Below, piece by piece: positions 1 through 64,000 of a stretch of 64,000 nt of DNA. Each line of letters begins with the position of its first letter. Within the stretch, counting starts at the first letter, position 1. Origin of the DNA: Bacillus niameyensis (GTDB taxonomy: Bacteria > Bacillota > Bacilli > Bacillales > Bacillaceae_C); contig NZ_LN831197.1 in the NCBI RefSeq assembly GCF_001375535.1, forward strand, positions 4,444,410-4,508,409, read 5' to 3'. The position numbers and the translations under genes were made by a program. The notes beneath the pieces were generated by a model. The model did not search any database and was not told the DNA's origin. It worked only from the letters and a program-made list of their open reading frames with translations.

Positions 1-81
1 GGTATTGTAAAAAGTTCTATGAAAACTAAAGCCTAATGTTAGTGATTCATCCCGAAACGGAGTGGAAACCCGTCGCAATCG

Positions 82-207
82 CTCTTGACAAACACGCCAA
101 TGGTTTGAATTCAGAGTATCAAGGGCGAAGGGGACAAAAGAAGGCAGGCCAAATAAGCCCTTGGTTTTTCCAATTTTAAACCATTGGCAAGTTCGGTTTG
201 TCAAGAG
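82..207. repeat. Subterminal inverted repeat inside the insertion sequence
   Basis: The stretch 82-106 (CTCTTGACAAAC then CCAATGGTTT) is repeated in inverted orientation at 178-207, separated by about 70 bp. The 12-bp and 10-bp blocks match exactly and only the short linker between them differs. It lies downstream of the transposase stop. It could be a terminator-like hairpin or a subterminal transposase-binding structure. The rest of 1-265 shows no gene. Confidence 0.7.
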
Positions 208-265
208 TTCGCTACGCCGATTGCTGAACAGATCCAAAAACACAAGGGCTCAGCTAAACAAAAAG

Positions 266-1750
266 TTAGGCTAACCGCTGTTGAACAATCCAATGCTGAG
301 CTAAATCGATCAATTTTGTCCACCGTGCTGGCATGGTAGGAAGACCCGATAACGCTGTGTTCACAACAGGTACCTTTCCTTCTAAAGAGGCATGTGGCCG
401 CAGAAAATTAAAATAAGCGACAAACAAAGTGACATAGGAAACAGAACCATGTTCTGAACCAAAGCCATGCGTGGAACGATAGTTCCCCTTAAAAGTACGA
501 TTCAATCTCTCGATGATTTGTTTTAGCGGTCTGTATTCAGTTGAAATAGGATCCTCATTGGTAAGCCCAATCACTTGTTTCACATCAAATTTGATGTCGT
601 TCTGGGCAAAAAAGTGTTGAGCTAAAAGATAGATGGGATTTCCATCCACTACGAAGGTAAGATCTTTAGGGATATCTTGCATTTTAACTAACACTTCATC
701 AATGGCACGAATAGCCGTTACCGTGTCGCGATTTGGAGACACTGGATAAGAGAGAATGATCTTCTTTACTGCATCAAAAAAGAAAAATAAATAGTGCCAC
801 TTTCCATTGACTCGGATATAGGTTTCATCGCCACAGAATTGATCAGAAAGCTCATAGGGATAATGATCCACATACGGTTTAAGCAATAGAGCCACACTGT
901 TTTCGTAATTCAAAATGGTTTGGTGGGAAATTGCAACACCATGGACATCTTGCATAATGGCTGCTGTCTTACGGGCTGAAAGCCCATAATTCACATGATA
1001 GGTTAAGATCAGACCCAAAACGTGTGGCGAAGCATAAATCCTAGATAAATCGACTTTTGGTAACTCGAATGATCTCTTAGATAAAGGTCTAAAATCAATG
1101 TGAAACTGACGAAAGATATACCTCAATTTAAATGCTTGAGGATCTTTCTTAAACCGCTTTTTCTCTTTTTTAGACATGGTCTTCAGTTTCTTTCGATAAT
1201 AAGAACAGTCATTATTTCTACATTTGTAGACAGAGAAATCTTTTCTTTCTTTAATCTTATCAAGGGTCTTTGCACAGTGAGGGCACTTAAGAATGGCCTC
1301 TTTAGAAAAGCGATTCTTATCACTGAAAAGGCAAGAACAAACCTTGCATTGAAACTGCCCTTTATCACCATTATTGGCGTACAGATAATCTGATGGAGCT
1401 CCACACTGTGGACAGTTCATTGTTTTTGGTACAGTGGCCTTTGCGTTAGAACGTCTTTGAACAGGTTTGAGGACCTTTCCATGTTCCTCAAGATACTCGT
1501 TTAAAAGTAATTTGTAATCAAATTTTTTTACGGTTTCGATGATCGGAAGGTCATCTACCTGCAGTTTTCGATAAGGCTTATTAACTGGCTCTTCTAAAGG
1601 TTTCTCAAACATGTTTTTACCAATGAGAAGAGTTTGTAAAGTACGGATCATTTGATCTTGGTACTTGATAAATTGAAGTAAATAGGTTAATAATTGAGGG
1701 TACAACTTGTCACTTCCTAATCTTGGTTGTTGGTGGTCTGGTAACCTCAA
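266..1750 (-). CDS. DDE transposase with two zinc ribbons (IS6/IS240-like catalytic core)
   Basis: This 494-residue protein is the transposase of the surrounding insertion sequence. Two CxxC zinc-ribbon pairs occupy roughly residues 113-140 and 156-182, followed by a basic helical linker. The catalytic core carries D308 (in CGDETYIRVNGKWHY, typical of IS6/IS240-like retroviral-integrase folds), D369 (FVVDGNPIY) and E414 (IIERLNRTFKG), forming the DDE triad. The frame is intact, so the enzyme may be active. It is longer than ordinary IS6 transposases because of the zinc-ribbon N-terminus, so the exact IS family is not certain. The start at 1750 gives the longest frame; no strong ribosome site decides it. 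Confidence 0.85.
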   Translation of the reverse strand: MRLPDHQQPRLGSDKLYPQLLTYLLQFIKYQDQMIRTLQTLLIGKNMFEKPLEEPVNKPYRKLQVDDLPIIETVKKFDYKLLLNEYLEEHGKVLKPVQRRSNAKATVPKTMNCPQCGAPSDYLYANNGDKGQFQCKVCSCLFSDKNRFSKEAILKCPHCAKTLDKIKERKDFSVYKCRNNDCSYYRKKLKTMSKKEKKRFKKDPQAFKLRYIFRQFHIDFRPLSKRSFELPKVDLSRIYASPHVLGLILTYHVNYGLSARKTAAIMQDVHGVAISHQTILNYENSVALLLKPYVDHYPYELSDQFCGDETYIRVNGKWHYLFFFFDAVKKIILSYPVSPNRDTVTAIRAIDEVLVKMQDIPKDLTFVVDGNPIYLLAQHFFAQNDIKFDVKQVIGLTNEDPISTEYRPLKQIIERLNRTFKGNYRSTHGFGSEHGSVSYVTLFVAYFNFLRPHASLEGKVPVVNTALSGLPTMPARWTKLIDLAQHWIVQQRLA

Positions 1751-1870
1751 TTATCCAAAGATTTTAGGGGGTGGCAAGTTTTTTGTCTATAAACCCTTTT
1801 AAATCAAGGAATTATTAACTTTTTACTATAGATGTTTTGACAATACGGTTGTACAAAAGGGGGAAGTTAA

Positions 1871-2752
1871 ATGAAAAATATTTTAGTGCTAGGCGGAACT
1901 CGTTTTTTTGGGCGTGAATTAGTTGAGTTGCTAATTGCTGAGGGTCATCATGTTGTGATTATGACAAGGGGGCAGTCGGGGAATCCTTTTGGTGATCAAG
2001 TGGAGCATCTGATAGCGAACCGTTTAAGTAAGGAAGAATTAGCCAGCATAGTGGAAGGGCGTACATTCGATATCGTTTACGATAATATTTGTTATTCACC
2101 TAATGAAGCGTACGAGTTTTGTGAAGTGTTTAATGGGAAAATCGGCAAGCTTGTTTTTACTTCAACATTAGCTACATATAATGCAGATGGGAAAGAGAAA
2201 AACGAGGCTGATTTTGATCCATATCATTATGAAATCCGGATGGGGAACAGTAAAGATTTCTCCTATGGGGAGGGCAAACGCCAGGCTGAAGCTGTTTTCT
2301 ATAAATATGCAAAATTCCCAGTTGTAGCAGTGCGTTTTCCAATAGTTATGGGCGAGGATGATTATACGCGCCGTCTTCATTTCCATGTTGAAAGGGTTGC
2401 AGATGGATTGCCAATTGGATTTTTAAATATGGATGCGGAAATGTCCTATATCCTTGCGAAAGAAGCGGGGGAGTTTTTAAAATGGGCGGGTATGACTGGT
2501 GTGACAGGCCCATTTAACGCAACAGCAAACGGAAGGATATCGTTAGCTGATTTAATTAAAATAGTAGAGGAAGCTACTGGGAAAACGGCAAAAATCTCTT
2601 TAGTTGGGAATGACGAAATTCGTTCACCATATGCGATCCCATCGTCCTGGTATATGACGAACGCGAAAGCAACGAACAGTGGTTTCCAATTTTCGAATTT
2701 ACATGATTGGTTGCAACCGTTAGTTGAGGAGATTGCGAGTAGGAAAGAATAG
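1871..2752 (+). CDS. NAD(P)-dependent epimerase/dehydratase, extended SDR
   Basis: The 293-residue protein begins with a Rossmann nucleotide-binding motif (LVLGGTRFFG, residues 5-14; the extended-SDR form GGTxFxG). It continues with STLATY and SYGEGKRQAE, which place the usual Ser and the YxxxK-like catalytic region at about residues 97-140. Such enzymes epimerise, dehydrate or reduce nucleotide sugars in the cytoplasm; the substrate cannot be told. The ATG at 1871 follows a GGGGGAAG ribosome site. The insertion sequence ends 24 bp upstream, so the original promoter has been displaced. A rho-independent terminator follows, so the gene is probably transcribed alone. Confidence 0.82.
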   Translation: MKNILVLGGTRFFGRELVELLIAEGHHVVIMTRGQSGNPFGDQVEHLIANRLSKEELASIVEGRTFDIVYDNICYSPNEAYEFCEVFNGKIGKLVFTSTLATYNADGKEKNEADFDPYHYEIRMGNSKDFSYGEGKRQAEAVFYKYAKFPVVAVRFPIVMGEDDYTRRLHFHVERVADGLPIGFLNMDAEMSYILAKEAGEFLKWAGMTGVTGPFNATANGRISLADLIKIVEEATGKTAKISLVGNDEIRSPYAIPSSWYMTNAKATNSGFQFSNLHDWLQPLVEEIASRKE

Positions 2753-2779
2753 GATTTATCATTAAATAGGTGCACTGCA

Positions 2780-2821
2780 AGGTCTCTCAAGTTATTCATA
2801 ATAGCTGAGGGACCTTTTTAT
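2780..2821 (+). terminator. Intrinsic terminator after the epimerase gene
   Basis: AGGTCTCTCA pairs with TGAGGGACCT (one G-U pair), closing a loop of about 15 nt, and is followed by TTTTTATATTT. Confidence 0.85.
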
Positions 2822-2954
2822 ATTTATCTGTAAAATTATTATGCCGTGAAAATAGGAACGCACAATGGTCACTCAGTAATATTCTGTTACTGCTGGACAT
2901 ATTGTTAACTGATGCTTGCGTAATAATTTCCTTAATTATCGAAAGGGGGATAAA

Positions 2955-3437
2955 GTGAAAATCTCATTAGTAAGAGTAGATGATCGACTAATTCATGGAC
3001 AAGTGGCAGTAGGGTGGACAAAAAGTGTTGGCGCGACCCATATAGTTGTTGCTTGTGATGAAGTGGCAAATGATCCTGTTCAAGTTACACTTTTAAAATT
3101 TGCAGCACCATCAGGAGTGAAAGCTTCAATTTTAACAGTTGAAGATGCTGCAAGAAAATTATCTAATCAGGAATTTAAAAATGACAAGATCTTACTATTA
3201 GTAAGGGACCCAATTTCTCTCATAAGACTATTAAATGAAGGAGTTGATTTTACTGAAGTTAATATTGGGAATGTAAGGTCTATGGAAGGTAGAAAAAGAA
3301 TTATTAAAGAAGTGGCTGCGACTAAAGAGGAAATCGCTCATTGGAAAGAACTTGATCAGCGTAACATAAAATTAAGAGCTCGGTGGTTACCTGGAGCGAG
3401 GGAAACCAATTTTAATGACCTGATCAAGAAATATTAA
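2955..3437 (+). CDS. PTS system mannose/sorbose-family IIB component
   Basis: This 160-residue cytoplasmic phosphocarrier passes phosphate from IIA to the incoming sugar. The N-terminal LVRVDDRLIHGQV is the mannose-family IIB active-site loop; its His is the phosphorylated residue. The length suits the family. The GTG at 2955 is preferred over upstream in-frame codons because AAAGGGGGA (2942-2950) sits just before it and the protein then begins at MKISLVRVDDR. It is the first gene of a four-gene operon (IIB, IIA, IIC-IID, SIS protein) on one strand with short gaps. No LevR-type activator and no convincing sigma-54 promoter were seen upstream. Substrate unknown; an amino sugar or fructosamine is likely from the SIS gene. 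Confidence 0.92.
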   Translation: MKISLVRVDDRLIHGQVAVGWTKSVGATHIVVACDEVANDPVQVTLLKFAAPSGVKASILTVEDAARKLSNQEFKNDKILLLVRDPISLIRLLNEGVDFTEVNIGNVRSMEGRKRIIKEVAATKEEIAHWKELDQRNIKLRARWLPGARETNFNDLIKKY

Positions 3438-3457
3438 TCTACCAAAAAGGAGTCAGT

Positions 3458-3871
3458 ATGATTAGCATTCTCATAGTTACGCACGGACAATTGGCAAAGA
3501 CATTATTGGAAACATCACAATTATTTGTTAGTAATCCTAGTGATGTTGACTATGTATGTTTTTCGCCAGATCAAGGAGTAGAGGATTTGAAGGAGATTGT
3601 CCTACAAAAAATATCGATGTTGAATGATGCAACTAATATTTTATGTTTAGTTGATATACCAAGCGGAAGCCCTGCTAGAGTAATAGGTGAATTAGTTCTA
3701 ACGAATCCAAAAGTTGAACTCATTACAGGAGTTAACTTACCTATACTTATTGAGGCTATGCTTGCTAGAGAACTTTATCCAATAGAGGAATTGGTGCATC
3801 ACTTAATTCATTCATCACGGGAAAGTATTGTTGATATTGGCTCGATATTGCGTAATGAATCTTTCAACTAA
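3458..3871 (+). CDS. PTS system mannose-family IIA component
   Basis: The 137-residue protein has the mannose-type IIA fold. The phosphorylated His is in VTHGQLAKTLLE near the N-terminus, and ELITGVNLPILIEAM is the family's C-terminal signature helix. It accepts phosphate from HPr and hands it to IIB. A ribosome site AAAAGGAG precedes the ATG. It is encoded separately from IIB, unlike the fused IIAB of Escherichia coli ManX. Confidence 0.92.
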   Translation: MISILIVTHGQLAKTLLETSQLFVSNPSDVDYVCFSPDQGVEDLKEIVLQKISMLNDATNILCLVDIPSGSPARVIGELVLTNPKVELITGVNLPILIEAMLARELYPIEELVHHLIHSSRESIVDIGSILRNESFN

Positions 3872-3895
3872 AAAAGACAAAAGAATAGTGAGGAT

Positions 3896-5488
3896 GTGGG
3901 GAACGTGAATATTACAATTGCGATTATATTAGCTTTAGTCGCAGGCTTTGCTTATTTTTCACGTAGGTTTTTTGGAGATTGGTATATAGAACGTCCGATT
4001 ATCATTGGTCCTCTTGTCGGCTTAATTATGGGAGATTTAGAGACAGGTTTAATGGTAGGGGCTATGCTTGAACTAATCTTTATGGGAGCAGCCGATATCG
4101 GAGGTGCGGCACCACCGAATTATACAATTGGAGCGGTTTTAGGTACAGCATTCGCGATTTCATCGAACCTTGATGTGCAAGCAGCTTTAGTCATCGCGAT
4201 TCCTGCAGCTTTAGTCGGGTCACTTTTTGAAATATTCGCCAAAACAATCTGTACCTTTTTTGTTAATGCAGCTGACCGAGCTGCTGAGAAAGGAAATACG
4301 AAAGGGATATCTATTGTTGTTCACTCAGGAAACTTAGTCCATGCGTTATCTTATGCGATCCCAACATTCCTTGCTCTTGCGATTGGGGCAGATATTGTTA
4401 ATACAATTATTGAGGCAATTCCATCGTGGTTAGAAAATGGAATTAAAGTTGCCGGAAATATGTTACCTGCACTAGGTTTTGCTCTATTATTAAGTTCACT
4501 TGTTGCACCAGCTCTATTTCCTTTCTTTTTCGCGGGATTTTTAGGAGCTGCCTATTTGAACATTGATGTTCTTGGTATGGCTTTATTTGGATTTATAATT
4601 GCTTTTATTATTCAAACACATTTTAAAAAGGGAGAAAACGAGGAAGGGGCAGAAATTACTGCTGAAGCTGCTAAAGGGTTTGGGGATACAATTGCTAAGA
4701 AAGACCTTAAAACGATATTTTTCCGTTCCTTTGCCCTTCAATCATCTTTTAGCTTCGACCGTATGCAGGCGATTGGTTTTACATGGGGACTCCTGCCTTT
4801 TTTAAAAAAGATCTATAAAAACAATCCAGCAGGGTTAATCGCTTCTTTAAAGCGAAATCTAACATTTTTCAATACACATCCTTGGACTGTTGGCCCCATA
4901 ATAGCAACTACAGCTAACTTAGAAGCCAGAAAAGCTAGAGGCGAAGATATTGATGAAAAGTCGATCCAAGGGTTGAAATCAAGTTTGATGGGTCCACTTG
5001 CCGGTATTGGTGATTCAATGTTCCATGGAACGCTTCGGCCGGTGATGGGTGGTGTTTGTGCAGCCCTTGCCTTACAAGGCAATCCAATTGCACCTTTATT
5101 ATTCTTTATCACAGTAAATGCTGTTCATGTGACTGTTAAATGGTTTTTACTGAAAAAAGGATACGACTACGGTGAACAAGCGATTGGAATGCTAGCAACT
5201 AATAAGTTGAAAAAAGTGATGGATGGAGCAACAATGGCTGGTTTAGTTGCGGTAGGTGCATTAGTAGCTTCATGGTTAAAAGTACAAACTGCACTTGTCT
5301 ATACTGCTGAGGAAAAAACGTTTGAGATTCAAGCGATGCTCGATAATATTCTGCCTAAAATGTTACCGCTTGCAGTTACTTTATTGATCTTCTGGTTAAT
5401 CAGGAAACAAGTAAAAACGGTTCCAATAATGCTCGGAATAATTATTGGCGGAATTATTTTAGGTTCATTAAAAATTTTAGCAGGATAA
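3896..5488 (+). CDS. PTS system mannose-family IIC-IID fusion protein
   Basis: The 530-residue membrane protein joins the two membrane subunits that are normally separate. Residues 1 to about 245 are a IIC domain (GLIMGDLETGLMVGAMLELI and several hydrophobic segments). After a charged linker, residues from about 258 onwards are a IID domain (RSFALQSSFSFDRMQ; TFFNTHPWTVGPI; LMGPLAGIGDSMFHGTLRP). No stop or frameshift separates the halves. Together they form the sugar channel, fed by IIA and IIB upstream. The start is GTG 3896 or GTG 3905; GTGGGGA lies between them and either could be used. The usual arrangement is separate IIC and IID genes. Confidence 0.9.
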   Translation: MGNVNITIAIILALVAGFAYFSRRFFGDWYIERPIIIGPLVGLIMGDLETGLMVGAMLELIFMGAADIGGAAPPNYTIGAVLGTAFAISSNLDVQAALVIAIPAALVGSLFEIFAKTICTFFVNAADRAAEKGNTKGISIVVHSGNLVHALSYAIPTFLALAIGADIVNTIIEAIPSWLENGIKVAGNMLPALGFALLLSSLVAPALFPFFFAGFLGAAYLNIDVLGMALFGFIIAFIIQTHFKKGENEEGAEITAEAAKGFGDTIAKKDLKTIFFRSFALQSSFSFDRMQAIGFTWGLLPFLKKIYKNNPAGLIASLKRNLTFFNTHPWTVGPIIATTANLEARKARGEDIDEKSIQGLKSSLMGPLAGIGDSMFHGTLRPVMGGVCAALALQGNPIAPLLFFITVNAVHVTVKWFLLKKGYDYGEQAIGMLATNKLKKVMDGATMAGLVAVGALVASWLKVQTALVYTAEEKTFEIQAMLDNILPKMLPLAVTLLIFWLIRKQVKTVPIMLGIIIGGIILGSLKILAG

Positions 5489-5522
5489 TTTTTATATAGT
5501 TTTAGGAGGAGTAAATTAGATA

Positions 5523-6632
5523 ATGACAATAAAAGTACCTGAAGTAATGTTGCCGGCTTTCGAGCGGATATCTCACCCCTTTCATGTATGGGATGGAATT
5601 ATAAGCACGCCTGAAAGCCTTTCTTCTATTTTGCAAGAAAGATTGTCAATCCAAAAAATTGCTCATGAAACGTCTCATCGATCGAATGTTCACTTACTTG
5701 GCTGTGGGAGTTCTTACTTTTCAGCGATTGCAGGGACTTATTTTTTTCATGAAGTTGCAGGGATTAATGCATTCGCACACCAGGCTTGGGAATTTAGTGC
5801 ATATCCAATTCCAAAGAGGGACAATCGTTTGTATATTGCTATTTCACATACTGGAAGTACGCCAGTTGTTTTAGATTCTATAAACTCGCTCAAAGGCTTA
5901 GACGTATCAACTATCGGATTAACAGATGTAGAAGATTCACCATTAGCTGAAGCTACAAACCACGTCATTTTAGGAAAAGAAGGTCGCGAACCAGCAATCC
6001 CGAAAACACGTAGTTATGTAGTTTCTTTATTAAAACACTATTTACTTGCCATAGAAATGGGAGCAATTAAAGGTTTTGATGTTCTTAAATACAAAGAAGC
6101 TCTGGAAAGTTCCCCCAAATTAGCAAAAGTAGTGATAACCGAAAACGATGAGTTCACGAAACAACTTGGATCTACATTTAAAGATTTATCTAGGGTATTT
6201 GTTTTAGGAGCTGGACCGAACAGAGCAACCGCTTATGAAGCATCATTAAAACTTAAAGAAATTGTTCATCTCTCGGCAAGCGGATGGCAATTAGAAGAAG
6301 GAATGCACGGACCGTGGGTAAGTATGAAAGAAAATGATTTGGTTATACTCATCGCGACTAAAGGTTCTAGTTTTGAAAAAGCAAGAAAATTCGTCTCAGC
6401 TATAAAAGAAATTGGCACAAAAGTGTGGGTCATTACGAATGCTGAATCGATAGAGGGGGCCGATTATGTAACAAATATACCCGATGTTCCTGAAAATGTG
6501 ACTCCCCTTTATACAATATTACCTATTTATCAATTTGCCTATCAACTAGCTTTAGCAAAAGGCATTCATCCAGATATTATGAATCTTAATAATGAAAGTT
6601 ATCTTAAAACGAGATTAAGTTTGCCAAGATAA
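5523..6632 (+). CDS. SIS-domain sugar isomerase/deglycase (GlmS C-terminal-like)
   Basis: The 369-residue protein has two SIS domains. The first (about 50-165) contains LLGCGSSYFSAIAG and AISHTGSTPVVLDS. The second (about 205-345) contains VFVLGAGPNRATAYEASLKLKE. These are sugar-phosphate-binding loops related to the isomerase half of GlmS and to fructoselysine/glucoselysine-6-phosphate deglycases. Being the last gene of a mannose-family PTS operon, it most likely acts on the imported phosphorylated amino sugar or Amadori compound. The ATG follows TTAGGAGGAGTAAA. Related systems with two deglycase genes exist; here only one is present. The substrate is inferred, not shown. Confidence 0.85.
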   Translation: MTIKVPEVMLPAFERISHPFHVWDGIISTPESLSSILQERLSIQKIAHETSHRSNVHLLGCGSSYFSAIAGTYFFHEVAGINAFAHQAWEFSAYPIPKRDNRLYIAISHTGSTPVVLDSINSLKGLDVSTIGLTDVEDSPLAEATNHVILGKEGREPAIPKTRSYVVSLLKHYLLAIEMGAIKGFDVLKYKEALESSPKLAKVVITENDEFTKQLGSTFKDLSRVFVLGAGPNRATAYEASLKLKEIVHLSASGWQLEEGMHGPWVSMKENDLVILIATKGSSFEKARKFVSAIKEIGTKVWVITNAESIEGADYVTNIPDVPENVTPLYTILPIYQFAYQLALAKGIHPDIMNLNNESYLKTRLSLPR

Positions 6633-6640
6633 TATTTAAA

Positions 6641-6730
6641 GGGGGGAGGGCTAAAGGCCTTACCCCCGTTCTGACATGTGGTGAATGATCTGGACTAGCT
6701 TATCTATTTTTTACTTCCGCTTTTGCGGAA
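6641..6730. terminator. Hairpins between the converging PTS operon and mgtE
   Basis: A GC-rich hairpin (GGGGGG.AGG / CCT..CCCCC, 6641-6667) follows the PTS operon, and a small perfect hairpin TTCCGC-TTTT-GCGGAA lies at about 6714-6729. Neither has a good U-run, so their role as terminators is likely but not proven. Confidence 0.45.
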
Positions 6731-6737
6731 CTTTCCA

Positions 6738-7721
6738 TCACATTAATTTTGAAATAAACACCGTCGCGATGCCGAAGTAGATGAGTAGTGATAAAATATC
6801 ATTGATCGTTGTAATGAGTGGACCGGATGCGATCGCAGGATCGGCTTTGAATTTATACAATAGGAGCGGTATGATGGTCCCTGCAATTGTTCCGATAATT
6901 AATGTGGCAAGCAAAGAAACACCAACGACAAATCCGAGAACTAGGCTGCCACGCCATACGTAAGCAACGATGGCAATGATGATGGCACAGGTTAATCCAA
7001 TCAAGATGCCGACTAGTAATTCACGTACTAATAACCTCAAGGCCTTTTTCATATCTAATTTTTCGGATGCGAGTCCCCTTACGACAACAGCAAGCGATTG
7101 TGTCCCTGTGTTTCCTGTCATTCCAGCAATCATCGGCATGAAAAAGGCGAGTGCAACGACAGTTTCCAAAGTTTCTTCAAAGCTTTCGATAATCCCGCCT
7201 GAAATCAAGCCAATAAATAATAGTAATATTAGCCAAGGAAGCCTGCGACTGGCGGCTACAATCGGGTTCGTCTGAAAATTAATCTCTTTTCCGGAAGCAG
7301 TAAGTTTTCCAATATCCTCGTCTGCTTCTTGATGCATAACATCTAATATATCTTCGACGTGAATGACGCCGATCAGTTGTTGATATTGATTAACAACAGG
7401 TACTGAAACGAGGTCTTGGTTCCTGAAAATTAAAACCGCTTCTTCTTGGTCTAAATCAGTCGGAAAGTAGACAAGATCTTTTTTCATAATTTCATAGATG
7501 TGATCAGTGTCATTAGCTCCGAGTAATTCACGAATTGACAAGACACCTTTTAAATGACTGTTTTCATCAATAATATAAACGTAATGAATATTTTTCTTAT
7601 CTCGTACCTGCAATCTTACTTGCTGAATGGAATCTTTGACTGTGTATGTTTCTTCAAGGGAAACATACCCTTTTTCCATTAAGCTTCCAGTTGTTTCACT
7701 TTGATAGATGGCTGCGTTCAT
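6738..7721 (-). CDS. mgtE: Magnesium transporter MgtE, short form
   Basis: This is a membrane Mg2+ channel/transporter. Residues about 20-140 are a CBS-domain pair that senses Mg2+ (VYIIDENSHLKGVLS and VVNQYQQLIGVIHVEDILD). From about residue 180 there are five hydrophobic segments including MPMIAGMTGNTGTQSLAVVV, the MgtE pore signature. At 327 residues it lacks most of the usual N-terminal MgtE_N domain (family length about 450). The start at 7721 is chosen because AAGGAGGAATTTAAC lies directly before it; an in-frame upstream codon at 7778 would lie inside the leader hairpin. Transcription is controlled by an M-box riboswitch at 8110-8290, and a 30-codon upstream ORF ends one base before this ATG. 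Confidence 0.93.
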   Translation of the reverse strand: MNAAIYQSETTGSLMEKGYVSLEETYTVKDSIQQVRLQVRDKKNIHYVYIIDENSHLKGVLSIRELLGANDTDHIYEIMKKDLVYFPTDLDQEEAVLIFRNQDLVSVPVVNQYQQLIGVIHVEDILDVMHQEADEDIGKLTASGKEINFQTNPIVAASRRLPWLILLLFIGLISGGIIESFEETLETVVALAFFMPMIAGMTGNTGTQSLAVVVRGLASEKLDMKKALRLLVRELLVGILIGLTCAIIIAIVAYVWRGSLVLGFVVGVSLLATLIIGTIAGTIIPLLLYKFKADPAIASGPLITTINDILSLLIYFGIATVFISKLM

Positions 7722-7722
7722 G

Positions 7723-7815
7723 TTAAATTCCTCCTTGTTTCCACAGCCCCCCAGGTGAGGGGAGACTGCTATTTTCAAAAGTACAATTCAATAACCTACT
7801 ATGAGGATCATCCAT
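7723..7815 (-). CDS. Upstream leader ORF of mgtE (30 aa), possibly regulatory
   Basis: On the minus strand AAAGGAGGTGAGGGGG is followed by an ATG (7815) opening 30 codons whose TAA ends one nucleotide before the mgtE ATG (ATTTAACATG). The peptide begins MDDPHSRLLN and contains SLPSPGGLW. Its last codons overlap the mgtE ribosome site. The ribosome-site stretch AGGTGAGGGG is perfectly complementary to CCCCTCACCT about 55 nt further down the same transcript, so it can be sequestered. It may couple or gate mgtE translation. It could also be an accident of a strong Shine-Dalgarno sequence; no homologue is known to me. Confidence 0.45.
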   Translation of the reverse strand: MDDPHSRLLNCTFENSSLPSPGGLWKQGGI

Positions 7816-7826
7816 CCCCCTCACCT
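7753..7826 (-). promoter_or_regulatory. Ten-base-pair hairpin sequestering the leader-ORF ribosome site
   Basis: Plus-strand 7753-7762 (AGGTGAGGGG) and 7817-7826 (CCCCTCACCT) are perfect inverted complements. In the mgtE mRNA this pairs the leader-ORF Shine-Dalgarno region with a segment inside the leader ORF. Confidence 0.6.
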
Positions 7827-7872
7827 CCTTTCAATAGCCTATTCCCAAGAAATTAATCTGGGAAACAACAAA

Positions 7873-8068
7873 AGCGCAAGCGCATAGCTCATCGACGTAC
7901 AAACTTCCTAAGAAGGATGAACGGCTAAAGACGCGCCGTCCTGGCGCAACGCCGTTCTGACCAACGTCCTGTTGGCCCGAGATAAAGGAAACACGGCGAG
8001 GAACGAGCCGATGTTGACTTATCGTAGGAAGAAGCGCAGAAGTTTGCTAGTCGATATGCGCAGAAGCT
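7873..8068 (+). repeat. Dispersed repeat family A, copy 1 (in the mgtE leader)
   Basis: This 196-bp GC-richer segment has imperfect inverted ends (GCGCAAGCGCAT..ATCGACGTACAAACTTC at the left; GAAGTTTGCTAGTCGAT..ATGCGC at the right). A second copy lies inverted at 48097-48235. The two agree almost base for base over the outer segments, for example GAGATAAAGGAAACACGGCG and CCGATGTTGACTTATCGTAG. Copy 1 carries about 57 extra bases in the middle. It lies between the M-box terminator and mgtE, so it is transcribed in the leader. It has the look of a non-coding MITE-like or hairpin repeat. Confidence 0.8.
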
Positions 8069-8075
8069 GGACAAA

Positions 8076-8107
8076 GAAAAAACACCCCTCTACAAAGAAG
8101 GGTGTTC
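8076..8107 (-). terminator. M-box riboswitch terminator
   Basis: On the minus strand AACACCCTTCTTTGTAGAGGGGTGTT forms a stem followed by TTTTTT. It lies directly after the M-box aptamer and is the expected Mg2+-dependent transcription terminator. Confidence 0.85.
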
Positions 8108-8109
8108 AT

Positions 8110-8290
8110 TATATGCATGCTGAATAGACCCCCTTCGCAGAGCTTTAGCACTATATGGCATAGGAAAACTTTCTTCCAGCTACATTAAAAACCACCTTAG
8201 GTCGATGGTTTCTGTTGACCCATTGGAGTCTTTCGACATTTCTGGGCAGCAGCGTATCTCCATATAGGAGCCTCACCTAGCGAGGACAAA
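8110..8290 (-). promoter_or_regulatory. M-box (ykoK leader) magnesium riboswitch
   Basis: Read on the minus strand, the conserved M-box elements occur in order: CGCTAGGTGAGGCTCCTA, GCTGCTGCCCAGAAA, GTCGAAAGAC, CCAATGGGTCAACAG, and then the GCTGGAAGAAAG arm. This is the classical Mg2+-sensing leader of mgtE genes. High Mg2+ stabilises the aptamer and lets the following terminator form, lowering mgtE expression. The coding start is about 390 nt further on, longer than usual because repeat A lies between. Confidence 0.93.
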
Positions 8291-8308
8291 ATATGAACTT
8301 TTAACTCT

Positions 8309-8338
8309 AGTGTATATGGGGAAAGAGAGTGTGTCAAA
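8309..8338 (-). promoter_or_regulatory. Probable sigma-A promoter of the mgtE leader
   Basis: On the minus strand TTGACA (8338-8333) is followed after 16-18 bp by TATACA or TACACT (about 8316-8309). The start point would be just upstream of the M-box. Confidence 0.6.
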
Positions 8339-8581
8339 CGAGTTAATAAGATTCATCTCTGACTTTGATAAAAAACAGAGTGAAACAAAAGTCTTTTTAC
8401 CTTTGATAAATCCGAAAGATATGGAGATTGTGGATTTACCCGCTTCGGAAATACACATCTCTTTCCTATCCAAGTTAGCATATGACGTATCCATTGATGC
8501 CCGATCACGAAGTTTGAACCTAAAACGGTAATCAAATCATACGGGCAAGTAATGAAATCTCTTGAACGCCGTTTTAATGAC

Positions 8582-9937
8582 TCATGAGATAACCTCTTTT
8601 AAATTTTGTATTCGAACTATGACAATTGTGATTATAATCATGATCATTGCTGGCAACAGCCATCCAAGTCCCTCACTGTAAAAAGGCAATATTTGCTTGT
8701 AGAAGGAAATAACAGGTTCCATCCAACGAAAATTATTTATTTCTAAAGACTTACATAAAGATTGCAAGCCATCAAAGATACTAATGAAAAACGTAACAGA
8801 AATGGCTGAAATATAGCCGGCTCGATGATGATTAAATAGTGGTGCAAGGAAAGTTAAAATCATTAACACAATTGCCAGTGGGTAAAGGAACATAAGAACT
8901 GGAACGGAAAATGTTATTATGTTTGATAATCCAAAGTTAGCGATGATGAATGTTAAAGTTGAAAAAAATATAACGAGCGATTTATAAGTGAATTTCGGAA
9001 AAAGGGTTTGAAAATATTCAGCACACGCTGTTGTTAATCCGATAGCAGTCGTTAAACAGGCTAGAGTAATTAGAATGGCGAGCATAATCAATCCAAATGT
9101 TCCAAAGTAATAGTTAGCAGCGCTACTTAAAACGGGTCCGCCATTCGCAAAAATTTCAAAGGATTCTACACTTGTTGCTCCCATATAAGCAATACCAACA
9201 TAGATGACTCCAAGTAGTGTGATGGCGACAAGACCTGATTTTGCAGTGGCATGGAGGACGCCCTTTTTAGAAGTGATCCCCATGGACCGAACGGAATTGA
9301 TTACGATGATACCAAATACTAGAGAGGCAAGTGCATCCATCGTGTTATATCCATCTAAGAATCCTTTAACAAAAGCACCACTTTTATAATCTCCAACTGG
9401 AGGTTGAATCGTTCCCATCGGTTTAGTGAATACCATGAAAAGCAATATTGCTAAAAGTATGACAATTCCAGGCGCCAATAATTTCCCTACGTTATCGACA
9501 ATCTTTGCCGGATTTAATGAAAACCAAAGTGCCGTAGCAAAAAATAATAGAGTAAAAATGAGTAATCCAACCTCTTGAAATCCTTCGCTTATAAATGGTG
9601 CGATTCCAATTTCGTAAGCAGCTGTTCCAGTACGTGGTGATGCAAAGAATGGACCAATCGTTAAATAAAGAAGAGAAGTGAATAAAACCGCATAGGTTGG
9701 GCTGACCTTGCTAGCAAGTTCCTCCAAATTTCGTTTTCCAGAAAAGCCCATTGCCAAAATACCAAGTAGTGGAAGGCTAACTCCCGTAATTAAAAAGCCG
9801 ATGACAGATTGCCAAAGATTTGTTCCGGCATATTGACCTAATTGTGCTGGAAAAATTAAGTTTCCGGCACCAAAAAATAAGGCAAATAACATGAATCCAA
9901 TGGCTGCATATTTTGAAAGTGAAAGTTTTTCCTTCAT
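8582..9937 (-). CDS. brnQ: Branched-chain amino acid:cation symporter BrnQ
   Basis: The 451-residue membrane protein of the LIVCS family imports Leu, Ile and Val with Na+ or H+. The N-terminal ALFFGAGNLIFPAQLGQ and the block FFASPRTGTAAYEIGI are family signatures, and about twelve hydrophobic segments span the length. The ATG at 9937 is preceded by AAGGAGAAA; an in-frame codon ten residues upstream has no ribosome site. No T-box or other leader RNA was seen upstream. It lies divergent to the TPR gene at 10135 and appears to be transcribed alone. Confidence 0.95.
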   Translation of the reverse strand: MKEKLSLSKYAAIGFMLFALFFGAGNLIFPAQLGQYAGTNLWQSVIGFLITGVSLPLLGILAMGFSGKRNLEELASKVSPTYAVLFTSLLYLTIGPFFASPRTGTAAYEIGIAPFISEGFQEVGLLIFTLLFFATALWFSLNPAKIVDNVGKLLAPGIVILLAILLFMVFTKPMGTIQPPVGDYKSGAFVKGFLDGYNTMDALASLVFGIIVINSVRSMGITSKKGVLHATAKSGLVAITLLGVIYVGIAYMGATSVESFEIFANGGPVLSSAANYYFGTFGLIMLAILITLACLTTAIGLTTACAEYFQTLFPKFTYKSLVIFFSTLTFIIANFGLSNIITFSVPVLMFLYPLAIVLMILTFLAPLFNHHRAGYISAISVTFFISIFDGLQSLCKSLEINNFRWMEPVISFYKQILPFYSEGLGWLLPAMIMIIITIVIVRIQNLKEVIS

Positions 9938-10058
9938 TATAATTTCTCCTTGATAGATGCTTAACATACTATAGTAATATAGAATCTAATGAAATCTATC
10001 ATACTCTCAAATTAGACAAAATACAACACATGCCGACAAAATCTTTAGATAATTGTAA

Positions 10059-10083
10059 TTTATCTCGCATTAACTGTCTGCAA
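10059..10083 (+). repeat. Short copy of dispersed repeat family B
   Basis: The segment beginning TTTATCTCGCATTAACTG matches TTTATCCCGCATTAACTG at 48008 and, inverted, 29697-29750, with 3 mismatches in 25. It lies in the divergent brnQ/TPR-gene spacer. Confidence 0.55.
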
Positions 10084-10134
10084 TGATAGAGAAGTAATAA
10101 AGTGATCTTGAATAAAATAGGGGGAATTTTCATT

Positions 10135-11187
10135 ATGAAATTAAAAGATAAAACGATTGAAGAGCTTCTTGATTTAGAGGCTGAGTTTCGCGAGCAGAGT
10201 AATGAAGAAGATGTTGCTTTATATCTATTAACATCTATCTACGAGGAACTTTATAAAAAGATTTTACGTGATTTAGAGAGTGAGTATGACTCGAGCCTGG
10301 GGGAAATTAAAAATAGGTTAATCGCTTATTTAGTTCAATATGGAACATACATGAAAACTCAATATCAAAAGGATGACCGCGCAGCTGAATCCTCACTTAA
10401 AAAAGCAATTCAATATAATCGTGAGTTGCCGATTGCCTATTACCGTTTAGGTTTTCTTAGTTACAAAAAGCATAATTTTGCATTAGCTGCAGATTATTTT
10501 CAAAAGGCAACGAAGTCCAATTCAACCTGTCGCCAACTAGAGTACAAGCTTAACCAGCAGCAACTTTACAACACATATGTATATTTGATGAATAGCTTTT
10601 TATATATGGCTGAGAATGCGCAAGCTACGCTTAAAGACCTAGAAACTCAAGAATATGAAGAACAAATACCAGATTATAATAAGTCTTCTTTATATGAAAC
10701 GATTCAAAAAAATGAACGATACTTAAATACAAATGCCTTTACAGTTTTAAGTGCTGATGGTAACAGAATGTGCACGAAAGAAGAGTGCGAGAGAATAATT
10801 GAAGAAAATGCTCTACCAGCAACGTTTATTCTTTATTTTTCAGATCGCCACCATTCCTTGTTTTTCAATGGCCGCGAGTCGTTGTTAAATATTAAACAAG
10901 CTGAAATGCTCCGTTACTTTTTTCTAAGGACGAATAAAGCTACTCCGGCAACAAAAAATGATTTTGCAAGAATACTTGAAAGCAGAGCAATTGAAATACC
11001 TGACAACAGCTTTGTGCAGACAGTACGACGGCTAAATCAAAAAGTTAGACAATCGGATATCACAGCCAACATCATTGAAAATTATGAGGGAAGATATCAC
11101 GGGCAAGTCGCTTATTTTTACAACCAGATATTCCCTTATGCGATTATCTTCCGCAGTGACAGTAGCTTTATTTTAGATGGAAATTAG
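10135..11187 (+). CDS. TPR protein with winged-helix-like C-terminus
   Basis: This 350-residue protein is not assigned to a named family. Residues about 60-150 form at least two TPR-like helical pairs (AESSLKKAIQYNRELPIAYYRLGFLSYKKHNFALAADYFQ, split here by its helices). The C-terminal third (about 230-330) resembles an OmpR-type winged helix: LLNIKQAEMLRYFFLRTNK, then DFARILES and VQTVRRLNQKVRQ. It may be a transcription regulator with a TPR sensing domain, as in activators with a bacterial transcriptional-activator domain. The ATG at 10135 is chosen because GGGGGAA lies 8 nt before it. It is soluble, with no signal peptide. Confidence 0.6.
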   Translation: MKLKDKTIEELLDLEAEFREQSNEEDVALYLLTSIYEELYKKILRDLESEYDSSLGEIKNRLIAYLVQYGTYMKTQYQKDDRAAESSLKKAIQYNRELPIAYYRLGFLSYKKHNFALAADYFQKATKSNSTCRQLEYKLNQQQLYNTYVYLMNSFLYMAENAQATLKDLETQEYEEQIPDYNKSSLYETIQKNERYLNTNAFTVLSADGNRMCTKEECERIIEENALPATFILYFSDRHHSLFFNGRESLLNIKQAEMLRYFFLRTNKATPATKNDFARILESRAIEIPDNSFVQTVRRLNQKVRQSDITANIIENYEGRYHGQVAYFYNQIFPYAIIFRSDSSFILDGN

Positions 11188-11201
11188 GGACATCCAGTCC
11201 A

Positions 11202-11217
11202 ATGACATGTATGTCAT
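11202..11217 (+). promoter_or_regulatory. Operator-like dyad before the metallopeptidase gene
   Basis: ATGACAT-GT-ATGTCAT is a dyad with perfect 7-bp arms, 49 bp before the next start codon. It could be a repressor site or a small hairpin. Confidence 0.35.
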
Positions 11218-11265
11218 CGACCTCATGTGATACTTAATTTAGAAATGAGGAAAGGATGACAGTAA

Positions 11266-12642
11266 ATGAAAACATGGAATCAATTATTTCTGCGCCACGG
11301 CTGGAATCTTGGAAATGAAAAAGAAAATGTATTTAATTTGCGGACGGAAACAGAAGGTAATGTTCGTTTTTTAATGGAAAGTTTGGAGCTAGCTCACGTT
11401 GATTATACGGTGAGCGGGGGAAAGTTAGTATTGCCAATCGTGCCAATTCCTGAAGAAGCTTGGATTGAAGTTCTCGATTTTGAATACAGAGGTAGAGGGG
11501 GCTTTTGGTTTCAGCCAAATACAGAGGAACCAAAGTTAAATGAACTGGATACGTATATAAGTGGTATCGTCCGTCAGCTCATACGACTTGGATTTCAAAC
11601 AGTAGGTTCCTGTGATGGACATGGCAGAAGAGTTGCGCATATAGTCATTTCCAAGGAAGGGAATGACTTTGAAAAACTGAGCCAAATGCTTCTTGCATTT
11701 GGAATGAAACGCATCCATTATCGTGAAAATGGAAAAAACTATCACCTATCATTACCGCTCAAAAAAATAGAGTTACTTGATCTAGCTGAAAAAATGAGTG
11801 TAGTAGAAAAAAGCTGGCTAGACAAAGGTTATGAATTCATCGAAGAACAGCTGTTTTATCACCAACTAGAGGAACTTCTTTCATTATCAGGTGTAAGCGG
11901 AAATGAGGAAATGATTCGTGATTTTGTGAAAGAGCAGTTATCACCACATGTCGATTTCATTACAATAGATCGTCATGGCAATCTTCTCGCTGAAAAGACA
12001 TATAAAACAGGACATGGCCCAACGATCCTTTTGAACGCCCATTTAGATGTAGCAAGCGAATTGGAAATAGACAGGACCATCGTTAAGGAAAATGGTATTT
12101 GGACTAGTAGTAAAGGAATTCTTGGAGCTGATGATCGGGCAGGTGTCGCTGTCCTATTGCAAATGGCCAAAAAATTGGAAAACATTTCCTTCTCTGGTAA
12201 AGTAAAATACATTTTTACGGTAAAGGAGGAAGTAGGTCTCGTAGGGGCTCGGCAAGTAGATGAATATTTCCTTTGGGGAACTAACGCAGCGATAGTAGTT
12301 GATCGCAGGGGCAGTGGGGATATTGTTACATCATGCGCTGGGGTTATCCCTTTTTGTGATGATGAGTATGGACAATTTTTTGAAATGGTTGCGCTGGAAA
12401 ACGGTCTATCCGGCTGGAATTGCACGGCAGGCAGCAGCAGTGATACACGGATCTGGGCAGAACATGGAATCCAAAGCGTCAACCTTTCAGTTGGTTACCA
12501 GCATGAACATACAGACTACGAAACACTAAATATTGCCGCATGCTACCAAACTGTCAAACTTTTAGAAGTTACTTTTAAAAAAGCGGCTGAACTGCACAGG
12601 CTTGTTAGAAGGTTAAGAATGAGAAGAGAAATCGTCAGTTAA
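11266..12642 (+). CDS. M20/M28/M42-type metallopeptidase with an extra N-terminal domain
   Basis: The 458-residue protein has a zinc-peptidase C-terminal part: His in LLNAHLDVAS (about 259), Asp in GADDRAG (about 290), the Glu pair in VKEEVGLVGA (about 321), Asp in VVDRRGSGD (about 345) and His in HEHTDYETL (about 412). All expected metal and catalytic residues are visible. Residues 1-200 form a separate domain (VGSCDGHGRRVAHIVIS in its middle) that I do not recognise in standard aminopeptidases. It probably hydrolyses a peptide or amide bond in the cytoplasm. AGGAAAGGATG precedes the ATG. It lies between a TPR gene and a sigma-factor gene on the same strand. Confidence 0.75.
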   Translation: MKTWNQLFLRHGWNLGNEKENVFNLRTETEGNVRFLMESLELAHVDYTVSGGKLVLPIVPIPEEAWIEVLDFEYRGRGGFWFQPNTEEPKLNELDTYISGIVRQLIRLGFQTVGSCDGHGRRVAHIVISKEGNDFEKLSQMLLAFGMKRIHYRENGKNYHLSLPLKKIELLDLAEKMSVVEKSWLDKGYEFIEEQLFYHQLEELLSLSGVSGNEEMIRDFVKEQLSPHVDFITIDRHGNLLAEKTYKTGHGPTILLNAHLDVASELEIDRTIVKENGIWTSSKGILGADDRAGVAVLLQMAKKLENISFSGKVKYIFTVKEEVGLVGARQVDEYFLWGTNAAIVVDRRGSGDIVTSCAGVIPFCDDEYGQFFEMVALENGLSGWNCTAGSSSDTRIWAEHGIQSVNLSVGYQHEHTDYETLNIAACYQTVKLLEVTFKKAAELHRLVRRLRMRREIVS

Positions 12643-12823
12643 TATATGAGGGCGTATTTATTGTTTTTAGAAAGAAACGACGGATACGTCCTTTTTAGCT
12701 ACTCTAACCAACGTTTACAAGGTGGCTTATATTTAGGTGAAACTCATAAGTTATAACAATAAATTATAAAAGCGTGACCAAATGGAAGGAATAGGTGTCT
12801 AATTACTAAAGGGGGGTGCTCCA

Positions 12824-13324
12824 TTGAAAGTGGAAATATGGTTTGAACAGTATGCGGACGCTGTTTATAAATATATTTTGATGATTGTAAAAGAACACCA
12901 GCTTGCAGAAGATTTGACCCAAGATACATTTATAAAAGCATTCACAAATGCGAACCAATTTCAAGAACAGTCGGAAGTTAAGACATGGCTTTTCCGAATC
13001 GCTTATACGACAACGATGAATTACTTTAGAAAAAAGCATCCAATTGTAATGTTGTTTGGTGCTCCAATTGCAACGAAAAGTCTCGAAGATATTGTGATTG
13101 AACAAGAGGAATTACGTCAACTATTCAAGGCGATTTCTGCGTTGAAAACGAGTTATCAGCAAGTAATTGTGCTCAGAAAGGTTCAACAATTTACAGTAAA
13201 GGAAACAGCGGCAGTCTTAGGTTGGAGCGAGGGGAAGGTCAAAATGCAATTAATGCGGGCTTTAAAATCCCTTCATCAACAAATGGAGGAACAAGGAGGG
13301 ATGCAAGATGAAAACTATATATGA
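12824..13324 (+). CDS. ECF-type RNA polymerase sigma factor
   Basis: The 166-residue protein has sigma region 2 at about residues 5-75 (AEDLTQDTFIKAF and VKTWLFRIAYTTTMNYFRKK) and region 4 at about 100-155 (YQQVIVLRKVQQFTVKETAAVLGWSEGKVKMQLMRALKSL). The TTG start follows GGGGGGTGCTCC. It overlaps the next gene, a membrane protein, by 17 bp, the usual arrangement for an ECF sigma factor and its anti-sigma factor. It directs RNA polymerase to a small regulon; the signal is unknown. No clear autoregulatory ECF promoter was found upstream. Confidence 0.92.
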   Translation: MKVEIWFEQYADAVYKYILMIVKEHQLAEDLTQDTFIKAFTNANQFQEQSEVKTWLFRIAYTTTMNYFRKKHPIVMLFGAPIATKSLEDIVIEQEELRQLFKAISALKTSYQQVIVLRKVQQFTVKETAAVLGWSEGKVKMQLMRALKSLHQQMEEQGGMQDENYI

Positions 13325-14051
13325 TGATCAATTTAAACGTTTGAACCAAACAATATCTCTTAATGAATCGACGAAGAAGCGAATGTATCACCAGATTGTC
13401 CATTCAAAAAAGAAAACGAACTCTCATTTTCTGCCGAGGGTTATGACGGCTTTATTGACTTTGTTTATGTTTGGTGCATTATATTTTATCATTACCGAAG
13501 GAACCCACGGATCCATAACAGATCCGATAACTCCAGAAACTTTACCAACAATCGAACTGCCGGAAAATGCCTTTTCGCTTGAATGGGGATCAGATGATAT
13601 GGACCGAGGAAATCACGATATGTATACTGATTACCATAGTGAACTCGTAGTCTCAAAGGAATTTCAGCCCGTTAATCGGGGGGATGTTTTATACTATGAA
13701 TTTAAAAACGAAAATCGTTTAGGAAGGATTATCGGATTACCAGGTGAAACTGTTGAAATCAAGGGTGGGCAAGTATATATTGATGGGAAAAAACTGGATA
13801 CTTTTTATGGAACAGCTACTGTGAGAGGGAAAAGGGAAGATGAGTACTTTGAATCTATAAAGGATGCAGATCATTGGGTAAATATTCCATCCATGAAAGA
13901 ATATTTTAAAACTACTATGGATCCGGTAACGGTAGAAGAGGGAACGATATTTGTTTTAGTCGATCACTGGTGGCGAGGATTCGACAGTCGTGATTTCGGA
14001 CTCATATCCGTTGATGCCGTTCAAGGGAAAGTATTGGGATATAAAAAATAA
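13308..14051 (+). CDS. Putative anti-sigma membrane protein with degenerate signal-peptidase domain
   Basis: This 247-residue protein has a short basic cytoplasmic part (1-40), one membrane segment (about 44-62) and an extracellular domain resembling type I signal peptidase. GRIIGLPGETVEIKGG (139-154), VYIDGKKL and RGFDSRDFGLISVDAVQGKV match S26 boxes D and E. The catalytic Lys expected before RIIGLPG is Gly139, and no SMxPT-like serine box is seen near residues 101-115, so it is probably not an active peptidase. It overlaps the ECF sigma gene by 17 bp and is a likely anti-sigma or sensor partner. AAGGAGGGATGCAAG precedes the ATG. Confidence 0.7.
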   Translation: MKTIYDDQFKRLNQTISLNESTKKRMYHQIVHSKKKTNSHFLPRVMTALLTLFMFGALYFIITEGTHGSITDPITPETLPTIELPENAFSLEWGSDDMDRGNHDMYTDYHSELVVSKEFQPVNRGDVLYYEFKNENRLGRIIGLPGETVEIKGGQVYIDGKKLDTFYGTATVRGKREDEYFESIKDADHWVNIPSMKEYFKTTMDPVTVEEGTIFVLVDHWWRGFDSRDFGLISVDAVQGKVLGYKK

Positions 14052-14150
14052 CAAAGAAAAATAGAAACTGATGGGCTAACCGTGGGGACGAATCTGTTCG
14101 ACTATAATGAAATCAAAAAAGTCCCCGTCTTTCACCGAACATTATAGTAC
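14052..14150. other. Intergenic segment with complex inverted repeats
   Basis: GTGGGGAC/GTCCCCGT and CTATAATG/CATTATAG can pair across this segment, which lies between the sigma operon and the IS1595-type element. It may act as a terminator region; no gene was seen. Confidence 0.35.
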
Positions 14151-14158
14151 AAAAGAAA
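14151..14158. repeat. Target-site duplication, left copy
   Basis: AAAAGAAA, identical to 15766-15773 on the other side of the IS1595-type element. Confidence 0.85.
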
Positions 14159-14198
14159 GGCTCTGTTAAATTTTAATGTTGTTTTTTGAAAAGAATAT

Positions 14199-14222
14199 TG
14201 GAACTCCTTTTTATGGAGTTCC
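14199..14222. terminator. Hairpin after the passenger gene
   Basis: GGAACTCC-TTTTTAT-GGAGTTCC forms a stem just downstream of the passenger stop codon. On the minus strand it is followed by AATATTCTTTTC. Confidence 0.5.
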
Positions 14223-14229
14223 GGATTGT

Positions 14230-14685
14230 TCAATCCCAATAGTTAAAGATTAATTGTCCTATCGTTTCGGGTTTCCAGTAGGAAATTTGCTCCAATTCTG
14301 CATTATTCAATTCCGTAGGTTTCACCAAATTTTGATTAAAAGGAGCATTTAGTTCAACTGATTTCAATACTTGATAAAAAGGAGAAAATTGCTCATAAAT
14401 AAAAGGTTCGTCGATGAATTTGATGTTTCCAAATTCGACTACCGATGCAAAAGCAAGATAAGGAAAATGTTCATTAAGCAGTATATAGAACTGATTATCT
14501 AAAATCTTAACTTGAGCATAATAAAAATTTTCTGTATATCGAGGGCTTTTAAAATCAATTACTTTTCCACCGCTACGAATTGCAACATCAAAGCATAATT
14601 GTTTGAATTGTCTCCAGTCTACTTGAGGTGGTGGGGTGTTGACTTTTGAATTATAAAAACCAGTTATTCCATTAGGAAGTTTCAC
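14230..14685 (-). CDS. Passenger protein of the IS1595-type element, unknown function
   Basis: The product is a soluble protein of 151 residues that I do not recognise. It begins VKLPNGITGFYN and ends ISYWKPETIGQLIFNYWD; there is no signal peptide or membrane segment. The GTG at 14685 is preferred over an in-frame ATG at 14736 because GGTGGTGA lies 8 nt before it. The frame is intact although the adjacent transposase is broken, so selection may preserve it or the decay may be recent. Its position between the left terminal repeat and the transposase marks it as a passenger carried by the element, not a host gene. Confidence 0.65.
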   Translation of the reverse strand: MKLPNGITGFYNSKVNTPPPQVDWRQFKQLCFDVAIRSGGKVIDFKSPRYTENFYYAQVKILDNQFYILLNEHFPYLAFASVVEFGNIKFIDEPFIYEQFSPFYQVLKSVELNAPFNQNLVKPTELNNAELEQISYWKPETIGQLIFNYWD

Positions 14686-14830
14686 TTCTTGTTCACCACC
14701 GTTACACACTAAATTTAGATAAACATAGACTATCATAAGTATCGGTCATTTCGAATACAAAAGATGTTAATAACAATTCTTTAATATGTTGTTTTGTGCT
14801 TTCGTTACTTCGACTATCAACGAATAGAAA

Positions 14831-15738
14831 CTAAGCAAGGTAATTATCCAAATATTTAGTAGCCACGCCCTTAAAACGGTCTATCCATTGTTTCAAACGA
14901 GAATGGAGACCGTTGACATTTTGGATGTGATACAAGCCCTTGATAACGTGTTTGCCACTGTCTGATTTATACGGTAATGCTCTAAACCTTTTTCTTTTGC
15001 ATAGGTTTTGTAAGCTCTCCAAGCATCGACTCTCGGTTTTACAATACGCCCAATACACGCAACTTTGGAGACAGTTGCTTTTGTACGGTCTCTGGCAACA
15101 AGGACACAAACCTGTTCGTGGCTTATTCCTCTATGTTTGGACTTTCCGCCACGTTTGCGAGGTTTCCGTTCTGTAATCCACGCTGACCTTTTTGAGAGTA
15201 CAGGAAATAGGTCTCGTCAATTTCAACGATACCTTCAAAATGTTCAACATCCATTTGTTTTAAGGCTGACAACAGTTTGTGTCTCCAATAAAAAGTGTAA
15301 CCCAAGTAACCACTACGATTTCAGCCGATTTTCGCAGGGAATATCCTTTGAACATACAATCAACAAAGGTAATCTATTCATTGCCTTTTCGAGTACGGTA
15401 CAAGACGGTATTGGATGTGTCAGTAAAGGTTTTTCCACAACATATACAGCGATACCGTTGCCGACCATTATATTTACCGAACCGAACAACGTGTTCAGAT
15501 GAACAATGAGGACACTCAAATCCTTGAAGCGAGTTTCTCTCATTTCATTGATTAAACGACCACCAGCAGAGGAGGAAGGGGCAACATAGCGTTTAACCCA
15601 TTGATAGACTTGTGCTTTTTGGGTGTGTGGTAATTTGTCGATATACCTTAACAAATTGCTAAACGCTTTGCTCACCTTGATACCTAAACGAATGCATGTT
15701 CTTATATTGATTATATCAAGTTTTCGGAGAGGTTTCAA
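14831..15738 (-). pseudogene. Decayed IS1595-family (ISXO2-like) transposase
   Basis: The transposase is spread over at least three frames. The start (from 15738) reads MKPLRKLDIINI and reaches MRETRFK. A frame change gives a zinc-ribbon CPHCSSEHVVRFGKYNG. Another segment reads GYTFYWRHKLLSALKQMD and EGIVEIDETYF, which carries the first catalytic Asp. The last part is [20 protein letters not shown]. Several frameshifts make it non-functional. The family is clear from the IDETYF motif, the HxxNVNGLHS block and the terminal repeats. Confidence 0.85.
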
Positions 15739-15765
15739 ATATCAACATTTACCTTTAACAGAGCC

Positions 15766-15773
15766 AAAAGAAA
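15766..15773. repeat. Target-site duplication, right copy
   Basis: AAAAGAAA, identical to 14151-14158. Confidence 0.85.
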
Positions 15774-15940
15774 AAACACTATCTAAGAGAGAGCCAGCAA
15801 TTGGAACTTGCATATAGATATTGAAAATACCGCTTGTAAAGTGCCACTTGCTAAATATTATATTAAGAAAAGTAGAAGCAATGGATCGAGCAGGATGGAT
15901 GCGAAAACTAGGAAAATGATAGTAAAAAGGATGAACAAAG

Positions 15941-16591
15941 ATGACAATTATCGATAAATTAAAACTAAGTAAGTATAAAAACATGACTGTTCTTAATCAA
16001 CCGAGGGACTATGACTTGTTTAATGGATACGAGACATCATTAAGGAAAGACCATGATGCTATTTTTATTTTTGTTGAGACAGTGGAAGAGATGGTGCAGC
16101 ATACAGAACGGATTATCAATGAGGAACAATTGCTTGAAAAAGGCTACCTATTTTTTGCCTATCCAAAAAAAGGGAATAAAAGGTATGATACGTTTGTGCA
16201 TAGAGATGAGATTTTTCCAAGGATGAAAGTAGAAGAAGATGGCTATGTGCAAAACAGTGATTTGAAATTCTCGCGAATGGTCAGTATGGATGATGTGTTT
16301 ACTGTCGTAGGATTAAAACGTGAAAAGAAGAAAGCGAAAAAGTCTCCAGCTGCTAGTCAATGTGTTGCAGACTATGAAGATCATGTAAAAGATATTGAAA
16401 GGCTATTAGACGATTATCCGGAAGAATTAAAATTTTTTCAAGAACTAACACCTGGTTATCAAAGGGATTGGGCTCGTTACATCTTTTCAGCGAAACAACA
16501 GAAAACACGAGAAAAGCGGCAAGCCCAAATGGTTGATATTTTATCTCTGCGGTATAAATCTGTTGATTTATTTCGGCAAAAAAAGAAGTAG
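15941..16591 (+). CDS. YdeI/OmpD-associated family protein
   Basis: The 216-residue cytoplasmic protein ends with LTPGYQRDWARYIFSAKQ and a KTREKRQAQMVDIL helix, the C-terminal signature of the YdeI (bacteriocin-protection-like) family. The N-terminal 120 residues are a mixed alpha/beta domain beginning MTIIDKLKLSKYKNM. Biochemical function is unknown. The ATG at 15941 follows AAAAGGATGAAC. The 5' side was separated from its old neighbourhood by the IS1595-type element 170 bp upstream. It appears to be transcribed alone. Confidence 0.75.
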   Translation: MTIIDKLKLSKYKNMTVLNQPRDYDLFNGYETSLRKDHDAIFIFVETVEEMVQHTERIINEEQLLEKGYLFFAYPKKGNKRYDTFVHRDEIFPRMKVEEDGYVQNSDLKFSRMVSMDDVFTVVGLKREKKKAKKSPAASQCVADYEDHVKDIERLLDDYPEELKFFQELTPGYQRDWARYIFSAKQQKTREKRQAQMVDILSLRYKSVDLFRQKKK

Positions 16592-16693
16592 ACGTTTTAT
16601 TGATAGAGGTTAACGTATAAAATTGTATTTTTTCTCTAACATGGCTATGGAATACATACAAGATAATGATTGGTATGGAAAAATTAGGAGGAA

Positions 16694-16837
16694 TGGAAGT
16701 GGGAAGAATGGTACATTTCGAGATTCATGTAGACGACATGGAAAGGGCGAAGAAATTTTATGGGGAAGTATTTAGCTGGACCTTTCAAGACTTTTCATGA
16801 TCAAGATGGAAATGAATATGTACTTAGGGAAGATTAA
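16694..16837 (+). pseudogene. VOC (glyoxalase-like) gene with internal deletion
   Basis: A good ribosome site (TTAGGAGG) and ATG open a frame reading MEVGRMVHFEIHVDDMERAK then FYGEVFSWTF, a typical VOC-family N-terminus. It stops after about 35 codons. A second frame directly after reads FHDQDGNEYVLRED and stops, the usual C-terminal strand of VOC proteins. The middle of the gene (about 70 residues) has been lost with a frameshift. It is not expected to be functional. Confidence 0.75.
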
Positions 16838-16894
16838 ATAATGACCATAGTGCACTAATCTGTAGGGGTAGCTTCATTTTATTGCTAAAACAAA

Positions 16895-16926
16895 TGCCAG
16901 GAACTAACACAATTTAGTTCCTGGCA
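16895..16926 (-). terminator. Terminator of the ABC-F gene
   Basis: TGCCAGGAACTA-ACACAATT-TAGTTCCTGGCA is a perfect 12-bp stem. On the minus strand it is followed by TTTGTTTT. Confidence 0.85.
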
Positions 16927-16934
16927 TAGTTTGG

Positions 16935-18554
16935 TTAAGCGTACATTTCAGCTACTTGTTTTTGTAATTTCTCATCTTCAAGATATTCATTGTACGCCAT
17001 TTGTTTATCGATCAAACCATTCGGTGTAATTTCGATAATGCGGTTGGCAATCGACTGTATAAATTGGTAGTCGTGAGAAGCAAAAATAATCGAGCCTTTA
17101 AATTTAATTAACCCATTATTTAACGCTGTGATCGACTCTAAATCAAGGTGGTTCGTTGGCTCATCAAGTAGAAGGACATTGGCCTCTGTAAGCATCATTT
17201 TCGAAAGCATGCAGCGGACTTTTTCTCCCCCTGAAAGAACATTGGCCTTTTTTAACGCTTCTTCGCCTGAGAAGAGCATTCTTCCGAGAAATCCTCTTAA
17301 AAAGCTTTCCGTCTGATCGATTGGTGAGTATTGACGCAACCAATCGACAAGAGGAAGTTGACTGCCTTCAAAATATTCCGCGTTATCCTTTGGAAAGTAG
17401 GATTGTGAGGTTGTCACACCCCATTTGAATTCCCCTTCATCAGGTTCCATTTCACCCGTCAAAATTTTAAATAAGGTTGTTTTTGCGATTTCGTTATTTC
17501 CAACAAGCGCAATTTTGTCATCCTTATTCATGGTGAAGCTAACACGATCAAGCACTTTAACACCATCAATAGTTTTAGATAAGTCCTTTACGGTTAGTAG
17601 ATCGTTCCCGATTTCACGTCCTAGTGTAAAAGCAATATAAGGATAGCGGCGGGAAGAAGGTTTTATATCTTCAGGTGTAATTTTATCCAATAATTTCTTA
17701 CGGGATGTCGCTTGTTTTGATTTCGCCGCATTCGCGCTAAATCGGGCAATAAATTTCTTCAATTCTTCGATTTGAGCTTCTTTTTTTGCATTGCGGTCTT
17801 GAGCCAATTTCGTTGCGAGTTGACTAGACTCATACCAGAAGTCATAATTCCCAACGTAAATTTCAATTTTACCGAAATCAAGATCAGCAATGTGAGTACA
17901 AACTCTATTTAAAAAATGACGATCATGGGAAACGACGATGACCGTATTTTCAAAGTTCATGAGAAATTCTTCTAGCCACTGAATCGCTTTTAAATCAAGG
18001 TGGTTCGTAGGCTCGTCAAGAAGCAAAATATCCGGATTACCGAAAAGGGCCTGTGCGAGAAGCACTTTCACCTTTTCACTACCAGTAAGCTCAGCCATTT
18101 TTTTAGCATGAAGATCTTCATTGATGCCAAGACCTTTTAAAAGAACAGCAGCATTCGATTCTGCTTCCCATCCATTCAATTCAGCAAATTCGCCTTCAAG
18201 TTCGGCTGCTTTGATTCCATCTTCATCGGAAAAGTCTGCTTTCATATAAATGGCATCTTTTTCTTTCATGATTTCATAAAGTCGGACATGCCCCATGATC
18301 ACAACTTCAAGTACTTCATAGTCCTCATATTCAAAATGGTTTTGCCTTAAAACAGCAAGACGTTCATTTGGACCGAGGCTGACATTTCCTGTTTGAGCAT
18401 CAATGTCACCAGAAAGAATCTTAAGAAACGTTGATTTTCCGGCTCCATTCGCACCAATTAACCCATAGCAATTGCCTGGGGTAAATTTAATGTTGACATC
18501 TTCAAATAATTTTCGATCACCATATTGTAAACTTACATTATTAACAGTTAGCAT
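16935..18554 (-). CDS. ykpA: ABC-F family ATPase, YkpA-like
   Basis: The 539-residue soluble protein has two ABC ATPase domains. The first has Walker A GANGAGKST (about 35-43), signature LTGSEKVKVLLA and LLLDEPTNHLD. The second starts at about 320 and has Walker A GNNEIAKTT, signature LSGGEKVR and another LLLDEPTNHLD. There are no membrane segments. ABC-F proteins act on the ribosome. The sequence and length match the YbiT/YkpA group, not the antibiotic-resistance ABC-F proteins. The ATG at 18554 begins MLTVNNVSLQYG as in that group; the in-frame TTG at 18572 overlaps the ribosome site TTGGAGGA and is unlikely to be the start. Confidence 0.9.
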   Translation of the reverse strand: MLTVNNVSLQYGDRKLFEDVNIKFTPGNCYGLIGANGAGKSTFLKILSGDIDAQTGNVSLGPNERLAVLRQNHFEYEDYEVLEVVIMGHVRLYEIMKEKDAIYMKADFSDEDGIKAAELEGEFAELNGWEAESNAAVLLKGLGINEDLHAKKMAELTGSEKVKVLLAQALFGNPDILLLDEPTNHLDLKAIQWLEEFLMNFENTVIVVSHDRHFLNRVCTHIADLDFGKIEIYVGNYDFWYESSQLATKLAQDRNAKKEAQIEELKKFIARFSANAAKSKQATSRKKLLDKITPEDIKPSSRRYPYIAFTLGREIGNDLLTVKDLSKTIDGVKVLDRVSFTMNKDDKIALVGNNEIAKTTLFKILTGEMEPDEGEFKWGVTTSQSYFPKDNAEYFEGSQLPLVDWLRQYSPIDQTESFLRGFLGRMLFSGEEALKKANVLSGGEKVRCMLSKMMLTEANVLLLDEPTNHLDLESITALNNGLIKFKGSIIFASHDYQFIQSIANRIIEITPNGLIDKQMAYNEYLEDEKLQKQVAEMYA

Positions 18555-18847
18555 AAATGCATAATCCTCCAAAAATTGATTGACACAGCAAGCTTATGCG
18601 ATTTAAGTAAGTAAGTCAATGATCTCGCTGTGATTTCCGGTAATTGTGTTTAGAAAGATTCTAAAATGTTCGGGAATATGGAAGATCAACTTTAGGTGTC
18701 TTAGGGGGAATTAGTTTGAAAATGGATCATTCGGATTTTCCTTTTATTTTTTAAAAAGCTAGTATGTTTCCGTGTTGAAGAGATAACTAGAAATAATATG
18801 TTAGAATCCAACTCCCATAGGTATTGAGAAAACATGAAAAAATGTGA

Positions 18848-18876
18848 TTGACATGAGCAGGATTGTATTGTAAATT
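18848..18876 (+). promoter_or_regulatory. Sigma-A promoter of guaC
   Basis: TTGACA (18848-18853), a 17-bp spacer and TAAATT (18871-18876), 62 bp before the coding start. Confidence 0.7.
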
Positions 18877-18883
18877 AACAAAT

Positions 18884-18924
18884 GTACGAATGATGTATAA
18901 AAAAATGATATTAATATTCGTATT
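18884..18924 (+). promoter_or_regulatory. PurBox-like inverted pair before guaC
   Basis: GTACGAATGAT and ATATTCGTAT form an inverted pair with CGAA and TTCG cores (18887-18890 and 18917-18920), 26 bp apart. PurR of Bacillus binds pairs of CCGAAC-like boxes in opposite orientation with similar spacing, and guaC is a known PurR target in Bacillus subtilis. The match to the consensus is partial. Confidence 0.4.
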
Positions 18925-18938
18925 TAGGAGTGTGAGTT

Positions 18939-19922
18939 ATGGATAACGTATTTGATTATGAAGATATACAGCTCATTCCGGCGAAATGTGTAGTAGATAG
19001 TCGTGCTGAGTGTGATACAAGCGTTACTTTAGGTGAGCGTACTTTTAGATTGCCAGTAGTGCCGGCCAATATGCAAACAATTATTGATGAAAAGGTAGCT
19101 CTTTATCTAGCAGAAAATGGTTACTTCTATATTATGCATCGTTTTGTCCCAGAGTCTCGGATCGACTTTGTTAAGGACATGCAAAACCGTGGCTTGTATG
19201 CTTCCATTAGTGTTGGTGTGAAATCCGAAGAATATGAGTTCGTTCAGCAACTTGCTAGTGCTGGGTTGACGCCTGAATATATAACGATTGATATTGCCCA
19301 TGGACATTCTAATGCTGTAATTGAAATGATTAAGCATATTAAAAAGTATTTACCTGAGAGCTTTGTAATCGCAGGGAATGTTGGAACTCCAGAGGCAGTT
19401 AGGGAATTAGAAAATGCAGGAGCGGATGCAACGAAAGTTGGTATTGGTCCTGGTAAGGTATGTATTACAAAAATAAAGACTGGTTTTGGTACTGGCGGTT
19501 GGCAATTGGCTGCACTTCGCTGGTGTGCAAAGGCTGCGAGCAAGCCAGTTATTGCTGATGGCGGAATCCGTACTCATGGCGACATTGCTAAGTCTGTACG
19601 CTTTGGTGCCACAATGGTTATGATCGGTTCATTATTTGCTGGGCATGACGAATCACCAGGTGAAACAATAGAAAAAGAAGGCAAGCTTTATAAAGAATAT
19701 TTCGGATCAGCCTCCGAATTCCAAAAAGGCGAAAAGAAAAATGTTGAAGGTAAGAAAATGTATGTAGAGTACAAAGGTCCGCTTCAAGAAACTTTAACTG
19801 AAATGGAGCAAGATCTACAATCCTCCATCTCGTATGCAGGTGGTAATAAATTAAGCGCCATCCGCAACGTCGACTACGTTGTTGTGAAAAATTCTATTTT
19901 TAACGGCGATAAAGTTTATTAA
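18939..19922 (+). CDS. guaC: GMP reductase
   Basis: The 327-residue cytoplasmic enzyme converts GMP to IMP with NADPH, returning guanine nucleotides to the purine pool. It is a TIM barrel of the IMPDH/GMPR family. The phosphate-binding loop and active-site Cys are in [20 protein letters not shown] (about 168-187), and [20 protein letters not shown] binds the substrate phosphate. No CBS domains are present, which separates it from IMP dehydrogenase. The sequence [11 protein letters not shown] is typical of the Gram-positive GuaC. TTTAGGAGTGTGAGTT precedes the ATG. It is a single-gene unit. Confidence 0.95.
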
Positions 19923-20149
19923 TTCGTAACCTTAAGGATAAATACCTCTCATATATTCTTCATATAGGTTTGGAAATATGGTCCAAATGTTTCTACCAAA
20001 CTGCCGTAAATAGTTTGACTATGAGGAATGACAAAAGCGAAATTATGTATGAAAAAGTTTTGTTTTCTACGGTTTTACTTACCGTCCTTAACAGTTCCCT
20101 TGTATAGATCGAATGAGTATGACATCCCTCTATTCATCAAACTAATGTG

Positions 20150-20686
20150 TTATATCCTCTCCCTCTTAACAATTACAAAAGAAGCAATAATATAAACAAA
20201 AGAAATTAAATAAAATAAGGAAGCAACGGTTAAGAAATCAATGAGGTAACCGGTTGCGATAATTCCTATCCCACTCCAAAGTGATATATGGAGATGATAA
20301 TTCCCAATTCTTTTACCGGCTGACTGAACATCTTTGTCGCGAGCTAGGAAGGCTTTTTCTGTATTTTTTTGAATGGCGCCGAGAATCCCCATGACGATCT
20401 GGATTACGTAAACTTGCCAGACATGAATAAGAAGTGGGATCAGCAACATTGTAGCTGCCATTCCTAAAGTATAAACAAGAAGCATATTTTTATCGCCAAA
20501 CCGATCACCTAATCGCCCAATGATTGGGTAGGAGAGAGCTGCAGTTAAGGTAAACAAGCCATATGCCCAACCAAATTGAGAGTAACTATCTCCAATGTTT
20601 TTTATTAATAATAGATAAAAAGGGAAGACGATACTACTTGCGGTGATAAGGATGCTTTGGGCAATAAGAAATTTACGGAAATTCAT
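20150..20686 (-). CDS. Half-size MFS-type membrane protein (178 aa)
   Basis: The protein has about six hydrophobic segments and the MFS loop signature GRLGDRFGDKN (about 57-67) between segments two and three. It therefore corresponds to the N-terminal half of a 12-segment transporter. The C-terminus ends cleanly with the basic FVIVKRERI, and no second half is encoded downstream. It may be a true half-size protein acting as a dimer, or a truncated gene. Its ATG overlaps the stop of the FAD oxidoreductase gene by 4 bp (ATGA), so the two are translationally coupled and likely work together. Substrate unknown. Confidence 0.65.
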   Translation of the reverse strand: MNFRKFLIAQSILITASSIVFPFYLLLIKNIGDSYSQFGWAYGLFTLTAALSYPIIGRLGDRFGDKNMLLVYTLGMAATMLLIPLLIHVWQVYVIQIVMGILGAIQKNTEKAFLARDKDVQSAGKRIGNYHLHISLWSGIGIIATGYLIDFLTVASLFYLISFVYIIASFVIVKRERI

Positions 20687-22110
20687 TTGCTATACTCCTT
20701 GTAAAATAGATTCATGAATACTTCATTCGGATCAAATTGTTTTTTTAACTGAAAAAACTCCTTGTTACGTGGGTAGGCTTCATCCATTTGAGCTTGTGTA
20801 GGGTACGGATAATATGGTAAATAGTAGGAGCCATTATGTTCTAAAGTGACATCAATCATCTTCTGGATAACCTGTTCCGTTTTTTGAATGTCCTTTTTGC
20901 TCTTGCCTTGGTTGATTAGCAAAACTAGCGCAAACATATCCTCTTTTGCATAGGACAATACAGCTTCTGCATCCTTATTTACATAACGGACCGTAATATT
21001 TAGTAGATTTAACTCTTCTTTTTCAAGGACAGTCCGTAAATCATCCAGATAGTTGGTGAACTCATCAATTGGGACAAAATATTCTTGCAATGTCTCTGTT
21101 TTTGTTGGATGATCATACTCCATAAATTTACTGTCGGTTCGCATCGCATTGTTACGCGTAATGTAGTTGCCGTCTTGACCAACATAAAATTTTTCTTGCA
21201 CATTCCATAGAAGATCCTTTCCCCAGTCACTGTAGCGTGATAGCCCGAGCATGAATTTTTGCGGTGAAGCAAGTGCATCTCCCTTTAATTTCGAATAACT
21301 TGAAAGTAGATCGTGTTCCTCGGCCAATTCATAATCAGTGACAAACATATCTTGCAACATTGTTTCTGGTGCTACTGATAATCTAGCAATATGCATGCGG
21401 ATATCTTTATTTTGTTTAACCTCATTTAGAAAATAATCAGGATAATCTTCATAATTGATAGATTTTGAGCGAATTTGGTAGAGTTCATCATCGGTCAAAT
21501 GGAAAGTGACATCTAGAATAATTCCGAATAGACCATAACCGCCAATGACTAATGGAAATAGTTGACTATTTTCAGTTCGACTGACATTGATAATATCACC
21601 TTCAGAAGTGAGCAGTCGGAAAGATTCGACTGTATCAATGAGCGAACCGTAACGAATATCTCTCCCATGAGCATTAACACTAATGGACCCGCCCACGGTA
21701 AAGATATTTTGTGATTGCATCACACGAAGTGCCAGGTGGTCTGGATTAATTTTAGTTTGGATATCTTCCCATGTAGCGCCACTTTGAACTGTAATCGTTC
21801 TCTCCTTTTCGTTATAATCAAGGATTTTATTATAACTCTTCATATCTATTAACATACCATTTGGATAATAAGTATGTCCCCCTTGACTATGCTGCATTCC
21901 AGCTACAGAGATTTTCTCTTCATTATCGATGGCTTCTTTCACCCAACTTTGCAATTCCGATTCACTTGTAAAGCTATGAACTTCTTTTATTTTAGTTGGT
22001 AGTAACTGACCGACATCTTTTATGATCAATGGTTTATGATTGTAAAACCAAAGGGAAGTTGATAATCCTAATCCGTACAAAATGGTAATAATCAGTATAC
22101 TTTTTTTCAA
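20683..22110 (-). CDS. Membrane-anchored FAD-linked oxidoreductase (VAO family)
   Basis: The 475-residue protein starts with a membrane anchor or uncleaved signal (about 5-22). The FAD-binding domain of the vanillyl-alcohol-oxidase fold follows: VAGMQHSQGG (about 69-78), VQSGATWEDIQ and FTVGGSISVNAHGRD (about 140-155), and IGGYGLFGIILDVTF. The C-terminal part is the substrate cap and ends RNKEFFQLKKQFDPNEVF. Relatives include gulonolactone/aldonolactone oxidases and DprE1. It probably oxidises a sugar or polyol derivative at the outer membrane face. It is the first gene of a two-gene unit with the half-size MFS protein. Confidence 0.8.
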   Translation of the reverse strand: MKKSILIITILYGLGLSTSLWFYNHKPLIIKDVGQLLPTKIKEVHSFTSESELQSWVKEAIDNEEKISVAGMQHSQGGHTYYPNGMLIDMKSYNKILDYNEKERTITVQSGATWEDIQTKINPDHLALRVMQSQNIFTVGGSISVNAHGRDIRYGSLIDTVESFRLLTSEGDIINVSRTENSQLFPLVIGGYGLFGIILDVTFHLTDDELYQIRSKSINYEDYPDYFLNEVKQNKDIRMHIARLSVAPETMLQDMFVTDYELAEEHDLLSSYSKLKGDALASPQKFMLGLSRYSDWGKDLLWNVQEKFYVGQDGNYITRNNAMRTDSKFMEYDHPTKTETLQEYFVPIDEFTNYLDDLRTVLEKEELNLLNITVRYVNKDAEAVLSYAKEDMFALVLLINQGKSKKDIQKTEQVIQKMIDVTLEHNGSYYLPYYPYPTQAQMDEAYPRNKEFFQLKKQFDPNEVFMNLFYKEYSK

Positions 22111-22485
22111 AAAAATCTCTCCAAATTTTACGTAATGAAAGGTAATTTAATTTAGTATAGCTTTATCAACCATTTCCTACAATAACCTTTTCAAAGAACT
22201 ATTCTTCCAATGTCAAGTCCTATAGTCCAGGAGAATACCGTGCAAAAATTAAGAAGGAAGTAGTGGATAAAGATTTATTATTTCTTTTTGGATCGGGTGG
22301 CTGCAAGTTGATTTTATAAAAGGAAATTACACAAAAATAAATAATTTATTGAATTATCATTTTACTTATGTTAGTCTTATAGGCAATGGAATTGTGGTAA
22401 TAAATGTCATTTTGCTAGATTGATAGAAACTAGCTGATTTCACTTCACTTTAGATTACCGAAATCTATAAAAATCCCGATAAAAA

Positions 22486-22499
22486 TGACAGCGTTTGCA
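22486..22499 (+). promoter_or_regulatory. Candidate CcpA (cre) site
   Basis: TGACAGCGTTTGCA matches the cre consensus TGWAANCGNTNWCA at all but one constrained position. It lies 8 bp upstream of a -35-like TTGACA, before a sugar-binding-protein gene. Confidence 0.5.
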
Positions 22500-22507
22500 A
22501 TGGGCTT

Positions 22508-22536
22508 TTGACAAGTATGTTACTAACAAGGAGAAT
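22508..22536 (+). promoter_or_regulatory. Candidate sigma-A promoter of the solute-binding-protein gene
   Basis: TTGACA (22508-22513), a 17-bp spacer and GAGAAT (22531-22536). The -10 is weak. Confidence 0.4.
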
Positions 22537-22732
22537 TTCCATCCCGTTTTAATAAGGAGTAAAAGAAGTGGGTGGCATTTGCCAAGTGAAGGAACATTAG
22601 TTTTTTGGCGATATTTTATCCGATTATTCCAATGTAATTAATGTATTATGATTTGAATATCGCAAGCTAACTTACTATCTTTGGTTTGAATTTTATTTAA
22701 ACAATAGAAACAAAATTAAGGGAGGTAAGGAG

Positions 22733-24085
22733 ATGTTGAAACAGAAATGGTGGATGCTGGGTCTAATCATTTTACTTTGTAGCTTGCTTGTTGCTTGTAA
22801 CAGCAAAGAAAGTAATCAAAAGGATACAGGCAATGAGAAAGGGGAGGACCAAGAGCAAGCCGAAGGACCAGAGGAAGTGACTTTGAAGTTTGCTTATGGA
22901 TGGGGAGAAGAGGCTTTTATTGAACATTATAAAGACCCCGTAGAAAAAGCTTTACCGCATATTAAATTGGAATGGGTAGAGGCGAATATTGGGCTCGCGG
23001 AGCAAGTAGAGGAACTATTGTCAAAAGGGATTGTTCCGGATATGTGGGTTGGATCTGGGGCAGCTCAGTTAAGGATTATGCAACAATATGAGATGGATTG
23101 GGGACTCGACGAGTTATTTGAAAAAAATAATTATGATTGGAGTCGCGTAAACCCTAAAATTGAACAGTTTGTTCGCAACCAAGTGCGCGATAAACAAATG
23201 TATATGGTTCCACTCTATCAGGGGGCGGACAGCCTTTATTACAACAAAGATATTTTTGATATATTTGGAGTTGAATATCCAAAGGACCATATGACGTGGA
23301 ATGAGGTAAGGGATCTCGCCGCTAAGGTAACAGGGGAAAAGAATGGGAAGATGTATCGTGGTTTTGACATTAATTCACCGCAAATGATGTTAGATCAGCG
23401 TCAAGTGACACATATTGATCCAGAAACAAATGAAGTGTTGTTTGTAAAGGAACCGATTTATGCTGAATATGTTAGCTACTTGGAAAGCTTATGGTCCATA
23501 CCTGGTATGTTGCCAGAAGAAGATCCCGGAGATTACTTATATCGTTGGGGAGCAAATTTCTTTAGTGACCATGATGTCGCAATGACCATTGCTTGGGATC
23601 GTTTTCCAAATGCAAAGGCTTATGAAGAACAGGGCTTAAATTGGGATATGGTGACAATGCCGGTTTGGGATGATCAACCAAATATGATCACACCACCTGA
23701 TGCTTACTATGTGTTCCCTTCTAGAACGACTGAACATCAAGATGCGGTTTATGAAGTATTAGAATATTTCTTATCTGATGAGTACCAAGAGTGGGCCTCT
23801 CGAAATTTAGGGCGTACAACTGTGTTGGATAATCCGGAAATTCAAGAGACAATTGCTTCTGAAATTGAGGGGTTAGAGGATAAAAATCTTCAGTCTATCT
23901 TTATTATGGAAAGAAACCCTGGACTTCCTATTGAAGAAGTTAGCGAGTATGCCGGTTTGCAATATAATGCTTTATATCGAGGCGTACAGGAATTCGCTTC
24001 ATTGGATACAGATGTCAATACATTCTTAAGAATTATGACAGAAAAGACAGAGGAAAATATTCGAAAAGCACAGGAAACTGAATAA
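22733..24085 (+). CDS. Extracellular solute-binding lipoprotein (sugar type)
   Basis: The 450-residue protein has a lipoprotein signal (hydrophobic 9-20, lipobox LLVACNS with the lipidated Cys at 22) and an acidic, Gln-rich linker. The binding domain (about 45-440) is of the family-1 solute-binding type: LYYNKDIFDIFG, MTWNEVRDLAAKVTG and AMTIAWDRFP are characteristic. It should capture an oligosaccharide at the cell surface for an ABC importer. No permease or ATPase gene is adjacent, so it is an orphan. GGGAGGTAAGGAG precedes the ATG. A hairpin follows and then the NamZ gene, with which it may be co-transcribed. It is paralogous to the protein at 62415-63764. Confidence 0.9.
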   Translation: MLKQKWWMLGLIILLCSLLVACNSKESNQKDTGNEKGEDQEQAEGPEEVTLKFAYGWGEEAFIEHYKDPVEKALPHIKLEWVEANIGLAEQVEELLSKGIVPDMWVGSGAAQLRIMQQYEMDWGLDELFEKNNYDWSRVNPKIEQFVRNQVRDKQMYMVPLYQGADSLYYNKDIFDIFGVEYPKDHMTWNEVRDLAAKVTGEKNGKMYRGFDINSPQMMLDQRQVTHIDPETNEVLFVKEPIYAEYVSYLESLWSIPGMLPEEDPGDYLYRWGANFFSDHDVAMTIAWDRFPNAKAYEEQGLNWDMVTMPVWDDQPNMITPPDAYYVFPSRTTEHQDAVYEVLEYFLSDEYQEWASRNLGRTTVLDNPEIQETIASEIEGLEDKNLQSIFIMERNPGLPIEEVSEYAGLQYNALYRGVQEFASLDTDVNTFLRIMTEKTEENIRKAQETE

Positions 24086-24097
24086 TAGTATTTCGCT

Positions 24098-24130
24098 CCC
24101 CCTGTTTGCGTCCTTTTCGCAGGCAGGGGG
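24098..24130 (+). terminator. Strong hairpin between the lipoprotein gene and namZ
   Basis: CCCCCTG...GCG-TCCTTTT-CGC...CAGGGGG. No U-run follows, so it may be an attenuator or mRNA-stability element rather than a full terminator. Confidence 0.5.
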
Positions 24131-24179
24131 AATTATTAAAAGTTCATAATCGAAATAAATGGCTAGGGGGGAGATAGAA

Positions 24180-25331
24180 TTGAGAATAGGAGTTGAAGTC
24201 CTTTTAACAGATGAACGAAAACGAGTCGAAGGAAAACGGATTGGATTGGTAACGAATACAACGGGTGTCGATCATCTACTTCGGTCAACCATCGATCTAT
24301 TTTATGAAGATAAAGAGCTTGATTTACGGGCGTTATTTGCACCGGAACATGGAATCCGGGGAGATGAAGATGAAGGAAAGCCGATCGATTCATTTACTGA
24401 TGCACAAACTGGCTTGCCTGTATATAGTTTGTATGGAAAGGAGAGGAAACCGTCACCTGACATTCTTAATGAATTAGATCTTATCGTTTTTGACTTGCAA
24501 GATGTCGGCTCTCGCTATTATACATACATATATACGATGGCTCAGGTAATGGAAGCATGTGGTGAACATGGGCTTCCGATGATTATTCTTGATCGGCCTA
24601 ATCCGATTTCAGGGGGTCGAGTGGAAGGAAACTATCTAAATTTGAAAGGACCTTCCGCGTTTCGTGATCGGCTTCGTATTCCGAATCGTCATGGTCTGAC
24701 TATTGGAGAGCTTGCTCTTTTGTTTGTTCACGAATACGGTTTAAAGTGTGATGTAGAAGTAATCACTATGGATGGTTGGAAACGAGACATGTATTTTGAT
24801 GATACAGGTCGTATTTGGGTTCCTCCATCACCGAATACAACTGGTTTAAATATGTGTCTGCTCTATCCAGGGACATGTTTGATCGAGGGCTTGAATGTAT
24901 CAGAAGGAAGAGGGACAGCCTTTCCATTTGAGTATATCGGCGCCCCGTTTTTAAAAGCAAATACGTTAGCGAAAGCATTTAATGACCGAGCATTATCCGG
25001 AGTGCTTGCTCGTCCCACTACATTTATTCCTGCTAAACAAAAACATGCCGGAAAATTATGTGCAGGTGTGCAATTACATGTAACGGATCGGCATACATTT
25101 GAACCACTTGACGCTGGACTTGTTCTCATTGAGGAAATTGTGAAAGCAGCACCAGGAAATATACAATTTTTACAAAATGTGCATGGCAGATATTCTCTAG
25201 ATAACTTATCGCGCACGAATCAAGTACGGAAGCATGTGCTAAATGAAACGGTCGATATGCTATGGGAAAAGTTTTTGGAAGAGGCGGAACAATTTCAAAC
25301 AATCAGTTCTCGTTATCATTTGTATTCTTAA
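24180..25331 (+). CDS. namZ: Exo-beta-N-acetylmuramidase NamZ (DUF1343)
   Basis: The 383-residue protein belongs to the YbbC/NamZ family, which releases terminal MurNAc from peptidoglycan fragments. Family blocks are present in order: GKRIGLVTNTTGVD, LFAPEHGIRGDEDEG, PVYSLYG, FDLQDVGSRYYTYIYTM, LDRPNPISG and EGLNVSEGRGT. The start TTG at 24180 is chosen because AGGGGGGAG lies just before it. From there no signal peptide is encoded, whereas the Bacillus subtilis enzyme is secreted, so this one is probably cytoplasmic or exported another way. The rest of the muropeptide-recycling cluster (murQ, murP, nagZ) is absent here. A relic of a second copy lies at 37129-37208. Confidence 0.88.
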   Translation: MRIGVEVLLTDERKRVEGKRIGLVTNTTGVDHLLRSTIDLFYEDKELDLRALFAPEHGIRGDEDEGKPIDSFTDAQTGLPVYSLYGKERKPSPDILNELDLIVFDLQDVGSRYYTYIYTMAQVMEACGEHGLPMIILDRPNPISGGRVEGNYLNLKGPSAFRDRLRIPNRHGLTIGELALLFVHEYGLKCDVEVITMDGWKRDMYFDDTGRIWVPPSPNTTGLNMCLLYPGTCLIEGLNVSEGRGTAFPFEYIGAPFLKANTLAKAFNDRALSGVLARPTTFIPAKQKHAGKLCAGVQLHVTDRHTFEPLDAGLVLIEEIVKAAPGNIQFLQNVHGRYSLDNLSRTNQVRKHVLNETVDMLWEKFLEEAEQFQTISSRYHLYS

Positions 25332-25429
25332 TTTCAGAAGTGTAAACAAACCATTCATTGTGGATGGGGGATTGTGAAAAATGTTAGTTACAGGAGAGAT
25401 ATTCTTAGCAAAAACAGAAAATCAGAAAT

Positions 25430-25468
25430 AGTGCCAGATACTAACAATAGTTTTTAGTATCCGGCACT
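25430..25468. terminator. Bidirectional terminator between namZ and the oligopeptidase gene
   Basis: AGTGCCAGATACTAA pairs with TTAGTATCCGGCACT (one mismatch, one loop of 9 nt). TTTTGTT follows on the plus strand. Confidence 0.75.
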
Positions 25469-25472
25469 TTTG

Positions 25473-27494
25473 TTAACGCAATTCTTTATCTAAAAATGTA
25501 AAATAGTCGACCCATTCATTCATGACTTTAGATGTTGGCTTCCCGGCACCGTGGCCTGCTTTCTCTTCGAGACGAAGGATGACGGTGCTATTTTTGTCAG
25601 CTTTTTCAAGTAAGGTGGCCGCAAATTTTTTCGCATGCGCTGGAACAACACGGTCATCGCTATCTGCTGTTGCAATAAGAATAGGTGGGTATTTTTGTCC
25701 TTCTTTCACATTGTGCAATGGCGAATAGGTATATAAAAACGGAAAGTGTTCCGGTAATTCCGCGTTGCCGTATTCAGGAATCCAGTAATGTCCGATAGTG
25801 AATTTATGATACCGAAGCATATCAATGACAGGGACTTGACAGAGAACCGCACCAAATAAATCAGGGCGTTGCACCATACATGCAGCAACAAGGAGCCCGC
25901 CATTGGATCCGCCCATGATCGCTAGCTTTTCTTTCCTAGTATACTTATTGTCAATGAGCCACTCGGCAGCAGCAATAAAGTCATCAAAAACGTTCTGTTT
26001 CTTTTCTAACATACCTGCCTTATGCCATTCTTCTCCGTACTCATTTCCACCGCGGAGATTGGCCACCGCGTAAATGCCGCCTTTTTCCATCCAGCGGATC
26101 ATCGTCGGACTGTAAGCTGGTGTTAAACTGATATTAAAGCCGCCATATCCGTAAAGGATGACTGGATTCTCACCATCTAACTGAATACCCTTTTTATGGG
26201 AAATAAACATCGGCACCTTTGTTCCATCTTTTGAAGGATAAAACACTTGCTTCGTCTCAAATTGGCTCGTATCAACAGGTATCTCTGTTTGATAATGCAA
26301 ATTCAACTTTTTCTCATCCATATTATATCGATAGATCGTTGTTGGGTTAACATAGGAGGTAACTCCAAAGTAAATGTCATTATCTTCTTTACTACGTGTC
26401 ATTCCCGCTAGTGAACCGATCACTGGGAGCTCGATTTCATGGGAGTACGTCCCATCTTGTTCATATACATGTAGTTGACAATGAGCATCATGCAAGTAGG
26501 CGATCACGAATCTTCCATTTATATATAAATACGAGTATAGAACATCACTTTTTTCAGGGACGACATCTTCCCAATGTTCACGTGCTGGCTGATCAACATC
26601 AATTTTAATCATTTTCCCATTTGGGGCATCTAAATTCGTTTGGAAATAAAAAGTACTTCCTTCATTCGTCACATATGTATAGCTTGCATCTTGTTCATCC
26701 AAAAGGCGAATCATTTCCCCGTTGGAATGAAGCGGCTTAATGTACAGACGATTTTCTGATGCAGTCCCTAGTGACACATGTAAAATAAGATATTGATCAT
26801 CATGGCTGATCATGGGGGAAAACATTAATTCTTTATGATCAGGCCTCGCATAAATTAACTCATCTTCCGCTTGCGGTGTCCCAAGTTTATGAAAATACAC
26901 TGTATGATGCTTGCCTTCATCTTCTTTACTAATCGTATCGGGGTCTGGAAAACGGCTGTAAAAGAAACCGCTATCATCTGGCGCCCACGCAATATTTGTA
27001 AACTTTACATGCTGAATATGGTCAGCTTCATCTTTTTTTGTCTGAACGTTTCTAACGTGTATTTCCTGCCAATCACTGCCGTGCGTTGAAGTCGCATATG
27101 CGATACATTCGGCATTATGGCTGATAGAAGTACTCGTCATGGCAACGGTTCCATCTTCGCTAAGTGTATTCGGATCAATAAGGACGACCTCTTCATCCCC
27201 ATCTTTTACATATAAAACAGGTTGATTCTGTAATCCGCTATTTTTTGAATAAAATAAGCGACCCTTCACTTTTTTGGGAACACTGACCTTCGGATAATCC
27301 CACAATTCTTCTAACCTTTTTTTATCTGCATCGCTTGTTTCGGATTTCGCGAAATAGGAATTTCGGTGTTCCCCTATCGCTTTAACCCATTCCTTCGTTT
27401 CTTCTGATGTTGGATCCTCTAACCAACGATATGGATCAGCAACTTTTGTTCCATGAAAATCTTCAACAATATCATCTTTTCTCGCTAGTACCAT
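25473..27494 (-). CDS. Prolyl oligopeptidase family (S9A) serine peptidase
   Basis: The 673-residue cytoplasmic enzyme cleaves short peptides after proline. Residues 1-60 and about 400-673 form the alpha/beta-hydrolase domain, and the middle is the beta-propeller gate. The nucleophile Ser is in MGGSNGGLLVA (about 530), the Asp in ATADSDDRVVPAH (about 612) and the His in KAGHGAGKPTSK (about 648). DPYRWLEDPTSEETKEWV at the N-terminus is the S9A signature. AAGGAGGGGATGAAT precedes the ATG. No signal peptide is present. It is a single-gene unit. Confidence 0.95.
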   Translation of the reverse strand: MVLARKDDIVEDFHGTKVADPYRWLEDPTSEETKEWVKAIGEHRNSYFAKSETSDADKKRLEELWDYPKVSVPKKVKGRLFYSKNSGLQNQPVLYVKDGDEEVVLIDPNTLSEDGTVAMTSTSISHNAECIAYATSTHGSDWQEIHVRNVQTKKDEADHIQHVKFTNIAWAPDDSGFFYSRFPDPDTISKEDEGKHHTVYFHKLGTPQAEDELIYARPDHKELMFSPMISHDDQYLILHVSLGTASENRLYIKPLHSNGEMIRLLDEQDASYTYVTNEGSTFYFQTNLDAPNGKMIKIDVDQPAREHWEDVVPEKSDVLYSYLYINGRFVIAYLHDAHCQLHVYEQDGTYSHEIELPVIGSLAGMTRSKEDNDIYFGVTSYVNPTTIYRYNMDEKKLNLHYQTEIPVDTSQFETKQVFYPSKDGTKVPMFISHKKGIQLDGENPVILYGYGGFNISLTPAYSPTMIRWMEKGGIYAVANLRGGNEYGEEWHKAGMLEKKQNVFDDFIAAAEWLIDNKYTRKEKLAIMGGSNGGLLVAACMVQRPDLFGAVLCQVPVIDMLRYHKFTIGHYWIPEYGNAELPEHFPFLYTYSPLHNVKEGQKYPPILIATADSDDRVVPAHAKKFAATLLEKADKNSTVILRLEEKAGHGAGKPTSKVMNEWVDYFTFLDKELR

Positions 27495-27764
27495 CTATTC
27501 ATCCCCTCCTTGATCATATTGATTCTACTATACTACTATTTTCTCCTTTTTTTAAAAAACTTAAAATGATATTTTGAAACTTTCCAACATACAAATATAA
27601 AAGAAATGTAATGACCATGTTAATAAAGATGACAGCAAGCATAAATACTAAATTTTATAAAAAATATCAATCCATACTTTACTTATAGGAATTAATAGGT
27701 ATAATGTTCTTTAATGATGTAAAAATTCCCATTATTTTGGAGAATGAAATATTGGAGGATATTT

Positions 27765-28583
27765 ATGGAGTTTAGATTTGATCATCTAGTTTATGTTGCA
27801 AAGGAGCCGGAGCGACTTGTTTCAGCCTTTGAACCGTTAGGGTTACATATAATTGGAGGGGGACGTCATGAAAGGTGGGGGTCTTATAATTCTCTAAGTT
27901 ACTTCGGACTTAGTTATATTGAGTTTCTCGGAATTGATAATTGGGAGATTGCGACCAGAGAAAATGAAAATCGCTTAATAGCTCAAACTGCTAACATGCT
28001 GAAAAAGGGAGAAGAAGGTCCCCTTCGAGTCGCACTTCGAACCGACGATATTGAAAAATCAGCCTACTATTTAAGAGAAAAAGGGATCCAAGTATATGGA
28101 CCATATCCAGGGGAACGGACGAAAAAGGACGGGAAAATAATCAAATGGTCACTTTTATTTCCAGAAAACTCCTATGATTCTAAACTTGTTTATCCGTTCA
28201 TTATCCAATGGGATCAATCAGATGAGGAGCGACTTGAAGAGCTTCAGGCTAACCAGTTCACTGGGCAACATGCTATTGGAAATGGATCACCAACTTTTTC
28301 TCACGTTGGTTTTGCTGTTCATGATTTAGGTGACACAGTGAAACAATGGTCACAGTTATTTGGATTACATTGTTCTGAAGTTTTTTTCAATGAAACTCTT
28401 CAAGCCCGCTGTCAAGTGCTGATCGTTACGGGAACTAGGCTTCTTTTTTGTGAACCTACAGGGCAAGGGATCGTTCAAGAGGTACTGCAAACGAGGGGAG
28501 AAGTTCCGTTCTTTGTTCAATTAACAGATACTGGACAAGCTGATTCCATTCAAACTGGAAACTGTTTTTGGAATTTTGAATAA
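27765..28583 (+). CDS. VOC-family protein (glyoxalase-like, two repeats)
   Basis: The 272-residue protein begins FRFDHLVYVAKEPERLVSAF and has a second related segment, FSHVGFAVHDLGDTVKQW, at about residue 182. It is therefore a tandem VOC/glyoxalase-like protein. His residues in DHLVY and SHVGF are candidate metal ligands. The function is unknown; relatives act as dioxygenases, epimerases or lyases. The ATG at 27765 follows TTGGAGGATATTT; an in-frame ATG seven codons earlier overlaps this ribosome site. It is the first gene of a long co-directional run ending at 37022 and probably belongs to the same catabolic pathway. Confidence 0.75.
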   Translation: MEFRFDHLVYVAKEPERLVSAFEPLGLHIIGGGRHERWGSYNSLSYFGLSYIEFLGIDNWEIATRENENRLIAQTANMLKKGEEGPLRVALRTDDIEKSAYYLREKGIQVYGPYPGERTKKDGKIIKWSLLFPENSYDSKLVYPFIIQWDQSDEERLEELQANQFTGQHAIGNGSPTFSHVGFAVHDLGDTVKQWSQLFGLHCSEVFFNETLQARCQVLIVTGTRLLFCEPTGQGIVQEVLQTRGEVPFFVQLTDTGQADSIQTGNCFWNFE

Positions 28584-28717
28584 TGGTTTTCACTTCTTAT
28601 TCCATTGGATTGGTTGAAACACAATCAATCTACTGTGATAGGAATTATAATAGTTGTTTTCTAAATTGGGATTGTTCAAGGCTATCAGAAAAAAATAGAC
28701 AAAGGGGAAGATTATTA

Positions 28718-29695
28718 ATGAAAGCGGCACTTATTTTAAAGCATGGAGATAGAAGTAATGTAGTTGTTGCGGAACATCCTACTCCAGAGATTAAAGCGGA
28801 CGAAGTTCTTATTAATGTAAAAGCTGTTGGTTTGAATCATTTAGATATTTTTGTGCGTCGCGGTATGCCTGGCCATAAACTGGAAATGCCTCATATTTCG
28901 GGTGGCGATGTCGCCGGGGTTATAGATAAAGTAGGTCCAGATGTAACTCATCTAGCTGTTGGGGATCGTATTGTCATTGATCCATTGATTAACGGAAAAG
29001 CATTGGGGGAAGATATGACAGGCGGGTTGGCAGAATATGTCGCTGTTCCTGCGAAAAACTGTATCCCTATTCACGATAATACTAGTTTTGAAGCAGCTGC
29101 CTCACTTCCAATTGCTTATGGTACTGCCTGGCGAATGCTCATGACGCGTGGGAAGCTTCAAGAAGGGGAAACAATTTTGATACTTGGAGCAAGTGGCGGG
29201 GTTGGAACAGCCGCGGTTCAAATAGCAAAGCTTGCTGGTGCAACGGTGATTGCGGCTGCAGGATCCGATGGGAAATTAGAAAAACTAAAAGAATTAGGTG
29301 CTGACCACCTGATTAATTATAATACAAGCGATTTTTCAAGAGAGACGTGGGTGCTCACTGGGAAACAAGGTGCTGACGTGATTGTCGATTATACCGGGAA
29401 AGAAACTTGGCCGAAAAGTATCAAAGCTTGTAAAAAAGGTGGGCGCATTCTTACATGTGGAGCTACAACGGGCTTTGAAGCTGTTACCGATTTGCGCTAC
29501 GTATGGGTACGAGAGATGGCTATTCTCGGGTCTAATGGTTGGGAACGAGAAGATTTAGAAACACTGCTCAAGCTTGTTGATGAGAAAAAGATCATTCCTA
29601 TTATTGACCGTGTCATGCCTATTGAGGAAATTCAAGAAGCACACCGATTAATCGAAGAACGAGAAATTTTCGGAAAAATTATAATGATCCCTTGA
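28718..29695 (+). CDS. Zinc-less alcohol dehydrogenase / quinone oxidoreductase (MDR)
   Basis: The 325-residue enzyme of the medium-chain reductase superfamily has a GroES-like N-terminus (VGLNHLDIFVRRG; PHISGGDVAGVI) and a Rossmann domain with ILGASGGVGTAAVQIAKLAG (about 155-174). The four Cys ligands of the structural zinc lobe are absent, as in quinone oxidoreductases and enoyl reductases. It probably uses NADPH. The ATG at 28718 follows AAAGGGGAAG and begins MKAALILKHGD; upstream in-frame codons lack a ribosome site. The 134-bp gap to the VOC gene shows no terminator. Dispersed repeat B follows directly downstream. Confidence 0.85.
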   Translation: MKAALILKHGDRSNVVVAEHPTPEIKADEVLINVKAVGLNHLDIFVRRGMPGHKLEMPHISGGDVAGVIDKVGPDVTHLAVGDRIVIDPLINGKALGEDMTGGLAEYVAVPAKNCIPIHDNTSFEAAASLPIAYGTAWRMLMTRGKLQEGETILILGASGGVGTAAVQIAKLAGATVIAAAGSDGKLEKLKELGADHLINYNTSDFSRETWVLTGKQGADVIVDYTGKETWPKSIKACKKGGRILTCGATTGFEAVTDLRYVWVREMAILGSNGWEREDLETLLKLVDEKKIIPIIDRVMPIEEIQEAHRLIEEREIFGKIIMIP

Positions 29696-29696
29696 G

Positions 29697-29750
29697 ATAA
29701 AGTGAAACTTCAATCAGTGGGGGTCTTACAGCCAGTTAATGCGGGATAAA
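29697..29750 (-). repeat. Dispersed repeat family B, compact 54-bp copy inside an operon
   Basis: The minus strand reads TTTATCCCGCATTAACTGGC, TGTAAGACCCCCACTG and ATTGAAGTTTCACTTTAT. The same sequence occurs split at 48008-48042 and 48351-48377, where about 310 bp lie between the halves. It occupies nearly all of the gap between the dehydrogenase and ligase genes. Confidence 0.8.
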
Positions 29751-29762
29751 GGAGTGTAAACA

Positions 29763-31310
29763 TTGCGACCAGCGTCGGGAAATTTAGGTGATTTACTACA
29801 TGAGGCTGTTACTTTTACGCCTCATAAGCTTGCTGTTATCGGTAAACACGAACAATTGACATACAAAGAGCTTGACGAGCGGATTAAGCGAGCAGGCAAT
29901 GTTTTTAAAAGTCTTGGAATAGTAAAAGGTGATCGAGTCGCCTTGCTTTTTCCGAATGATGTTTCTTTTATTGAAATCTGCTTCGGATTAATGAGAATAG
30001 GGGCTGTACCAGTGCCCCTTAATATTAAACTTTCCATTGAGGTACTGTCCTACATTTTAACGGATAGTGGGGCAAAGCTAGTTGTTTATAAAGAAAGTTT
30101 GCTAGATAAGGCCCAGAGGCTTCAAACGGGGGATGGTCCCTGCTTCATTCAAGCAGGAGGGCACCATCAGGAAAACACCTATGAAGATTTGAGGGAAAAG
30201 GCAAGTACTGAATTGGAAACGGTACACGTCGAAGATGATGATCTTTGCTTCTTACCGTACACTTCTGGTTCGACGGGAAAGCCGAAGGGATGTATGCTTA
30301 CCCATCATGGACAATGGTGGAATGCCTATACAACAGCAAAGTGCTATTTGCTAGATCGAGAGGATCGGGCACTCGTTGCTGTCCCTCTTTATCATAAAAA
30401 TGCCATGATTAATGCAGTGAAGCCATGCTTGATGGTAGGAGCGTCGATCGTGATCCGTCCTGATTTTGACCCTGAAGATGTGATCGCCTCGATCGATCAG
30501 TATAAGTGTACGTATACAACAGGTGTTCCTGCCATGTTCAAAATGATTCTTGCAGCCTATCAAAGCTTAACACACTATGATGTGAGCTCTTTACAGTTCA
30601 TTGTTTGTGGTTCTTCGGAGGTTCCGATTGAACTATTGGAGGCTTTAAAGAGAACCTTTGATATTAAAATTATGGAGGCCTATGGGTTAACGGAAGGTGG
30701 GCCACAAGTGTTTGCTACCCCGAGATGGGGAACTCATAAACAAGGGTCATCTGGGCTTCCAATTCCAGGTTGCGAAGTGCAGATAGTGGATCTCGATAAA
30801 AATCAGGAGTTACCTGCAAATGAAATCGGAGAATTATGGGTGAAAAATCCAGGTGTTGTAAAAGGGTACTGGAATCGGCCCGAGTTAACTGATGTCAAAT
30901 TCAAAGGTGGCTGGCTGAAAACGGGTGATCTTGCTTACTTAGATGAGGACGGTTATGGATATATCATTGGTCGCACCGACGACATGATTAACATTGGTGG
31001 AGAAAATGCCTATCCAAAGGAAATTGAGCAAGTACTCCTGAAGCATGATGCAGTTGAAGATGTATGTGTCATTCGTACAAAACATTCCGTTAAAGGGGAA
31101 GCACCTGTTGCTTTTATAAAAAAAGTTCAAGGATATGAGGCGACGACAGAAGAGGAGATTAAGCGGTTTTTTATTGAAAATGGCCCTGCTTATGCCCATC
31201 CGAGATTGGTATTTTTCATTAATGAAATGCCGTTAGGTGGAACGGGGAAAATTGATAAAGGGCAGTTGAAGAACCTCTTAAATGAGCATAACACGAGGAG
31301 GATTCCATGA
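29763..31310 (+). CDS. Acyl-CoA synthetase (AMP-forming ligase)
   Basis: The 515-residue adenylate-forming enzyme activates an organic acid with ATP and CoA. Motifs in order: the P-loop-like YTSGSTGKPKGCMLTH (about 166-181), MEAYGLTEGGP (about 303), WLKTGDLAYLDEDGYGYI (about 383-400), GRTDDMINIGGENAYPKEIE (about 403-422) and the catalytic Lys in GGTGKIDKGQL (about 500). The TTG start at 29763 is supported by GGAGTG 8 nt upstream. Its stop overlaps the thioesterase start by 4 bp. The acid specificity cannot be read with confidence; the operon context suggests an imported aromatic or alicyclic acid. Confidence 0.9.
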   Translation: MRPASGNLGDLLHEAVTFTPHKLAVIGKHEQLTYKELDERIKRAGNVFKSLGIVKGDRVALLFPNDVSFIEICFGLMRIGAVPVPLNIKLSIEVLSYILTDSGAKLVVYKESLLDKAQRLQTGDGPCFIQAGGHHQENTYEDLREKASTELETVHVEDDDLCFLPYTSGSTGKPKGCMLTHHGQWWNAYTTAKCYLLDREDRALVAVPLYHKNAMINAVKPCLMVGASIVIRPDFDPEDVIASIDQYKCTYTTGVPAMFKMILAAYQSLTHYDVSSLQFIVCGSSEVPIELLEALKRTFDIKIMEAYGLTEGGPQVFATPRWGTHKQGSSGLPIPGCEVQIVDLDKNQELPANEIGELWVKNPGVVKGYWNRPELTDVKFKGGWLKTGDLAYLDEDGYGYIIGRTDDMINIGGENAYPKEIEQVLLKHDAVEDVCVIRTKHSVKGEAPVAFIKKVQGYEATTEEEIKRFFIENGPAYAHPRLVFFINEMPLGGTGKIDKGQLKNLLNEHNTRRIP

Positions 31311-31708
31311 ATATTTCATATGAGAGATTAGAAGAGTTATTGGTAGTGTCAAAATATCACCAATTTTTAGGGTTATCGTTGGAAAGTGTAGAAGACGGTT
31401 ATGTGAAGATCAAGCTTCCTTTTAAAGAGGAATTTCTTGCGGATGAAAATGATAGTTATATTCATGGAGGAATTATTTCTTCTTTAATCGATGTGGCTGG
31501 TGATTTTGCCTTAATTACTAAGGTTGGAAAAGGAATTCCGACTATTGACCTCAGAGTGGATTACTTACGTGCTGCGCGGAAGGAAAATTTAGTCGCTGAA
31601 GCTAAAGTAGTAAAATGTGGTCGCACTTTGGGAGTGAGTGATGTAGTCGTGCGCAATGAAGCTGGTAAGGAAATCGCTATAGGTCGTGGTGTTTATAGTA
31701 CAGCATGA
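31307..31708 (+). CDS. PaaI-type hotdog thioesterase
   Basis: The 133-residue protein has a hotdog fold: IHGGIISSLIDVAGDFAL (about 50-67) is the PaaI/YbgC-type active-site helix, and TIDLRVDYLRAARKENL is the central strand pair. It hydrolyses acyl-CoA, probably releasing trapped CoA or finishing a pathway step. Its ATG overlaps the end of the CoA ligase gene, indicating translational coupling. The binding-protein gene follows after 32 bp. Confidence 0.88.
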   Translation: MNISYERLEELLVVSKYHQFLGLSLESVEDGYVKIKLPFKEEFLADENDSYIHGGIISSLIDVAGDFALITKVGKGIPTIDLRVDYLRAARKENLVAEAKVVKCGRTLGVSDVVVRNEAGKEIAIGRGVYSTA

Positions 31709-31740
31709 TTGAACGAAAAAAGGAAAGGTGGGGGAAGCGA

Positions 31741-32874
31741 ATGTCTCAAAGAAGTAAAATTATATATATATTCATCGGGTTTATGGTCCTTCTTTTAGCA
31801 GCCTGTGGGTCAGAATCTGCTAGTTCAAATGATGTCATTAAAATCGGAGTTGCCGGCCCCTTGACTGGTGGAGGAGCCGAATACGGACGAGACTTCAAAG
31901 AGGGGTCAGAGTTAGCTGTAGAGCTATTTAATAAGAGTGGTGGCTATGAAGGGAAACAGGTGGAAATCGTATTTGGAGACGATAAAAATGAACCAAAGGA
32001 AGCCGCTTCTGTTGCACAGAGCTTTGCTTCCAATAAAGACATTAAAGCGGTGATGGGGCACTGGAGTTCTTCAACAGCATTTGCGGGAATTCCGATTTAT
32101 AACCGTAACGAGCTTCCATACATTATTGCAACGGCTTCCCACCCTGATTTGACAAGTCCTGATACAGAATGGGTATTCCGAAGCTCGACTACGCAAATTT
32201 TGGAAGGGAAAAACCTTGCTGATTTTGCTGTCAACCAACTAGAGAAAAAGAATATTGCTGTCCTTTATGTGAACTCAGATTGGGGAAAAGCTAATGCCCA
32301 ATATTTCAAACAGTTTGCGGAAGAATACGGTGCAAATATCTCCGTGTATGAATCCTATCCGCCGGGGGAAGCGATTGACTACACAGCGGCCTTAACAAAA
32401 GTAAAGGATTCTGAACCTGATTTGCTTTTCTTAGGAAGTCTTTATACAGAGGGGATTCTCATTATAAAACAAGCTAAGGAACTAGGGATTGATGTGGATA
32501 TTATGGGAACAACAACTTTTAATTCTGATGGCTTCTTAGCAGGTGGAGATGTAGTTGAGGGGGTATATTTAAACTCCCTATTCGTTCCGACAGCTGAGGG
32601 GGAATTGATTCAGAAATTTGTTGCCGACTTCAAAGAGAAATTCGGCAAGGAGCCTAGCTATTTCAATGCTCTAGCTTACGATGCAACAACGATTTTGTTA
32701 GAAGGGATTAAAAACGGCGGAACAACACGAGAGGGAATCCGTGATGCGATGGCAGATATTTACGATTTTCCTGTTGTAACGGGGGTTGTTCAGTTTAATG
32801 AAAATCGTGATGATGTGAATAAACCCTATTATAATCTTGTTGTAAAAAACGGCAAATTTGAATTGGTTCAATAG
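31741..32874 (+). CDS. Liv-type ABC importer substrate-binding lipoprotein
   Basis: The 377-residue protein has a lipoprotein signal ending LLLAACGSES (Cys about 23). The periplasmic-binding fold of the leucine/branched-chain group follows: IKIGVAGPLTGGGAEYGRD (about 35-53) and YNRNELPYIIATASHPDLT. It delivers a ligand to the permeases encoded downstream. The start at 31741 follows AAAGGTGGGGGAAGCG; the frame upstream of it lacks a signal. Because it is embedded among acyl-CoA enzymes, the ligand is more likely an aromatic or other carboxylic acid than an amino acid, as in several aromatic-acid Liv systems. Confidence 0.9.
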   Translation: MSQRSKIIYIFIGFMVLLLAACGSESASSNDVIKIGVAGPLTGGGAEYGRDFKEGSELAVELFNKSGGYEGKQVEIVFGDDKNEPKEAASVAQSFASNKDIKAVMGHWSSSTAFAGIPIYNRNELPYIIATASHPDLTSPDTEWVFRSSTTQILEGKNLADFAVNQLEKKNIAVLYVNSDWGKANAQYFKQFAEEYGANISVYESYPPGEAIDYTAALTKVKDSEPDLLFLGSLYTEGILIIKQAKELGIDVDIMGTTTFNSDGFLAGGDVVEGVYLNSLFVPTAEGELIQKFVADFKEKFGKEPSYFNALAYDATTILLEGIKNGGTTREGIRDAMADIYDFPVVTGVVQFNENRDDVNKPYYNLVVKNGKFELVQ

Positions 32875-32885
32875 GGGGGATTCAC

Positions 32886-33761
32886 TTGTTCATTGAAACA
32901 TTAATTAATGGCCTAGCACTGGGAGGGGTTTATGCTCTCGTTGCGCTAGGCTTTACCTTAATATTTGGGGTGTTAAAGCTGTTCCACGTTTCGCACGGGG
33001 ATGTCTTAATGTTTAGTGGCTATATCGTCTACACCGTAATTACAATAAGTGACCAGGTCCATTTTATCGTTCTTCTCCTGATCGGTGTGATCTCGGCGGC
33101 TGTTTTAGGATTTTTAGTAGAGCGATTGGCCTTTAAGCCTTATCGAAAGTCTTTTCATATTATCCCGTTGATAAGCGGAATTGGGGTTTCTCTTATTCTT
33201 CAAAATCTAGCATTAATCATTTGGGAGCCAGGACAGAAAAATTTCTCTATGGGGCTTTCGATTAGTCCATTGCAATTAGGGGACATCACTATATCTGGTG
33301 TTCGAATTGTCATTTTTATTTCTGTCTTTGTTATCATGTTACTGTTTAATTATTGGCTATTTCATACACGTTCTGGGAGAGCGGTTCGAGCCACAGCGAA
33401 TGATTCAGAAACAGCCCGAATGATGGGAATTAAGACAGAACGCATTTATATTTTAACATTTGTTGTTGGCTCCATATTGGCTGGGGCAGCAGCGGTTTTA
33501 ACCGGATCATTATATGGAGCGATTTTTCCATCCTTTGGTTTTTCAATGGGGATAAAGGCGTTTGCGGCTGCTATTCTTGGTGGTCTAGGAAGCATGAGTG
33601 GTGCGGTCATCGGGGGCTTAGTATTGGGTGTATTAGAAGTTTTTACGGCAGCTTATATTAATATTTCCTTACAAGACGTCGTATCAATGGGGATTCTCAT
33701 TTTAGTTCTTTTACTTCGGCCTAAAGGAATTCTTGGAAAAACTACGGAGGAAAAACTATGA
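32886..33761 (+). CDS. livH: Liv-type ABC importer permease (LivH)
   Basis: The 291-residue inner permease has about eight hydrophobic segments. The start FIETLINGLALGGVYALVAL and the loop GRAVRATANDSETARMMGI (about 167-185) are LivH signatures. It pairs with LivM to form the channel. The TTG start follows AGGGGGGATTCAC. Its stop overlaps the livM start by 4 bp. Confidence 0.92.
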   Translation: MFIETLINGLALGGVYALVALGFTLIFGVLKLFHVSHGDVLMFSGYIVYTVITISDQVHFIVLLLIGVISAAVLGFLVERLAFKPYRKSFHIIPLISGIGVSLILQNLALIIWEPGQKNFSMGLSISPLQLGDITISGVRIVIFISVFVIMLLFNYWLFHTRSGRAVRATANDSETARMMGIKTERIYILTFVVGSILAGAAAVLTGSLYGAIFPSFGFSMGIKAFAAAILGGLGSMSGAVIGGLVLGVLEVFTAAYINISLQDVVSMGILILVLLLRPKGILGKTTEEKL

Positions 33762-34702
33762 GAAAATGGATTCCTTTAATCATCGTCTTGTTAGCCCTTG
33801 TTTTACCATTGCTTATTGAAAGTCATTATTTTATGCATATCATTGTCCTTTCACTTATATACGCCATTTTAGCTACTAGTTTGGGCTTGGTAGTGGGGGG
33901 AATTCGCGTAGTTTCTTTGAGCCATGTTGCCTTTTTTGGAGTTGGTGCCTATACATCAGCCATATTAACTGTTCGCTATGACGTTCCGTTTCTAGTTGCT
34001 TTGTTGTGCTCCTTTTTGATGTCAGCATTTATCGGGTTTCTTTTTTCAGTACCGATTTTGAAATTGAAAGGGCATTATCTTGCAATGGGAACACTTGCCT
34101 TCGGAATCGTTGCCCAGATGGTCTTTCTCAATTGGGAGAATCTGACGAATGGTCCGAACGGGATCGCAGGTATTCCTTATCCATCCATTTTCGGCTTTAT
34201 GTTGGATAGTGAAACGAAAATTTATTATTTTGTCTTGGTCAGTTTAATTGTACTTTTAATGGGATTGTATAGTTTGAATCGTTCAGTCATCGGAAGAGCT
34301 CTAATAACGATTCGTGAAGATGAAATTGTAGCTTCATCTTTTGGGATTCGCACAGTCCATTACAAAGTTGCTGCTTTTACAATTTCTACAGGAATTGCTG
34401 GCTATGCTGGAAGTATCTTCGCCCATTATAGCGCTTATATTAACTATGATAATTTCAACTTAATGGAATCATTCATATTGCTTGCGATGGTTGTGATTGG
34501 TGGGATGAACCATATTTTAGGTCCGGTTGTTGGAGCTATATTATTAACCGTTTTACCGGAAGCTTTACGAGAACTGGTCGATTATCGGATGTTAATTTAT
34601 GGATTAATTTTGATTGGAATTCTTCCTTTTGCACCACGAGGATTACTTGGTAGTCTGCCAACTAAGTGGATTAAAGGGAAAATAGGAGGCGGAGAACATT
34701 GA
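33758..34702 (+). CDS. livM: Liv-type ABC importer permease (LivM)
   Basis: The 314-residue permease contains GPNGIAGIPYP (about 131-141) and GRALITIREDEIVASSFGI (about 179-197), both LivM signatures, and about nine hydrophobic segments. The ATG is inside the livH end (ACGGAGGAAAAACTATGA), so translation is coupled. The stop overlaps the livG start. Confidence 0.92.
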   Translation: MRKWIPLIIVLLALVLPLLIESHYFMHIIVLSLIYAILATSLGLVVGGIRVVSLSHVAFFGVGAYTSAILTVRYDVPFLVALLCSFLMSAFIGFLFSVPILKLKGHYLAMGTLAFGIVAQMVFLNWENLTNGPNGIAGIPYPSIFGFMLDSETKIYYFVLVSLIVLLMGLYSLNRSVIGRALITIREDEIVASSFGIRTVHYKVAAFTISTGIAGYAGSIFAHYSAYINYDNFNLMESFILLAMVVIGGMNHILGPVVGAILLTVLPEALRELVDYRMLIYGLILIGILPFAPRGLLGSLPTKWIKGKIGGGEH

Positions 34703-35478
34703 CAAAGGCTATCTTGGAAGCTCGAAACCTAGGAAAATCCTTTGGCGGTGTTCGAGCAGTAGATCGATTTGAAATTGAACTGAAAAAGTCTGAACTTGTT
34801 GGTCTTATTGGACCAAATGGTGCCGGAAAATCAACGGTCTTCAATTTACTAAGTGGAGCCATTAAGCCTACGGATGGTACAATCCATCTATTTGGAAAAG
34901 ATATAACAGGTAAAAAGATGGTGGATTTTGCTCAAGCAGGGATTGCACGCACCTTTCAAAATATCCGTTTGTTGGAAGAACAAACTGTTTTTGAAAATGT
35001 TTTAGCTGCCACGCATAAATCGGCTAACCGTAACTTCTTTGCGAATCTATTTCACACAAAAACATGGAGGAGAGAGGAAATGGTTTTACAAGAAAGAGTA
35101 GAGTTATTGCTTGAGACCTTTTCCCTTTTAGATAAAAGAAACGAATTGGCGAACAATCTATCTTACGGGGATCAGCGTCGTGTCGAAATTGTTCGGGCAC
35201 TTGCGACTGACCCAGAAGTTTTATTTTTAGATGAACCTGCAGCAGGAATGAATCCTGCAGAAGGAAAAGAACTTGTTCAATTGATCGAGCAAGTACAAAA
35301 AGACTATAACATTACTGTCGTATTAATCGAACATGATATGGATGTTGTTATGGATCTTTGCGAAAGGATCTTAGTTCTTGATTATGGAAAGTTGATTTTC
35401 AGTGGAACTCCGCAGGAAGTAATGGCGAGTGATGCGGTACGGTCAGCTTATTTAGGGGATGATCTGATCAATGCTTAA
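34699..35478 (+). CDS. livG: Liv-type ABC importer ATPase (LivG)
   Basis: The 259-residue ATPase has Walker A GPNGAGKST (about 37-45), the LivG-specific stretch GIARTFQNIRLLEEQTVFEN, signature LSYGDQRRVEIVRAL and Walker B LFLDEPAAGMNPAE. LSYGDQRR in place of LSGGQ is normal for LivG. The TTG start follows AGGAGGCGGAGAA and overlaps the livM stop by 4 bp. Confidence 0.93.
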   Translation: MTKAILEARNLGKSFGGVRAVDRFEIELKKSELVGLIGPNGAGKSTVFNLLSGAIKPTDGTIHLFGKDITGKKMVDFAQAGIARTFQNIRLLEEQTVFENVLAATHKSANRNFFANLFHTKTWRREEMVLQERVELLLETFSLLDKRNELANNLSYGDQRRVEIVRALATDPEVLFLDEPAAGMNPAEGKELVQLIEQVQKDYNITVVLIEHDMDVVMDLCERILVLDYGKLIFSGTPQEVMASDAVRSAYLGDDLINA

Positions 35479-36181
35479 TATATCTAATTTAAAATTATCC
35501 TACGGTGCAGGGAATGTCGTCCACGGAGTTGATCTCCACGTGGAAAAAGGGGAAATCGTAGCGATTATTGGTTCCAACGGGGCAGGGAAAAGCACTATCT
35601 TGAAGGGAATCTCTAATTTAATTCCTCGCAAGGAAGGCAAGATCATGTTTGCTGGAAAGGACATTTCGAAAGTTGCCCCTGAAAAAATATCCGAAATTGG
35701 CATTAGCCATGTCCCAGAAGGAAGAAGAATTTTCAATGAAATGACGGTTGAGGAAAACCTGCTTTTGGGCGGATATCATCGTAGCAGAAATGTGATAAAA
35801 GAAGACTTAGAGCGGATATACGGACTGTTCGCCATATTAAAGGAAAGAAAAAAACAGCGAGCAGGGAACCTTAGTGGCGGCGAGCAACAAATGTTGGCGA
35901 TTGGCAGAGCATTAATGGCTAAACCATCCTTCTTAATGCTTGACGAACCATCCCTAGGTTTAGCTCCATTAATGATAAAATCGGTGTTCGAACTAGTGGA
36001 TCAAATCCATCAGGAGGGAATGACGATTCTATTAATCGAACAAAATGTTAAATTGGCGATGAAATATGCAGATCGGATTTATGTCCTCCAGTCCGGAAAA
36101 TTGGTATACGAAGGAACGCCTGCGGAATTAGCCGCGGAGGATGAGATAATGCATGTGTATCTGGGTGCTAGAAGAGTATAA
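35471..36181 (+). CDS. livF: Liv-type ABC importer ATPase (LivF)
   Basis: The 236-residue ATPase has Walker A GSNGAGKST (about 35-43), HVPEGRRIFNEMTVEENLLLG (a LivF hallmark, cited here in two parts as HVPEGRRIF and MTVEENLLLG), signature LSGGEQQML and FLMLDEPSLGLAP. It overlaps livG by 8 bp and completes the five-part importer. Confidence 0.93.
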   Translation: MLNISNLKLSYGAGNVVHGVDLHVEKGEIVAIIGSNGAGKSTILKGISNLIPRKEGKIMFAGKDISKVAPEKISEIGISHVPEGRRIFNEMTVEENLLLGGYHRSRNVIKEDLERIYGLFAILKERKKQRAGNLSGGEQQMLAIGRALMAKPSFLMLDEPSLGLAPLMIKSVFELVDQIHQEGMTILLIEQNVKLAMKYADRIYVLQSGKLVYEGTPAELAAEDEIMHVYLGARRV

Positions 36182-36227
36182 CCCTCTATATTAGGGGAGA
36201 GTATCCAATCAACTAGGAGGGAGCAAA

Positions 36228-37022
36228 TTGTCTTTATTTTCAAGCGAAGCTTTTCAAGGAGAGACGATTTTAATTACCGGCGCTACGGGAGGCATCGGTT
36301 CGGCGACAGCAAAAACACTTTTGAGTTTAGGAGCGAAGGTGCTTTTAACAGGGCGCAATCTAGAAAAGTTATCCTACCTGGAAAGAACCCTTAAACGTGA
36401 ATACCATGATCGCGAGATATATAGTTTTGCCTGTGATTTAGGTAGCGAAGAGGAACGTGAGAAACTATTGGATTTTGTACAGAGCGAGGTGGGCACCGTC
36501 ACGATGCTAGTAAATAACGCTGGGGTATATGAATACGGTACCGTTGAGGAATTGAACGAAGAAAGTTTAAACCGTATCATGTCCATTAACTTCACCTCAA
36601 CCGTCCTATTAACCCAGAAAATATACGAACAGATGAAAGAGCGTAAACAGGGTGCGATCGTTAACGTAGCCTCTCTCTCTGGACTGCGTGGCAATTTTGG
36701 AAACACTGCATATGTCTCATCTAAATTTGCACTCATTGGCTTCACCCATTGCATTGCTCTAGAAGCTATTCAATATGGTATCCGTGTTAACGCTGTTTGT
36801 CCAGGCTTCGTCGACACCGACATGGGGAAAGCTGTCATCCAAACTAAAGGGACCGACCAGAGTTTTACAGAAAAGCGGCGAATCGTTGAAAGCAACATCC
36901 CATCCGGTCGGATTACGACACCAACAGAGGTCGCTAACTCCATCGCCTTCCTCCTATCTGATGCTTCGCGAAATATTATAGGTGAGAGTCTGAAAATTTC
37001 AGGTGGGGTGGTTTTACGGTAG
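36228..37022 (+). CDS. Short-chain dehydrogenase/reductase (FabG-like)
   Basis: The 264-residue classical SDR has the cofactor loop LITGATGGIGSATA (about 14-27), the structural NNAG motif, the catalytic Ser in IVNVASLSG (about 143-151) and YxxxK in AYVSSKFALIG (about 160-170). The C-terminus ends ISGGVVLR, as in 3-oxoacyl reductases. It probably oxidises or reduces a hydroxyacyl or ketoacyl intermediate of the same pathway. The TTG at 36228 follows CTAGGAGGGAGC. It is the last gene of the run starting at 27765. The gap of 46 bp to livF has no terminator. Confidence 0.88.
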   Translation: MSLFSSEAFQGETILITGATGGIGSATAKTLLSLGAKVLLTGRNLEKLSYLERTLKREYHDREIYSFACDLGSEEEREKLLDFVQSEVGTVTMLVNNAGVYEYGTVEELNEESLNRIMSINFTSTVLLTQKIYEQMKERKQGAIVNVASLSGLRGNFGNTAYVSSKFALIGFTHCIALEAIQYGIRVNAVCPGFVDTDMGKAVIQTKGTDQSFTEKRRIVESNIPSGRITTPTEVANSIAFLLSDASRNIIGESLKISGGVVLR

Positions 37023-37128
37023 AGGGTGTCATTTAAATGCTGGCACCACAATTCATCAAGGAGTTCGAAAGGAAAGAATTATTTTAGAAGGGGGTGGTTA
37101 TGGCTTTACCGATTACGTTTAGGACAAG

Positions 37129-37208
37129 CGAAGCAAGAAAAGTTTTTGGAAAAGGCGGAAGAATTTCAAACACTCAGCTCTCGTTATCATTTGTATGAAC
37201 AACTTTAA
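37129..37208 (+). pseudogene. C-terminal relic of a second namZ gene
   Basis: The frame reads KFLEKAEEFQTLSSRYHLYE and stops, against KFLEEAEQFQTISSRYHLYS at the end of NamZ (25331). DNA identity continues past the stop (GTGTACACAACCATTCA against GTGTAAACAAACCATTCA), so this is a degraded duplicate and not chance. Confidence 0.8.
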
Positions 37209-37327
37209 AGGTGTACACAACCATTCACAGGCTATTCCATACAAGAAATTGCCTGTGTTTTTATGTTGAAATTCAGAGAATGAGAGTTTCATATTCGTGA
37301 AAAATTGATTAAAAGGAGTTTAATAAT

Positions 37328-37405
37328 ATGAAATGGTGGAAATTGCTTTTATTATGCTTGCTCACTATTTTTGTAGTCAGCTTAATAGTTGAAATAATAA
37401 AGTGA
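37328..37405 (+). CDS. Small hydrophobic membrane peptide (25 aa)
   Basis: ATG at 37328 follows AAAAGGAG with 9 nt spacing and opens 25 codons: a basic MKWWK start and one hydrophobic span (LLLLCLLTIFVVSLIV) ending EIIK. The composition is that of a single-pass membrane peptide such as the small membrane proteins of Bacillus. The function is unknown. Confidence 0.5.
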   Translation: MKWWKLLLLCLLTIFVVSLIVEIIK

Positions 37406-37463
37406 CATTTTTTAAGATTCTTTTGAGGGATAAAGAAGGGAAGTCTTACGGATTAAATTATTT

Positions 37464-37484
37464 TCTACGCATTAACTGGATTCT
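37464..37484 (+). repeat. Fragment of dispersed repeat family B
   Basis: TCTACGCATTAACTGG matches the repeat B core CCCGCATTAACTGG over its last 12 bases. It may be a worn copy or chance. Confidence 0.3.
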
Positions 37485-37625
37485 TTGGACGATTTTGCTA
37501 AAGGAGAGGAATATCCGTACAAATTTTTTTAATAATATTATTATCAAATTCTTTATTAAATACACATCTTTATGAGATAATAATAGTAAGTTAGTTCTCT
37601 AATTCTATATTGTTTTTTTTAGGTG

Positions 37626-37674
37626 GAGTCTGTCACTAAGGCATACGTATGTCCTTTTGTAACAGACTTTTTTA
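37626..37674 (+). terminator. Leader hairpin with U-run before the DUF1538 gene
   Basis: AGTCTGTCACTAAGGCATAC pairs with GTATGTCCTTTTGTAACAGACT with few mismatches and is followed by TTTTTTAT. It ends about 60 nt before the probable start at 37733, which is the position of an attenuator or of an upstream transcript's terminator. Confidence 0.7.
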
Positions 37675-37732
37675 TCATATGGTAGTGGTATTCCAAAAAC
37701 TTTCGCTTCATATAGAAAGGAATGATCTGTAT

Positions 37733-39226
37733 TTGAATATTCTTGTTTCGAAATTAAAAGAAGTATTGTATGCAGTACTCCCCATTACGATCATAGTTTT
37801 ATTATTAAACTTTACGTTAACTCCTCTCGATTCATCTTTCATTATCCGGTTCGTAATTGGAGCCGTTTTAATTATTATTGGTCTAGCTATCTTTTTAATT
37901 GGTGTCGATCTTGGAATCACTCCTATTGGTCAATCAATGGGTTCCACCATTGCCAAATCAAATAAACTTTGGATGGTTATCATAGCAGGTCTTCTACTTG
38001 GCTTTTTCATATCTATTGCCGAACCAGATTTACATATTCTCGCTGGACAGGTTGATTCTGTCACATCTGGTCTAATTTCAAAATCAAGTCTTGTTATTGT
38101 AGTATCAATCGGTATTGGCGTTTTGATTGCTACGGGACTTGTCCGAATTGTTTACAATATCCCACTCTATAAATTGTTGATAGTTTTATACCTTATCATC
38201 TTTGTTCTTGCTTTATTCACGTCACCGGAATTTTTAGCTATATCCTTCGATGCTTCTGGAGCAACGACTGGCGCATTGACAGTACCGTTCATTTTAGCCC
38301 TTGCTTTAGGTGTTTCTATGCTAAAAAAGGATAGTAAAGCTTCTGAGAAAGATAGTTTTGGCTTAGTGGCGATTGCTTCTACAGGTGCAATTATCGCCGT
38401 TATGATTATGAATATTATTTCGAAAACAGATAAAATGACAGGAAGTCTTGAACAAGTAGATGCCAGCTCAATTTCAGTCATTGGTCCTTTTCTACAGAAA
38501 ATCCCGATCATTTCCCAAGAAATTGTTGTGGCCTTGTTACCTATTTTCTTAATTTTCCTTGTATTTCAGAAAATATCGTTTAAAATGTCAAAGAAAGCTG
38601 TTAGAAAAATTTTAATGGGACTTTTATTTACGTTCATAGGCCTTGTATTATTTTTAGTTGGTGTAAATGCCGGATTTATGGACGTTGGTAGTGCTGTAGG
38701 CTTTAGTATTGCCTCCTTAGATAATAAAGCATATGTTATTATTGTCGCATTCGTTTTGGGATTGGTGACGATTTTGGCTGAGCCGGCAGTTCATGTTCTT
38801 ACTCATCAGATTGAGGATGTGACGAGCGGATATGTCAAAAGGAATGTAGTAATGGGAACCCTTGCGATCGGCGTAGGTATTGCCGTCCTTATATCAGTAT
38901 TAAGAATACTCATTCCTGAGCTTCAATTATGGCATTATCTATTGCCTGGTTATGCGATTGCCTTAACAATGACCTTTTTTGTTCCAAAATTATTCGTGGG
39001 GATTGCTTTTGACTCAGGGGGCGTTGCATCAGGTCCAATGACAGCTACATTTATATTAGCCTTTGTACAAGGGGTTGCTGAGGCTGTTGATGGGGCAAAT
39101 GTTTTAATCGACGGATTCGGTATGATTGCGATGGTCGCTATGACACCTTTAATCGCTTTACAGGTTTTAGGACTTGTCTTTAAAATAAAATCAAAAAAGG
39201 AAGGAGTAGAGCCTAATGTTGGGTGA
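37733..39226 (+). CDS. DUF1538 membrane protein, tandem repeat (putative antiporter)
   Basis: The roughly 497-residue membrane protein consists of two related halves. GQSMGSTIAKSNK..AEPDLHILAGQVDSVTSG in the first half corresponds to GSAVGFSIASLDN..AEPAVHVLTHQIEDVTSG in the second (key residues AEP, H, Q, VTSG). This is the DUF1538 family. I recall that a two-subunit DUF1538 pair (UmpAB) of a halophile was reported as a Na+/H+ antiporter; this protein resembles the two subunits joined. The start is uncertain: TTG 37733 with GAAAGG upstream is preferred over in-frame codons at 37649 and 37679. It overlaps the PII-like gene by 11 bp. Confidence 0.8.
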   Translation: MNILVSKLKEVLYAVLPITIIVLLLNFTLTPLDSSFIIRFVIGAVLIIIGLAIFLIGVDLGITPIGQSMGSTIAKSNKLWMVIIAGLLLGFFISIAEPDLHILAGQVDSVTSGLISKSSLVIVVSIGIGVLIATGLVRIVYNIPLYKLLIVLYLIIFVLALFTSPEFLAISFDASGATTGALTVPFILALALGVSMLKKDSKASEKDSFGLVAIASTGAIIAVMIMNIISKTDKMTGSLEQVDASSISVIGPFLQKIPIISQEIVVALLPIFLIFLVFQKISFKMSKKAVRKILMGLLFTFIGLVLFLVGVNAGFMDVGSAVGFSIASLDNKAYVIIVAFVLGLVTILAEPAVHVLTHQIEDVTSGYVKRNVVMGTLAIGVGIAVLISVLRILIPELQLWHYLLPGYAIALTMTFFVPKLFVGIAFDSGGVASGPMTATFILAFVQGVAEAVDGANVLIDGFGMIAMVAMTPLIALQVLGLVFKIKSKKEGVEPNVG

Positions 39227-39893
39227 TTCCGAGATGACCGATCTTGAGCAAGTATGTACTATCGTAAACTATGGATTGGGAAGCAAAGTCATGCAAACTG
39301 CTAAGAAAAGCGGCATTTCAGGCGGGACTGTGTTACTAGGAAAAGGTACGATTAAAAGCCGCCTCTTGGAATTGCTTGCCCTAGATGATGCTAGAAAAGA
39401 GATTGTCTTAATGGTTGGAGCCAGAGGAACAGTTAGGCATGCTCTTGAACAACTCGATAAGAAATTTAAGTTTACAAAACCTAATCATGGTATTGCGTTT
39501 ACAACTTCAGTTTGCCGGATTGTAGGTGCTAGTAGTTATAAAAGTGATTATATTGAAGGAGGAAGGGGTGCAGAACCTATCATGTACCATGCGATTACAG
39601 TGGTTGTCGAAAAAGGGAATGCGGAGCTTGTCATTGATGCAGCGACCGAGGCAGGCTCTAAAGGAGGAACAATCATTAATGCAAGGGGCTCGGGGATCCA
39701 TGAAACGAGTAAGCTTTTTGCAATGGATATTGAACCTGAGAAAGAGGTCGTGATAATTCTATCAAAAATAGAAAGCACCGAATCCATCGTCTCCTCAATT
39801 AGAAATAAGCTTAAAATCGATGAGCCCGGTAATGGGATCATATTCATTCAAGATGTAAATAAAACATATGGATTATATGAAGGGAAAGAATAA
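39216..39893 (+). CDS. Tandem PII-like regulatory protein
   Basis: The 225-residue protein contains two PII-like domains. The first (about 8-110) has VCTIVNYGLGSKVMQTAKKSG and GGTVLLGKGT. The second (about 120-215) has AITVVVEKGNAELVIDAATEAG and GGTIINARGSG. Ordinary PII proteins are about 112 residues and trimeric; here two are joined. The T-loop Tyr of GlnB is not evident. It overlaps the DUF1538 gene, and PII-like proteins often bind and control a transporter encoded beside them, so it probably gates that membrane protein in response to a nucleotide. AAGGAAGGAG precedes the ATG. A terminator follows. Confidence 0.85.
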   Translation: MLGDSEMTDLEQVCTIVNYGLGSKVMQTAKKSGISGGTVLLGKGTIKSRLLELLALDDARKEIVLMVGARGTVRHALEQLDKKFKFTKPNHGIAFTTSVCRIVGASSYKSDYIEGGRGAEPIMYHAITVVVEKGNAELVIDAATEAGSKGGTIINARGSGIHETSKLFAMDIEPEKEVVIILSKIESTESIVSSIRNKLKIDEPGNGIIFIQDVNKTYGLYEGKE

Positions 39894-39901
39894 ATCGAAG
39901 A

Positions 39902-39941
39902 CGGCATGCCAATTATGTAGTGATTTGGCTTGCCGTTTTTA
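39902..39941 (+). terminator. Terminator of the DUF1538-PII operon
   Basis: ACGGCATGCCAA pairs with TTGGCTTGCCGT (two mismatches), followed by TTTTTAATTTTT. Confidence 0.88.
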
Positions 39942-40304
39942 ATTTTTCCAATCTACCATTACATAAGATTGGAGGAAAGGAGCTTCCTAGTAGCGAAACT
40001 TGTTGGAATGTAGCTTCCAGTCTTCCTAAGATGAAGATTGTAAACTCCCGATAAACTCAAGTTCTGATACTGCTTTTGAATCAAAGGCTCCGTTAATGAT
40101 TTCATTTACATCATTCAAAGTACTTTGCTAGGTACCAGCGTACAGATTTGCTAACTCAAGAACAACACTTGCAAAAATATTTTAGTATAATTAATAATTC
40201 CATAGAATCTGAAGTTAATAATGTAGAAATAATAACAGGAATAGATTATCCTTAATGGTGAAAACTCCGAGTATTATTACTTTTATTGAAGAGGAGAGGA
40301 AACA
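39942..40304. other. Intergenic region before the GH92 gene
   Basis: A frame without start (about 40097-40255) runs 52 codons to TAA and includes RYQRTDLLTQEQHLQKYFS and NNVEIITGIDYP. It looks like the 3' end of a lost gene but I cannot name it. A TATAAT lies at about 40186 with no good -35. Confidence 0.3.
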
Positions 40305-42332
40305 ATGCAGTATTTACCTTATGTGAATATAAAACAAGGCAGTAAATCTGTGCCGCGTTTTTCAAATGGGAATACTTTACCATTAACGCAAATGCCGTTC
40401 GGAATGGTTTCATTTGTTCCACAAACACAAGTTGATCGAGGAAGCTGGTTTTTCCATCCAGATGATCGTTCTTTAGAAGGAATCCGTTTGAGTCATCAAC
40501 CAAGTCCGTGGATTGGGGATTACGGCTGTTTCGTTCTTCTGCCACAGCGCGAAAGGCCTTTGGCAGAGACGTGGACGAATTGGTCAAGCTATCGCCCACA
40601 AGAAGCAAAGCTAAATCCTGATTACTTAAATGTTAATTTTCTGCGCTATCGGACGCAAATGACGATTTCACCTACAGAACGTGGAGCAGCCATTGAACTA
40701 GACTACCGTGGCGAAGAACAAGCTGTATTGTCTATTTTGCCTGTTGGCGGGGAAATGGGTCACCGCGTTGACGCTGAGAATGGCCGTGTATATGGCTATA
40801 CTACTTACCATTCGTTAGATATTGCGAAGAATTTTAAAACGTATTATGTGATGGAATTTGATACGCCGATCATCGCGGATAAAACTCTTATTTCACTAGG
40901 TTCTAACAGTTCCATTAAGGAAGGAAAATCTATTGAAGGTGAAAAAGCGGGGATCCATATTGTCTTTGATGGTAAGAAGGTAACTGGAAGAGTGGCGATT
41001 TCCTATATTAGTGAAGAGCAGGCGATTCTAAACCTAGAGCAGGAGCTAATTGGTAAAACATATGAGCAAGTCCATGCTCAAGCAGAGGAAAAATGGGAGA
41101 GTTATCTATCTCGCATAGAAGTGGAAACAGAGACCGAAGAACAGATGCGTACTTTCTATTCATGTATGTATCGCTCATTCCTATTCCCGCATAAAGCTTA
41201 TGAGTATGATGCACAAGGTAATCCGATTCACTATTCACCGGACACAGGAAAAGTTTATCCAGGTGTTCGTTACACTGACAATGGATTCTGGGATACGTAT
41301 CGCACTGTATATCCTCTATATTCACTGATTGCAAAAGAAGAGTATGCTGAAATGCTTGAAGGGTTTGTGAATGATTATGTATATGGCGGATGGCTGCCAC
41401 GTTGGATTTCCACTGGTGCGGTCAATTGTATGCCTAGTACATTAATCGATGCAGTGATTGCCGATGCAGCTGTTAAGGGTCTTGTCAGCAATGAATTGTT
41501 GGAAAAAGCGCTTGAAGGTATGCTCAAACATGCAAATGAAGCAGCACCGGATGCTAGAAATGGTCGTAATGGTGTAAAAGCTTATTTAGAACATGGATAT
41601 GTGCCTTATGATCTTGAAGGAGAAAGTGTCAACTTAACATTAGATGCGGCATATGGTGATTTTTGTATTGCTGAAGTAGCTAAAGTTCTTGGCAAAACAG
41701 AGATCGAAGAAGAATATCGTGCGCGCGCGAAGAACTATCGCCACTTATTCGATGCAGAAACAGGATTTATGCGGGCACGTGATAGTAAAGGGGAGTTCAG
41801 ACCGAACTTTGATCCTTACACATGGGGAAGAGATTATACCGAAAGCTCCGCATTCCCACCTAGTTTCTTTGTTCCGCATGATGTTGCAGGTCTAGTTGAA
41901 CTTTATGGCGGAAAAGAAAAGTTTTTGCAAAAGCTAGATGAATTATTCGCTGCTGAACCTCGTTTCAATGTAGGAGGTTATGGCGGGGAAATTCATGAAA
42001 TGTCCGAGATGGCCGCAGTTGATTTTGGACAATGCGCCATTTCCAATCAACCGAGCTTCCATATTCCTTATCTTTATTCAGCAGTTGGTGAGCAAGAAAA
42101 AACCGATTACTGGGTTAAAAAGATTTGTGATGAATTATTCACTGCCGAGAATGATGGATTCCCAGGAGATGAAGATAACGGCACAATGGCCGCTTGGTAC
42201 GTATTTAGTAGTTTAGGCCTGTATCCGCTTTGTCCAGGCAAGAATGAATATGTTCGATCCACTAGCTTGGTTAAGAATGCTCGTATTAAGGGGATCGACC
42301 TCGAAACTTATTTAGCCAATATGAATAAGTAA
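40305..42332 (+). CDS. GH92 family alpha-mannosidase (probably intracellular)
   Basis: The 675-residue protein has the GH92 two-part fold. The N-terminal beta domain starts at residue 1, with FSNGNTLPLTQMPFG and IRLSHQPSPWIGDYG. The C-terminal barrel contains YTDNGFWDTYRT, GGWLPRW, NLTLDAAYGDFCIAEV, FDPYTWGRDYTES, ISNQPSFHIPYLY and GDEDNGTMAAWYVFSSLGLYP; the Glu and Asp of the last motif are the usual calcium and catalytic residues. It removes alpha-linked mannose. There is no signal peptide, so its substrate must be imported. GAGGAGAGGAAAC precedes the ATG. It is a single gene with its own terminator. Confidence 0.92.
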   Translation: MQYLPYVNIKQGSKSVPRFSNGNTLPLTQMPFGMVSFVPQTQVDRGSWFFHPDDRSLEGIRLSHQPSPWIGDYGCFVLLPQRERPLAETWTNWSSYRPQEAKLNPDYLNVNFLRYRTQMTISPTERGAAIELDYRGEEQAVLSILPVGGEMGHRVDAENGRVYGYTTYHSLDIAKNFKTYYVMEFDTPIIADKTLISLGSNSSIKEGKSIEGEKAGIHIVFDGKKVTGRVAISYISEEQAILNLEQELIGKTYEQVHAQAEEKWESYLSRIEVETETEEQMRTFYSCMYRSFLFPHKAYEYDAQGNPIHYSPDTGKVYPGVRYTDNGFWDTYRTVYPLYSLIAKEEYAEMLEGFVNDYVYGGWLPRWISTGAVNCMPSTLIDAVIADAAVKGLVSNELLEKALEGMLKHANEAAPDARNGRNGVKAYLEHGYVPYDLEGESVNLTLDAAYGDFCIAEVAKVLGKTEIEEEYRARAKNYRHLFDAETGFMRARDSKGEFRPNFDPYTWGRDYTESSAFPPSFFVPHDVAGLVELYGGKEKFLQKLDELFAAEPRFNVGGYGGEIHEMSEMAAVDFGQCAISNQPSFHIPYLYSAVGEQEKTDYWVKKICDELFTAENDGFPGDEDNGTMAAWYVFSSLGLYPLCPGKNEYVRSTSLVKNARIKGIDLETYLANMNK

Positions 42333-42339
42333 TAGAAAA

Positions 42340-42376
42340 ATCCAACTCACCTAAATCGGAGTGAGTTGGATTTTTT
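42340..42376 (+). terminator. Terminator of the GH92 gene
   Basis: ATCCAACTCAC pairs perfectly with GTGAGTTGGAT around a 10-nt loop, followed by TTTTTCTAT. Confidence 0.92.
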
Positions 42377-42492
42377 CTATAGTAGGGACAAGTACGTTAA
42401 AATCTATAAAAAAGTAGTTGAATGTTGTGCGAAGCAATCCACAAAAGCCGTCTCCCACACCTTGATAATTCTGGTCCTTTTCTCCTAGACTT

Positions 42493-42501
42493 TGGTATAA
42501 T
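42493..42501 (+). promoter_or_regulatory. Extended -10 promoter of the TPR gene
   Basis: TGGTATAAT is an extended -10 element 36 bp before the start; no good -35 was seen at the usual distance. Confidence 0.5.
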
Positions 42502-42536
42502 CTTTTTGTATTAATTTTTCTAGGAGGACGATCGAT

Positions 42537-44012
42537 TTGAATTTATATTTTGAAGCAGATGTCTATCGGATGTCTCATGATTTATCTTCTAAACTAGCAA
42601 ATATTTCTTCCGTTAACTCCGAGGTGGCATCGTCAACTTATAATATTGGTTCCAATATTAACATGCTTAATGAGATCACCGAGCAAGGCTTTCAAGAAAT
42701 GACAGTGGAAATGAATTATTTGTCTGACCAAATAAGCGAATTAGTTGATTTTGTTAAAGATTTCGGTTCCCACATGTATTTGCAAAACAAAGAGCGCAAT
42801 CATTTATTAGCAAGCATTGATGCCACATTAAAAGCCCCAAATAAAACATCTGCTTTAGAGAAATATGATATGGCCGTTGATTTAATCTCTCGCGGGGCAA
42901 TGATGCATGCGGAAAGATTATTAGTTGAAGCTATAGATTTAAACCCGTTACATTATCGTTCCTATATTCAACTTGCCAATTTATATATGAATGACAAAGA
43001 ATATGGCAAGGCGCTGGAATATGCGAAAGAAAGTATTTTCCTTGCCCCTAAGAACTATCTAGAAATTATGGGCTATACATATTATTTACTTGCCAGACTA
43101 TATGAAAAGAATAATGATTTGAATAACGCGCTGATCCATATTCAGAAGGCGATGGAACAGCAAAATAATGAGACCCAATATTTTTATGAAGAAGTGAGAT
43201 ATTTAGCGTTGCTGAATGAAGGGGAGGAAGCACTTTCAAAACTGCAGTTAGTCATTGAAAGCGACCCACAATATTTCGGATATGCATTAGTTGATTCAGC
43301 CTTTAAACAAATAAAGCCTGAATTAGAATCTGTACTTTTAAACATGAAACGCGAAAGAGTAGAATACAGGGATAAGATTATTCATACACTCTCAAATCTA
43401 ACTCTTCCAGATTATGACTATACTGAAAAAAGGAATACGCTTTTAAATGAAACACTTTATAAATTAGAAAATGGTTTCGCTTATATAGCTAGACCCAATA
43501 AACCCGGTATTCCTTATAACTATCACTCGCTTATTAATGTTTTTCAGTATGACTATGAAGCGTTGAATCGTATTTTGGATAATCTTAGGGGGTTAATAAG
43601 TTCAACGGATGATTCTTATTTCTCTCTTTGCCGATATGTTGAACTTGTAGAAAAACAATGTGATCTGTTCAATAACAAACGCGATGAAATAATCCAGTAT
43701 ATTAATAAGTTTCGTCCCCATGGATCGAGCTTTCGGGGCGTCCTGAGAAATGAAATAGCTGTAGAAGAGAAGAAGATGGAAAATTATAGTAAGGAATTTA
43801 AAAAACATAAAAAGCCTTTAGGTCTATTCATGAATGAAGAAGATAAACGGATTGCTAATTTTTATAAAAATGAAATAGAGAGTTGTTCCCGGAAGTTGGA
43901 AAGTTTAAAACAGGCAATGGAATACGAGAAGGATGAAAGTCTAGAAATTCAACGTTTTTGTGATGAAGTTCTACACGAAAAAAAATTGCCAATTTTGCTT
44001 GGTAGTGAATAA
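42537..44012 (+). CDS. Coiled-coil/TPR protein of unknown function
   Basis: The 491-residue soluble protein has an N-terminal helical region (about 1-95), then TPR repeats (about 105-230: AVDLISRGAMMHAERLLVEA, DLNPLHYRSYIQLANLYMN, YGKALEYAKESIFLAPKN, LNNALIHIQKAMEQQ), a mixed middle, and a C-terminal coiled coil (about 380-485) rich in Lys and Glu. Proteins of this design occur as hypothetical proteins in many Bacteria, sometimes near mobile or defence genes, but I cannot assign a function. The TTG at 42537 is supported by TAGGAGGACG 8 nt upstream. It stands alone between two terminators. Confidence 0.65.
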   Translation: MNLYFEADVYRMSHDLSSKLANISSVNSEVASSTYNIGSNINMLNEITEQGFQEMTVEMNYLSDQISELVDFVKDFGSHMYLQNKERNHLLASIDATLKAPNKTSALEKYDMAVDLISRGAMMHAERLLVEAIDLNPLHYRSYIQLANLYMNDKEYGKALEYAKESIFLAPKNYLEIMGYTYYLLARLYEKNNDLNNALIHIQKAMEQQNNETQYFYEEVRYLALLNEGEEALSKLQLVIESDPQYFGYALVDSAFKQIKPELESVLLNMKRERVEYRDKIIHTLSNLTLPDYDYTEKRNTLLNETLYKLENGFAYIARPNKPGIPYNYHSLINVFQYDYEALNRILDNLRGLISSTDDSYFSLCRYVELVEKQCDLFNNKRDEIIQYINKFRPHGSSFRGVLRNEIAVEEKKMENYSKEFKKHKKPLGLFMNEEDKRIANFYKNEIESCSRKLESLKQAMEYEKDESLEIQRFCDEVLHEKKLPILLGSE

Positions 44013-44330
44013 TATCGGGGACGATAAAATAGGATTCCGTTCCATACGAACAGAAAATCTATTAAATTTAATGTTTTATATAACTTTTTGGCTGTGGAGT
44101 TTCTACCCAGAACAGGACAGGACAGAAGAGCTACCTCTTGGTATTCAGATATAAAAATCCGACCCTATTCCTCTGGGGAAAAGTCGGATTTTTCACTGCT
44201 TTTATAACGGAAATTCAGGAGAAAATGAGTTAAGTTAAGAAAGTAGGGGAGAAAATCGAATCGAGCATCATGCTATGGAAGGGCTTGTTAGTATTTGAAT
44301 TGGTAATTAACAGGGGTAATTGATAGCCAA
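44013..44330. other. Intergenic region after the TPR gene
   Basis: It holds the terminator at 44153-44195. The remainder is probably the lost 5' part of the binding-protein relic that follows; no intact gene was seen. Confidence 0.45.
44153..44195 (+). terminator. Terminator downstream of the TPR gene
   Basis: AAAAATCCGAC pairs with GTCGGATTTTT around a loop of about 19 nt; the T-run is part of the stem end. Confidence 0.75.
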
Positions 44331-44631
44331 CGTGCAATTTTTAAACTGTTTTATAATAAAGATATTTTAAATCTGTTAGGTGAATCGTATCCAGAAGATG
44401 GGATGACTTGGGAAGAAGTAGTGGATTTAGCTAGAAGACTAACAGTAGAAAGAAGCATCTCAATCTCAAAGTTTAACTTTACCGCGATATTCAGATGACG
44501 ATCAGTTTGAATGGTTCATGCGTGATAAAACAATAGAGTTCCTTCATTCCAATAAGGATGTTGTTACGTTTATTCGTGAAATAGGAGAAGAATATACGGG
44601 GATTATTGATGAGTATAATGCCCGTGAGTAA
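44331..44631 (+). pseudogene. Relic of a sugar solute-binding-protein gene
   Basis: One frame reads KLFYNKDILNLLG, ESYPEDGMTWEEVVDLARRL; compare LYYNKDIFDIFG and MTWNEVRDLAAKV in the protein at 22733. It then stops. A second frame carries a typical C-terminus, VVTFIREIGEEYTGIIDEYN, ending at 44631. The middle of the gene (about 200 codons) and its start are missing. Confidence 0.8.
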
Positions 44632-44690
44632 TGCCTGCCCGCCAATCTTTCACCGCTATAACAGATTGGGGGACAAGCAGGCACTGCTTT
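44631..44690. terminator. Hairpin downstream of the helicase cassette
   Basis: TGCCTGC..CCAATCT pairs with AGATTGG...GCAGGCA around a 14-nt loop. It lies just past the stop of the minus-strand gene at 44697 and lacks a clear U-run. Confidence 0.45.
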
Positions 44691-44696
44691 CTATTT

Positions 44697-45122
44697 TCAT
44701 CCCTCATAATACATAATTAAACAAGGGAATTCCGTTTGTTCTTTTTTCAGAGCCCGGAAATTTAGAATCCGATTGCCGTAGTATATTTCGAAATCAGGGG
44801 AGAGTTCGTGGCAGTTTAATGGCTTTTTCCCCACTGTTCTTTGTACGTATTGGCTTGCTTCCGCTGGGTCTTTAGCGTATACAAATGCCCATTGCCCTCG
44901 TTCCAATTTAAGGGAGAATATTTTTATCGGACAAAGGCCAAGAAAATTGGATTCGTGCATGCTTTCTAATTTTTCAAAGTTTGGCTCTATATTTGAGAGT
45001 ATGGAGTCAGGGTCATGCCAACTGATTTTTCCTTCTTGAACTAAACAAAAAATATGATGGGCAAGCAGTGATTCTTCGTATTGAACAGCATCTTCGAATA
45101 GAGTTTTAATGGTTGACATCAT
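44697..45122 (-). CDS. Small protein of the DnaD-DnaB cassette, unknown function
   Basis: The 141-residue soluble protein begins MMSTIKTLFEDAVQYE and ends FPCLIMYYEG. The middle contains FSLKLERGQWAFVYAKDPAEA. I do not recognise a domain. The start at 45122 (or 45119) is chosen because CTGGAGGAATTG lies just upstream, inside the end of the helicase gene, which it overlaps by 17 bp. It is the last gene of a three-gene unit with a DnaD-domain protein and a DnaB-type helicase, so a role in replication or in the biology of the element is likely. Confidence 0.6.
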   Translation of the reverse strand: MMSTIKTLFEDAVQYEESLLAHHIFCLVQEGKISWHDPDSILSNIEPNFEKLESMHESNFLGLCPIKIFSLKLERGQWAFVYAKDPAEASQYVQRTVGKKPLNCHELSPDFEIYYGNRILNFRALKKEQTEFPCLIMYYEG

Positions 45123-46347
45123 CAATTCCTCCAGTAAAAGGATTATAATTGGCTGAAACAACGCCAACAGGTCCATTACGATTTTTGGCTACGAGCAATT
45201 CTAGATGTTTCTGATCAGAATCGGGATGATAATATGTATCGCGATAGAGAAAGAGAATCACATCGGCATCTTGTTCGACACTTCCGGATTCACGGATGTC
45301 TGACATGAGTGGCCGCTTGTTTTGTCTTTGCTCCACAGCTCGGTTTAGTTGAGCTAACAGTACAACGGGACAGTTCATATCTTTTGCAAGAACCTTTAAT
45401 TGCCTAGAAATCTCGGAGACTTGTAAATGTAAATTCCCGCCATAATGATGTTCAGGACGAATGAGTGTTAAGTAGTCAATGAAGATGATCGGTTTTCGCT
45501 CGGGAAATTGGTAAACTAGTTTTCTCGTCTTCGCCCGCATTTCAGCAACAGTTTGTCTAGCTCCATCGAAAATTTGAATATCTGTTGCAGATAAGCGTCC
45601 AATCACGGTTGCCCAATTTTTCTTTTGTTCAGAGTTAAGATTATCTTTTGGATTCCTTAGTTTTGCACGGTTGATCCGACCAGTTGAAGCAATCATCCGT
45701 TGAACAATCCGCTCATAAGGCATTTCTATTGAAAAAATAATCGGGAGGAAGGATCTCCATCCCGCTTCTTTAGCAAAATGAAGCATGACATCCGTTTTTC
45801 CCATGGAAGGTCTGGCCGCAATGACTGTCAATTCGCCCGCTTGAAAACCATTTGTCATTTGATCTAACCTTTTTAAACCACTTAGTACCCCTTGAACCGC
45901 TTTATTTTCTTGCCAAGGTGATTCATACACTTCGGATAAAGCCATTGAAATGGAAAAGTGATCATCTAGTTTCGCTTCATTCAGTTGATCCAACGCTGTA
46001 GTTACTTGTTGAATACTCCAATCTTCTTCTTTTGCTCGTGTTAAAATATTGCATTTTTCCCGTTCTTTCCATTGTTCTAGAAGAAGCTGTTCGTAGTCAT
46101 CGAATTTTTTTGCTGAAGCATAGGATTGTAAGTCATAAAGGTAGGAAATACCTCCGAATGCTTCCAAGTTGACTGCGGTTGAAATTGTAATCATATCAAC
46201 CACTGTTCTATTTTCCTGTAAAACTCTCATTTCTCTAAAAAGTGCTTGGTGACGTGGATCTTCGAAAAACTCTGGACGGACAATCGAGTCGGAGATTAAA
46301 TAGTTCTCCTTTAACATTGTTCCAAGAACCGCTTTTTCAATCGTCAT
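45106..46347 (-). CDS. DnaB-type replicative helicase (phage-like)
   Basis: The 413-residue protein has a DnaB N-terminal domain (1-95, EKAVLGTMLKENYLISDSI) and a RecA-like helicase domain: Walker A ARPSMGKTD (about 182-190), FSIEMPYERIVQRM, Walker B PIIFIDYLTLI (about 270), LKVLAKDMNCPVVLLAQLNR and DIRESGSVEQDADVILFLYRD. It unwinds DNA as a hexamer. It is clearly shorter than the chromosomal DnaC helicase of Bacillus (about 454 residues) and is paired with a DnaD-like loader, so it is a mobile-element or prophage type. It overlaps the DnaD-like gene by 4 bp. Confidence 0.88.
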   Translation of the reverse strand: MTIEKAVLGTMLKENYLISDSIVRPEFFEDPRHQALFREMRVLQENRTVVDMITISTAVNLEAFGGISYLYDLQSYASAKKFDDYEQLLLEQWKEREKCNILTRAKEEDWSIQQVTTALDQLNEAKLDDHFSISMALSEVYESPWQENKAVQGVLSGLKRLDQMTNGFQAGELTVIAARPSMGKTDVMLHFAKEAGWRSFLPIIFSIEMPYERIVQRMIASTGRINRAKLRNPKDNLNSEQKKNWATVIGRLSATDIQIFDGARQTVAEMRAKTRKLVYQFPERKPIIFIDYLTLIRPEHHYGGNLHLQVSEISRQLKVLAKDMNCPVVLLAQLNRAVEQRQNKRPLMSDIRESGSVEQDADVILFLYRDTYYHPDSDQKHLELLVAKNRNGPVGVVSANYNPFTGGIDDVNH

Positions 46348-47120
46348 TCTTCATCTTCTCCTGCTGAAGGGTTGTGGACATATACTTTCAAGTGATTCGA
46401 TGCAGCCTGGGTAGGACTCGCTTTCCTTTGTTGAAATTCCTGCTCCAAAGCCAATACATCATTCAAAGTTTTCACATTTTGATCGCGCCATCTTTTTAAA
46501 ATTCCATAAGTGTAGCGCCAGTTTCTAATCCCAATAGACAGTGAAATCTTCATCGCTTCTATTACTAGTTCCTCGCCAAATTCATCGATTGAATCTATGA
46601 TCTCTTCTCCGATATAAGCTGAAAGTATACCGAAATTTTGTTGGTAAAATTGCATTGCCTTACTATACAACTCTGAGAAATTAGGATCTATAGCGGATTC
46701 AGGAGCAGCACTTAGGAATAATTCACGAATGCCTTGATGCTTGACCGACTCGCCTACATACTGGATAAGGGAACGGTCCTTCACTCGTGTTAACTCACTT
46801 TTTACACAATCTTCCATTGGTTTTCCACCGCGTGTTAAATTGTATTGGCCCCAGTTTTTAATCGCTAGTTCACGCGTTTCCGAATTATATTTCACAAGCT
46901 TATGCTCATCTTGCAAGCGTCGAAAGATACTTGAAATCGTCTCAAGTGAATAACCCGTATCAAAAGCCATCTGCTTAATCATAATCTGGTATATCCCAAT
47001 TTGGGTCGTTTTATCGTTCGTCAACAAATAAAGAAATAAATAGCGATCCTCTGGAGTCATCTCTTCCACTACTTTTGGATCATTCCAAAAACGAGTATGT
47101 ATAATACGAAACATTGTCAT
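46344..47120 (-). CDS. DnaD-domain replication initiator/helicase loader
   Basis: The 258-residue protein has an N-terminal winged helix (FWNDPKVVEEMTPEDRYLFLYL; DTGYSLETISSIFRRLQ) and a C-terminal DnaD/DnaB_2 domain (about 150-235) with IDEFGEELVIEAMKI and the family block NWRYTYGILKRW. Such proteins open origins and load a helicase. AAGGAGAGAGTAAGG precedes the ATG. It is the first gene of the cassette, followed by the helicase. No integrase, repressor or structural phage gene is adjacent, so the cassette is either a phage relic or an independently kept unit. Confidence 0.85.
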   Translation of the reverse strand: MTMFRIIHTRFWNDPKVVEEMTPEDRYLFLYLLTNDKTTQIGIYQIMIKQMAFDTGYSLETISSIFRRLQDEHKLVKYNSETRELAIKNWGQYNLTRGGKPMEDCVKSELTRVKDRSLIQYVGESVKHQGIRELFLSAAPESAIDPNFSELYSKAMQFYQQNFGILSAYIGEEIIDSIDEFGEELVIEAMKISLSIGIRNWRYTYGILKRWRDQNVKTLNDVLALEQEFQQRKASPTQAASNHLKVYVHNPSAGEDEE

Positions 47121-47528
47121 CCTTACTCTCTCCTTCCACCATAATTGATCTCTTCAATGTCTATATAGAGAATTCCGAGCGAAAAGGACACCCTTAAAGA
47201 AAAGATTTTAAAAAAATACCACTACGATGAAATCAACGTTCTTATTCTTTGTCTTTTCTATTCTTTTATTTTCTTTTCTTTATATTGTGTACGTAACGTG
47301 GACGATACGTGGATAGGAAGAATAGCGGGTGTTCTACACATCTTAAACGGTTGTGATGATTGATCTTAGTACACAGCCGCTAAGGTTTGAAGATTGGCAA
47401 AAAAAGGAATATCTAAAGTGATTCATCTCAACAAATATAGGGAGGATCAAGAAAGTCTGACAAGAGTTTTGACAATTAATCAGCTCGATTAGTTTTTATC
47501 TAATTCTTGGAAAGAGGGAGTAAAAGAT
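47121..47528. other. Divergent intergenic region with short direct repeats
   Basis: These 408 bp contain ACGTGGA twice, 11 bp apart (47296 to 47314), inside GTACGTAACGTGGACGATAC, and a TTGACA at about 47470. The repeats could be initiator-protein sites for the cassette on the left, but two copies are few. No gene seen. Confidence 0.35.
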
Positions 47529-47981
47529 ATGGAGTTTCTTAATCTCATCATTAAATTTCCGTTATCGATTGCTTTTTTATTTATCGCGATTCGTATTATG
47601 GGCATGAAAGAGGTAGCGCAAGCCACAGCGATCGATTTCGCCTTTGCTGTTTTAGCAGCGTCTATAGTTTGGGATATGGCACTTGAGCCGAAATATTCGA
47701 TTTGGCATATGATTGTGATTCTCGTGATCTTGGTAGTCATTATGTATGCTGTTGACTGGCTAGCGATGAAGTATAATCGAGCAGAAAAGTATATGATAGG
47801 AAAACCTAAATTGATTATTAAGGATGGTCAAGTGGATCAAAAATGCTTAAAAGAAGAAAGAATGTCCATAGAAGAACTAGAGTCTAGACTGAGAGTAGTA
47901 GGAGTTTTTGAGATCGAAACGGTGGAAATTGCTTATCTTGAGTTAACGGGAGAAATATCGGTGAAAGAGAGGAGTAAGTAA
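47529..47981 (+). CDS. Short DUF421 (YetF-type) membrane protein
   Basis: The 150-residue protein has about three hydrophobic segments (1-85; RIMGMKEVAQATAIDFAFAV lies between the first two). A cytoplasmic YetF domain follows: YMIGKPKLIIKDGQVDQKCL, MSIEELESRLRVVGVFEIE and VEIAYLELTGEISV. DUF421 proteins are usually 200-290 residues, and this one keeps only the first part of the C-terminal domain. Relatives are linked to spore or membrane functions; biochemical activity is unknown. AAAGAGGGAGTAAAAG precedes the ATG. It is a single gene followed by a composite repeat. Confidence 0.75.
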   Translation: MEFLNLIIKFPLSIAFLFIAIRIMGMKEVAQATAIDFAFAVLAASIVWDMALEPKYSIWHMIVILVILVVIMYAVDWLAMKYNRAEKYMIGKPKLIIKDGQVDQKCLKEERMSIEELESRLRVVGVFEIETVEIAYLELTGEISVKERSK

Positions 47982-48007
47982 AAAAGCTGAACGATGGAAA
48001 CAAAGGC

Positions 48008-48377
48008 TTTTATCCCGCATTAACTGGCTGTAAGACCCCCACTTCAAGAATTCGAGGAGTCCAAGAATTGTAAGTGGGGGATCAACAGCCATATCTAGCT
48101 TAAGCGCATATCGACTAGCAAACTTCTACGCTTCTTCCTACGATAAGTCAACATCGGCTCATTCTTCGCCGTGTTTCCTTTATCTCGTCAGAAGCTAGGA
48201 AGTTTGTACGTCGATGAACAATGCGCTTGCGCCTTAAAGAGTAAAAGCCCGATTGGTTCGGGCCCGCAGGACGCGGGTCACAAAGGCGTTGCAACAGGAT
48301 GTTGCGAATTTAGCCTTTGTTCCTCTAACAATCAGTGGGGATGAAAAAAACCCCCACTGATTGAAGTTTCACTTTAT
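48008..48377. repeat. Composite repeat: family B arms enclosing a family A copy
   Basis: The left arm (48008-48042) reads TTTATCCCGCATTAACTGGC then TGTAAGACCCCCAC. The right arm (48351-48377) reads CCCCCACTGATTGAAGTTTC then ACTTTAT. Joined, they equal the 54-bp compact copy at 29697-29750 inverted. Between them are two hairpins (ACCCCCACTT/AAGTGGGGG at the left; AATCAGTGGGG/CCCCCACTGATT at 48331-48363), a family A copy (48097-48235), and a GC-rich piece with GCAACAGGATGTTGC that recalls the extra middle of copy 1 of family A. Confidence 0.75.
48097..48235 (-). repeat. Dispersed repeat family A, copy 2
   Basis: A 139-bp inverted counterpart of 7873-8068, nearly identical over its outer 55 and 75 bp but without the central 57 bp. 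Confidence 0.8.
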
Positions 48378-48425
48378 TAATGGTGTCTAGCTTGAGATTA
48401 TCTATCAAATATAAGAAACAAAAAT

Positions 48426-48467
48426 AAATCCGACCTTATTCCAAAGAGGGAATGGCGGATTTTTTTC
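48426..48467 (+). terminator. Intrinsic terminator before the Ntn-hydrolase cassette
   Basis: AAATCC..ATTCC pairs with GGAAT..GGATTT, followed by TTTTTTC. It separates the cassette from upstream transcription. Confidence 0.75.
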
Positions 48468-48602
48468 ACTAAATAAAGCGTTTTTCCTCTAGTCGCCTAT
48501 AATGAAAACCCCGTATACCCTTTTCAATTTTTTCGAACGTAATAAAATATTACTAGATGTGTTATTACTAAATACCTATAATGGAATATAAGGAGGGATA
48601 TA

Positions 48603-49859
48603 ATGACGGCGGAAATAGTAGTAATGAACACAAAAGGAATTGCTCTCGCAACTGATAGTGCAGTAACTATTGCGGGCAGAAAGGTATATAATTCAGCAAA
48701 TAAATTGTTTGAGCTTTCCAAACATAACCCAGTGGGAGTCATGTTCTATGAATCAGTTTCCCTTTTAAATGTTCCGTGGGAAACGCTTATAAAAATATAT
48801 AGAAATAAATTGGATGATCATCAGTTTGATACGTTAAATGAATATGTGGAAGCTTTTTTACACTTTCTGAATGAAAATGAATATAAGGAATTTATGTCGA
48901 AAAGCAATGAAGAAAACTTTATCAGAAATTCCTTGCAATTAAACGTTTCGGGAATACATAGCGATTTATCGGATTTAAGTATGACGTTATACAGTGAGTA
49001 TGGGGAACTAAATCTGCAAAACGATATACAAGAATTATATATCCACCACGGATGGAATTATCTAAGAGATAGAATTCAAAGTTTAGAAGAGAAAAAATAC
49101 ATAGATGTTTTTAATAATAGTGACTTTAATCTATTAATTGAAAAGTATGGAGCAGAAGTGGAAGAACTGATTCATAAACAATTTGAGAATCATTTACTTA
49201 TAGAAGAATGGACAGAAGAAATAAAGTATATTGTTATTCAAGCCTTATTAAAGGATTTTCCCAATAATTATTATTCGGGAATTGTGTTTGCTGGTTTTGG
49301 CAGTAAGGAAATATATCCATCTGTGATCACACTTAAAGTTGATGGGAAAATAAATGGGAAAATCAAATATAGTATTATGCCGCATCAAACTAAAAGTATT
49401 AGCAATTCACTTGGAGCAAGCATCATACCACTTGCGCAAAGAGATATGGTTGAGAATTTTTTAACGGGAATACATATTGAAATGCAGGAGTTTGTTTTTG
49501 CTGGTCTAGAAAGAGAATTTGAGGGATTATCCCATACATTAACTGAAAAATTAAAGGATTCATTTAAAGAAGAAACTAATTTGGAAACAATCGAAGACAG
49601 CATAACAGATGAGTTATTGGAGGTATACCGCAGGTTTAATCGAGCACTGTACCATTATAAAAGAAAAAACTTTATAGATCCGATTGTAGATATTGTGGAA
49701 GCATTGCCAGTTGAGGAGTTAGCAGAAATGGCCGAAGCTTTGTTAAGTATTACTTCTTTAAAAAGAAAAATGTCGATATCACTAGAGACTGTCGGCGGTC
49801 CGATTGATGTTGCTCTTATTACAAAAGGCGATGGTTTTACGTGGGTTAAGAGAAAATAA
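48603..49859 (+). CDS. Proteasome-like Ntn hydrolase with helical insert
   Basis: The 418-residue protein starts MTAEIVVMNTKGIALATDSA. After Met removal the N-terminal Thr becomes residue 1, Asp (in ATDSAVT) residue 17 and Lys (in SANKLFEL) residue 33, exactly the Thr1-Asp17-Lys33 set of proteasome beta subunits and HslV. GIVFAGFGSKEIYPSVITL (about 219-237) matches the later strand pair of that fold. Residues about 75-205 are a charged helical insertion absent from HslV. It has no signal peptide. The predicted role is an N-terminal-threonine peptidase. AAGGAGGGATATA precedes the ATG. It is first of a three-gene set with the PRTase-HAD and DprA-like genes. Function is inferred from motifs only. 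Confidence 0.7.
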   Translation: MTAEIVVMNTKGIALATDSAVTIAGRKVYNSANKLFELSKHNPVGVMFYESVSLLNVPWETLIKIYRNKLDDHQFDTLNEYVEAFLHFLNENEYKEFMSKSNEENFIRNSLQLNVSGIHSDLSDLSMTLYSEYGELNLQNDIQELYIHHGWNYLRDRIQSLEEKKYIDVFNNSDFNLLIEKYGAEVEELIHKQFENHLLIEEWTEEIKYIVIQALLKDFPNNYYSGIVFAGFGSKEIYPSVITLKVDGKINGKIKYSIMPHQTKSISNSLGASIIPLAQRDMVENFLTGIHIEMQEFVFAGLEREFEGLSHTLTEKLKDSFKEETNLETIEDSITDELLEVYRRFNRALYHYKRKNFIDPIVDIVEALPVEELAEMAEALLSITSLKRKMSISLETVGGPIDVALITKGDGFTWVKRK

Positions 49860-49945
49860 AGTTGAGTAAAGACTACTTTTCTAGAAACGTTTTCGGGTAA
49901 TAAGATATAGTAAAATAGTTGGATGTTTATTAAGGAGATGATTAC

Positions 49946-51661
49946 TTGTTTACATATTGCCACTCAGATTTTAATATATTCTTAGATTTAACTGGTCCAG
50001 ATGGCTGGCAGGAGAATCGTGATTTTTTAGAGAAAATGAAACAATTATCAAAAAAGAAAAGTGTTACATACGCGAGTGAAGCTTTGATAGAAGATACAGA
50101 ATCTCGAATGTATCCATTTAACCCTGAAGGTTTACCAACAGATATCGGATGGATCGTGTATGAAGATTTGGATACGGATGAAACAGGAGTATTAATTATT
50201 TCAAATAATATAGACCATATGAAACATTATGTGGAGTACGGATTTAGCACCGTTTATTTACAAACGGAAAACTGTCAATTAGATTTTGATACTACGGTAA
50301 TGCCAGATGAAGTTTGGGATTATGACAACTTTAATAGTTTCGCCGATCATCCGAATCTACGGTTCACCTATTCAAGTGAGCTATTAGGCTTTCCGAATAA
50401 GGCTGAGTTAAAGTCTAAATTATTTAAGCTTTCTAATAAGCTGCGCATTCCCAATACCGATTGGGAAGCCGATATTATTTTTACCGGACGATATTTTACA
50501 TCAAAAGACAATCGACATTATCACCATCCATTATCAAGGGCCATTTTGGGATTTAAAAAAGATAGATTTAATCAGCGAGACGTAGTTAAGAAAGTACTTG
50601 GCAAAACAATAGGTGAGTATTTGAATAGTGACGATACTGTTACTCATATTGCCATTGTGCCACCAAGGCCTAATAAAGAAAGTCGATTTATTGGGATGGA
50701 AGAATTTATGGACGCAGATATAAAAGTGGAACATGATTTATTGGAGTCTGTTAATGATTATGACTCTCCTGGAAAATACCCAACATTCAACGAAAAGTAT
50801 CAACATGTTTATGATAATATCAAATGTACGAAAAAAATATCAGGACATGTGTTATTAGTGGATGATGTTTTTACAAGTGGAGCAACGACAGCTGAATGCG
50901 CCAGGGTATTATATAAAGAGGGGGCTAGTAAGGTAACCATTTTACCATTAGCGTTTACACAGCACTTTAACTACTATGAACAATCTGTCATGCCCGTCAT
51001 TTTTAATTCAGACGGAAATGAATATCATTTACGTTTTCGAAATAGTGACCACCAAGTATTTTGGTCAAGTAAGAAGGATAATGGAGAATTTGATTCTAAG
51101 AATTTTGAGATTATCAATCAAGAGTACGTAGATTATCATGGACATTGGTCCGCAAAGAAGGTAGAGGTTCAGGAATATAGCGCAGACAAAGAAATACAGG
51201 CTATTATTTTTGATCTAGATAATACCCTACTTCAAACAGACCACTTAGAGAGTTATCGCTTGCAAAGAACGGCTATTAAAGATACTAGCCTTATTAAAAA
51301 AGAACATATAATTATACAACCTGATATACTAGCAGAATTACAACGGGCAAATATTAAAGTTGGAATTGTGACTAGATCACCGAGAAATTACGCTAAATCA
51401 TTGTTAGCAGCCTATGGCTATACATATGATTGCCTCATAGCATCGTTAGATACTTTAAGAAGTAAACCAGCTCCAGATCCATTGTTAAAATGTGCGATAA
51501 AGCTAAAGATAAAACCGGAATACATAGTGAATATAGGCGATCAGAAAACAGATTTGCAAGCGGGAAATAAGGCTGGAATGATGAGTTTGCATATAGATAC
51601 AGTATTGGATGATAATGTATTGATACGGACCCTTAATAGATACGCACCATTAGAATTTTAG
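49946..51661 (+). CDS. Phosphoribosyltransferase-HAD hydrolase fusion
   Basis: The 571-residue protein joins three parts. Residues 1-150 form an unassigned N-terminal region. Residues about 170-400 are a type I PRTase domain with the PRPP loop HVLLVDDVFTSGATT (301-315). Residues 415-571 are a HAD hydrolase with motif I AIIFDLDNTLLQTD (419-432), motif II VTRSPRN, Lys507 in RSKPAPDPLLK and motif IV NIGDQKTDLQAG. All catalytic residues of both enzymes are present. It may make or break a ribonucleotide and remove phosphate, for example in nucleotide salvage or signal turnover. The TTG start at 49946 follows AAGGAGATGATTAC. It lies 86 bp after the Ntn gene and 14 bp before the DprA-like gene. Confidence 0.8.
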   Translation: MFTYCHSDFNIFLDLTGPDGWQENRDFLEKMKQLSKKKSVTYASEALIEDTESRMYPFNPEGLPTDIGWIVYEDLDTDETGVLIISNNIDHMKHYVEYGFSTVYLQTENCQLDFDTTVMPDEVWDYDNFNSFADHPNLRFTYSSELLGFPNKAELKSKLFKLSNKLRIPNTDWEADIIFTGRYFTSKDNRHYHHPLSRAILGFKKDRFNQRDVVKKVLGKTIGEYLNSDDTVTHIAIVPPRPNKESRFIGMEEFMDADIKVEHDLLESVNDYDSPGKYPTFNEKYQHVYDNIKCTKKISGHVLLVDDVFTSGATTAECARVLYKEGASKVTILPLAFTQHFNYYEQSVMPVIFNSDGNEYHLRFRNSDHQVFWSSKKDNGEFDSKNFEIINQEYVDYHGHWSAKKVEVQEYSADKEIQAIIFDLDNTLLQTDHLESYRLQRTAIKDTSLIKKEHIIIQPDILAELQRANIKVGIVTRSPRNYAKSLLAAYGYTYDCLIASLDTLRSKPAPDPLLKCAIKLKIKPEYIVNIGDQKTDLQAGNKAGMMSLHIDTVLDDNVLIRTLNRYAPLEF

Positions 51662-51675
51662 TAGGAGTGAACTAA

Positions 51676-52668
51676 TTGAATGATTTCTTCTGGACCACAC
51701 TCAGTTGTATTAAAGGTGTAGGCAGTAAAACGTTAATTCAACTATATGGAAATAATCCACACCTAAATTTTGATAATCTTGATGAACTCTTAGAATTGAT
51801 GAAGCAAAAAAGTGTAAGCCAATTGTTATCAATGGAAAATATGAAGCTTGCTAAAGAAAAAGCTGAACATTTAATTAAAGTACACGAAGAAAAAGGCATT
51901 AAAGTCATTCCGATTTCAAGTGAGTGGTATCCTACATATTTACGGTTAATTGCAGACCCGCCAACCCTCTTATATGCAAAAGGAAATATAGATCTGCTGA
52001 AAGAAAAACATACTTTGGCTATCGTTGGAACAAGAGAACCGACTGAAATGGGGATTAAAGCTGCCCGTAAAATTGCCGCAACTTTTGCTGGAATGGGATA
52101 TACGATCGTCAGCGGTTTGGCATTAGGAATCGATACAGCTGGTCATGAAGGAGCATTAATGATAGAAAACGGAAAAACAATAACCGTTTTAGCAGGGAGC
52201 CTGACAGAAATTTATCCAGCCAAAAATAAAGAACTGGCAATGGAAATTTTGGAGCGGGATGGATTATGGCTCTCAGAAACTCCGATCGGCCAAGCAAATA
52301 CACGGGGTAATTTCGTGAAGAGAGACCGGATTCAAAGTGGTTTATCTTTAGGCGTTTGCCCCGTGCAAACACCTTTAAAAAGCGGAACTCAACATACAAT
52401 CGAGTTCACACGAAAACAAAATAGATTTTTATTTACACCGATTCCTTTAAAACAAGATGAACATGAAAATGCGATTCAGGGAAATATGGAATTAATAAAA
52501 AACGGTGTTACTGTATTAAAAAACAAAGAATCGTATCAATCAATTCATGAAACATTACTAGATTATGAATTAAGACTCAATACTGAACATAAAGAGCGAT
52601 TCGAAAAAAAGATTGATTTAAAGCGTGATTCAGATGAAACGATTGAACAGTTAAATTTATTTGATTAA
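51676..52668 (+). CDS. DprA/Smf-like protein with C-terminal clamp-binding-like motif
   Basis: The 330-residue protein has an N-terminal helix-hairpin-helix-like region (CIKGVGSKTLIQLYG, 11-25) and a DprA Rossmann domain (about 95-265). The latter shows AIVGTREPTEMG, IVSGLALGIDTAGHEGAL, GKTITVLAGSLTEIYPAKN, LSETPIG, FVKRDRIQSGLS and SGTQHTIEF. The usual RNRI is RDRI. In place of a C-terminal winged helix there is a charged tail ending EQLNLFD, close to the beta-clamp-binding consensus QL[SD]LF. The housekeeping DprA gene normally lies beside topA, so this is a second, specialised member of the family. TAGGAGTGAACTAA precedes the TTG start. It is the last gene of the cassette. Confidence 0.82.
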   Translation: MNDFFWTTLSCIKGVGSKTLIQLYGNNPHLNFDNLDELLELMKQKSVSQLLSMENMKLAKEKAEHLIKVHEEKGIKVIPISSEWYPTYLRLIADPPTLLYAKGNIDLLKEKHTLAIVGTREPTEMGIKAARKIAATFAGMGYTIVSGLALGIDTAGHEGALMIENGKTITVLAGSLTEIYPAKNKELAMEILERDGLWLSETPIGQANTRGNFVKRDRIQSGLSLGVCPVQTPLKSGTQHTIEFTRKQNRFLFTPIPLKQDEHENAIQGNMELIKNGVTVLKNKESYQSIHETLLDYELRLNTEHKERFEKKIDLKRDSDETIEQLNLFD

Positions 52669-52697
52669 AAAATTGGCTGAGTTATCACAGAATAAGT

Positions 52698-52703
52698 TAT
52701 AAT
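52698..52703 (+). promoter_or_regulatory. -10 element of the S-box transcript
   Basis: TATAAT 19 bp before the S-box aptamer. The nearest -35-like hexamer (TTGGCT, 52673) has a long 19-bp spacer. Confidence 0.4.
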
Positions 52704-52722
52704 AAAAGCATAAATTAAATAG

Positions 52723-52819
52723 TTATCAAGAGTGGCTGAGAGAACTGGCTCAACGACGTCACAGCAACCTGCTCCGGCAAGGTGCTCCGACCAGCAAAGC
52801 AATTTGCTTTGGATGATAA
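52723..52819 (+). promoter_or_regulatory. S-box (SAM-I) riboswitch
   Basis: The sequence reads TTATCAAGAGTGGCTGAGAG, AACTGGCTCAACGACGTCAC, AGCAACCTGC, then a variable stem, AAGGTGCT, GACCAGC, and GGATGATAA closing P1. All core S-box elements (AUCAAGAG, CUGGC..., CAGCAACC, AAGGUGCU) are present. It should bind S-adenosylmethionine and turn off the gene at 52923. Confidence 0.9.
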
Positions 52820-52830
52820 AATCGGAATGG

Positions 52831-52868
52831 AAATCCCTTTTGCGTTCAATGGCAAGAGGGATTTTTTA
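52831..52868 (+). terminator. S-box-controlled terminator
   Basis: AAATCCCTTTTGC pairs with GCAAGAGGGATTT, followed by TTTATTT. Confidence 0.88.
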
Positions 52869-52922
52869 TTTGGAGTCGTGTGTTCTTTCAGGTTATTTGA
52901 TAGCTAAACAAAGGAGAGTACA

Positions 52923-53267
52923 ATGATGAATGTGACTGGATTTACGCGCGGTCTAATGGCTAAAAATTTTAACGAAGAGGAATTTTTCACACAAGTAGCT
53001 AGCTTAGTAGAAAGCCAGCTGCAGGAATGGGATGAGCAGTATGAAGTGAAGGTGATAATGAAAGGGAGCATGTATAAACTTTTCGTTAACCATCATAATT
53101 TGTTTTATCATCTTGTTCTTTCGAAAAATGATGTTCAATCTCTTCAAGAAAAAGGCCCGTTTGCCCTTGATCGAAAAATTTGGCAGAAGTTAGCGGAACA
53201 AGGATTGCCGATAATAAAAGGAACAGGGAATTATTTAGATATTTTGTTTTACAGGAATAGGAATTGA
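52923..53267 (+). CDS. S-box-regulated protein of unknown function (114 aa)
   Basis: The 114-residue soluble protein starts MMNVTGFTRGLMAKNF and contains VKVIMKGSMYKLFVNHHNL and GTGNYLDILFYRN. I do not recognise a family. It lies directly after an S-box riboswitch and terminator, with AAAGGAGAGTACA before the ATG and no other gene in the unit before 53350. Expression is therefore predicted to rise when S-adenosylmethionine is low, which suggests a role in methionine or sulfur metabolism or uptake. The hydrophobicity does not suggest a transporter. The start may be the second ATG at 52926. Confidence 0.7.
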   Translation: MMNVTGFTRGLMAKNFNEEEFFTQVASLVESQLQEWDEQYEVKVIMKGSMYKLFVNHHNLFYHLVLSKNDVQSLQEKGPFALDRKIWQKLAEQGLPIIKGTGNYLDILFYRNRN

Positions 53268-53349
53268 CAGTTAGTTCTGAAAGGGCGCACTAGTATTTCA
53301 AAGTTAATTTTGCTAACTTATAGATGTAAACAATTAGGGGGGAGAGGCT

Positions 53350-53952
53350 ATGAAGTTAGTATGGAAAGGAGTCTATAAAAGTAAGGACCAACTTCCAGTG
53401 GGGGAACTACCTGCACATGCTGTGAAATACAAAGAGCCTGACTCAATGCTGAAACTAAATATCGTTGCAAGCTTGTTTGTTATCCCAGTTATTATACTGA
53501 TTGTATTGGCGATCATTATCAAATCGCTCTTAATAGGAGATTTAGTTGGAAATAGCATTTTTAATTTATGGGGAATTCTTTTCGCCTTTTTAATGATCCT
53601 ACCCCACGAATATTTACATGCCATCGTTTTTCCAAAAGGGGAAAAAGTAGAACTATGGGTTAGTCCAAAGGCACTAGGCGTTTTTGTTATATCGACGGCA
53701 CCTATTTCAAAAGGACGATTCATCTTTTTATCGTTATTGCCAAATATTGTGTTCGGCTTTATTCCGCTCATAATCTGGATTTTCCTACCCCATGACTTAG
53801 CTATTACAGAAATTGTTTTTTCATTTGCATTCCTTAGTTTATTGTTTGGAGTTGGAGATTATCTAAATGTATTTAACGCCACATTTCAAATGCCAAAAGG
53901 ATCCCTTCAACAATTGTCTGGTATGAATTCCTACTGGTATATGCCGAAGTGA
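53350..53952 (+). CDS. DUF3267 membrane protein, putative zincin
   Basis: The 200-residue protein has four or five hydrophobic segments and the motif LPHEYLHAIVFPKG (about 88-101), an HExxH zinc-peptidase signature. PNIVFGFIPLIIW and GDYLNVFNATFQMPKGS complete the DUF3267 pattern. It may be an intramembrane or membrane-linked peptidase; no substrate is known. AGGGGGGAGAGGCT precedes the ATG. A short co-directional gap separates it from the S-box-regulated gene, without a terminator in between. Confidence 0.8.
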   Translation: MKLVWKGVYKSKDQLPVGELPAHAVKYKEPDSMLKLNIVASLFVIPVIILIVLAIIIKSLLIGDLVGNSIFNLWGILFAFLMILPHEYLHAIVFPKGEKVELWVSPKALGVFVISTAPISKGRFIFLSLLPNIVFGFIPLIIWIFLPHDLAITEIVFSFAFLSLLFGVGDYLNVFNATFQMPKGSLQQLSGMNSYWYMPK

Positions 53953-54027
53953 ATCGTGGGAAATTCAGTAAGTCTGCTAGAGTCGAAGATTTAAATGCGC
54001 GAAACTAAGCATATTGGAGGTCATTGT

Positions 54028-54524
54028 ATGCAGCAAAATATAATAGTTAGTGAAGCAAATGAAAAAGAGCATCTTTTAGATGTATTAAGGATGAGGAAGA
54101 GGTTGGAAAAGCATATTGCTAATTCCGTACCTAACTATGTGCAAGAAGATGAAAATAAATTCCTACAAGGCTTGAAATCCTATTTTAATGATCCAAATGC
54201 CAAAATACATATTGCTTCTCTGCCAAATACAAATGAGTCATTGGTATGGGCATTAGTATGCTTGAACACCATGATGACCCTAAAATAAAGATTGCAGGAA
54301 ACATACACTATCTATGGGTAGAACCTGAACATCGGAAAAATAATATTGGGAAAACCATTGTTGCGCGGATCATTCAGTTTTTCAAAGAAAATGGGGTTAA
54401 TGATCTTTTTTTAGATTATAATTTTGGAAATATAGAAGCGGAGAAATTTTGGGGAAGATTAGGTTATACACCTGGTATCATTGTCGCTAGGAATTCCATT
54501 AAAAATATCGAGAAGAAGTTATAG
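54028..54524 (+). pseudogene. Frameshifted GNAT acetyltransferase
   Basis: The first frame (ATG 54028 after TTGGAGG) reads MQQNIIVSEANEKEHLLDVL to about NTNESLVW at 54246. The frame then shifts to GISMLEHHDDPKIKIAGNIH, with the acetyl-CoA-binding block VEPEHRKNNIGKTIVARIIQ and the end AEKFWGRLGYTPG. Joined they make a normal-length acetyltransferase (about 165 residues). A one-base change near 54246-54250 breaks it, unless it is a sequencing error. Confidence 0.75.
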
Positions 54525-54530
54525 AAATTT

Positions 54531-54572
54531 CGGGGGACGGCGCCTGAATTGAAGAGCCTGTCCCCCCGATTT
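54531..54572. terminator. Terminator between the acetyltransferase and helicase genes
   Basis: CGGGGGACGGCGCC.. pairs with ..GCCTGTCCCCCCG; converging genes on both sides. ATTTTACAC follows on the plus strand. Confidence 0.65.
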
Positions 54573-54578
54573 TACACT

Positions 54579-56513
54579 TTATTCCCAAACAGTTTCAACG
54601 GGTAAAACTTGTTTTATTTCTTGTTCGTATCGATGTTTTTCATTTTCTGTCATCCAAATGTGAACGACCCCCGAATCATTATGATTTCTAATTAAACGGC
54701 CGATCCCTTGGCGAAGTCTCAGCAACATATAAGGGGCATCGATTTCCTTCATCGGATCCTTGGCATGCTTTCGTTTAGCTTGAAAGACAGGATCTTTCGG
54801 TGGAAAGGGAAGGGAAGAAATAATGACTTGGGTTAAGGCGTTACCGGGAACATCCAATCCTTCCCACAAATGATACGAACAAAGAACTGTGGATTCATCC
54901 GTCTGAAAGCGCCTGACCGTTTCGCTAATTTCTTTATCTCCCTCATACAGAATTGAAAAAGGCATATCTTCCGCTTCAGCCCATGCACGGAATTGCTGCA
55001 TTTCTTCAATGGATGAAAATAAAATTAACGATCTCCCATCGTTAGCAACTAATTTTTCTCGAATTTTCCTCCACTTATCGGTAGAGCCATCATCCAAATG
55101 ATGAATCACCTGCATTTTTTGTTCATAATCAAAGGGGGAAGCAACGGAAAATGATAAAAATTGTTCTATTCCTAAATTGCGAGCGATATGAGAAAAATCG
55201 CCATCATGAGATAAAGTAGCTGATGAAAAGATGAATGGAATATTTTGTGAGAAAACTTCTTTTTTCAAAACATCTTCGACTAAACGCGGCATCATCACCA
55301 AGCTAACGTTATGATCCTTTTCTTCTAACCAAAAGATCGCCTTGTCATCTTTTAATAAAATCGATAATCCATAGGAGAAGAACTCCAAATATTCCTCAAT
55401 AATTTTAATATAGTAATCACCAAAGGCAAATAGTTCTGAATCAAAAACGAGCTGTTCTAATAGCTCTTGTACTTTATCAAATAATGTTTTGACAATCGCA
55501 AGCTCGTGGTCGGAAAATGCTACCTCTTTACGATTTGACCCCTCAACAGCCTTTGCATTTTCTGTTAACAAATCGAACCATTCATCATGTAATGCTAAGA
55601 TATCTTCAATTAAGTAGAGCGAATCCTCACGAATGTTTTGATTCATGTACCCCGTTAATACATCGGTTAATGTTTCCGCATGGAAACGATGTGTTAATCC
55701 CTTTTGAGCCGCAAATTCGAGTAAGTGGCCTTCGTCAAAAACGACGCAACTTGCTTCAGGTAATAACGGCAATTGCCCTTCACGCTTACGAGAGTCTTTC
55801 GTCCAAATATGCTCCATATAAAAATCATGGGAACAAATAATGATATCTGTCGCATGGCGATAATAATCCCGATTTAACGTTTGTCCGCTGCGGTGGCGAA
55901 GATCACATGTGGAACATTGCTGCAACGGATCCCAAGCGATTTTCTCCCATGATTCGTTGGATACCCATGGATATTCTTTCCGATCTCCATACCGTTGAAA
56001 CGTTTTTCCACCTGCACTTGTATCATAAACAAAGTCAGGTATTTCATCATGAACCCGTAAAATGTCCTTATCATCTGTCGTATTCGCGAGGCTGTCCAAC
56101 TTTCTTACGCAAACATACTGCTCTCTTGCTTTGGCCATCCGCACATCGATTTGCAGTCCTAATGCTTCTTCCAGTTTTTCAATATCCCCGCCTTTTTTCA
56201 CCAACTGCTCAATCAATGTTTCATCGGCACAGGATATAATCGCTGGTTTTCTAAGATAACGAGCATAACTAATCGCAAACAATAAATAGACGAATGTTTT
56301 TCCCGTACCTACCCCAGCCTCTGCAAAAATAGTACTCTTGTTTCGGAAAGCCTTCTCCAATTGATAAGCCATAAAAATTTGCTCATCCCGCAACTCATAC
56401 CCCTTCTCGGGTAAAATATCGTAAAAAACATCCCCAACGTATTCTCCTAAACGATCAAAAAAGTTTTTTTGCTTTGATATACTAAATGGAACTGCTCCAA
56501 TTTTCATCGACAA
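54579..56513 (-). CDS. DinG/XPD-type DNA helicase, YpvA-like
   Basis: The 644-residue superfamily-2 helicase has Walker A EAGVGTGKTFVYLL (about 65-78), the DEGH box VVFDEGHLLEFA (about 258), SSATLSHDGDF (about 430) and motif VI LRLRQGIGRLIRN (about 600). Cys residues in YVCVRK and CSTCDLRHR lie where XPD-family enzymes bind an iron-sulfur cluster; only three are obvious. There is no N-terminal exonuclease domain, so it is not the long DinG of Bacillus. It resembles YpvA in length and layout. It acts in DNA repair or R-loop/G4 removal by family analogy. It is a single gene. Confidence 0.88.
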   Translation of the reverse strand: MSMKIGAVPFSISKQKNFFDRLGEYVGDVFYDILPEKGYELRDEQIFMAYQLEKAFRNKSTIFAEAGVGTGKTFVYLLFAISYARYLRKPAIISCADETLIEQLVKKGGDIEKLEEALGLQIDVRMAKAREQYVCVRKLDSLANTTDDKDILRVHDEIPDFVYDTSAGGKTFQRYGDRKEYPWVSNESWEKIAWDPLQQCSTCDLRHRSGQTLNRDYYRHATDIIICSHDFYMEHIWTKDSRKREGQLPLLPEASCVVFDEGHLLEFAAQKGLTHRFHAETLTDVLTGYMNQNIREDSLYLIEDILALHDEWFDLLTENAKAVEGSNRKEVAFSDHELAIVKTLFDKVQELLEQLVFDSELFAFGDYYIKIIEEYLEFFSYGLSILLKDDKAIFWLEEKDHNVSLVMMPRLVEDVLKKEVFSQNIPFIFSSATLSHDGDFSHIARNLGIEQFLSFSVASPFDYEQKMQVIHHLDDGSTDKWRKIREKLVANDGRSLILFSSIEEMQQFRAWAEAEDMPFSILYEGDKEISETVRRFQTDESTVLCSYHLWEGLDVPGNALTQVIISSLPFPPKDPVFQAKRKHAKDPMKEIDAPYMLLRLRQGIGRLIRNHNDSGVVHIWMTENEKHRYEQEIKQVLPVETVWE

Positions 56514-56867
56514 ACTCCTCTATAATTCTTTACATGGATAGATTCATTTTAAAGGAATATGTGGCTATTTTCATCCTTTCAATATTCAAAAAATGGTGTG
56601 GTGTTGATTTTATTGGGGCACCTTACGCTTGTCTTTTATCTCATCGGAAGCTTAAAAAGTATGTTACATGGAAATTGGATGTCTCGTGTTTTTAGACCGA
56701 AAGAATGGCTCTCGTGGCCTCTACGCCCGTCATGTCTCCATTTTGCAAAAGTAGGGCCAGTTTTTGTAAAGACAGTGGACAGCCTTCATCATAAACTTGT
56801 GATATGTGAGGTAGTCTGTTGTGCTGCCTTTGTAAGGTAAAGAGTATGCGGGAAAGGGAGTAGTGAA
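56514..56867. other. Intergenic region before the GH38 gene
   Basis: A frame in 56559-56840 has a hydrophobic start (VVLILLGHLTLVFYLIGSLK) with no ribosome site and an unlikely Cys- and His-rich rest. It could be a worn membrane-protein gene. No promoter, repeat or RNA was recognised in these 354 bp. Confidence 0.35.
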
Positions 56868-59333
56868 GTGGATAAACGTCTTACGAGAAAATGGAAGATG
56901 TATGCGATTCATCATTCTCATACGGATATTGGCTATACCGAGCGTCAAGAGAAAATCGAACAATACCATGTTGATTTTATTCGTCAGGCCATTGCTGTCT
57001 CTAAAAGACTGCAAACTAAAAAAGACAAAACGATCCAAGGTTTTAAATGGACATGTGAAACCTTTTGGGCTGTTGAACAATTTTTGAAAAAGGCATCTGC
57101 TGAGGAACGTCAAGAATTTAATGAGGCCTTAAGACGAGGAGATATCGAGCTTTCCGGGAGTTACTTGAATATGACGGAATTGCTAGATTACGAGATTCTC
57201 CGAAAAAATCACATGAAAGCTGTGAATTATGGAAAATCAATCGGTATCAAAGTTGATTCCGCGATGACCGCGGATATTAATGGCTATAGTTGGGGGTATG
57301 CGCAAACACTGTATGATGCTGGAATTGATCATTTATTGTCTTGTGTCCATACCCATCACGGAATGTATGCCATTGGTAGAAAACAAAGGCCCTTTTATTG
57401 GGAAACTCCGAAGGGGGACCGCTTGCTCGTTTGGAATGGGGAACATTATATGTTAGGGAATGATCTTGGACTATCTCCGGGAGCTTATTTATCCTATACG
57501 ATTCGGGATGAGTTCAATCCATACGGGCCGTCAGATCGGCATTGGGAAATTGCTAAGGAACGGATTATTCGTTATCTTCACCAATTGGAGAAAGAGGACT
57601 ATCCTTACGATTTTGCTTTAGTGAATGTCATGGGGCTTCTTCGTGATAACGCCTCTCCCAACACAAGTGTCATTGAATTTATTCATAAGTGGAATGAGCG
57701 TTTTGGCGAATTTGTGGAAATTGAAATGACAACACTGCATCACTTTTTCAGTGTTGTCAAAGCACAGGATCAGGAAATCCTAGTTTATAAAGGGGATTGG
57801 CCTGATTGGTGGTCAGATGGTGTCGCTTCAACGGCTATGCATACCCAAGTTTTTAGGGATGCCCAGAGAACATTAAGGCGGGTCAAAAAACTCGATCCGC
57901 AAAATAAAATAGTGCAAGAGGCGGCGATTGAAGAAGCGGAACATCAATTAACGATGTACGCAGAACATACTTGGGGTTATCATTCTTCCGTTTACGAACC
58001 TTGGCATCCAATGGTACAAACATTGGCGGTTCGAAAAGAGGCTTATGCTGCAAATGCGAATCGGATCATCTATACAGCATTGGATGATATTTTGCAGAAA
58101 CGCGGGGAAGTGATGCTTGGGCCTGACCGCTCTTATCAATTTAAAGTGATCAATACTTTTGATCATGAGGTTGAGGATCTCGCTGCTATCTATTTAGATC
58201 CGTGGGAACCAGGTTTGTTTAAAAATGGGTTCACGGTTATTGATCAGAAAAGTGGTTCAGTGTTGCCGCACCAAGTGGAAAATGTGAGTCGCGGTTATCA
58301 AATTTCAGTGCTACTCCAGATGCAACCTAATGAAGAGAAAATATTAGAGTTGCGTGGAAATAGTGAGAGTGAAAATTCCGGTCGAACTGCTAGAAGTAAT
58401 CGTTTAAAAGGCCATGATGGTGTCTATGACATGGAAGACCTTATTTCATTAGGGACAGAGAATAAACCTGTCCATTTAAAAATGAATGAAAATGGGATAG
58501 AGTCCGAATATGTGAAGATTCACTGGAGAGCCGACGAGGGAATTATCTCCTGGATTGATAAAACATCTGGGGAAGAATTATTGAGAGATGACTATGAGGT
58601 TCCCGCTTTTTCACCGGTTTATGAAGTAACAAAAGCCCATCAAGTAGACAAAATGGCAGATGTTAGACGAAGAATGGGCAGAAATCGTAAGGGGCTTGAC
58701 GTCAAACGTTCTATTGGCCGCTTCGTTGGAGTGAAGGACATTACAAATGGCCCTCTTTACGGTGTTGTTGAATTGTTGTATGAAATTGAAGGGATGTCTT
58801 ATTTTTCATTATTGTTAAAAGTGTATCGTGAATCGGCAAGGGTGGATGTTGCGGTAAGGATGCATAAAGATAGTGTTTGGGATCCGGAAAACGTGTATAT
58901 TTCGATGCCGTTCACTAGTAGCAACCAGATGTCTAGTGAACTTTGGGTGGAAAAGGCTGGTGTTGCTGTACGCCCGGGTGTTGATCAAATAGTAGGAACT
59001 TGTCTGGATTATTATTGTATTCAGGAAGGATTGGCCTACTTATCCAATAATCGTGGTGTATTGATCGCTACCCCGGATACCCCTCTCGTCCAAGTTGGAC
59101 CATTAGCCAACAGACAGCGGTATGTGCATGGTCAGCATGATGGGGGAGATGCCCGACACTTATATGCATGGGTATTAACCAATTATTGGGAAACCAACTT
59201 TAAAGCAACACTAGGGGGATTTTATGAATTCCGATTTATTGTCAACTGGAATAAAAATATGGATTCCGTACAAAAAGCGATTCAAAAATGTCATAGTTTT
59301 AATAGTGGCTTACTCGCTTTTAGAATGAAATAA
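56868..59333 (+). CDS. GH38 family alpha-mannosidase-like glycosidase
   Basis: The 821-residue cytoplasmic glycosidase has the GH38 N-terminal domain with zinc ligands in HHSHTDIGYT (H18, D20), the probable nucleophile Asp in MTADINGYSWG (D136) and AEHTWGYHSS (about 365). The middle helical and C-terminal beta domains follow (about 420-820). No signal peptide is present, so it acts on an imported mannoside. The GTG at 56868 follows AAAGGGAGTAGTGAA. The AraC-type regulator gene is convergent directly downstream. Together with GH92 at 40305 it suggests use of mannose-rich glycans. Linkage specificity is not readable. Confidence 0.88.
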   Translation: MDKRLTRKWKMYAIHHSHTDIGYTERQEKIEQYHVDFIRQAIAVSKRLQTKKDKTIQGFKWTCETFWAVEQFLKKASAEERQEFNEALRRGDIELSGSYLNMTELLDYEILRKNHMKAVNYGKSIGIKVDSAMTADINGYSWGYAQTLYDAGIDHLLSCVHTHHGMYAIGRKQRPFYWETPKGDRLLVWNGEHYMLGNDLGLSPGAYLSYTIRDEFNPYGPSDRHWEIAKERIIRYLHQLEKEDYPYDFALVNVMGLLRDNASPNTSVIEFIHKWNERFGEFVEIEMTTLHHFFSVVKAQDQEILVYKGDWPDWWSDGVASTAMHTQVFRDAQRTLRRVKKLDPQNKIVQEAAIEEAEHQLTMYAEHTWGYHSSVYEPWHPMVQTLAVRKEAYAANANRIIYTALDDILQKRGEVMLGPDRSYQFKVINTFDHEVEDLAAIYLDPWEPGLFKNGFTVIDQKSGSVLPHQVENVSRGYQISVLLQMQPNEEKILELRGNSESENSGRTARSNRLKGHDGVYDMEDLISLGTENKPVHLKMNENGIESEYVKIHWRADEGIISWIDKTSGEELLRDDYEVPAFSPVYEVTKAHQVDKMADVRRRMGRNRKGLDVKRSIGRFVGVKDITNGPLYGVVELLYEIEGMSYFSLLLKVYRESARVDVAVRMHKDSVWDPENVYISMPFTSSNQMSSELWVEKAGVAVRPGVDQIVGTCLDYYCIQEGLAYLSNNRGVLIATPDTPLVQVGPLANRQRYVHGQHDGGDARHLYAWVLTNYWETNFKATLGGFYEFRFIVNWNKNMDSVQKAIQKCHSFNSGLLAFRMK

Positions 59334-59362
59334 AAGAACGATTTTCTAAAAAGTCCACTTTG

Positions 59363-59402
59363 AAACCCAGGAATGTTGATATTCTAGCATTCTTGGGTTT
59401 TG
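59363..59402. terminator. Terminator between GH38 and the AraC-type gene
   Basis: AAACCCAGGAATG pairs with CATTCTTGGGTTT (one mismatch) around a 12-nt loop; T-rich on both strands' far side. Confidence 0.8.
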
Positions 59403-59468
59403 CATTGTATCGACTTCGGCTTGAAAAACTACATCCACAGCAAGTCTATCCCCCATGCATCTACAAAC

Positions 59469-60362
59469 CTATCCAAGATGTTGCTTCATTTTTTGTCGGA
59501 ATTGTCCAGGCGCCATTCCCATTTCTTTTGTAAAGACGCTTGTAAAATAGTGAACGGTGTCAAAACCGACGATGTCTGAGATTTCCTTAATGGATAAATC
59601 GGTTTCGGAAAGAAGCAAGTTCGCTTTTCGAATTCGTTCCGCCCTCACATAACTGGAAAAGGATTGGCCTAATTCAGCTTTAAAAATACGCGATAAATGT
59701 CTGCTGGAAATATGAATATAGTTAGCGATGTGATCAAGTCTAAGTTGCTGGGACAAATTGTCGCGGATGTATAGTTTTGCTTGATGGATCAAGGTTGGGT
59801 ACGAACTATGTTCGTTCGAAGGAGCTCTTTTTTTCAGTTGCTCGTTAAATTGGCCAAGAACGCTCGCATAAAAGGAAGAACATAGTCCTTGAATCCAATT
59901 ATTTAATGCTGGGTATGAGTCGGTCGACATGATTAGTAAAGACGTCCATAAGTGTGCAACCGTGCTATTTTCTGCATGATTCATATAAAAGTTTTTTGTA
60001 TTTTTGAGATTGTTGAACAAATCTCTGAATTCCTGGGATGACTGGTTTTCGATTAATTCAAAGGCAACGAAAACAATATCGATCCCATCCTTGCTCACAA
60101 TTTGATGTTGAATATATGGTCTTGAAAGAAACAACGTCCCTCCCATTAAAGGGAATGATTGGTCTTGCTCAATATATTGACCTTTTCCGCCAACGATATA
60201 GCAAAGTTCAAAGAATGAGTGTTGATGTGGCAGGTTATTATAATGTGAAGATTGTGCCCCCCAATAATGCACTAAAATTGAAGTATTTGTTCCGTTGATT
60301 TGGGTAGCATGTTCATTTAAAAAATGTGAACCATCGACGAATAATTGGCTCCGCTCCATCAT
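59469..60362 (-). CDS. AraC-family transcriptional regulator
   Basis: The 297-residue regulator has a cupin-like sensing domain (about 25-130, with HQHSFFELCYIVGGKGQYIE) and a C-terminal double helix-turn-helix (about 195-295: LRLDHIANYIHISSRHLSRIF and LSIKEISDIVGFDTVHYFTS followed by MGMAPGQFRQ). Such regulators usually respond to sugars. It lies convergent to the GH38 gene and is its likely controller, or that of the sugar-binding protein at 62415. AAGGAGAATG precedes the ATG at 60362. Confidence 0.9.
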   Translation of the reverse strand: MMERSQLFVDGSHFLNEHATQINGTNTSILVHYWGAQSSHYNNLPHQHSFFELCYIVGGKGQYIEQDQSFPLMGGTLFLSRPYIQHQIVSKDGIDIVFVAFELIENQSSQEFRDLFNNLKNTKNFYMNHAENSTVAHLWTSLLIMSTDSYPALNNWIQGLCSSFYASVLGQFNEQLKKRAPSNEHSSYPTLIHQAKLYIRDNLSQQLRLDHIANYIHISSRHLSRIFKAELGQSFSSYVRAERIRKANLLLSETDLSIKEISDIVGFDTVHYFTSVFTKEMGMAPGQFRQKMKQHLG

Positions 60363-60609
60363 CCATTCTCCTTCCTTCGCTCTCTCGGATTCGTTCCAAT
60401 GATGAATGTTTAGGCTGAGTGATTGGATCTAGTATTCTCGAGTATGTTTTAACGTCTCTTTTAGAAAAATTAGATACTTGTAAATTTTTTTGTTTTCTGT
60501 TGCCTTTATAACTGAAAGTGGATAAGAATATGTAAATAGTTATAATTTGTCAGATACAAAATAAAACCACTTAAAATATGTGAGTGCTTTAGAAAAAGGT
60601 TATGCAGGA

Positions 60610-60837
60610 TTAAATAAAGTACGACACTGCATTCGCCACCGAATCAGCTACCTCATCATCATCAATTTCAGAAATCCTATCATAGCCCATGTTTATGAAT
60701 GTGTCAGTAATATCTGTGGCAATTTTGTCTATGTTTTCATCGGTTAATGTAATTTCATTTGCATTTGAATATATCTCAATCCAATCTTTCACATACTCCT
60801 CAATTTCTAAATAGCGATCTAGATCTATTTTACCCAC
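60610..60837 (-). CDS. Small acidic protein of unknown function (75 aa)
   Basis: The protein begins with a GTG, MGKIDLDRYLEIEEYVKDWI, and is acidic (DEIDDDEVADSVANAV). It has no signal or membrane segment. CCAGGG lies almost directly before the GTG, so the start or even the gene is uncertain. The amphipathic helical pattern and sensible composition favour a real gene. Confidence 0.5.
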   Translation of the reverse strand: MGKIDLDRYLEIEEYVKDWIEIYSNANEITLTDENIDKIATDITDTFINMGYDRISEIDDDEVADSVANAVSYFI

Positions 60838-61224
60838 CCCTGGTCTAAAATTTATTTTACTTTGATTATAGCAATAATAGTTAAAGGGAAATAGAGTTGT
60901 AAACGTTTAAATGCTGTAGAACTTAGGTTATTGCTTCCTATACTATTGTAAGGTGAATCGCCAGCAATTGGTTTTTAGAAACTAATAGAGTTACTGTATA
61001 ATAATTCTTATTTTGTAACTAGGTGGTAAGAACTTCTGCGACCACCTACAAATGTTGCTTTAAATAGATTTTAATTAGAACCATCCTATTATCAAAAAAT
61101 ATAGTATTGAACCTTTGTATATGATAACCTCACATTGAAGGCAAGATATGTTGGATGAAAGAGAGTCAATAAGTATGAAATGTAGACTTTGAATTTAGCT
61201 TTTACAATGAAGGAGTGAATCCAA
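60838..61224. other. Intergenic region before the pRiA4b-family gene
   Basis: It contains a small hairpin TAGGTGGT/ACCACCTA (61020-61049) and a weak cre-like TGTAAACGTTTAAA (60898-60911). No gene or known RNA was seen in these 387 bp. Confidence 0.4.
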
Positions 61225-62361
61225 TTGTTAATCCAATGTACCAAATCTTTCCTTGATAAGTTCTGGTTGAAAGGGAATGAATTTGCTGAAAGTGAAGGGG
61301 CGGAAGAATATCCGAATAGCCTGATGGCGTGGCATGGGAATTTTGTCAGTATTGGGAGGAAGAAGGCGATCGTGTTAATGAATAATGAAACACGGTATCC
61401 AGTTGTGATCTATCGTCCGAGTAAGAAGGATTTTTCGCAAATTGAAGATCTGATAAGCGAAGCGATTGCAACGGCCTTTCGGATGGAGGGTATTCACGAG
61501 GACGTGATTGACGCTTATTTGGCGAAGGCGGGGGAAATTTCCTATTCCAAAACCGGTAGTAAAAGCATGGTGGCCAAGATGAATAATACGGTTCGCGAAG
61601 TTCAATTTTCGGAACAATTTTTGGATGATGAGGAACGAATTCAAAAACATATAAGTATCATAACGGGTAGAATGATCCAATTGTCTGAGGGGAGCAAAGG
61701 GTTCTATCCTATTGAAAAACTATTGACCTGTCTCAGTGAGCAGTTTTATCAAAATAATCCTGTTTTAGACATCGATATGTATCAATTGAAGATTCAGGTC
61801 GATATTGAAGGTCATGAGATTTGGCGGCGGGTTCTTGTACCATCCACTTTTTCTTTTCGTTCTCTTCACCATATTATTCAAATCGTGTTTGATTGGCAAA
61901 ATTATCATTTACATGAGTTTATAATAGAAAGAGAAGATAGTAAGCCACTGCAAATTGTGATGGATGACGATCCCGAAACGCTTGCTTATTTAAACTTCGA
62001 TGAATACGAGGTTCGGCAAGAGCGACTTGTCATACTAAAAGACGTTTTTCCAAAGCATGGAGAAGTCACGTATGAATATGATTTTGGTGATTCTTGGGTA
62101 CATAAATTAATCCTTGAAAAAGTTGTCAAGTCCCAACATTACCAAGCTGTATTCATAGAAGGAGAGGGTGAACGGCCACCTGAAGATGTGGGCGGTGAAG
62201 GAGGCTTCGAATACTTTACGCAAATTATGGCAAATATGGAACACCCAGAGTATGAGAACATGAAAATGTGGGCCGAAAGTCAAATTGGTAGAGTGCTCAG
62301 TCAAGAAATGATAAATAAGCGACTGAAGCATGTCATTAGTGGGTATTTTTCTTATGTTTAA
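61225..62361 (+). CDS. DUF6933 + plasmid pRiA4b ORF-3 family protein
   Basis: The 378-residue soluble protein has two parts. Residues 1-150 (LIQCTKSFLDKFWLKGNEF; NSLMAWHGNFVSIGRKKAIV) are a DUF6933-like domain. Residues about 190-370 are the pRiA4b ORF-3 domain: YQLKIQVDIEGHEIWRRVLV, FRSLHHIIQIVFDWQNYHLH, FGDSWVHKLILE and CYGxG-like GEGERPPEDVGGEGGFEYF. This family is widespread on plasmids and chromosomes and has no proven activity. The TTG start follows GAAGGAGTGAATCC. A hairpin (GAGACCAG/CTGGTCTC, 62379-62409) follows. Confidence 0.82.
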   Translation: MLIQCTKSFLDKFWLKGNEFAESEGAEEYPNSLMAWHGNFVSIGRKKAIVLMNNETRYPVVIYRPSKKDFSQIEDLISEAIATAFRMEGIHEDVIDAYLAKAGEISYSKTGSKSMVAKMNNTVREVQFSEQFLDDEERIQKHISIITGRMIQLSEGSKGFYPIEKLLTCLSEQFYQNNPVLDIDMYQLKIQVDIEGHEIWRRVLVPSTFSFRSLHHIIQIVFDWQNYHLHEFIIEREDSKPLQIVMDDDPETLAYLNFDEYEVRQERLVILKDVFPKHGEVTYEYDFGDSWVHKLILEKVVKSQHYQAVFIEGEGERPPEDVGGEGGFEYFTQIMANMEHPEYENMKMWAESQIGRVLSQEMINKRLKHVISGYFSYV

Positions 62362-62378
62362 TTGTACATGTAATGGAA

Positions 62379-62409
62379 TGAGACCAGAGGAACCGTTCCC
62401 CCTGGTCTC
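62379..62409. terminator. Hairpin between converging genes
   Basis: GAGACCAG pairs with CTGGTCTC around a 14-nt GC-rich loop. No U-run follows. Confidence 0.45.
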
Positions 62410-62414
62410 CAGTC

Positions 62415-63764
62415 CTACTGTTGTTCCTTTGCTTCCTTAATTTTTATTTCTGTTTCCTCTTTTAATTCACGGAGTACTGTATTGACGTCAATATCGGACG
62501 TTGCGAGTTTCGTTAGTGCACTGTGATAGTCTACATATCGATCCCATCTACTGATGTGACCATCGTAAATGGCAGGTTGTAGCTTAAATAACGCCTCTCT
62601 ATTTTTACCTTCATACGTTTCAACATCGATCAATACTTGCTCTAACACTGAACGATCATTCAAAATGGTTGCTGATGATAAGTTTCGAATCATTGGAATT
62701 TGTTGTTCTGGAGAGGCATATTCCATTAAAACTTCAAAAGCCTCGTCTTTATGTTCACTGTAGTTGGCAATAATTATCGGTGTCGTCCCAAGAAACGGAC
62801 CAATATTTGGCTGGCTTTCCCAGACTGGGTACGTTAACATGCCAATGTTTTCTTTAATATATTCAAGATCCTCTTCAGGAAAAAGATTTAACTGTGCATT
62901 TGCTCCAATCCCAATCGCTGCTTGACGCTGTGCAAATAAATTTTGATCATGGCTATGTTCTCCATATATACCTGAAATGCTATAGAGCTCATGCATCATA
63001 TTAAAGTATTGATGGAACTCTTGTTTTTCAGTAAGTAGGACCTCGCCTGTCTCTGGGTCGGTAGCATTAACAGCGAATTGCATGAGTGGGTGTAAAATCT
63101 CCCACCAAGTAGGGGTTGACCCCCAACCAATTTGCATTCCAACATACTGGACACCATTTCTTTCTCCTGTCATTAACCGTGCGATATCCAGTAATTCATC
63201 CCATGTATATTGTTTATTTTCATCTAGGTAGGGTACACCAAACAGATCGAAAATTTCTTTATTATAATAGGTTGCTGCATAGGAAGTTCCATCGGGAAAC
63301 CCTACCAATCGCCGCTCTGAATCCTGTGCGCGAATAAATTCAACGAGTGAGGGTTCCAGTTTGGATATATCAAAATTATGCTTTTCAGCCAATTCATCTA
63401 ACGGCTCAATTATCTCAACCTCCTCAAAGTGTTCGATTGAACCGAAGAAGATGTCAGGTAGTGTATTGGAAGCGAATAGTTCTTGTAATGATTCCACGGA
63501 ATTTCCGAATCCTACGTGTTCCAATTCAATATGTTCCAGCGCCTCGTCAATAGGACCAAACCTTTTATTAAAGGATTCTTCTCCAAAGGGATAGCCGATT
63601 TGAATAGTAACGAGTTCCTGTTCCACTTCAGTATCGTCTGGTTCTTCATTTTCCACCTTATCAACTGGTTTCGTCCCTTCTTGAGTACAAGCAACCATTA
63701 GAGATAAGCATATAAACAAAAACATGAAAAATGTTCCATATCGCTGTTTGGCTTTCCAATTCAT
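62415..63764 (-). CDS. Extracellular solute-binding lipoprotein (sugar type), paralogue
   Basis: The 449-residue lipoprotein has a signal ending LMVACTQEG (Cys about 26) and an acidic linker. The family-1 binding domain shows YYNKEIFDLFGVPY, YTWDELLDIARLMTGERNG and a C-terminal half that parallels the protein at 22733, although the two are clearly diverged. It should bind an oligosaccharide for an ABC importer. No permease gene lies beside it in the window. The gene at 63844 lies upstream on the same strand, 79 bp away, so they may be co-transcribed. GGGGGATCAGAG precedes the ATG. Confidence 0.9.
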   Translation of the reverse strand: MNWKAKQRYGTFFMFLFICLSLMVACTQEGTKPVDKVENEEPDDTEVEQELVTIQIGYPFGEESFNKRFGPIDEALEHIELEHVGFGNSVESLQELFASNTLPDIFFGSIEHFEEVEIIEPLDELAEKHNFDISKLEPSLVEFIRAQDSERRLVGFPDGTSYAATYYNKEIFDLFGVPYLDENKQYTWDELLDIARLMTGERNGVQYVGMQIGWGSTPTWWEILHPLMQFAVNATDPETGEVLLTEKQEFHQYFNMMHELYSISGIYGEHSHDQNLFAQRQAAIGIGANAQLNLFPEEDLEYIKENIGMLTYPVWESQPNIGPFLGTTPIIIANYSEHKDEAFEVLMEYASPEQQIPMIRNLSSATILNDRSVLEQVLIDVETYEGKNREALFKLQPAIYDGHISRWDRYVDYHSALTKLATSDIDVNTVLRELKEETEIKIKEAKEQQ

Positions 63765-63843
63765 CTCTGATCCCCCCGTATTTAGAAAATACCTTCTTTG
63801 ATCTCTTAAGTCCCTCTATTTAAAAAATGACTGTGAACTTAGC

Positions 63844-64000
63844 TTAATTTTTGTGCTTCGGAAGAAAAGTAGATTCCAATAATCCCATAAGCAAACCAGA
63901 AGTAATTTCTCCTACTGTCCAACCGGATTCGATAGACCAGGGACCCCATCCGACATCAGCAGGGGAACCGAACACCTCCATTTTTTCCACATCAAAGGCA
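63844..64000 (-). CDS. 3' end of a gene that runs off the window, product unknown
   Basis: The last 51 codons read AFDVEKMEVFGSPADVGWGP, WSIESGWTVGEITSGLLMGL and end FLPKHKN. I do not recognise the family from this piece; the Trp- and Gly-rich stretch would suit a glycosidase. It lies 79 bp upstream of the sugar-binding lipoprotein gene on the same strand. Confidence 0.6.
   Translation of the reverse strand, partial: AFDVEKMEVFGSPADVGWGPWSIESGWTVGEITSGLLMGLLESTFLPKHKN

Follow-up and report, generated by a model that had tools for sequence, protein, structure and literature searches.

ShosTA, PsyrTA and RqlHI are described in two reports as toxin-antitoxin or defence pairs that join a DprA family protein to a PRTase (PMC9122126, PMC4670107). 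In the part of the ShosTA report considered here, sensing of phage DNA by the DprA-like protein is put forward as a suggestion (PMC9122126). PMI-4 is a proteasome homolog family with an uncharacterised role, and the survey that described it reports no genomic context suggestive of its function (Fuchs 2021, PMC8665760). Genes resembling both groups lie next to each other in a stretch of 64,000 nucleotides from Bacillus niameyensis (NZ_LN831197.1), hereafter called the window. The explanation that we favour, and consider probable, is that two unrelated accessory modules stand side by side: a ShosTA/PsyrTA-type toxin-antitoxin or anti-phage pair (49946-52668) and a proteasome-like threonine protease, probably PMI-4 (48603-49859).

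Layout of the locus

Three open reading frames are found on the + strand, co-directional as originally predicted: gene 1 at 48603..49859 (ATG start, 418 aa), gene 2 at 49946..51661 (TTG start, 571 aa) and gene 3 at 51676..52668 (TTG start, 330 aa). An 86 bp gap (49860..49945) separates the first two on this strand, and the spacing between the second and third is 14 bp. Their G+C contents of 32.8, 34.9 and 35.5%, respectively, are all lower than the 38.4% of the window. A terminator had been placed ahead of the three genes, and an intrinsic terminator-like hairpin followed by a T run does fold 5' of gene 1 on the + strand, at about 48426..48462 (-14.3 kcal/mol, z=-3.1 against shuffles); it is absent from the list of a simple consensus terminator scan. 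The same scan, which thus missed the upstream hairpin, lists no + strand terminator in the interval from gene 1 to gene 2. A single weak promoter-like match lies in the 86 bp gap (49882-49911, 9/12), of a grade that is roughly as frequent in shuffled sequence. As gene 1 is co-directional with genes 2 and 3 and only 86 bp away, local co-transcription is possible. A search for an empty site by same-genus synteny matched just single flanking genes.

The PRTase-HAD and DprA-like genes

The sequence of gene 2 reads as a (degenerate HAD)-PRTase-HAD architecture. Pfam identifies HAD_2 (E=1.4e-18), and the motifs of a HAD phosphatase can be read by eye at about residues 413-555. The PRTase region, about residues 174-345, gives a weak Pfam match that falls under the cut-off (E=0.018) and contains what looks like an intact PRPP motif, VLLVDDVFTSGATTAE; the motif core DD..TSG.T is invariant between gene 2 and its two closest relatives. 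The extra N-terminal ~170 aa, about residues 1-170, align with the HAD domain of relatives, lack the DxD motif and are taken as a degenerate HAD-like part. The PADLOC matches of gene 2 are weak, at 32-35 bits (PsyrT, 1.1e-9; ShosT, 1.9e-8), and the PsyrT model aligns on profile positions 446-686 only, its C-terminal part. No helicase family was detected in gene 2 by the Pfam scan.

Gene 3 is matched by Pfam DNA_processg_A (E=6.6e-58) and by the PADLOC ShosA model (251 bits), and its score of 188.3 bits against the DprA equivalog model is below the cut-off of 191.15. All 26 order-level genomes contain a DprA over this cut-off, and three of them, including that of the window, have an extra copy below it, like gene 3. 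The genome of the window also carries its own housekeeping DprA besides gene 3. The ShosA model also assigns 216 bits to a partial protein of the housekeeping DprA, and the best solved structures for gene 3 are tied between ShosA (9vzo, 3.4e-56) and a DprA-named protein (8zva, 4.1e-56). Neither the ShosA model nor the PDB match tells ShosA from DprA. A DprA tree that took in 23 of 26 housekeeping loci, 19 of 24 viral loci and one of two other second copies placed gene 3 in a 28-member mobile clade (support 0.97) that includes 0/23 housekeeping DprAs.

Genes of these two types recur together. A DprA gene or domain is beside or fused to the PRTase/HAD in nine of the ten loci found with gene 2 as query; the tenth is a HAD fragment at a contig end, in a genome that also supplied one of the other nine. 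The nearest relatives of gene 3 likewise adjoin PRTase/HAD genes. Around viral DprA loci, our own profiles detected a PRTase and/or a HAD within 3.5 kb in 49/80 and neither in 31/80 (raw count), with 18/24 positive among the closest loci. The pair closest to genes 2-3 is on a Priestia plasmid (52% and 72% identity, respectively), and an E. coli plasmid relative combines HAD, PRTase and helicase in a single protein. A HAD phosphatase occurs near 12/80 viral DprA loci, which suggests that it is a repeated component of the ShosTA/PsyrTA group.

Based on these features, genes 2-3 are predicted to form a mobile ShosTA/PsyrTA-type pair in which, by analogy, gene 2 would be the toxin and gene 3 a ShosA-type antitoxin or sensor. 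As far as ShosTA is described in the cited part of its report, the likeness lies in a DprA-like protein adjoining a PRTase with a PRPP motif, in the lack of a helicase and in the occurrence of relatives in phages and plasmids (PMC9122126). The window PRTase differs in that a HAD follows it C-terminally and a degenerate HAD-like part precedes it, and in its weak ShosT match. PsyrTA and RqlHI (RecQ-PRTase plus DprA-like) similarly have a PRTase beside a DprA family protein; in the account consulted, however, a RecQ helicase is fused to the PRTase, and the window has none (PMC4670107). The pair would thus add a HAD-PRTase-HAD variant to this group of defence systems.

Instead of defence, the function of genes 2-3 could be in DNA uptake, in repair or in the salvage of nucleotides. 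The part of the literature drawn on here assigns DprA and ComF-type PRTases to competence (PMC5512222), and the ComF model does match the gene 2 PRTase, weakly, at 30 bits against a cut-off of 234. Against this stand the housekeeping DprA that the genome already holds, the rarity of gene 2 (2/299 genomes of the order at E<=1e-20 and 3/398 of the phylum at 1e-12, its own included in each) and the location of gene 2/3 relatives on plasmids and in phages. Queried by itself against viral contigs, gene 2 gave no match. We regard this role as distinctly unlikely.

For the favoured ShosTA/PsyrTA-type pair, the set of genes with its motifs, the adjacency of the genes and their clade membership are observed, and toxicity, restraint and trigger are extrapolated from studied relatives. 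By this analogy, gene 3 would bind and restrain the gene 2 PRTase until intermediates (ssDNA or SSB-ssDNA) arising from the DNA of an invading replicon alter their binding. Using PRPP, the freed PRTase would modify a base or a nucleotide, halting growth or damaging DNA so that the infection aborts. The HAD domain of gene 2 probably would process the phosphorylated product or limit the activity.

The proteasome-like hydrolase and the small ORF beside its relatives

By its catalytic residues, gene 1 is a proteasome-beta-like N-terminal-nucleophile hydrolase. T2, D18 and K34 are invariant in 42/42 aligned sequences, as is the spacing of the catalytic Thr1/Asp17/Lys33, and the initial assignment as a threonine-type Ntn hydrolase is upheld by these predicted catalytic residues. 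The proteasome fold is drawn from the triad together with a weak profile alignment: the gene-1 profile matches proteasome beta and HslV taken together with probability 60 (E=8.8e-5), and each separately with probability 12 and 6, respectively. A PDB sequence search returned proteasome beta at E about 0.08 at best; its top matches were cullins over the helical insert (E 6e-4), probably a chance helix similarity. PHROG_5990, of unknown function, covers the full length of gene 1 (E=1.2e-106). Pfam gave nothing above its curated cut-off, and NCBIfam and PADLOC gave no match.

Likened through published features, the gene 1 family is most likely PMI-4. Both have the Thr1/Asp17/Lys33 residues, a spread over bacteria, archaea and phages, and a length well beyond that of a bare beta subunit. 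PMI-4 has helical insertions following H1/H2 and separating H3 from H4, which the length of gene 1 could accommodate. The window copy differs from PMI-4 in missing the C-terminal tail.

Directly 3' of gene-1 relatives we observed a co-directional ORF of 44-81 aa in 125/134 loci, compared to 241/865 control genes, in contrast to the absence of suggestive context in the PMI-4 paper. Loci with no stop codon or with less than 250 bp past it (n=12) had been set aside. In genome loci alone the ORF follows gene 1 in 75/79 (Fisher p=1e-33). A held-out partner was recovered at E<=1e-3 in 46/110 cases, with 2 other ORFs also matched; in roughly half of the loci the small ORFs can be recognised as members of a single protein family. 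Six compared to Pfam and seven compared to PHROGs gave weak matches and nothing more. All 118 partnered proteins with a locatable end motif, out of 125 partnered, have a C-terminal tail of 9-37 residues. The coupling of tail and partner is not strict, since six of the nine loci without the ORF keep the tail (L006, L008, L033, L110, L113 and L158). No small ORF was found after the true stop of L019, a frameshifted relative excluded from the alignment and tree. The small ORF and the tail are new observations of the present analysis, and give this widespread, little-studied family a concrete handle where the published survey had no suggestive context (PMC8665760).

This usual partner is missing from the window copy. 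Gene 1 ends in ...WVKRK, without the typical tail, and no small-partner ORF is present in the gap at 49860-49945. No member of its Bacillaceae clade (n=6, support 1.0) has the small ORF, the tail of the enzyme is missing there too, and the stem branch of the clade is long (0.95). Elsewhere the ~60-aa protein would dock on the tail of the protease; with both gone in this clade, the window copy would act alone or with other proteins. We tentatively entertain, as a possibility of lesser weight, that gene-1 relatives and the ~60-aa protein make up an unrecognised, self-contained two-gene protease module of mobile-element conflict that moves among archaea, bacteria, phages and phage satellites, the small protein being a docking inhibitor, adaptor or antitoxin. 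The window clade would then have shed partner and tail, and its protease been placed beside, or under the control of, the PRTase-DprA pair.

The same losses could mark gene 1 as a decaying copy without activity. Position 50, the predicted oxyanion-glycine site according to the proteasome beta/HslV profile alignment, is Gly in 34/42 aligned sequences and Glu in gene 1 alone (1/42), which together with the long stem and the missing tail and partner points towards decay. Yet the frame is open at full length, Thr2, Asp18 and Lys34 are kept, and N, D or Q occupy position 50 in 7/42. We consider decay an unlikely reading.

Association between the two modules

The original prediction had joined the three genes into one cassette in which the Ntn hydrolase would act as the effector. 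Gene 2 or 3 occurs in 0/147 other gene-1 stretches examined, and gene 1 lies within 3.5 kb of 0/80 viral DprA loci and in 0/9 PRTase/HAD plus DprA loci (two of which are only about 3.5 kb long), the Priestia plasmid pair being likewise without it. In the stretches examined, the three families are thus adjacent in no other genome, and gene 1 has a different usual neighbour; we reject the trio as a conserved system. The anti-phage reading survives for genes 2-3, which resemble ShosTA, PsyrTA and RqlHI, and is not supported for the hydrolase as effector.

In a trio confined to the window lineage, the PRTase-DprA pair would have gained the tail-less protease as an additional effector or as a regulator that might, for instance, degrade the DprA antitoxin. 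The single strand, the 86-bp gap, the hairpin ahead of gene 1 with none listed between genes 1 and 2 (by the scan that missed that hairpin), the low G+C of all three genes and the missing small partner are in keeping with this. It is countered by the absence of the trio from every other locus examined and by sister copies that lack genes 2/3 and also lack tail and partner, and we judge it very unlikely.

Defence-island scoring, by Pfam and PADLOC on nearest neighbours, did not support a defence-island location for gene-1 loci. One neighbour of 110-700 aa was picked per side in genome loci (n=140), and no Pfam family occurred in more than three of the 139 scanned. Among neighbour families of at least 80 aa, gene 1 excepted, none was in more than 13 loci, those 13 being viral contigs. 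The 25 Pfam families listed are largely metabolic or transport, and PADLOC at 1e-10 listed 25 families with one member each, including restriction-modification and PD-T4-6 (raw counts).

The three genes and their flanks

The original prediction joined three forward-strand genes into one cassette: gene 1 (48603..49859, 418 aa), a proteasome-like Ntn hydrolase, gene 2 (49946..51661, 571 aa) and gene 3 (51676..52668, 330 aa). The coordinates and the gaps of 86 and 14 bp are correct, as are the family assignments for gene 2, which contains HAD and PRTase motifs, and gene 3, which is DprA-like. A terminator-like hairpin was also found upstream of gene 1, where a terminator had been proposed. Gene 1 matched PHROG_5990 over its full length (E=1.2e-106), while nothing scored above the curated cut-off in Pfam and neither NCBIfam nor PADLOC returned a match.

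Directly after gene 3 lies a SAM (S-box) riboswitch (52720-52822, 71 bits), overlapped by a mechanical ORF (52732-52926); the next ORF downstream of it, 52923-53267, has no Pfam match. A GNAT acetyltransferase at 53995-54524 is seemingly split across two overlapping frames, with a Pfam match for the second half only. Bacillaceae-1 RNA (RF01690) occurs twice in the window, at 48263-48329 (-), just upstream of the cassette, and at 7909-7975 (+).

Distribution of the trio and of the gene 2-gene 3 pair

Neither gene 2 nor gene 3 was found at any of 147 gene-1 loci; of the 146 measured, flanks of 3 kb or more are present on one side at 142 and on both sides at 84. Likewise, gene 1 was absent within 3.5 kb of all 80 viral DprA loci. 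For the stretches seen, these results match the outcome that the original prediction named as refuting it, the three families not being together in other genomes. Genes 1 to 3 may have become associated locally and recently in this genome.

The closest relative of genes 2 and 3 is an adjacent pair on a Priestia megaterium plasmid (52% and 72% identity), with no gene 1 beside it. HNH endonuclease, Hsp70, HEAT-repeat and MBL-fold genes lie near this pair, and a restriction endonuclease lies ~14 kb away. Gene 2 matched 43 phage and plasmid records (7 phage, 36 plasmid), and in five of the six in which gene order was read a DprA gene is annotated adjoining the match. The order is PRTase-HAD then DprA in Priestia, DprA then HAD-PRTase in Sinorhizobium and Bradyrhizobium, DprA then PRTase in phage phiOH2, and DprA then a HAD-PRTase-helicase protein on an E. 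coli plasmid. In the sixth, a Deinococcus plasmid record (L103), a DprA-like stretch was read by eye as fused behind a HAD phosphatase in one protein (4232-5650), and a DEAD/DEAH helicase gene and a hypothetical gene lie upstream of it. PRTase adjoins DprA in three more genomes of the window's phylum, and one further match to gene 2 is a HAD fragment where a contig ends. Within 3.5 kb of the 80 viral DprA loci, our own profiles detected PRTase at 37, PRTase and HAD at 9, HAD at 3 and neither at 31, as raw counts without a background rate. Gene 2 begins with ~170 aa that align to the HAD domain of relatives and lack the DxD motif, and we read its predicted architecture as degenerate HAD, PRTase, HAD.

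Gene 3 and the putative working of genes 2 and 3

In a tree of 52 sequences, gene 3 falls in a 28-member clade (support 0.97) with no housekeeping members. The PADLOC ShosA model scored it at 251 bits, and the genome's own housekeeping DprA, a partial protein, at 216 bits. On the DprA equivalog model the housekeeping protein scored 239 bits and gene 3 188, below the cut-off of 191; the Priestia relative, at 193, is just over it. The best solved-structure match of gene 3 is ShosA 9vzo, tied with an entry named DprA. This tie and the scores on both models serve as controls against over-reading gene 3.

A DprA-PRTase pair is reported to protect against T7 and lambda, and the DprA homologs of shosTA, syrTA and rqlHI are named as antitoxins (PMC9122126). 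RqlH genotoxicity is described as PRTase-dependent, and DprA-like RqlI binds RqlH and counters it (PMC4670107). ShosTA is listed among systems activated by the phage SSB Gp32 (PMC10732053). By analogy, gene 2 would probably act as a toxin and gene 3 as both the restraint on it and a sensor.

The gene-1 family, its C-terminal tail and a small partner ORF

Gene 1 has relatives in 13 of 50,697 phage records and 10 of 72,556 plasmid records, at 58 viral loci, and in 444 of 469 genome stretches matched by pattern, of which the best 80 were retained. The family spans bacteria and archaea; within the window's order, 15 of 397 genomes carry it, own genome counted. All 42 aligned sequences keep T2, D18 and K34, with the spacing of proteasome Thr1/Asp17/Lys33, and the profile alignment to proteasome β and HslV is weak. 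By spread and size, and matched by description, we infer that PMI-4 is the best fit; no genomic context suggesting function was reported for such homologs (Fuchs 2021, PMC8665760).

Excluding the window copy, 134 gene-1 loci, partly non-independent, had at least 250 bp downstream. In 125, a co-directional partner ORF of 44-81 aa starts within 60 bp of the gene-1 stop, overlapping it in 86. Such an ORF follows 241 of 865 mechanical ORFs of at least 250 aa at the same loci; because this control rate (28%) is high, single cases prove little. By source, partners occur at 75/79 genome loci (Fisher p=1e-33 vs control), 46/49 viral loci and 4/6 phage and plasmid loci. Five-fold cross-validation with 110 distinct small proteins (12,882 ORFs in total across the 134 loci) recovered 46 held-out partners vs 2 other ORFs of the same loci at E<=1e-3, 65 vs 4 at 0.1, 75 vs 14 at 1 and 84 vs 66 at 10. 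This recovery shows one partner family for about half; the remainder are too divergent to tell.

An end motif is recognisable in 118 of 125 partnered enzymes, all 118 of which carry a C-terminal tail of 9-37 residues, and 108 of the 125 have a HYF-like start. The tail persists in 6 of 9 loci lacking the partner, which counts against a strict tail-partner rule; at one locus (L033) an ORF begins 104 bp downstream, beyond the 60-bp limit. Window gene 1 shares a clade (support 1.0, stem 0.95) with its five neighbours in the tree; the tail there is absent or of a few residues at most, and no member has the partner. A frameshifted relative (L019, 55% identity) has no downstream ORF of at least 44 aa. 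The case for a partner rests on the excess over control, the cross-validated homology and the tail. Most simply read, the small protein would dock on that tail. We infer the functions of this protein and of genes 1, 2 and 3. Among the papers listed by literature searches on proteasome homologs, no title describes such a partner.

A second gene-1 copy in the same genome (G000:C6:2192527-2193759, loci L010 and L186, 36% identity) overlaps a downstream membrane-protein gene. As judged by eye, membrane proteins of a similar kind also lie behind the relatives at L179 and L185, and a ~355-aa protein recurs near those at L017, L019, L185 and L186. In a single case, a Mesorhizobium plasmid (L008, 2733-7437), a gene-1 relative lies near a multiubiquitin-domain gene and a ThiF-family gene on the opposite strand.
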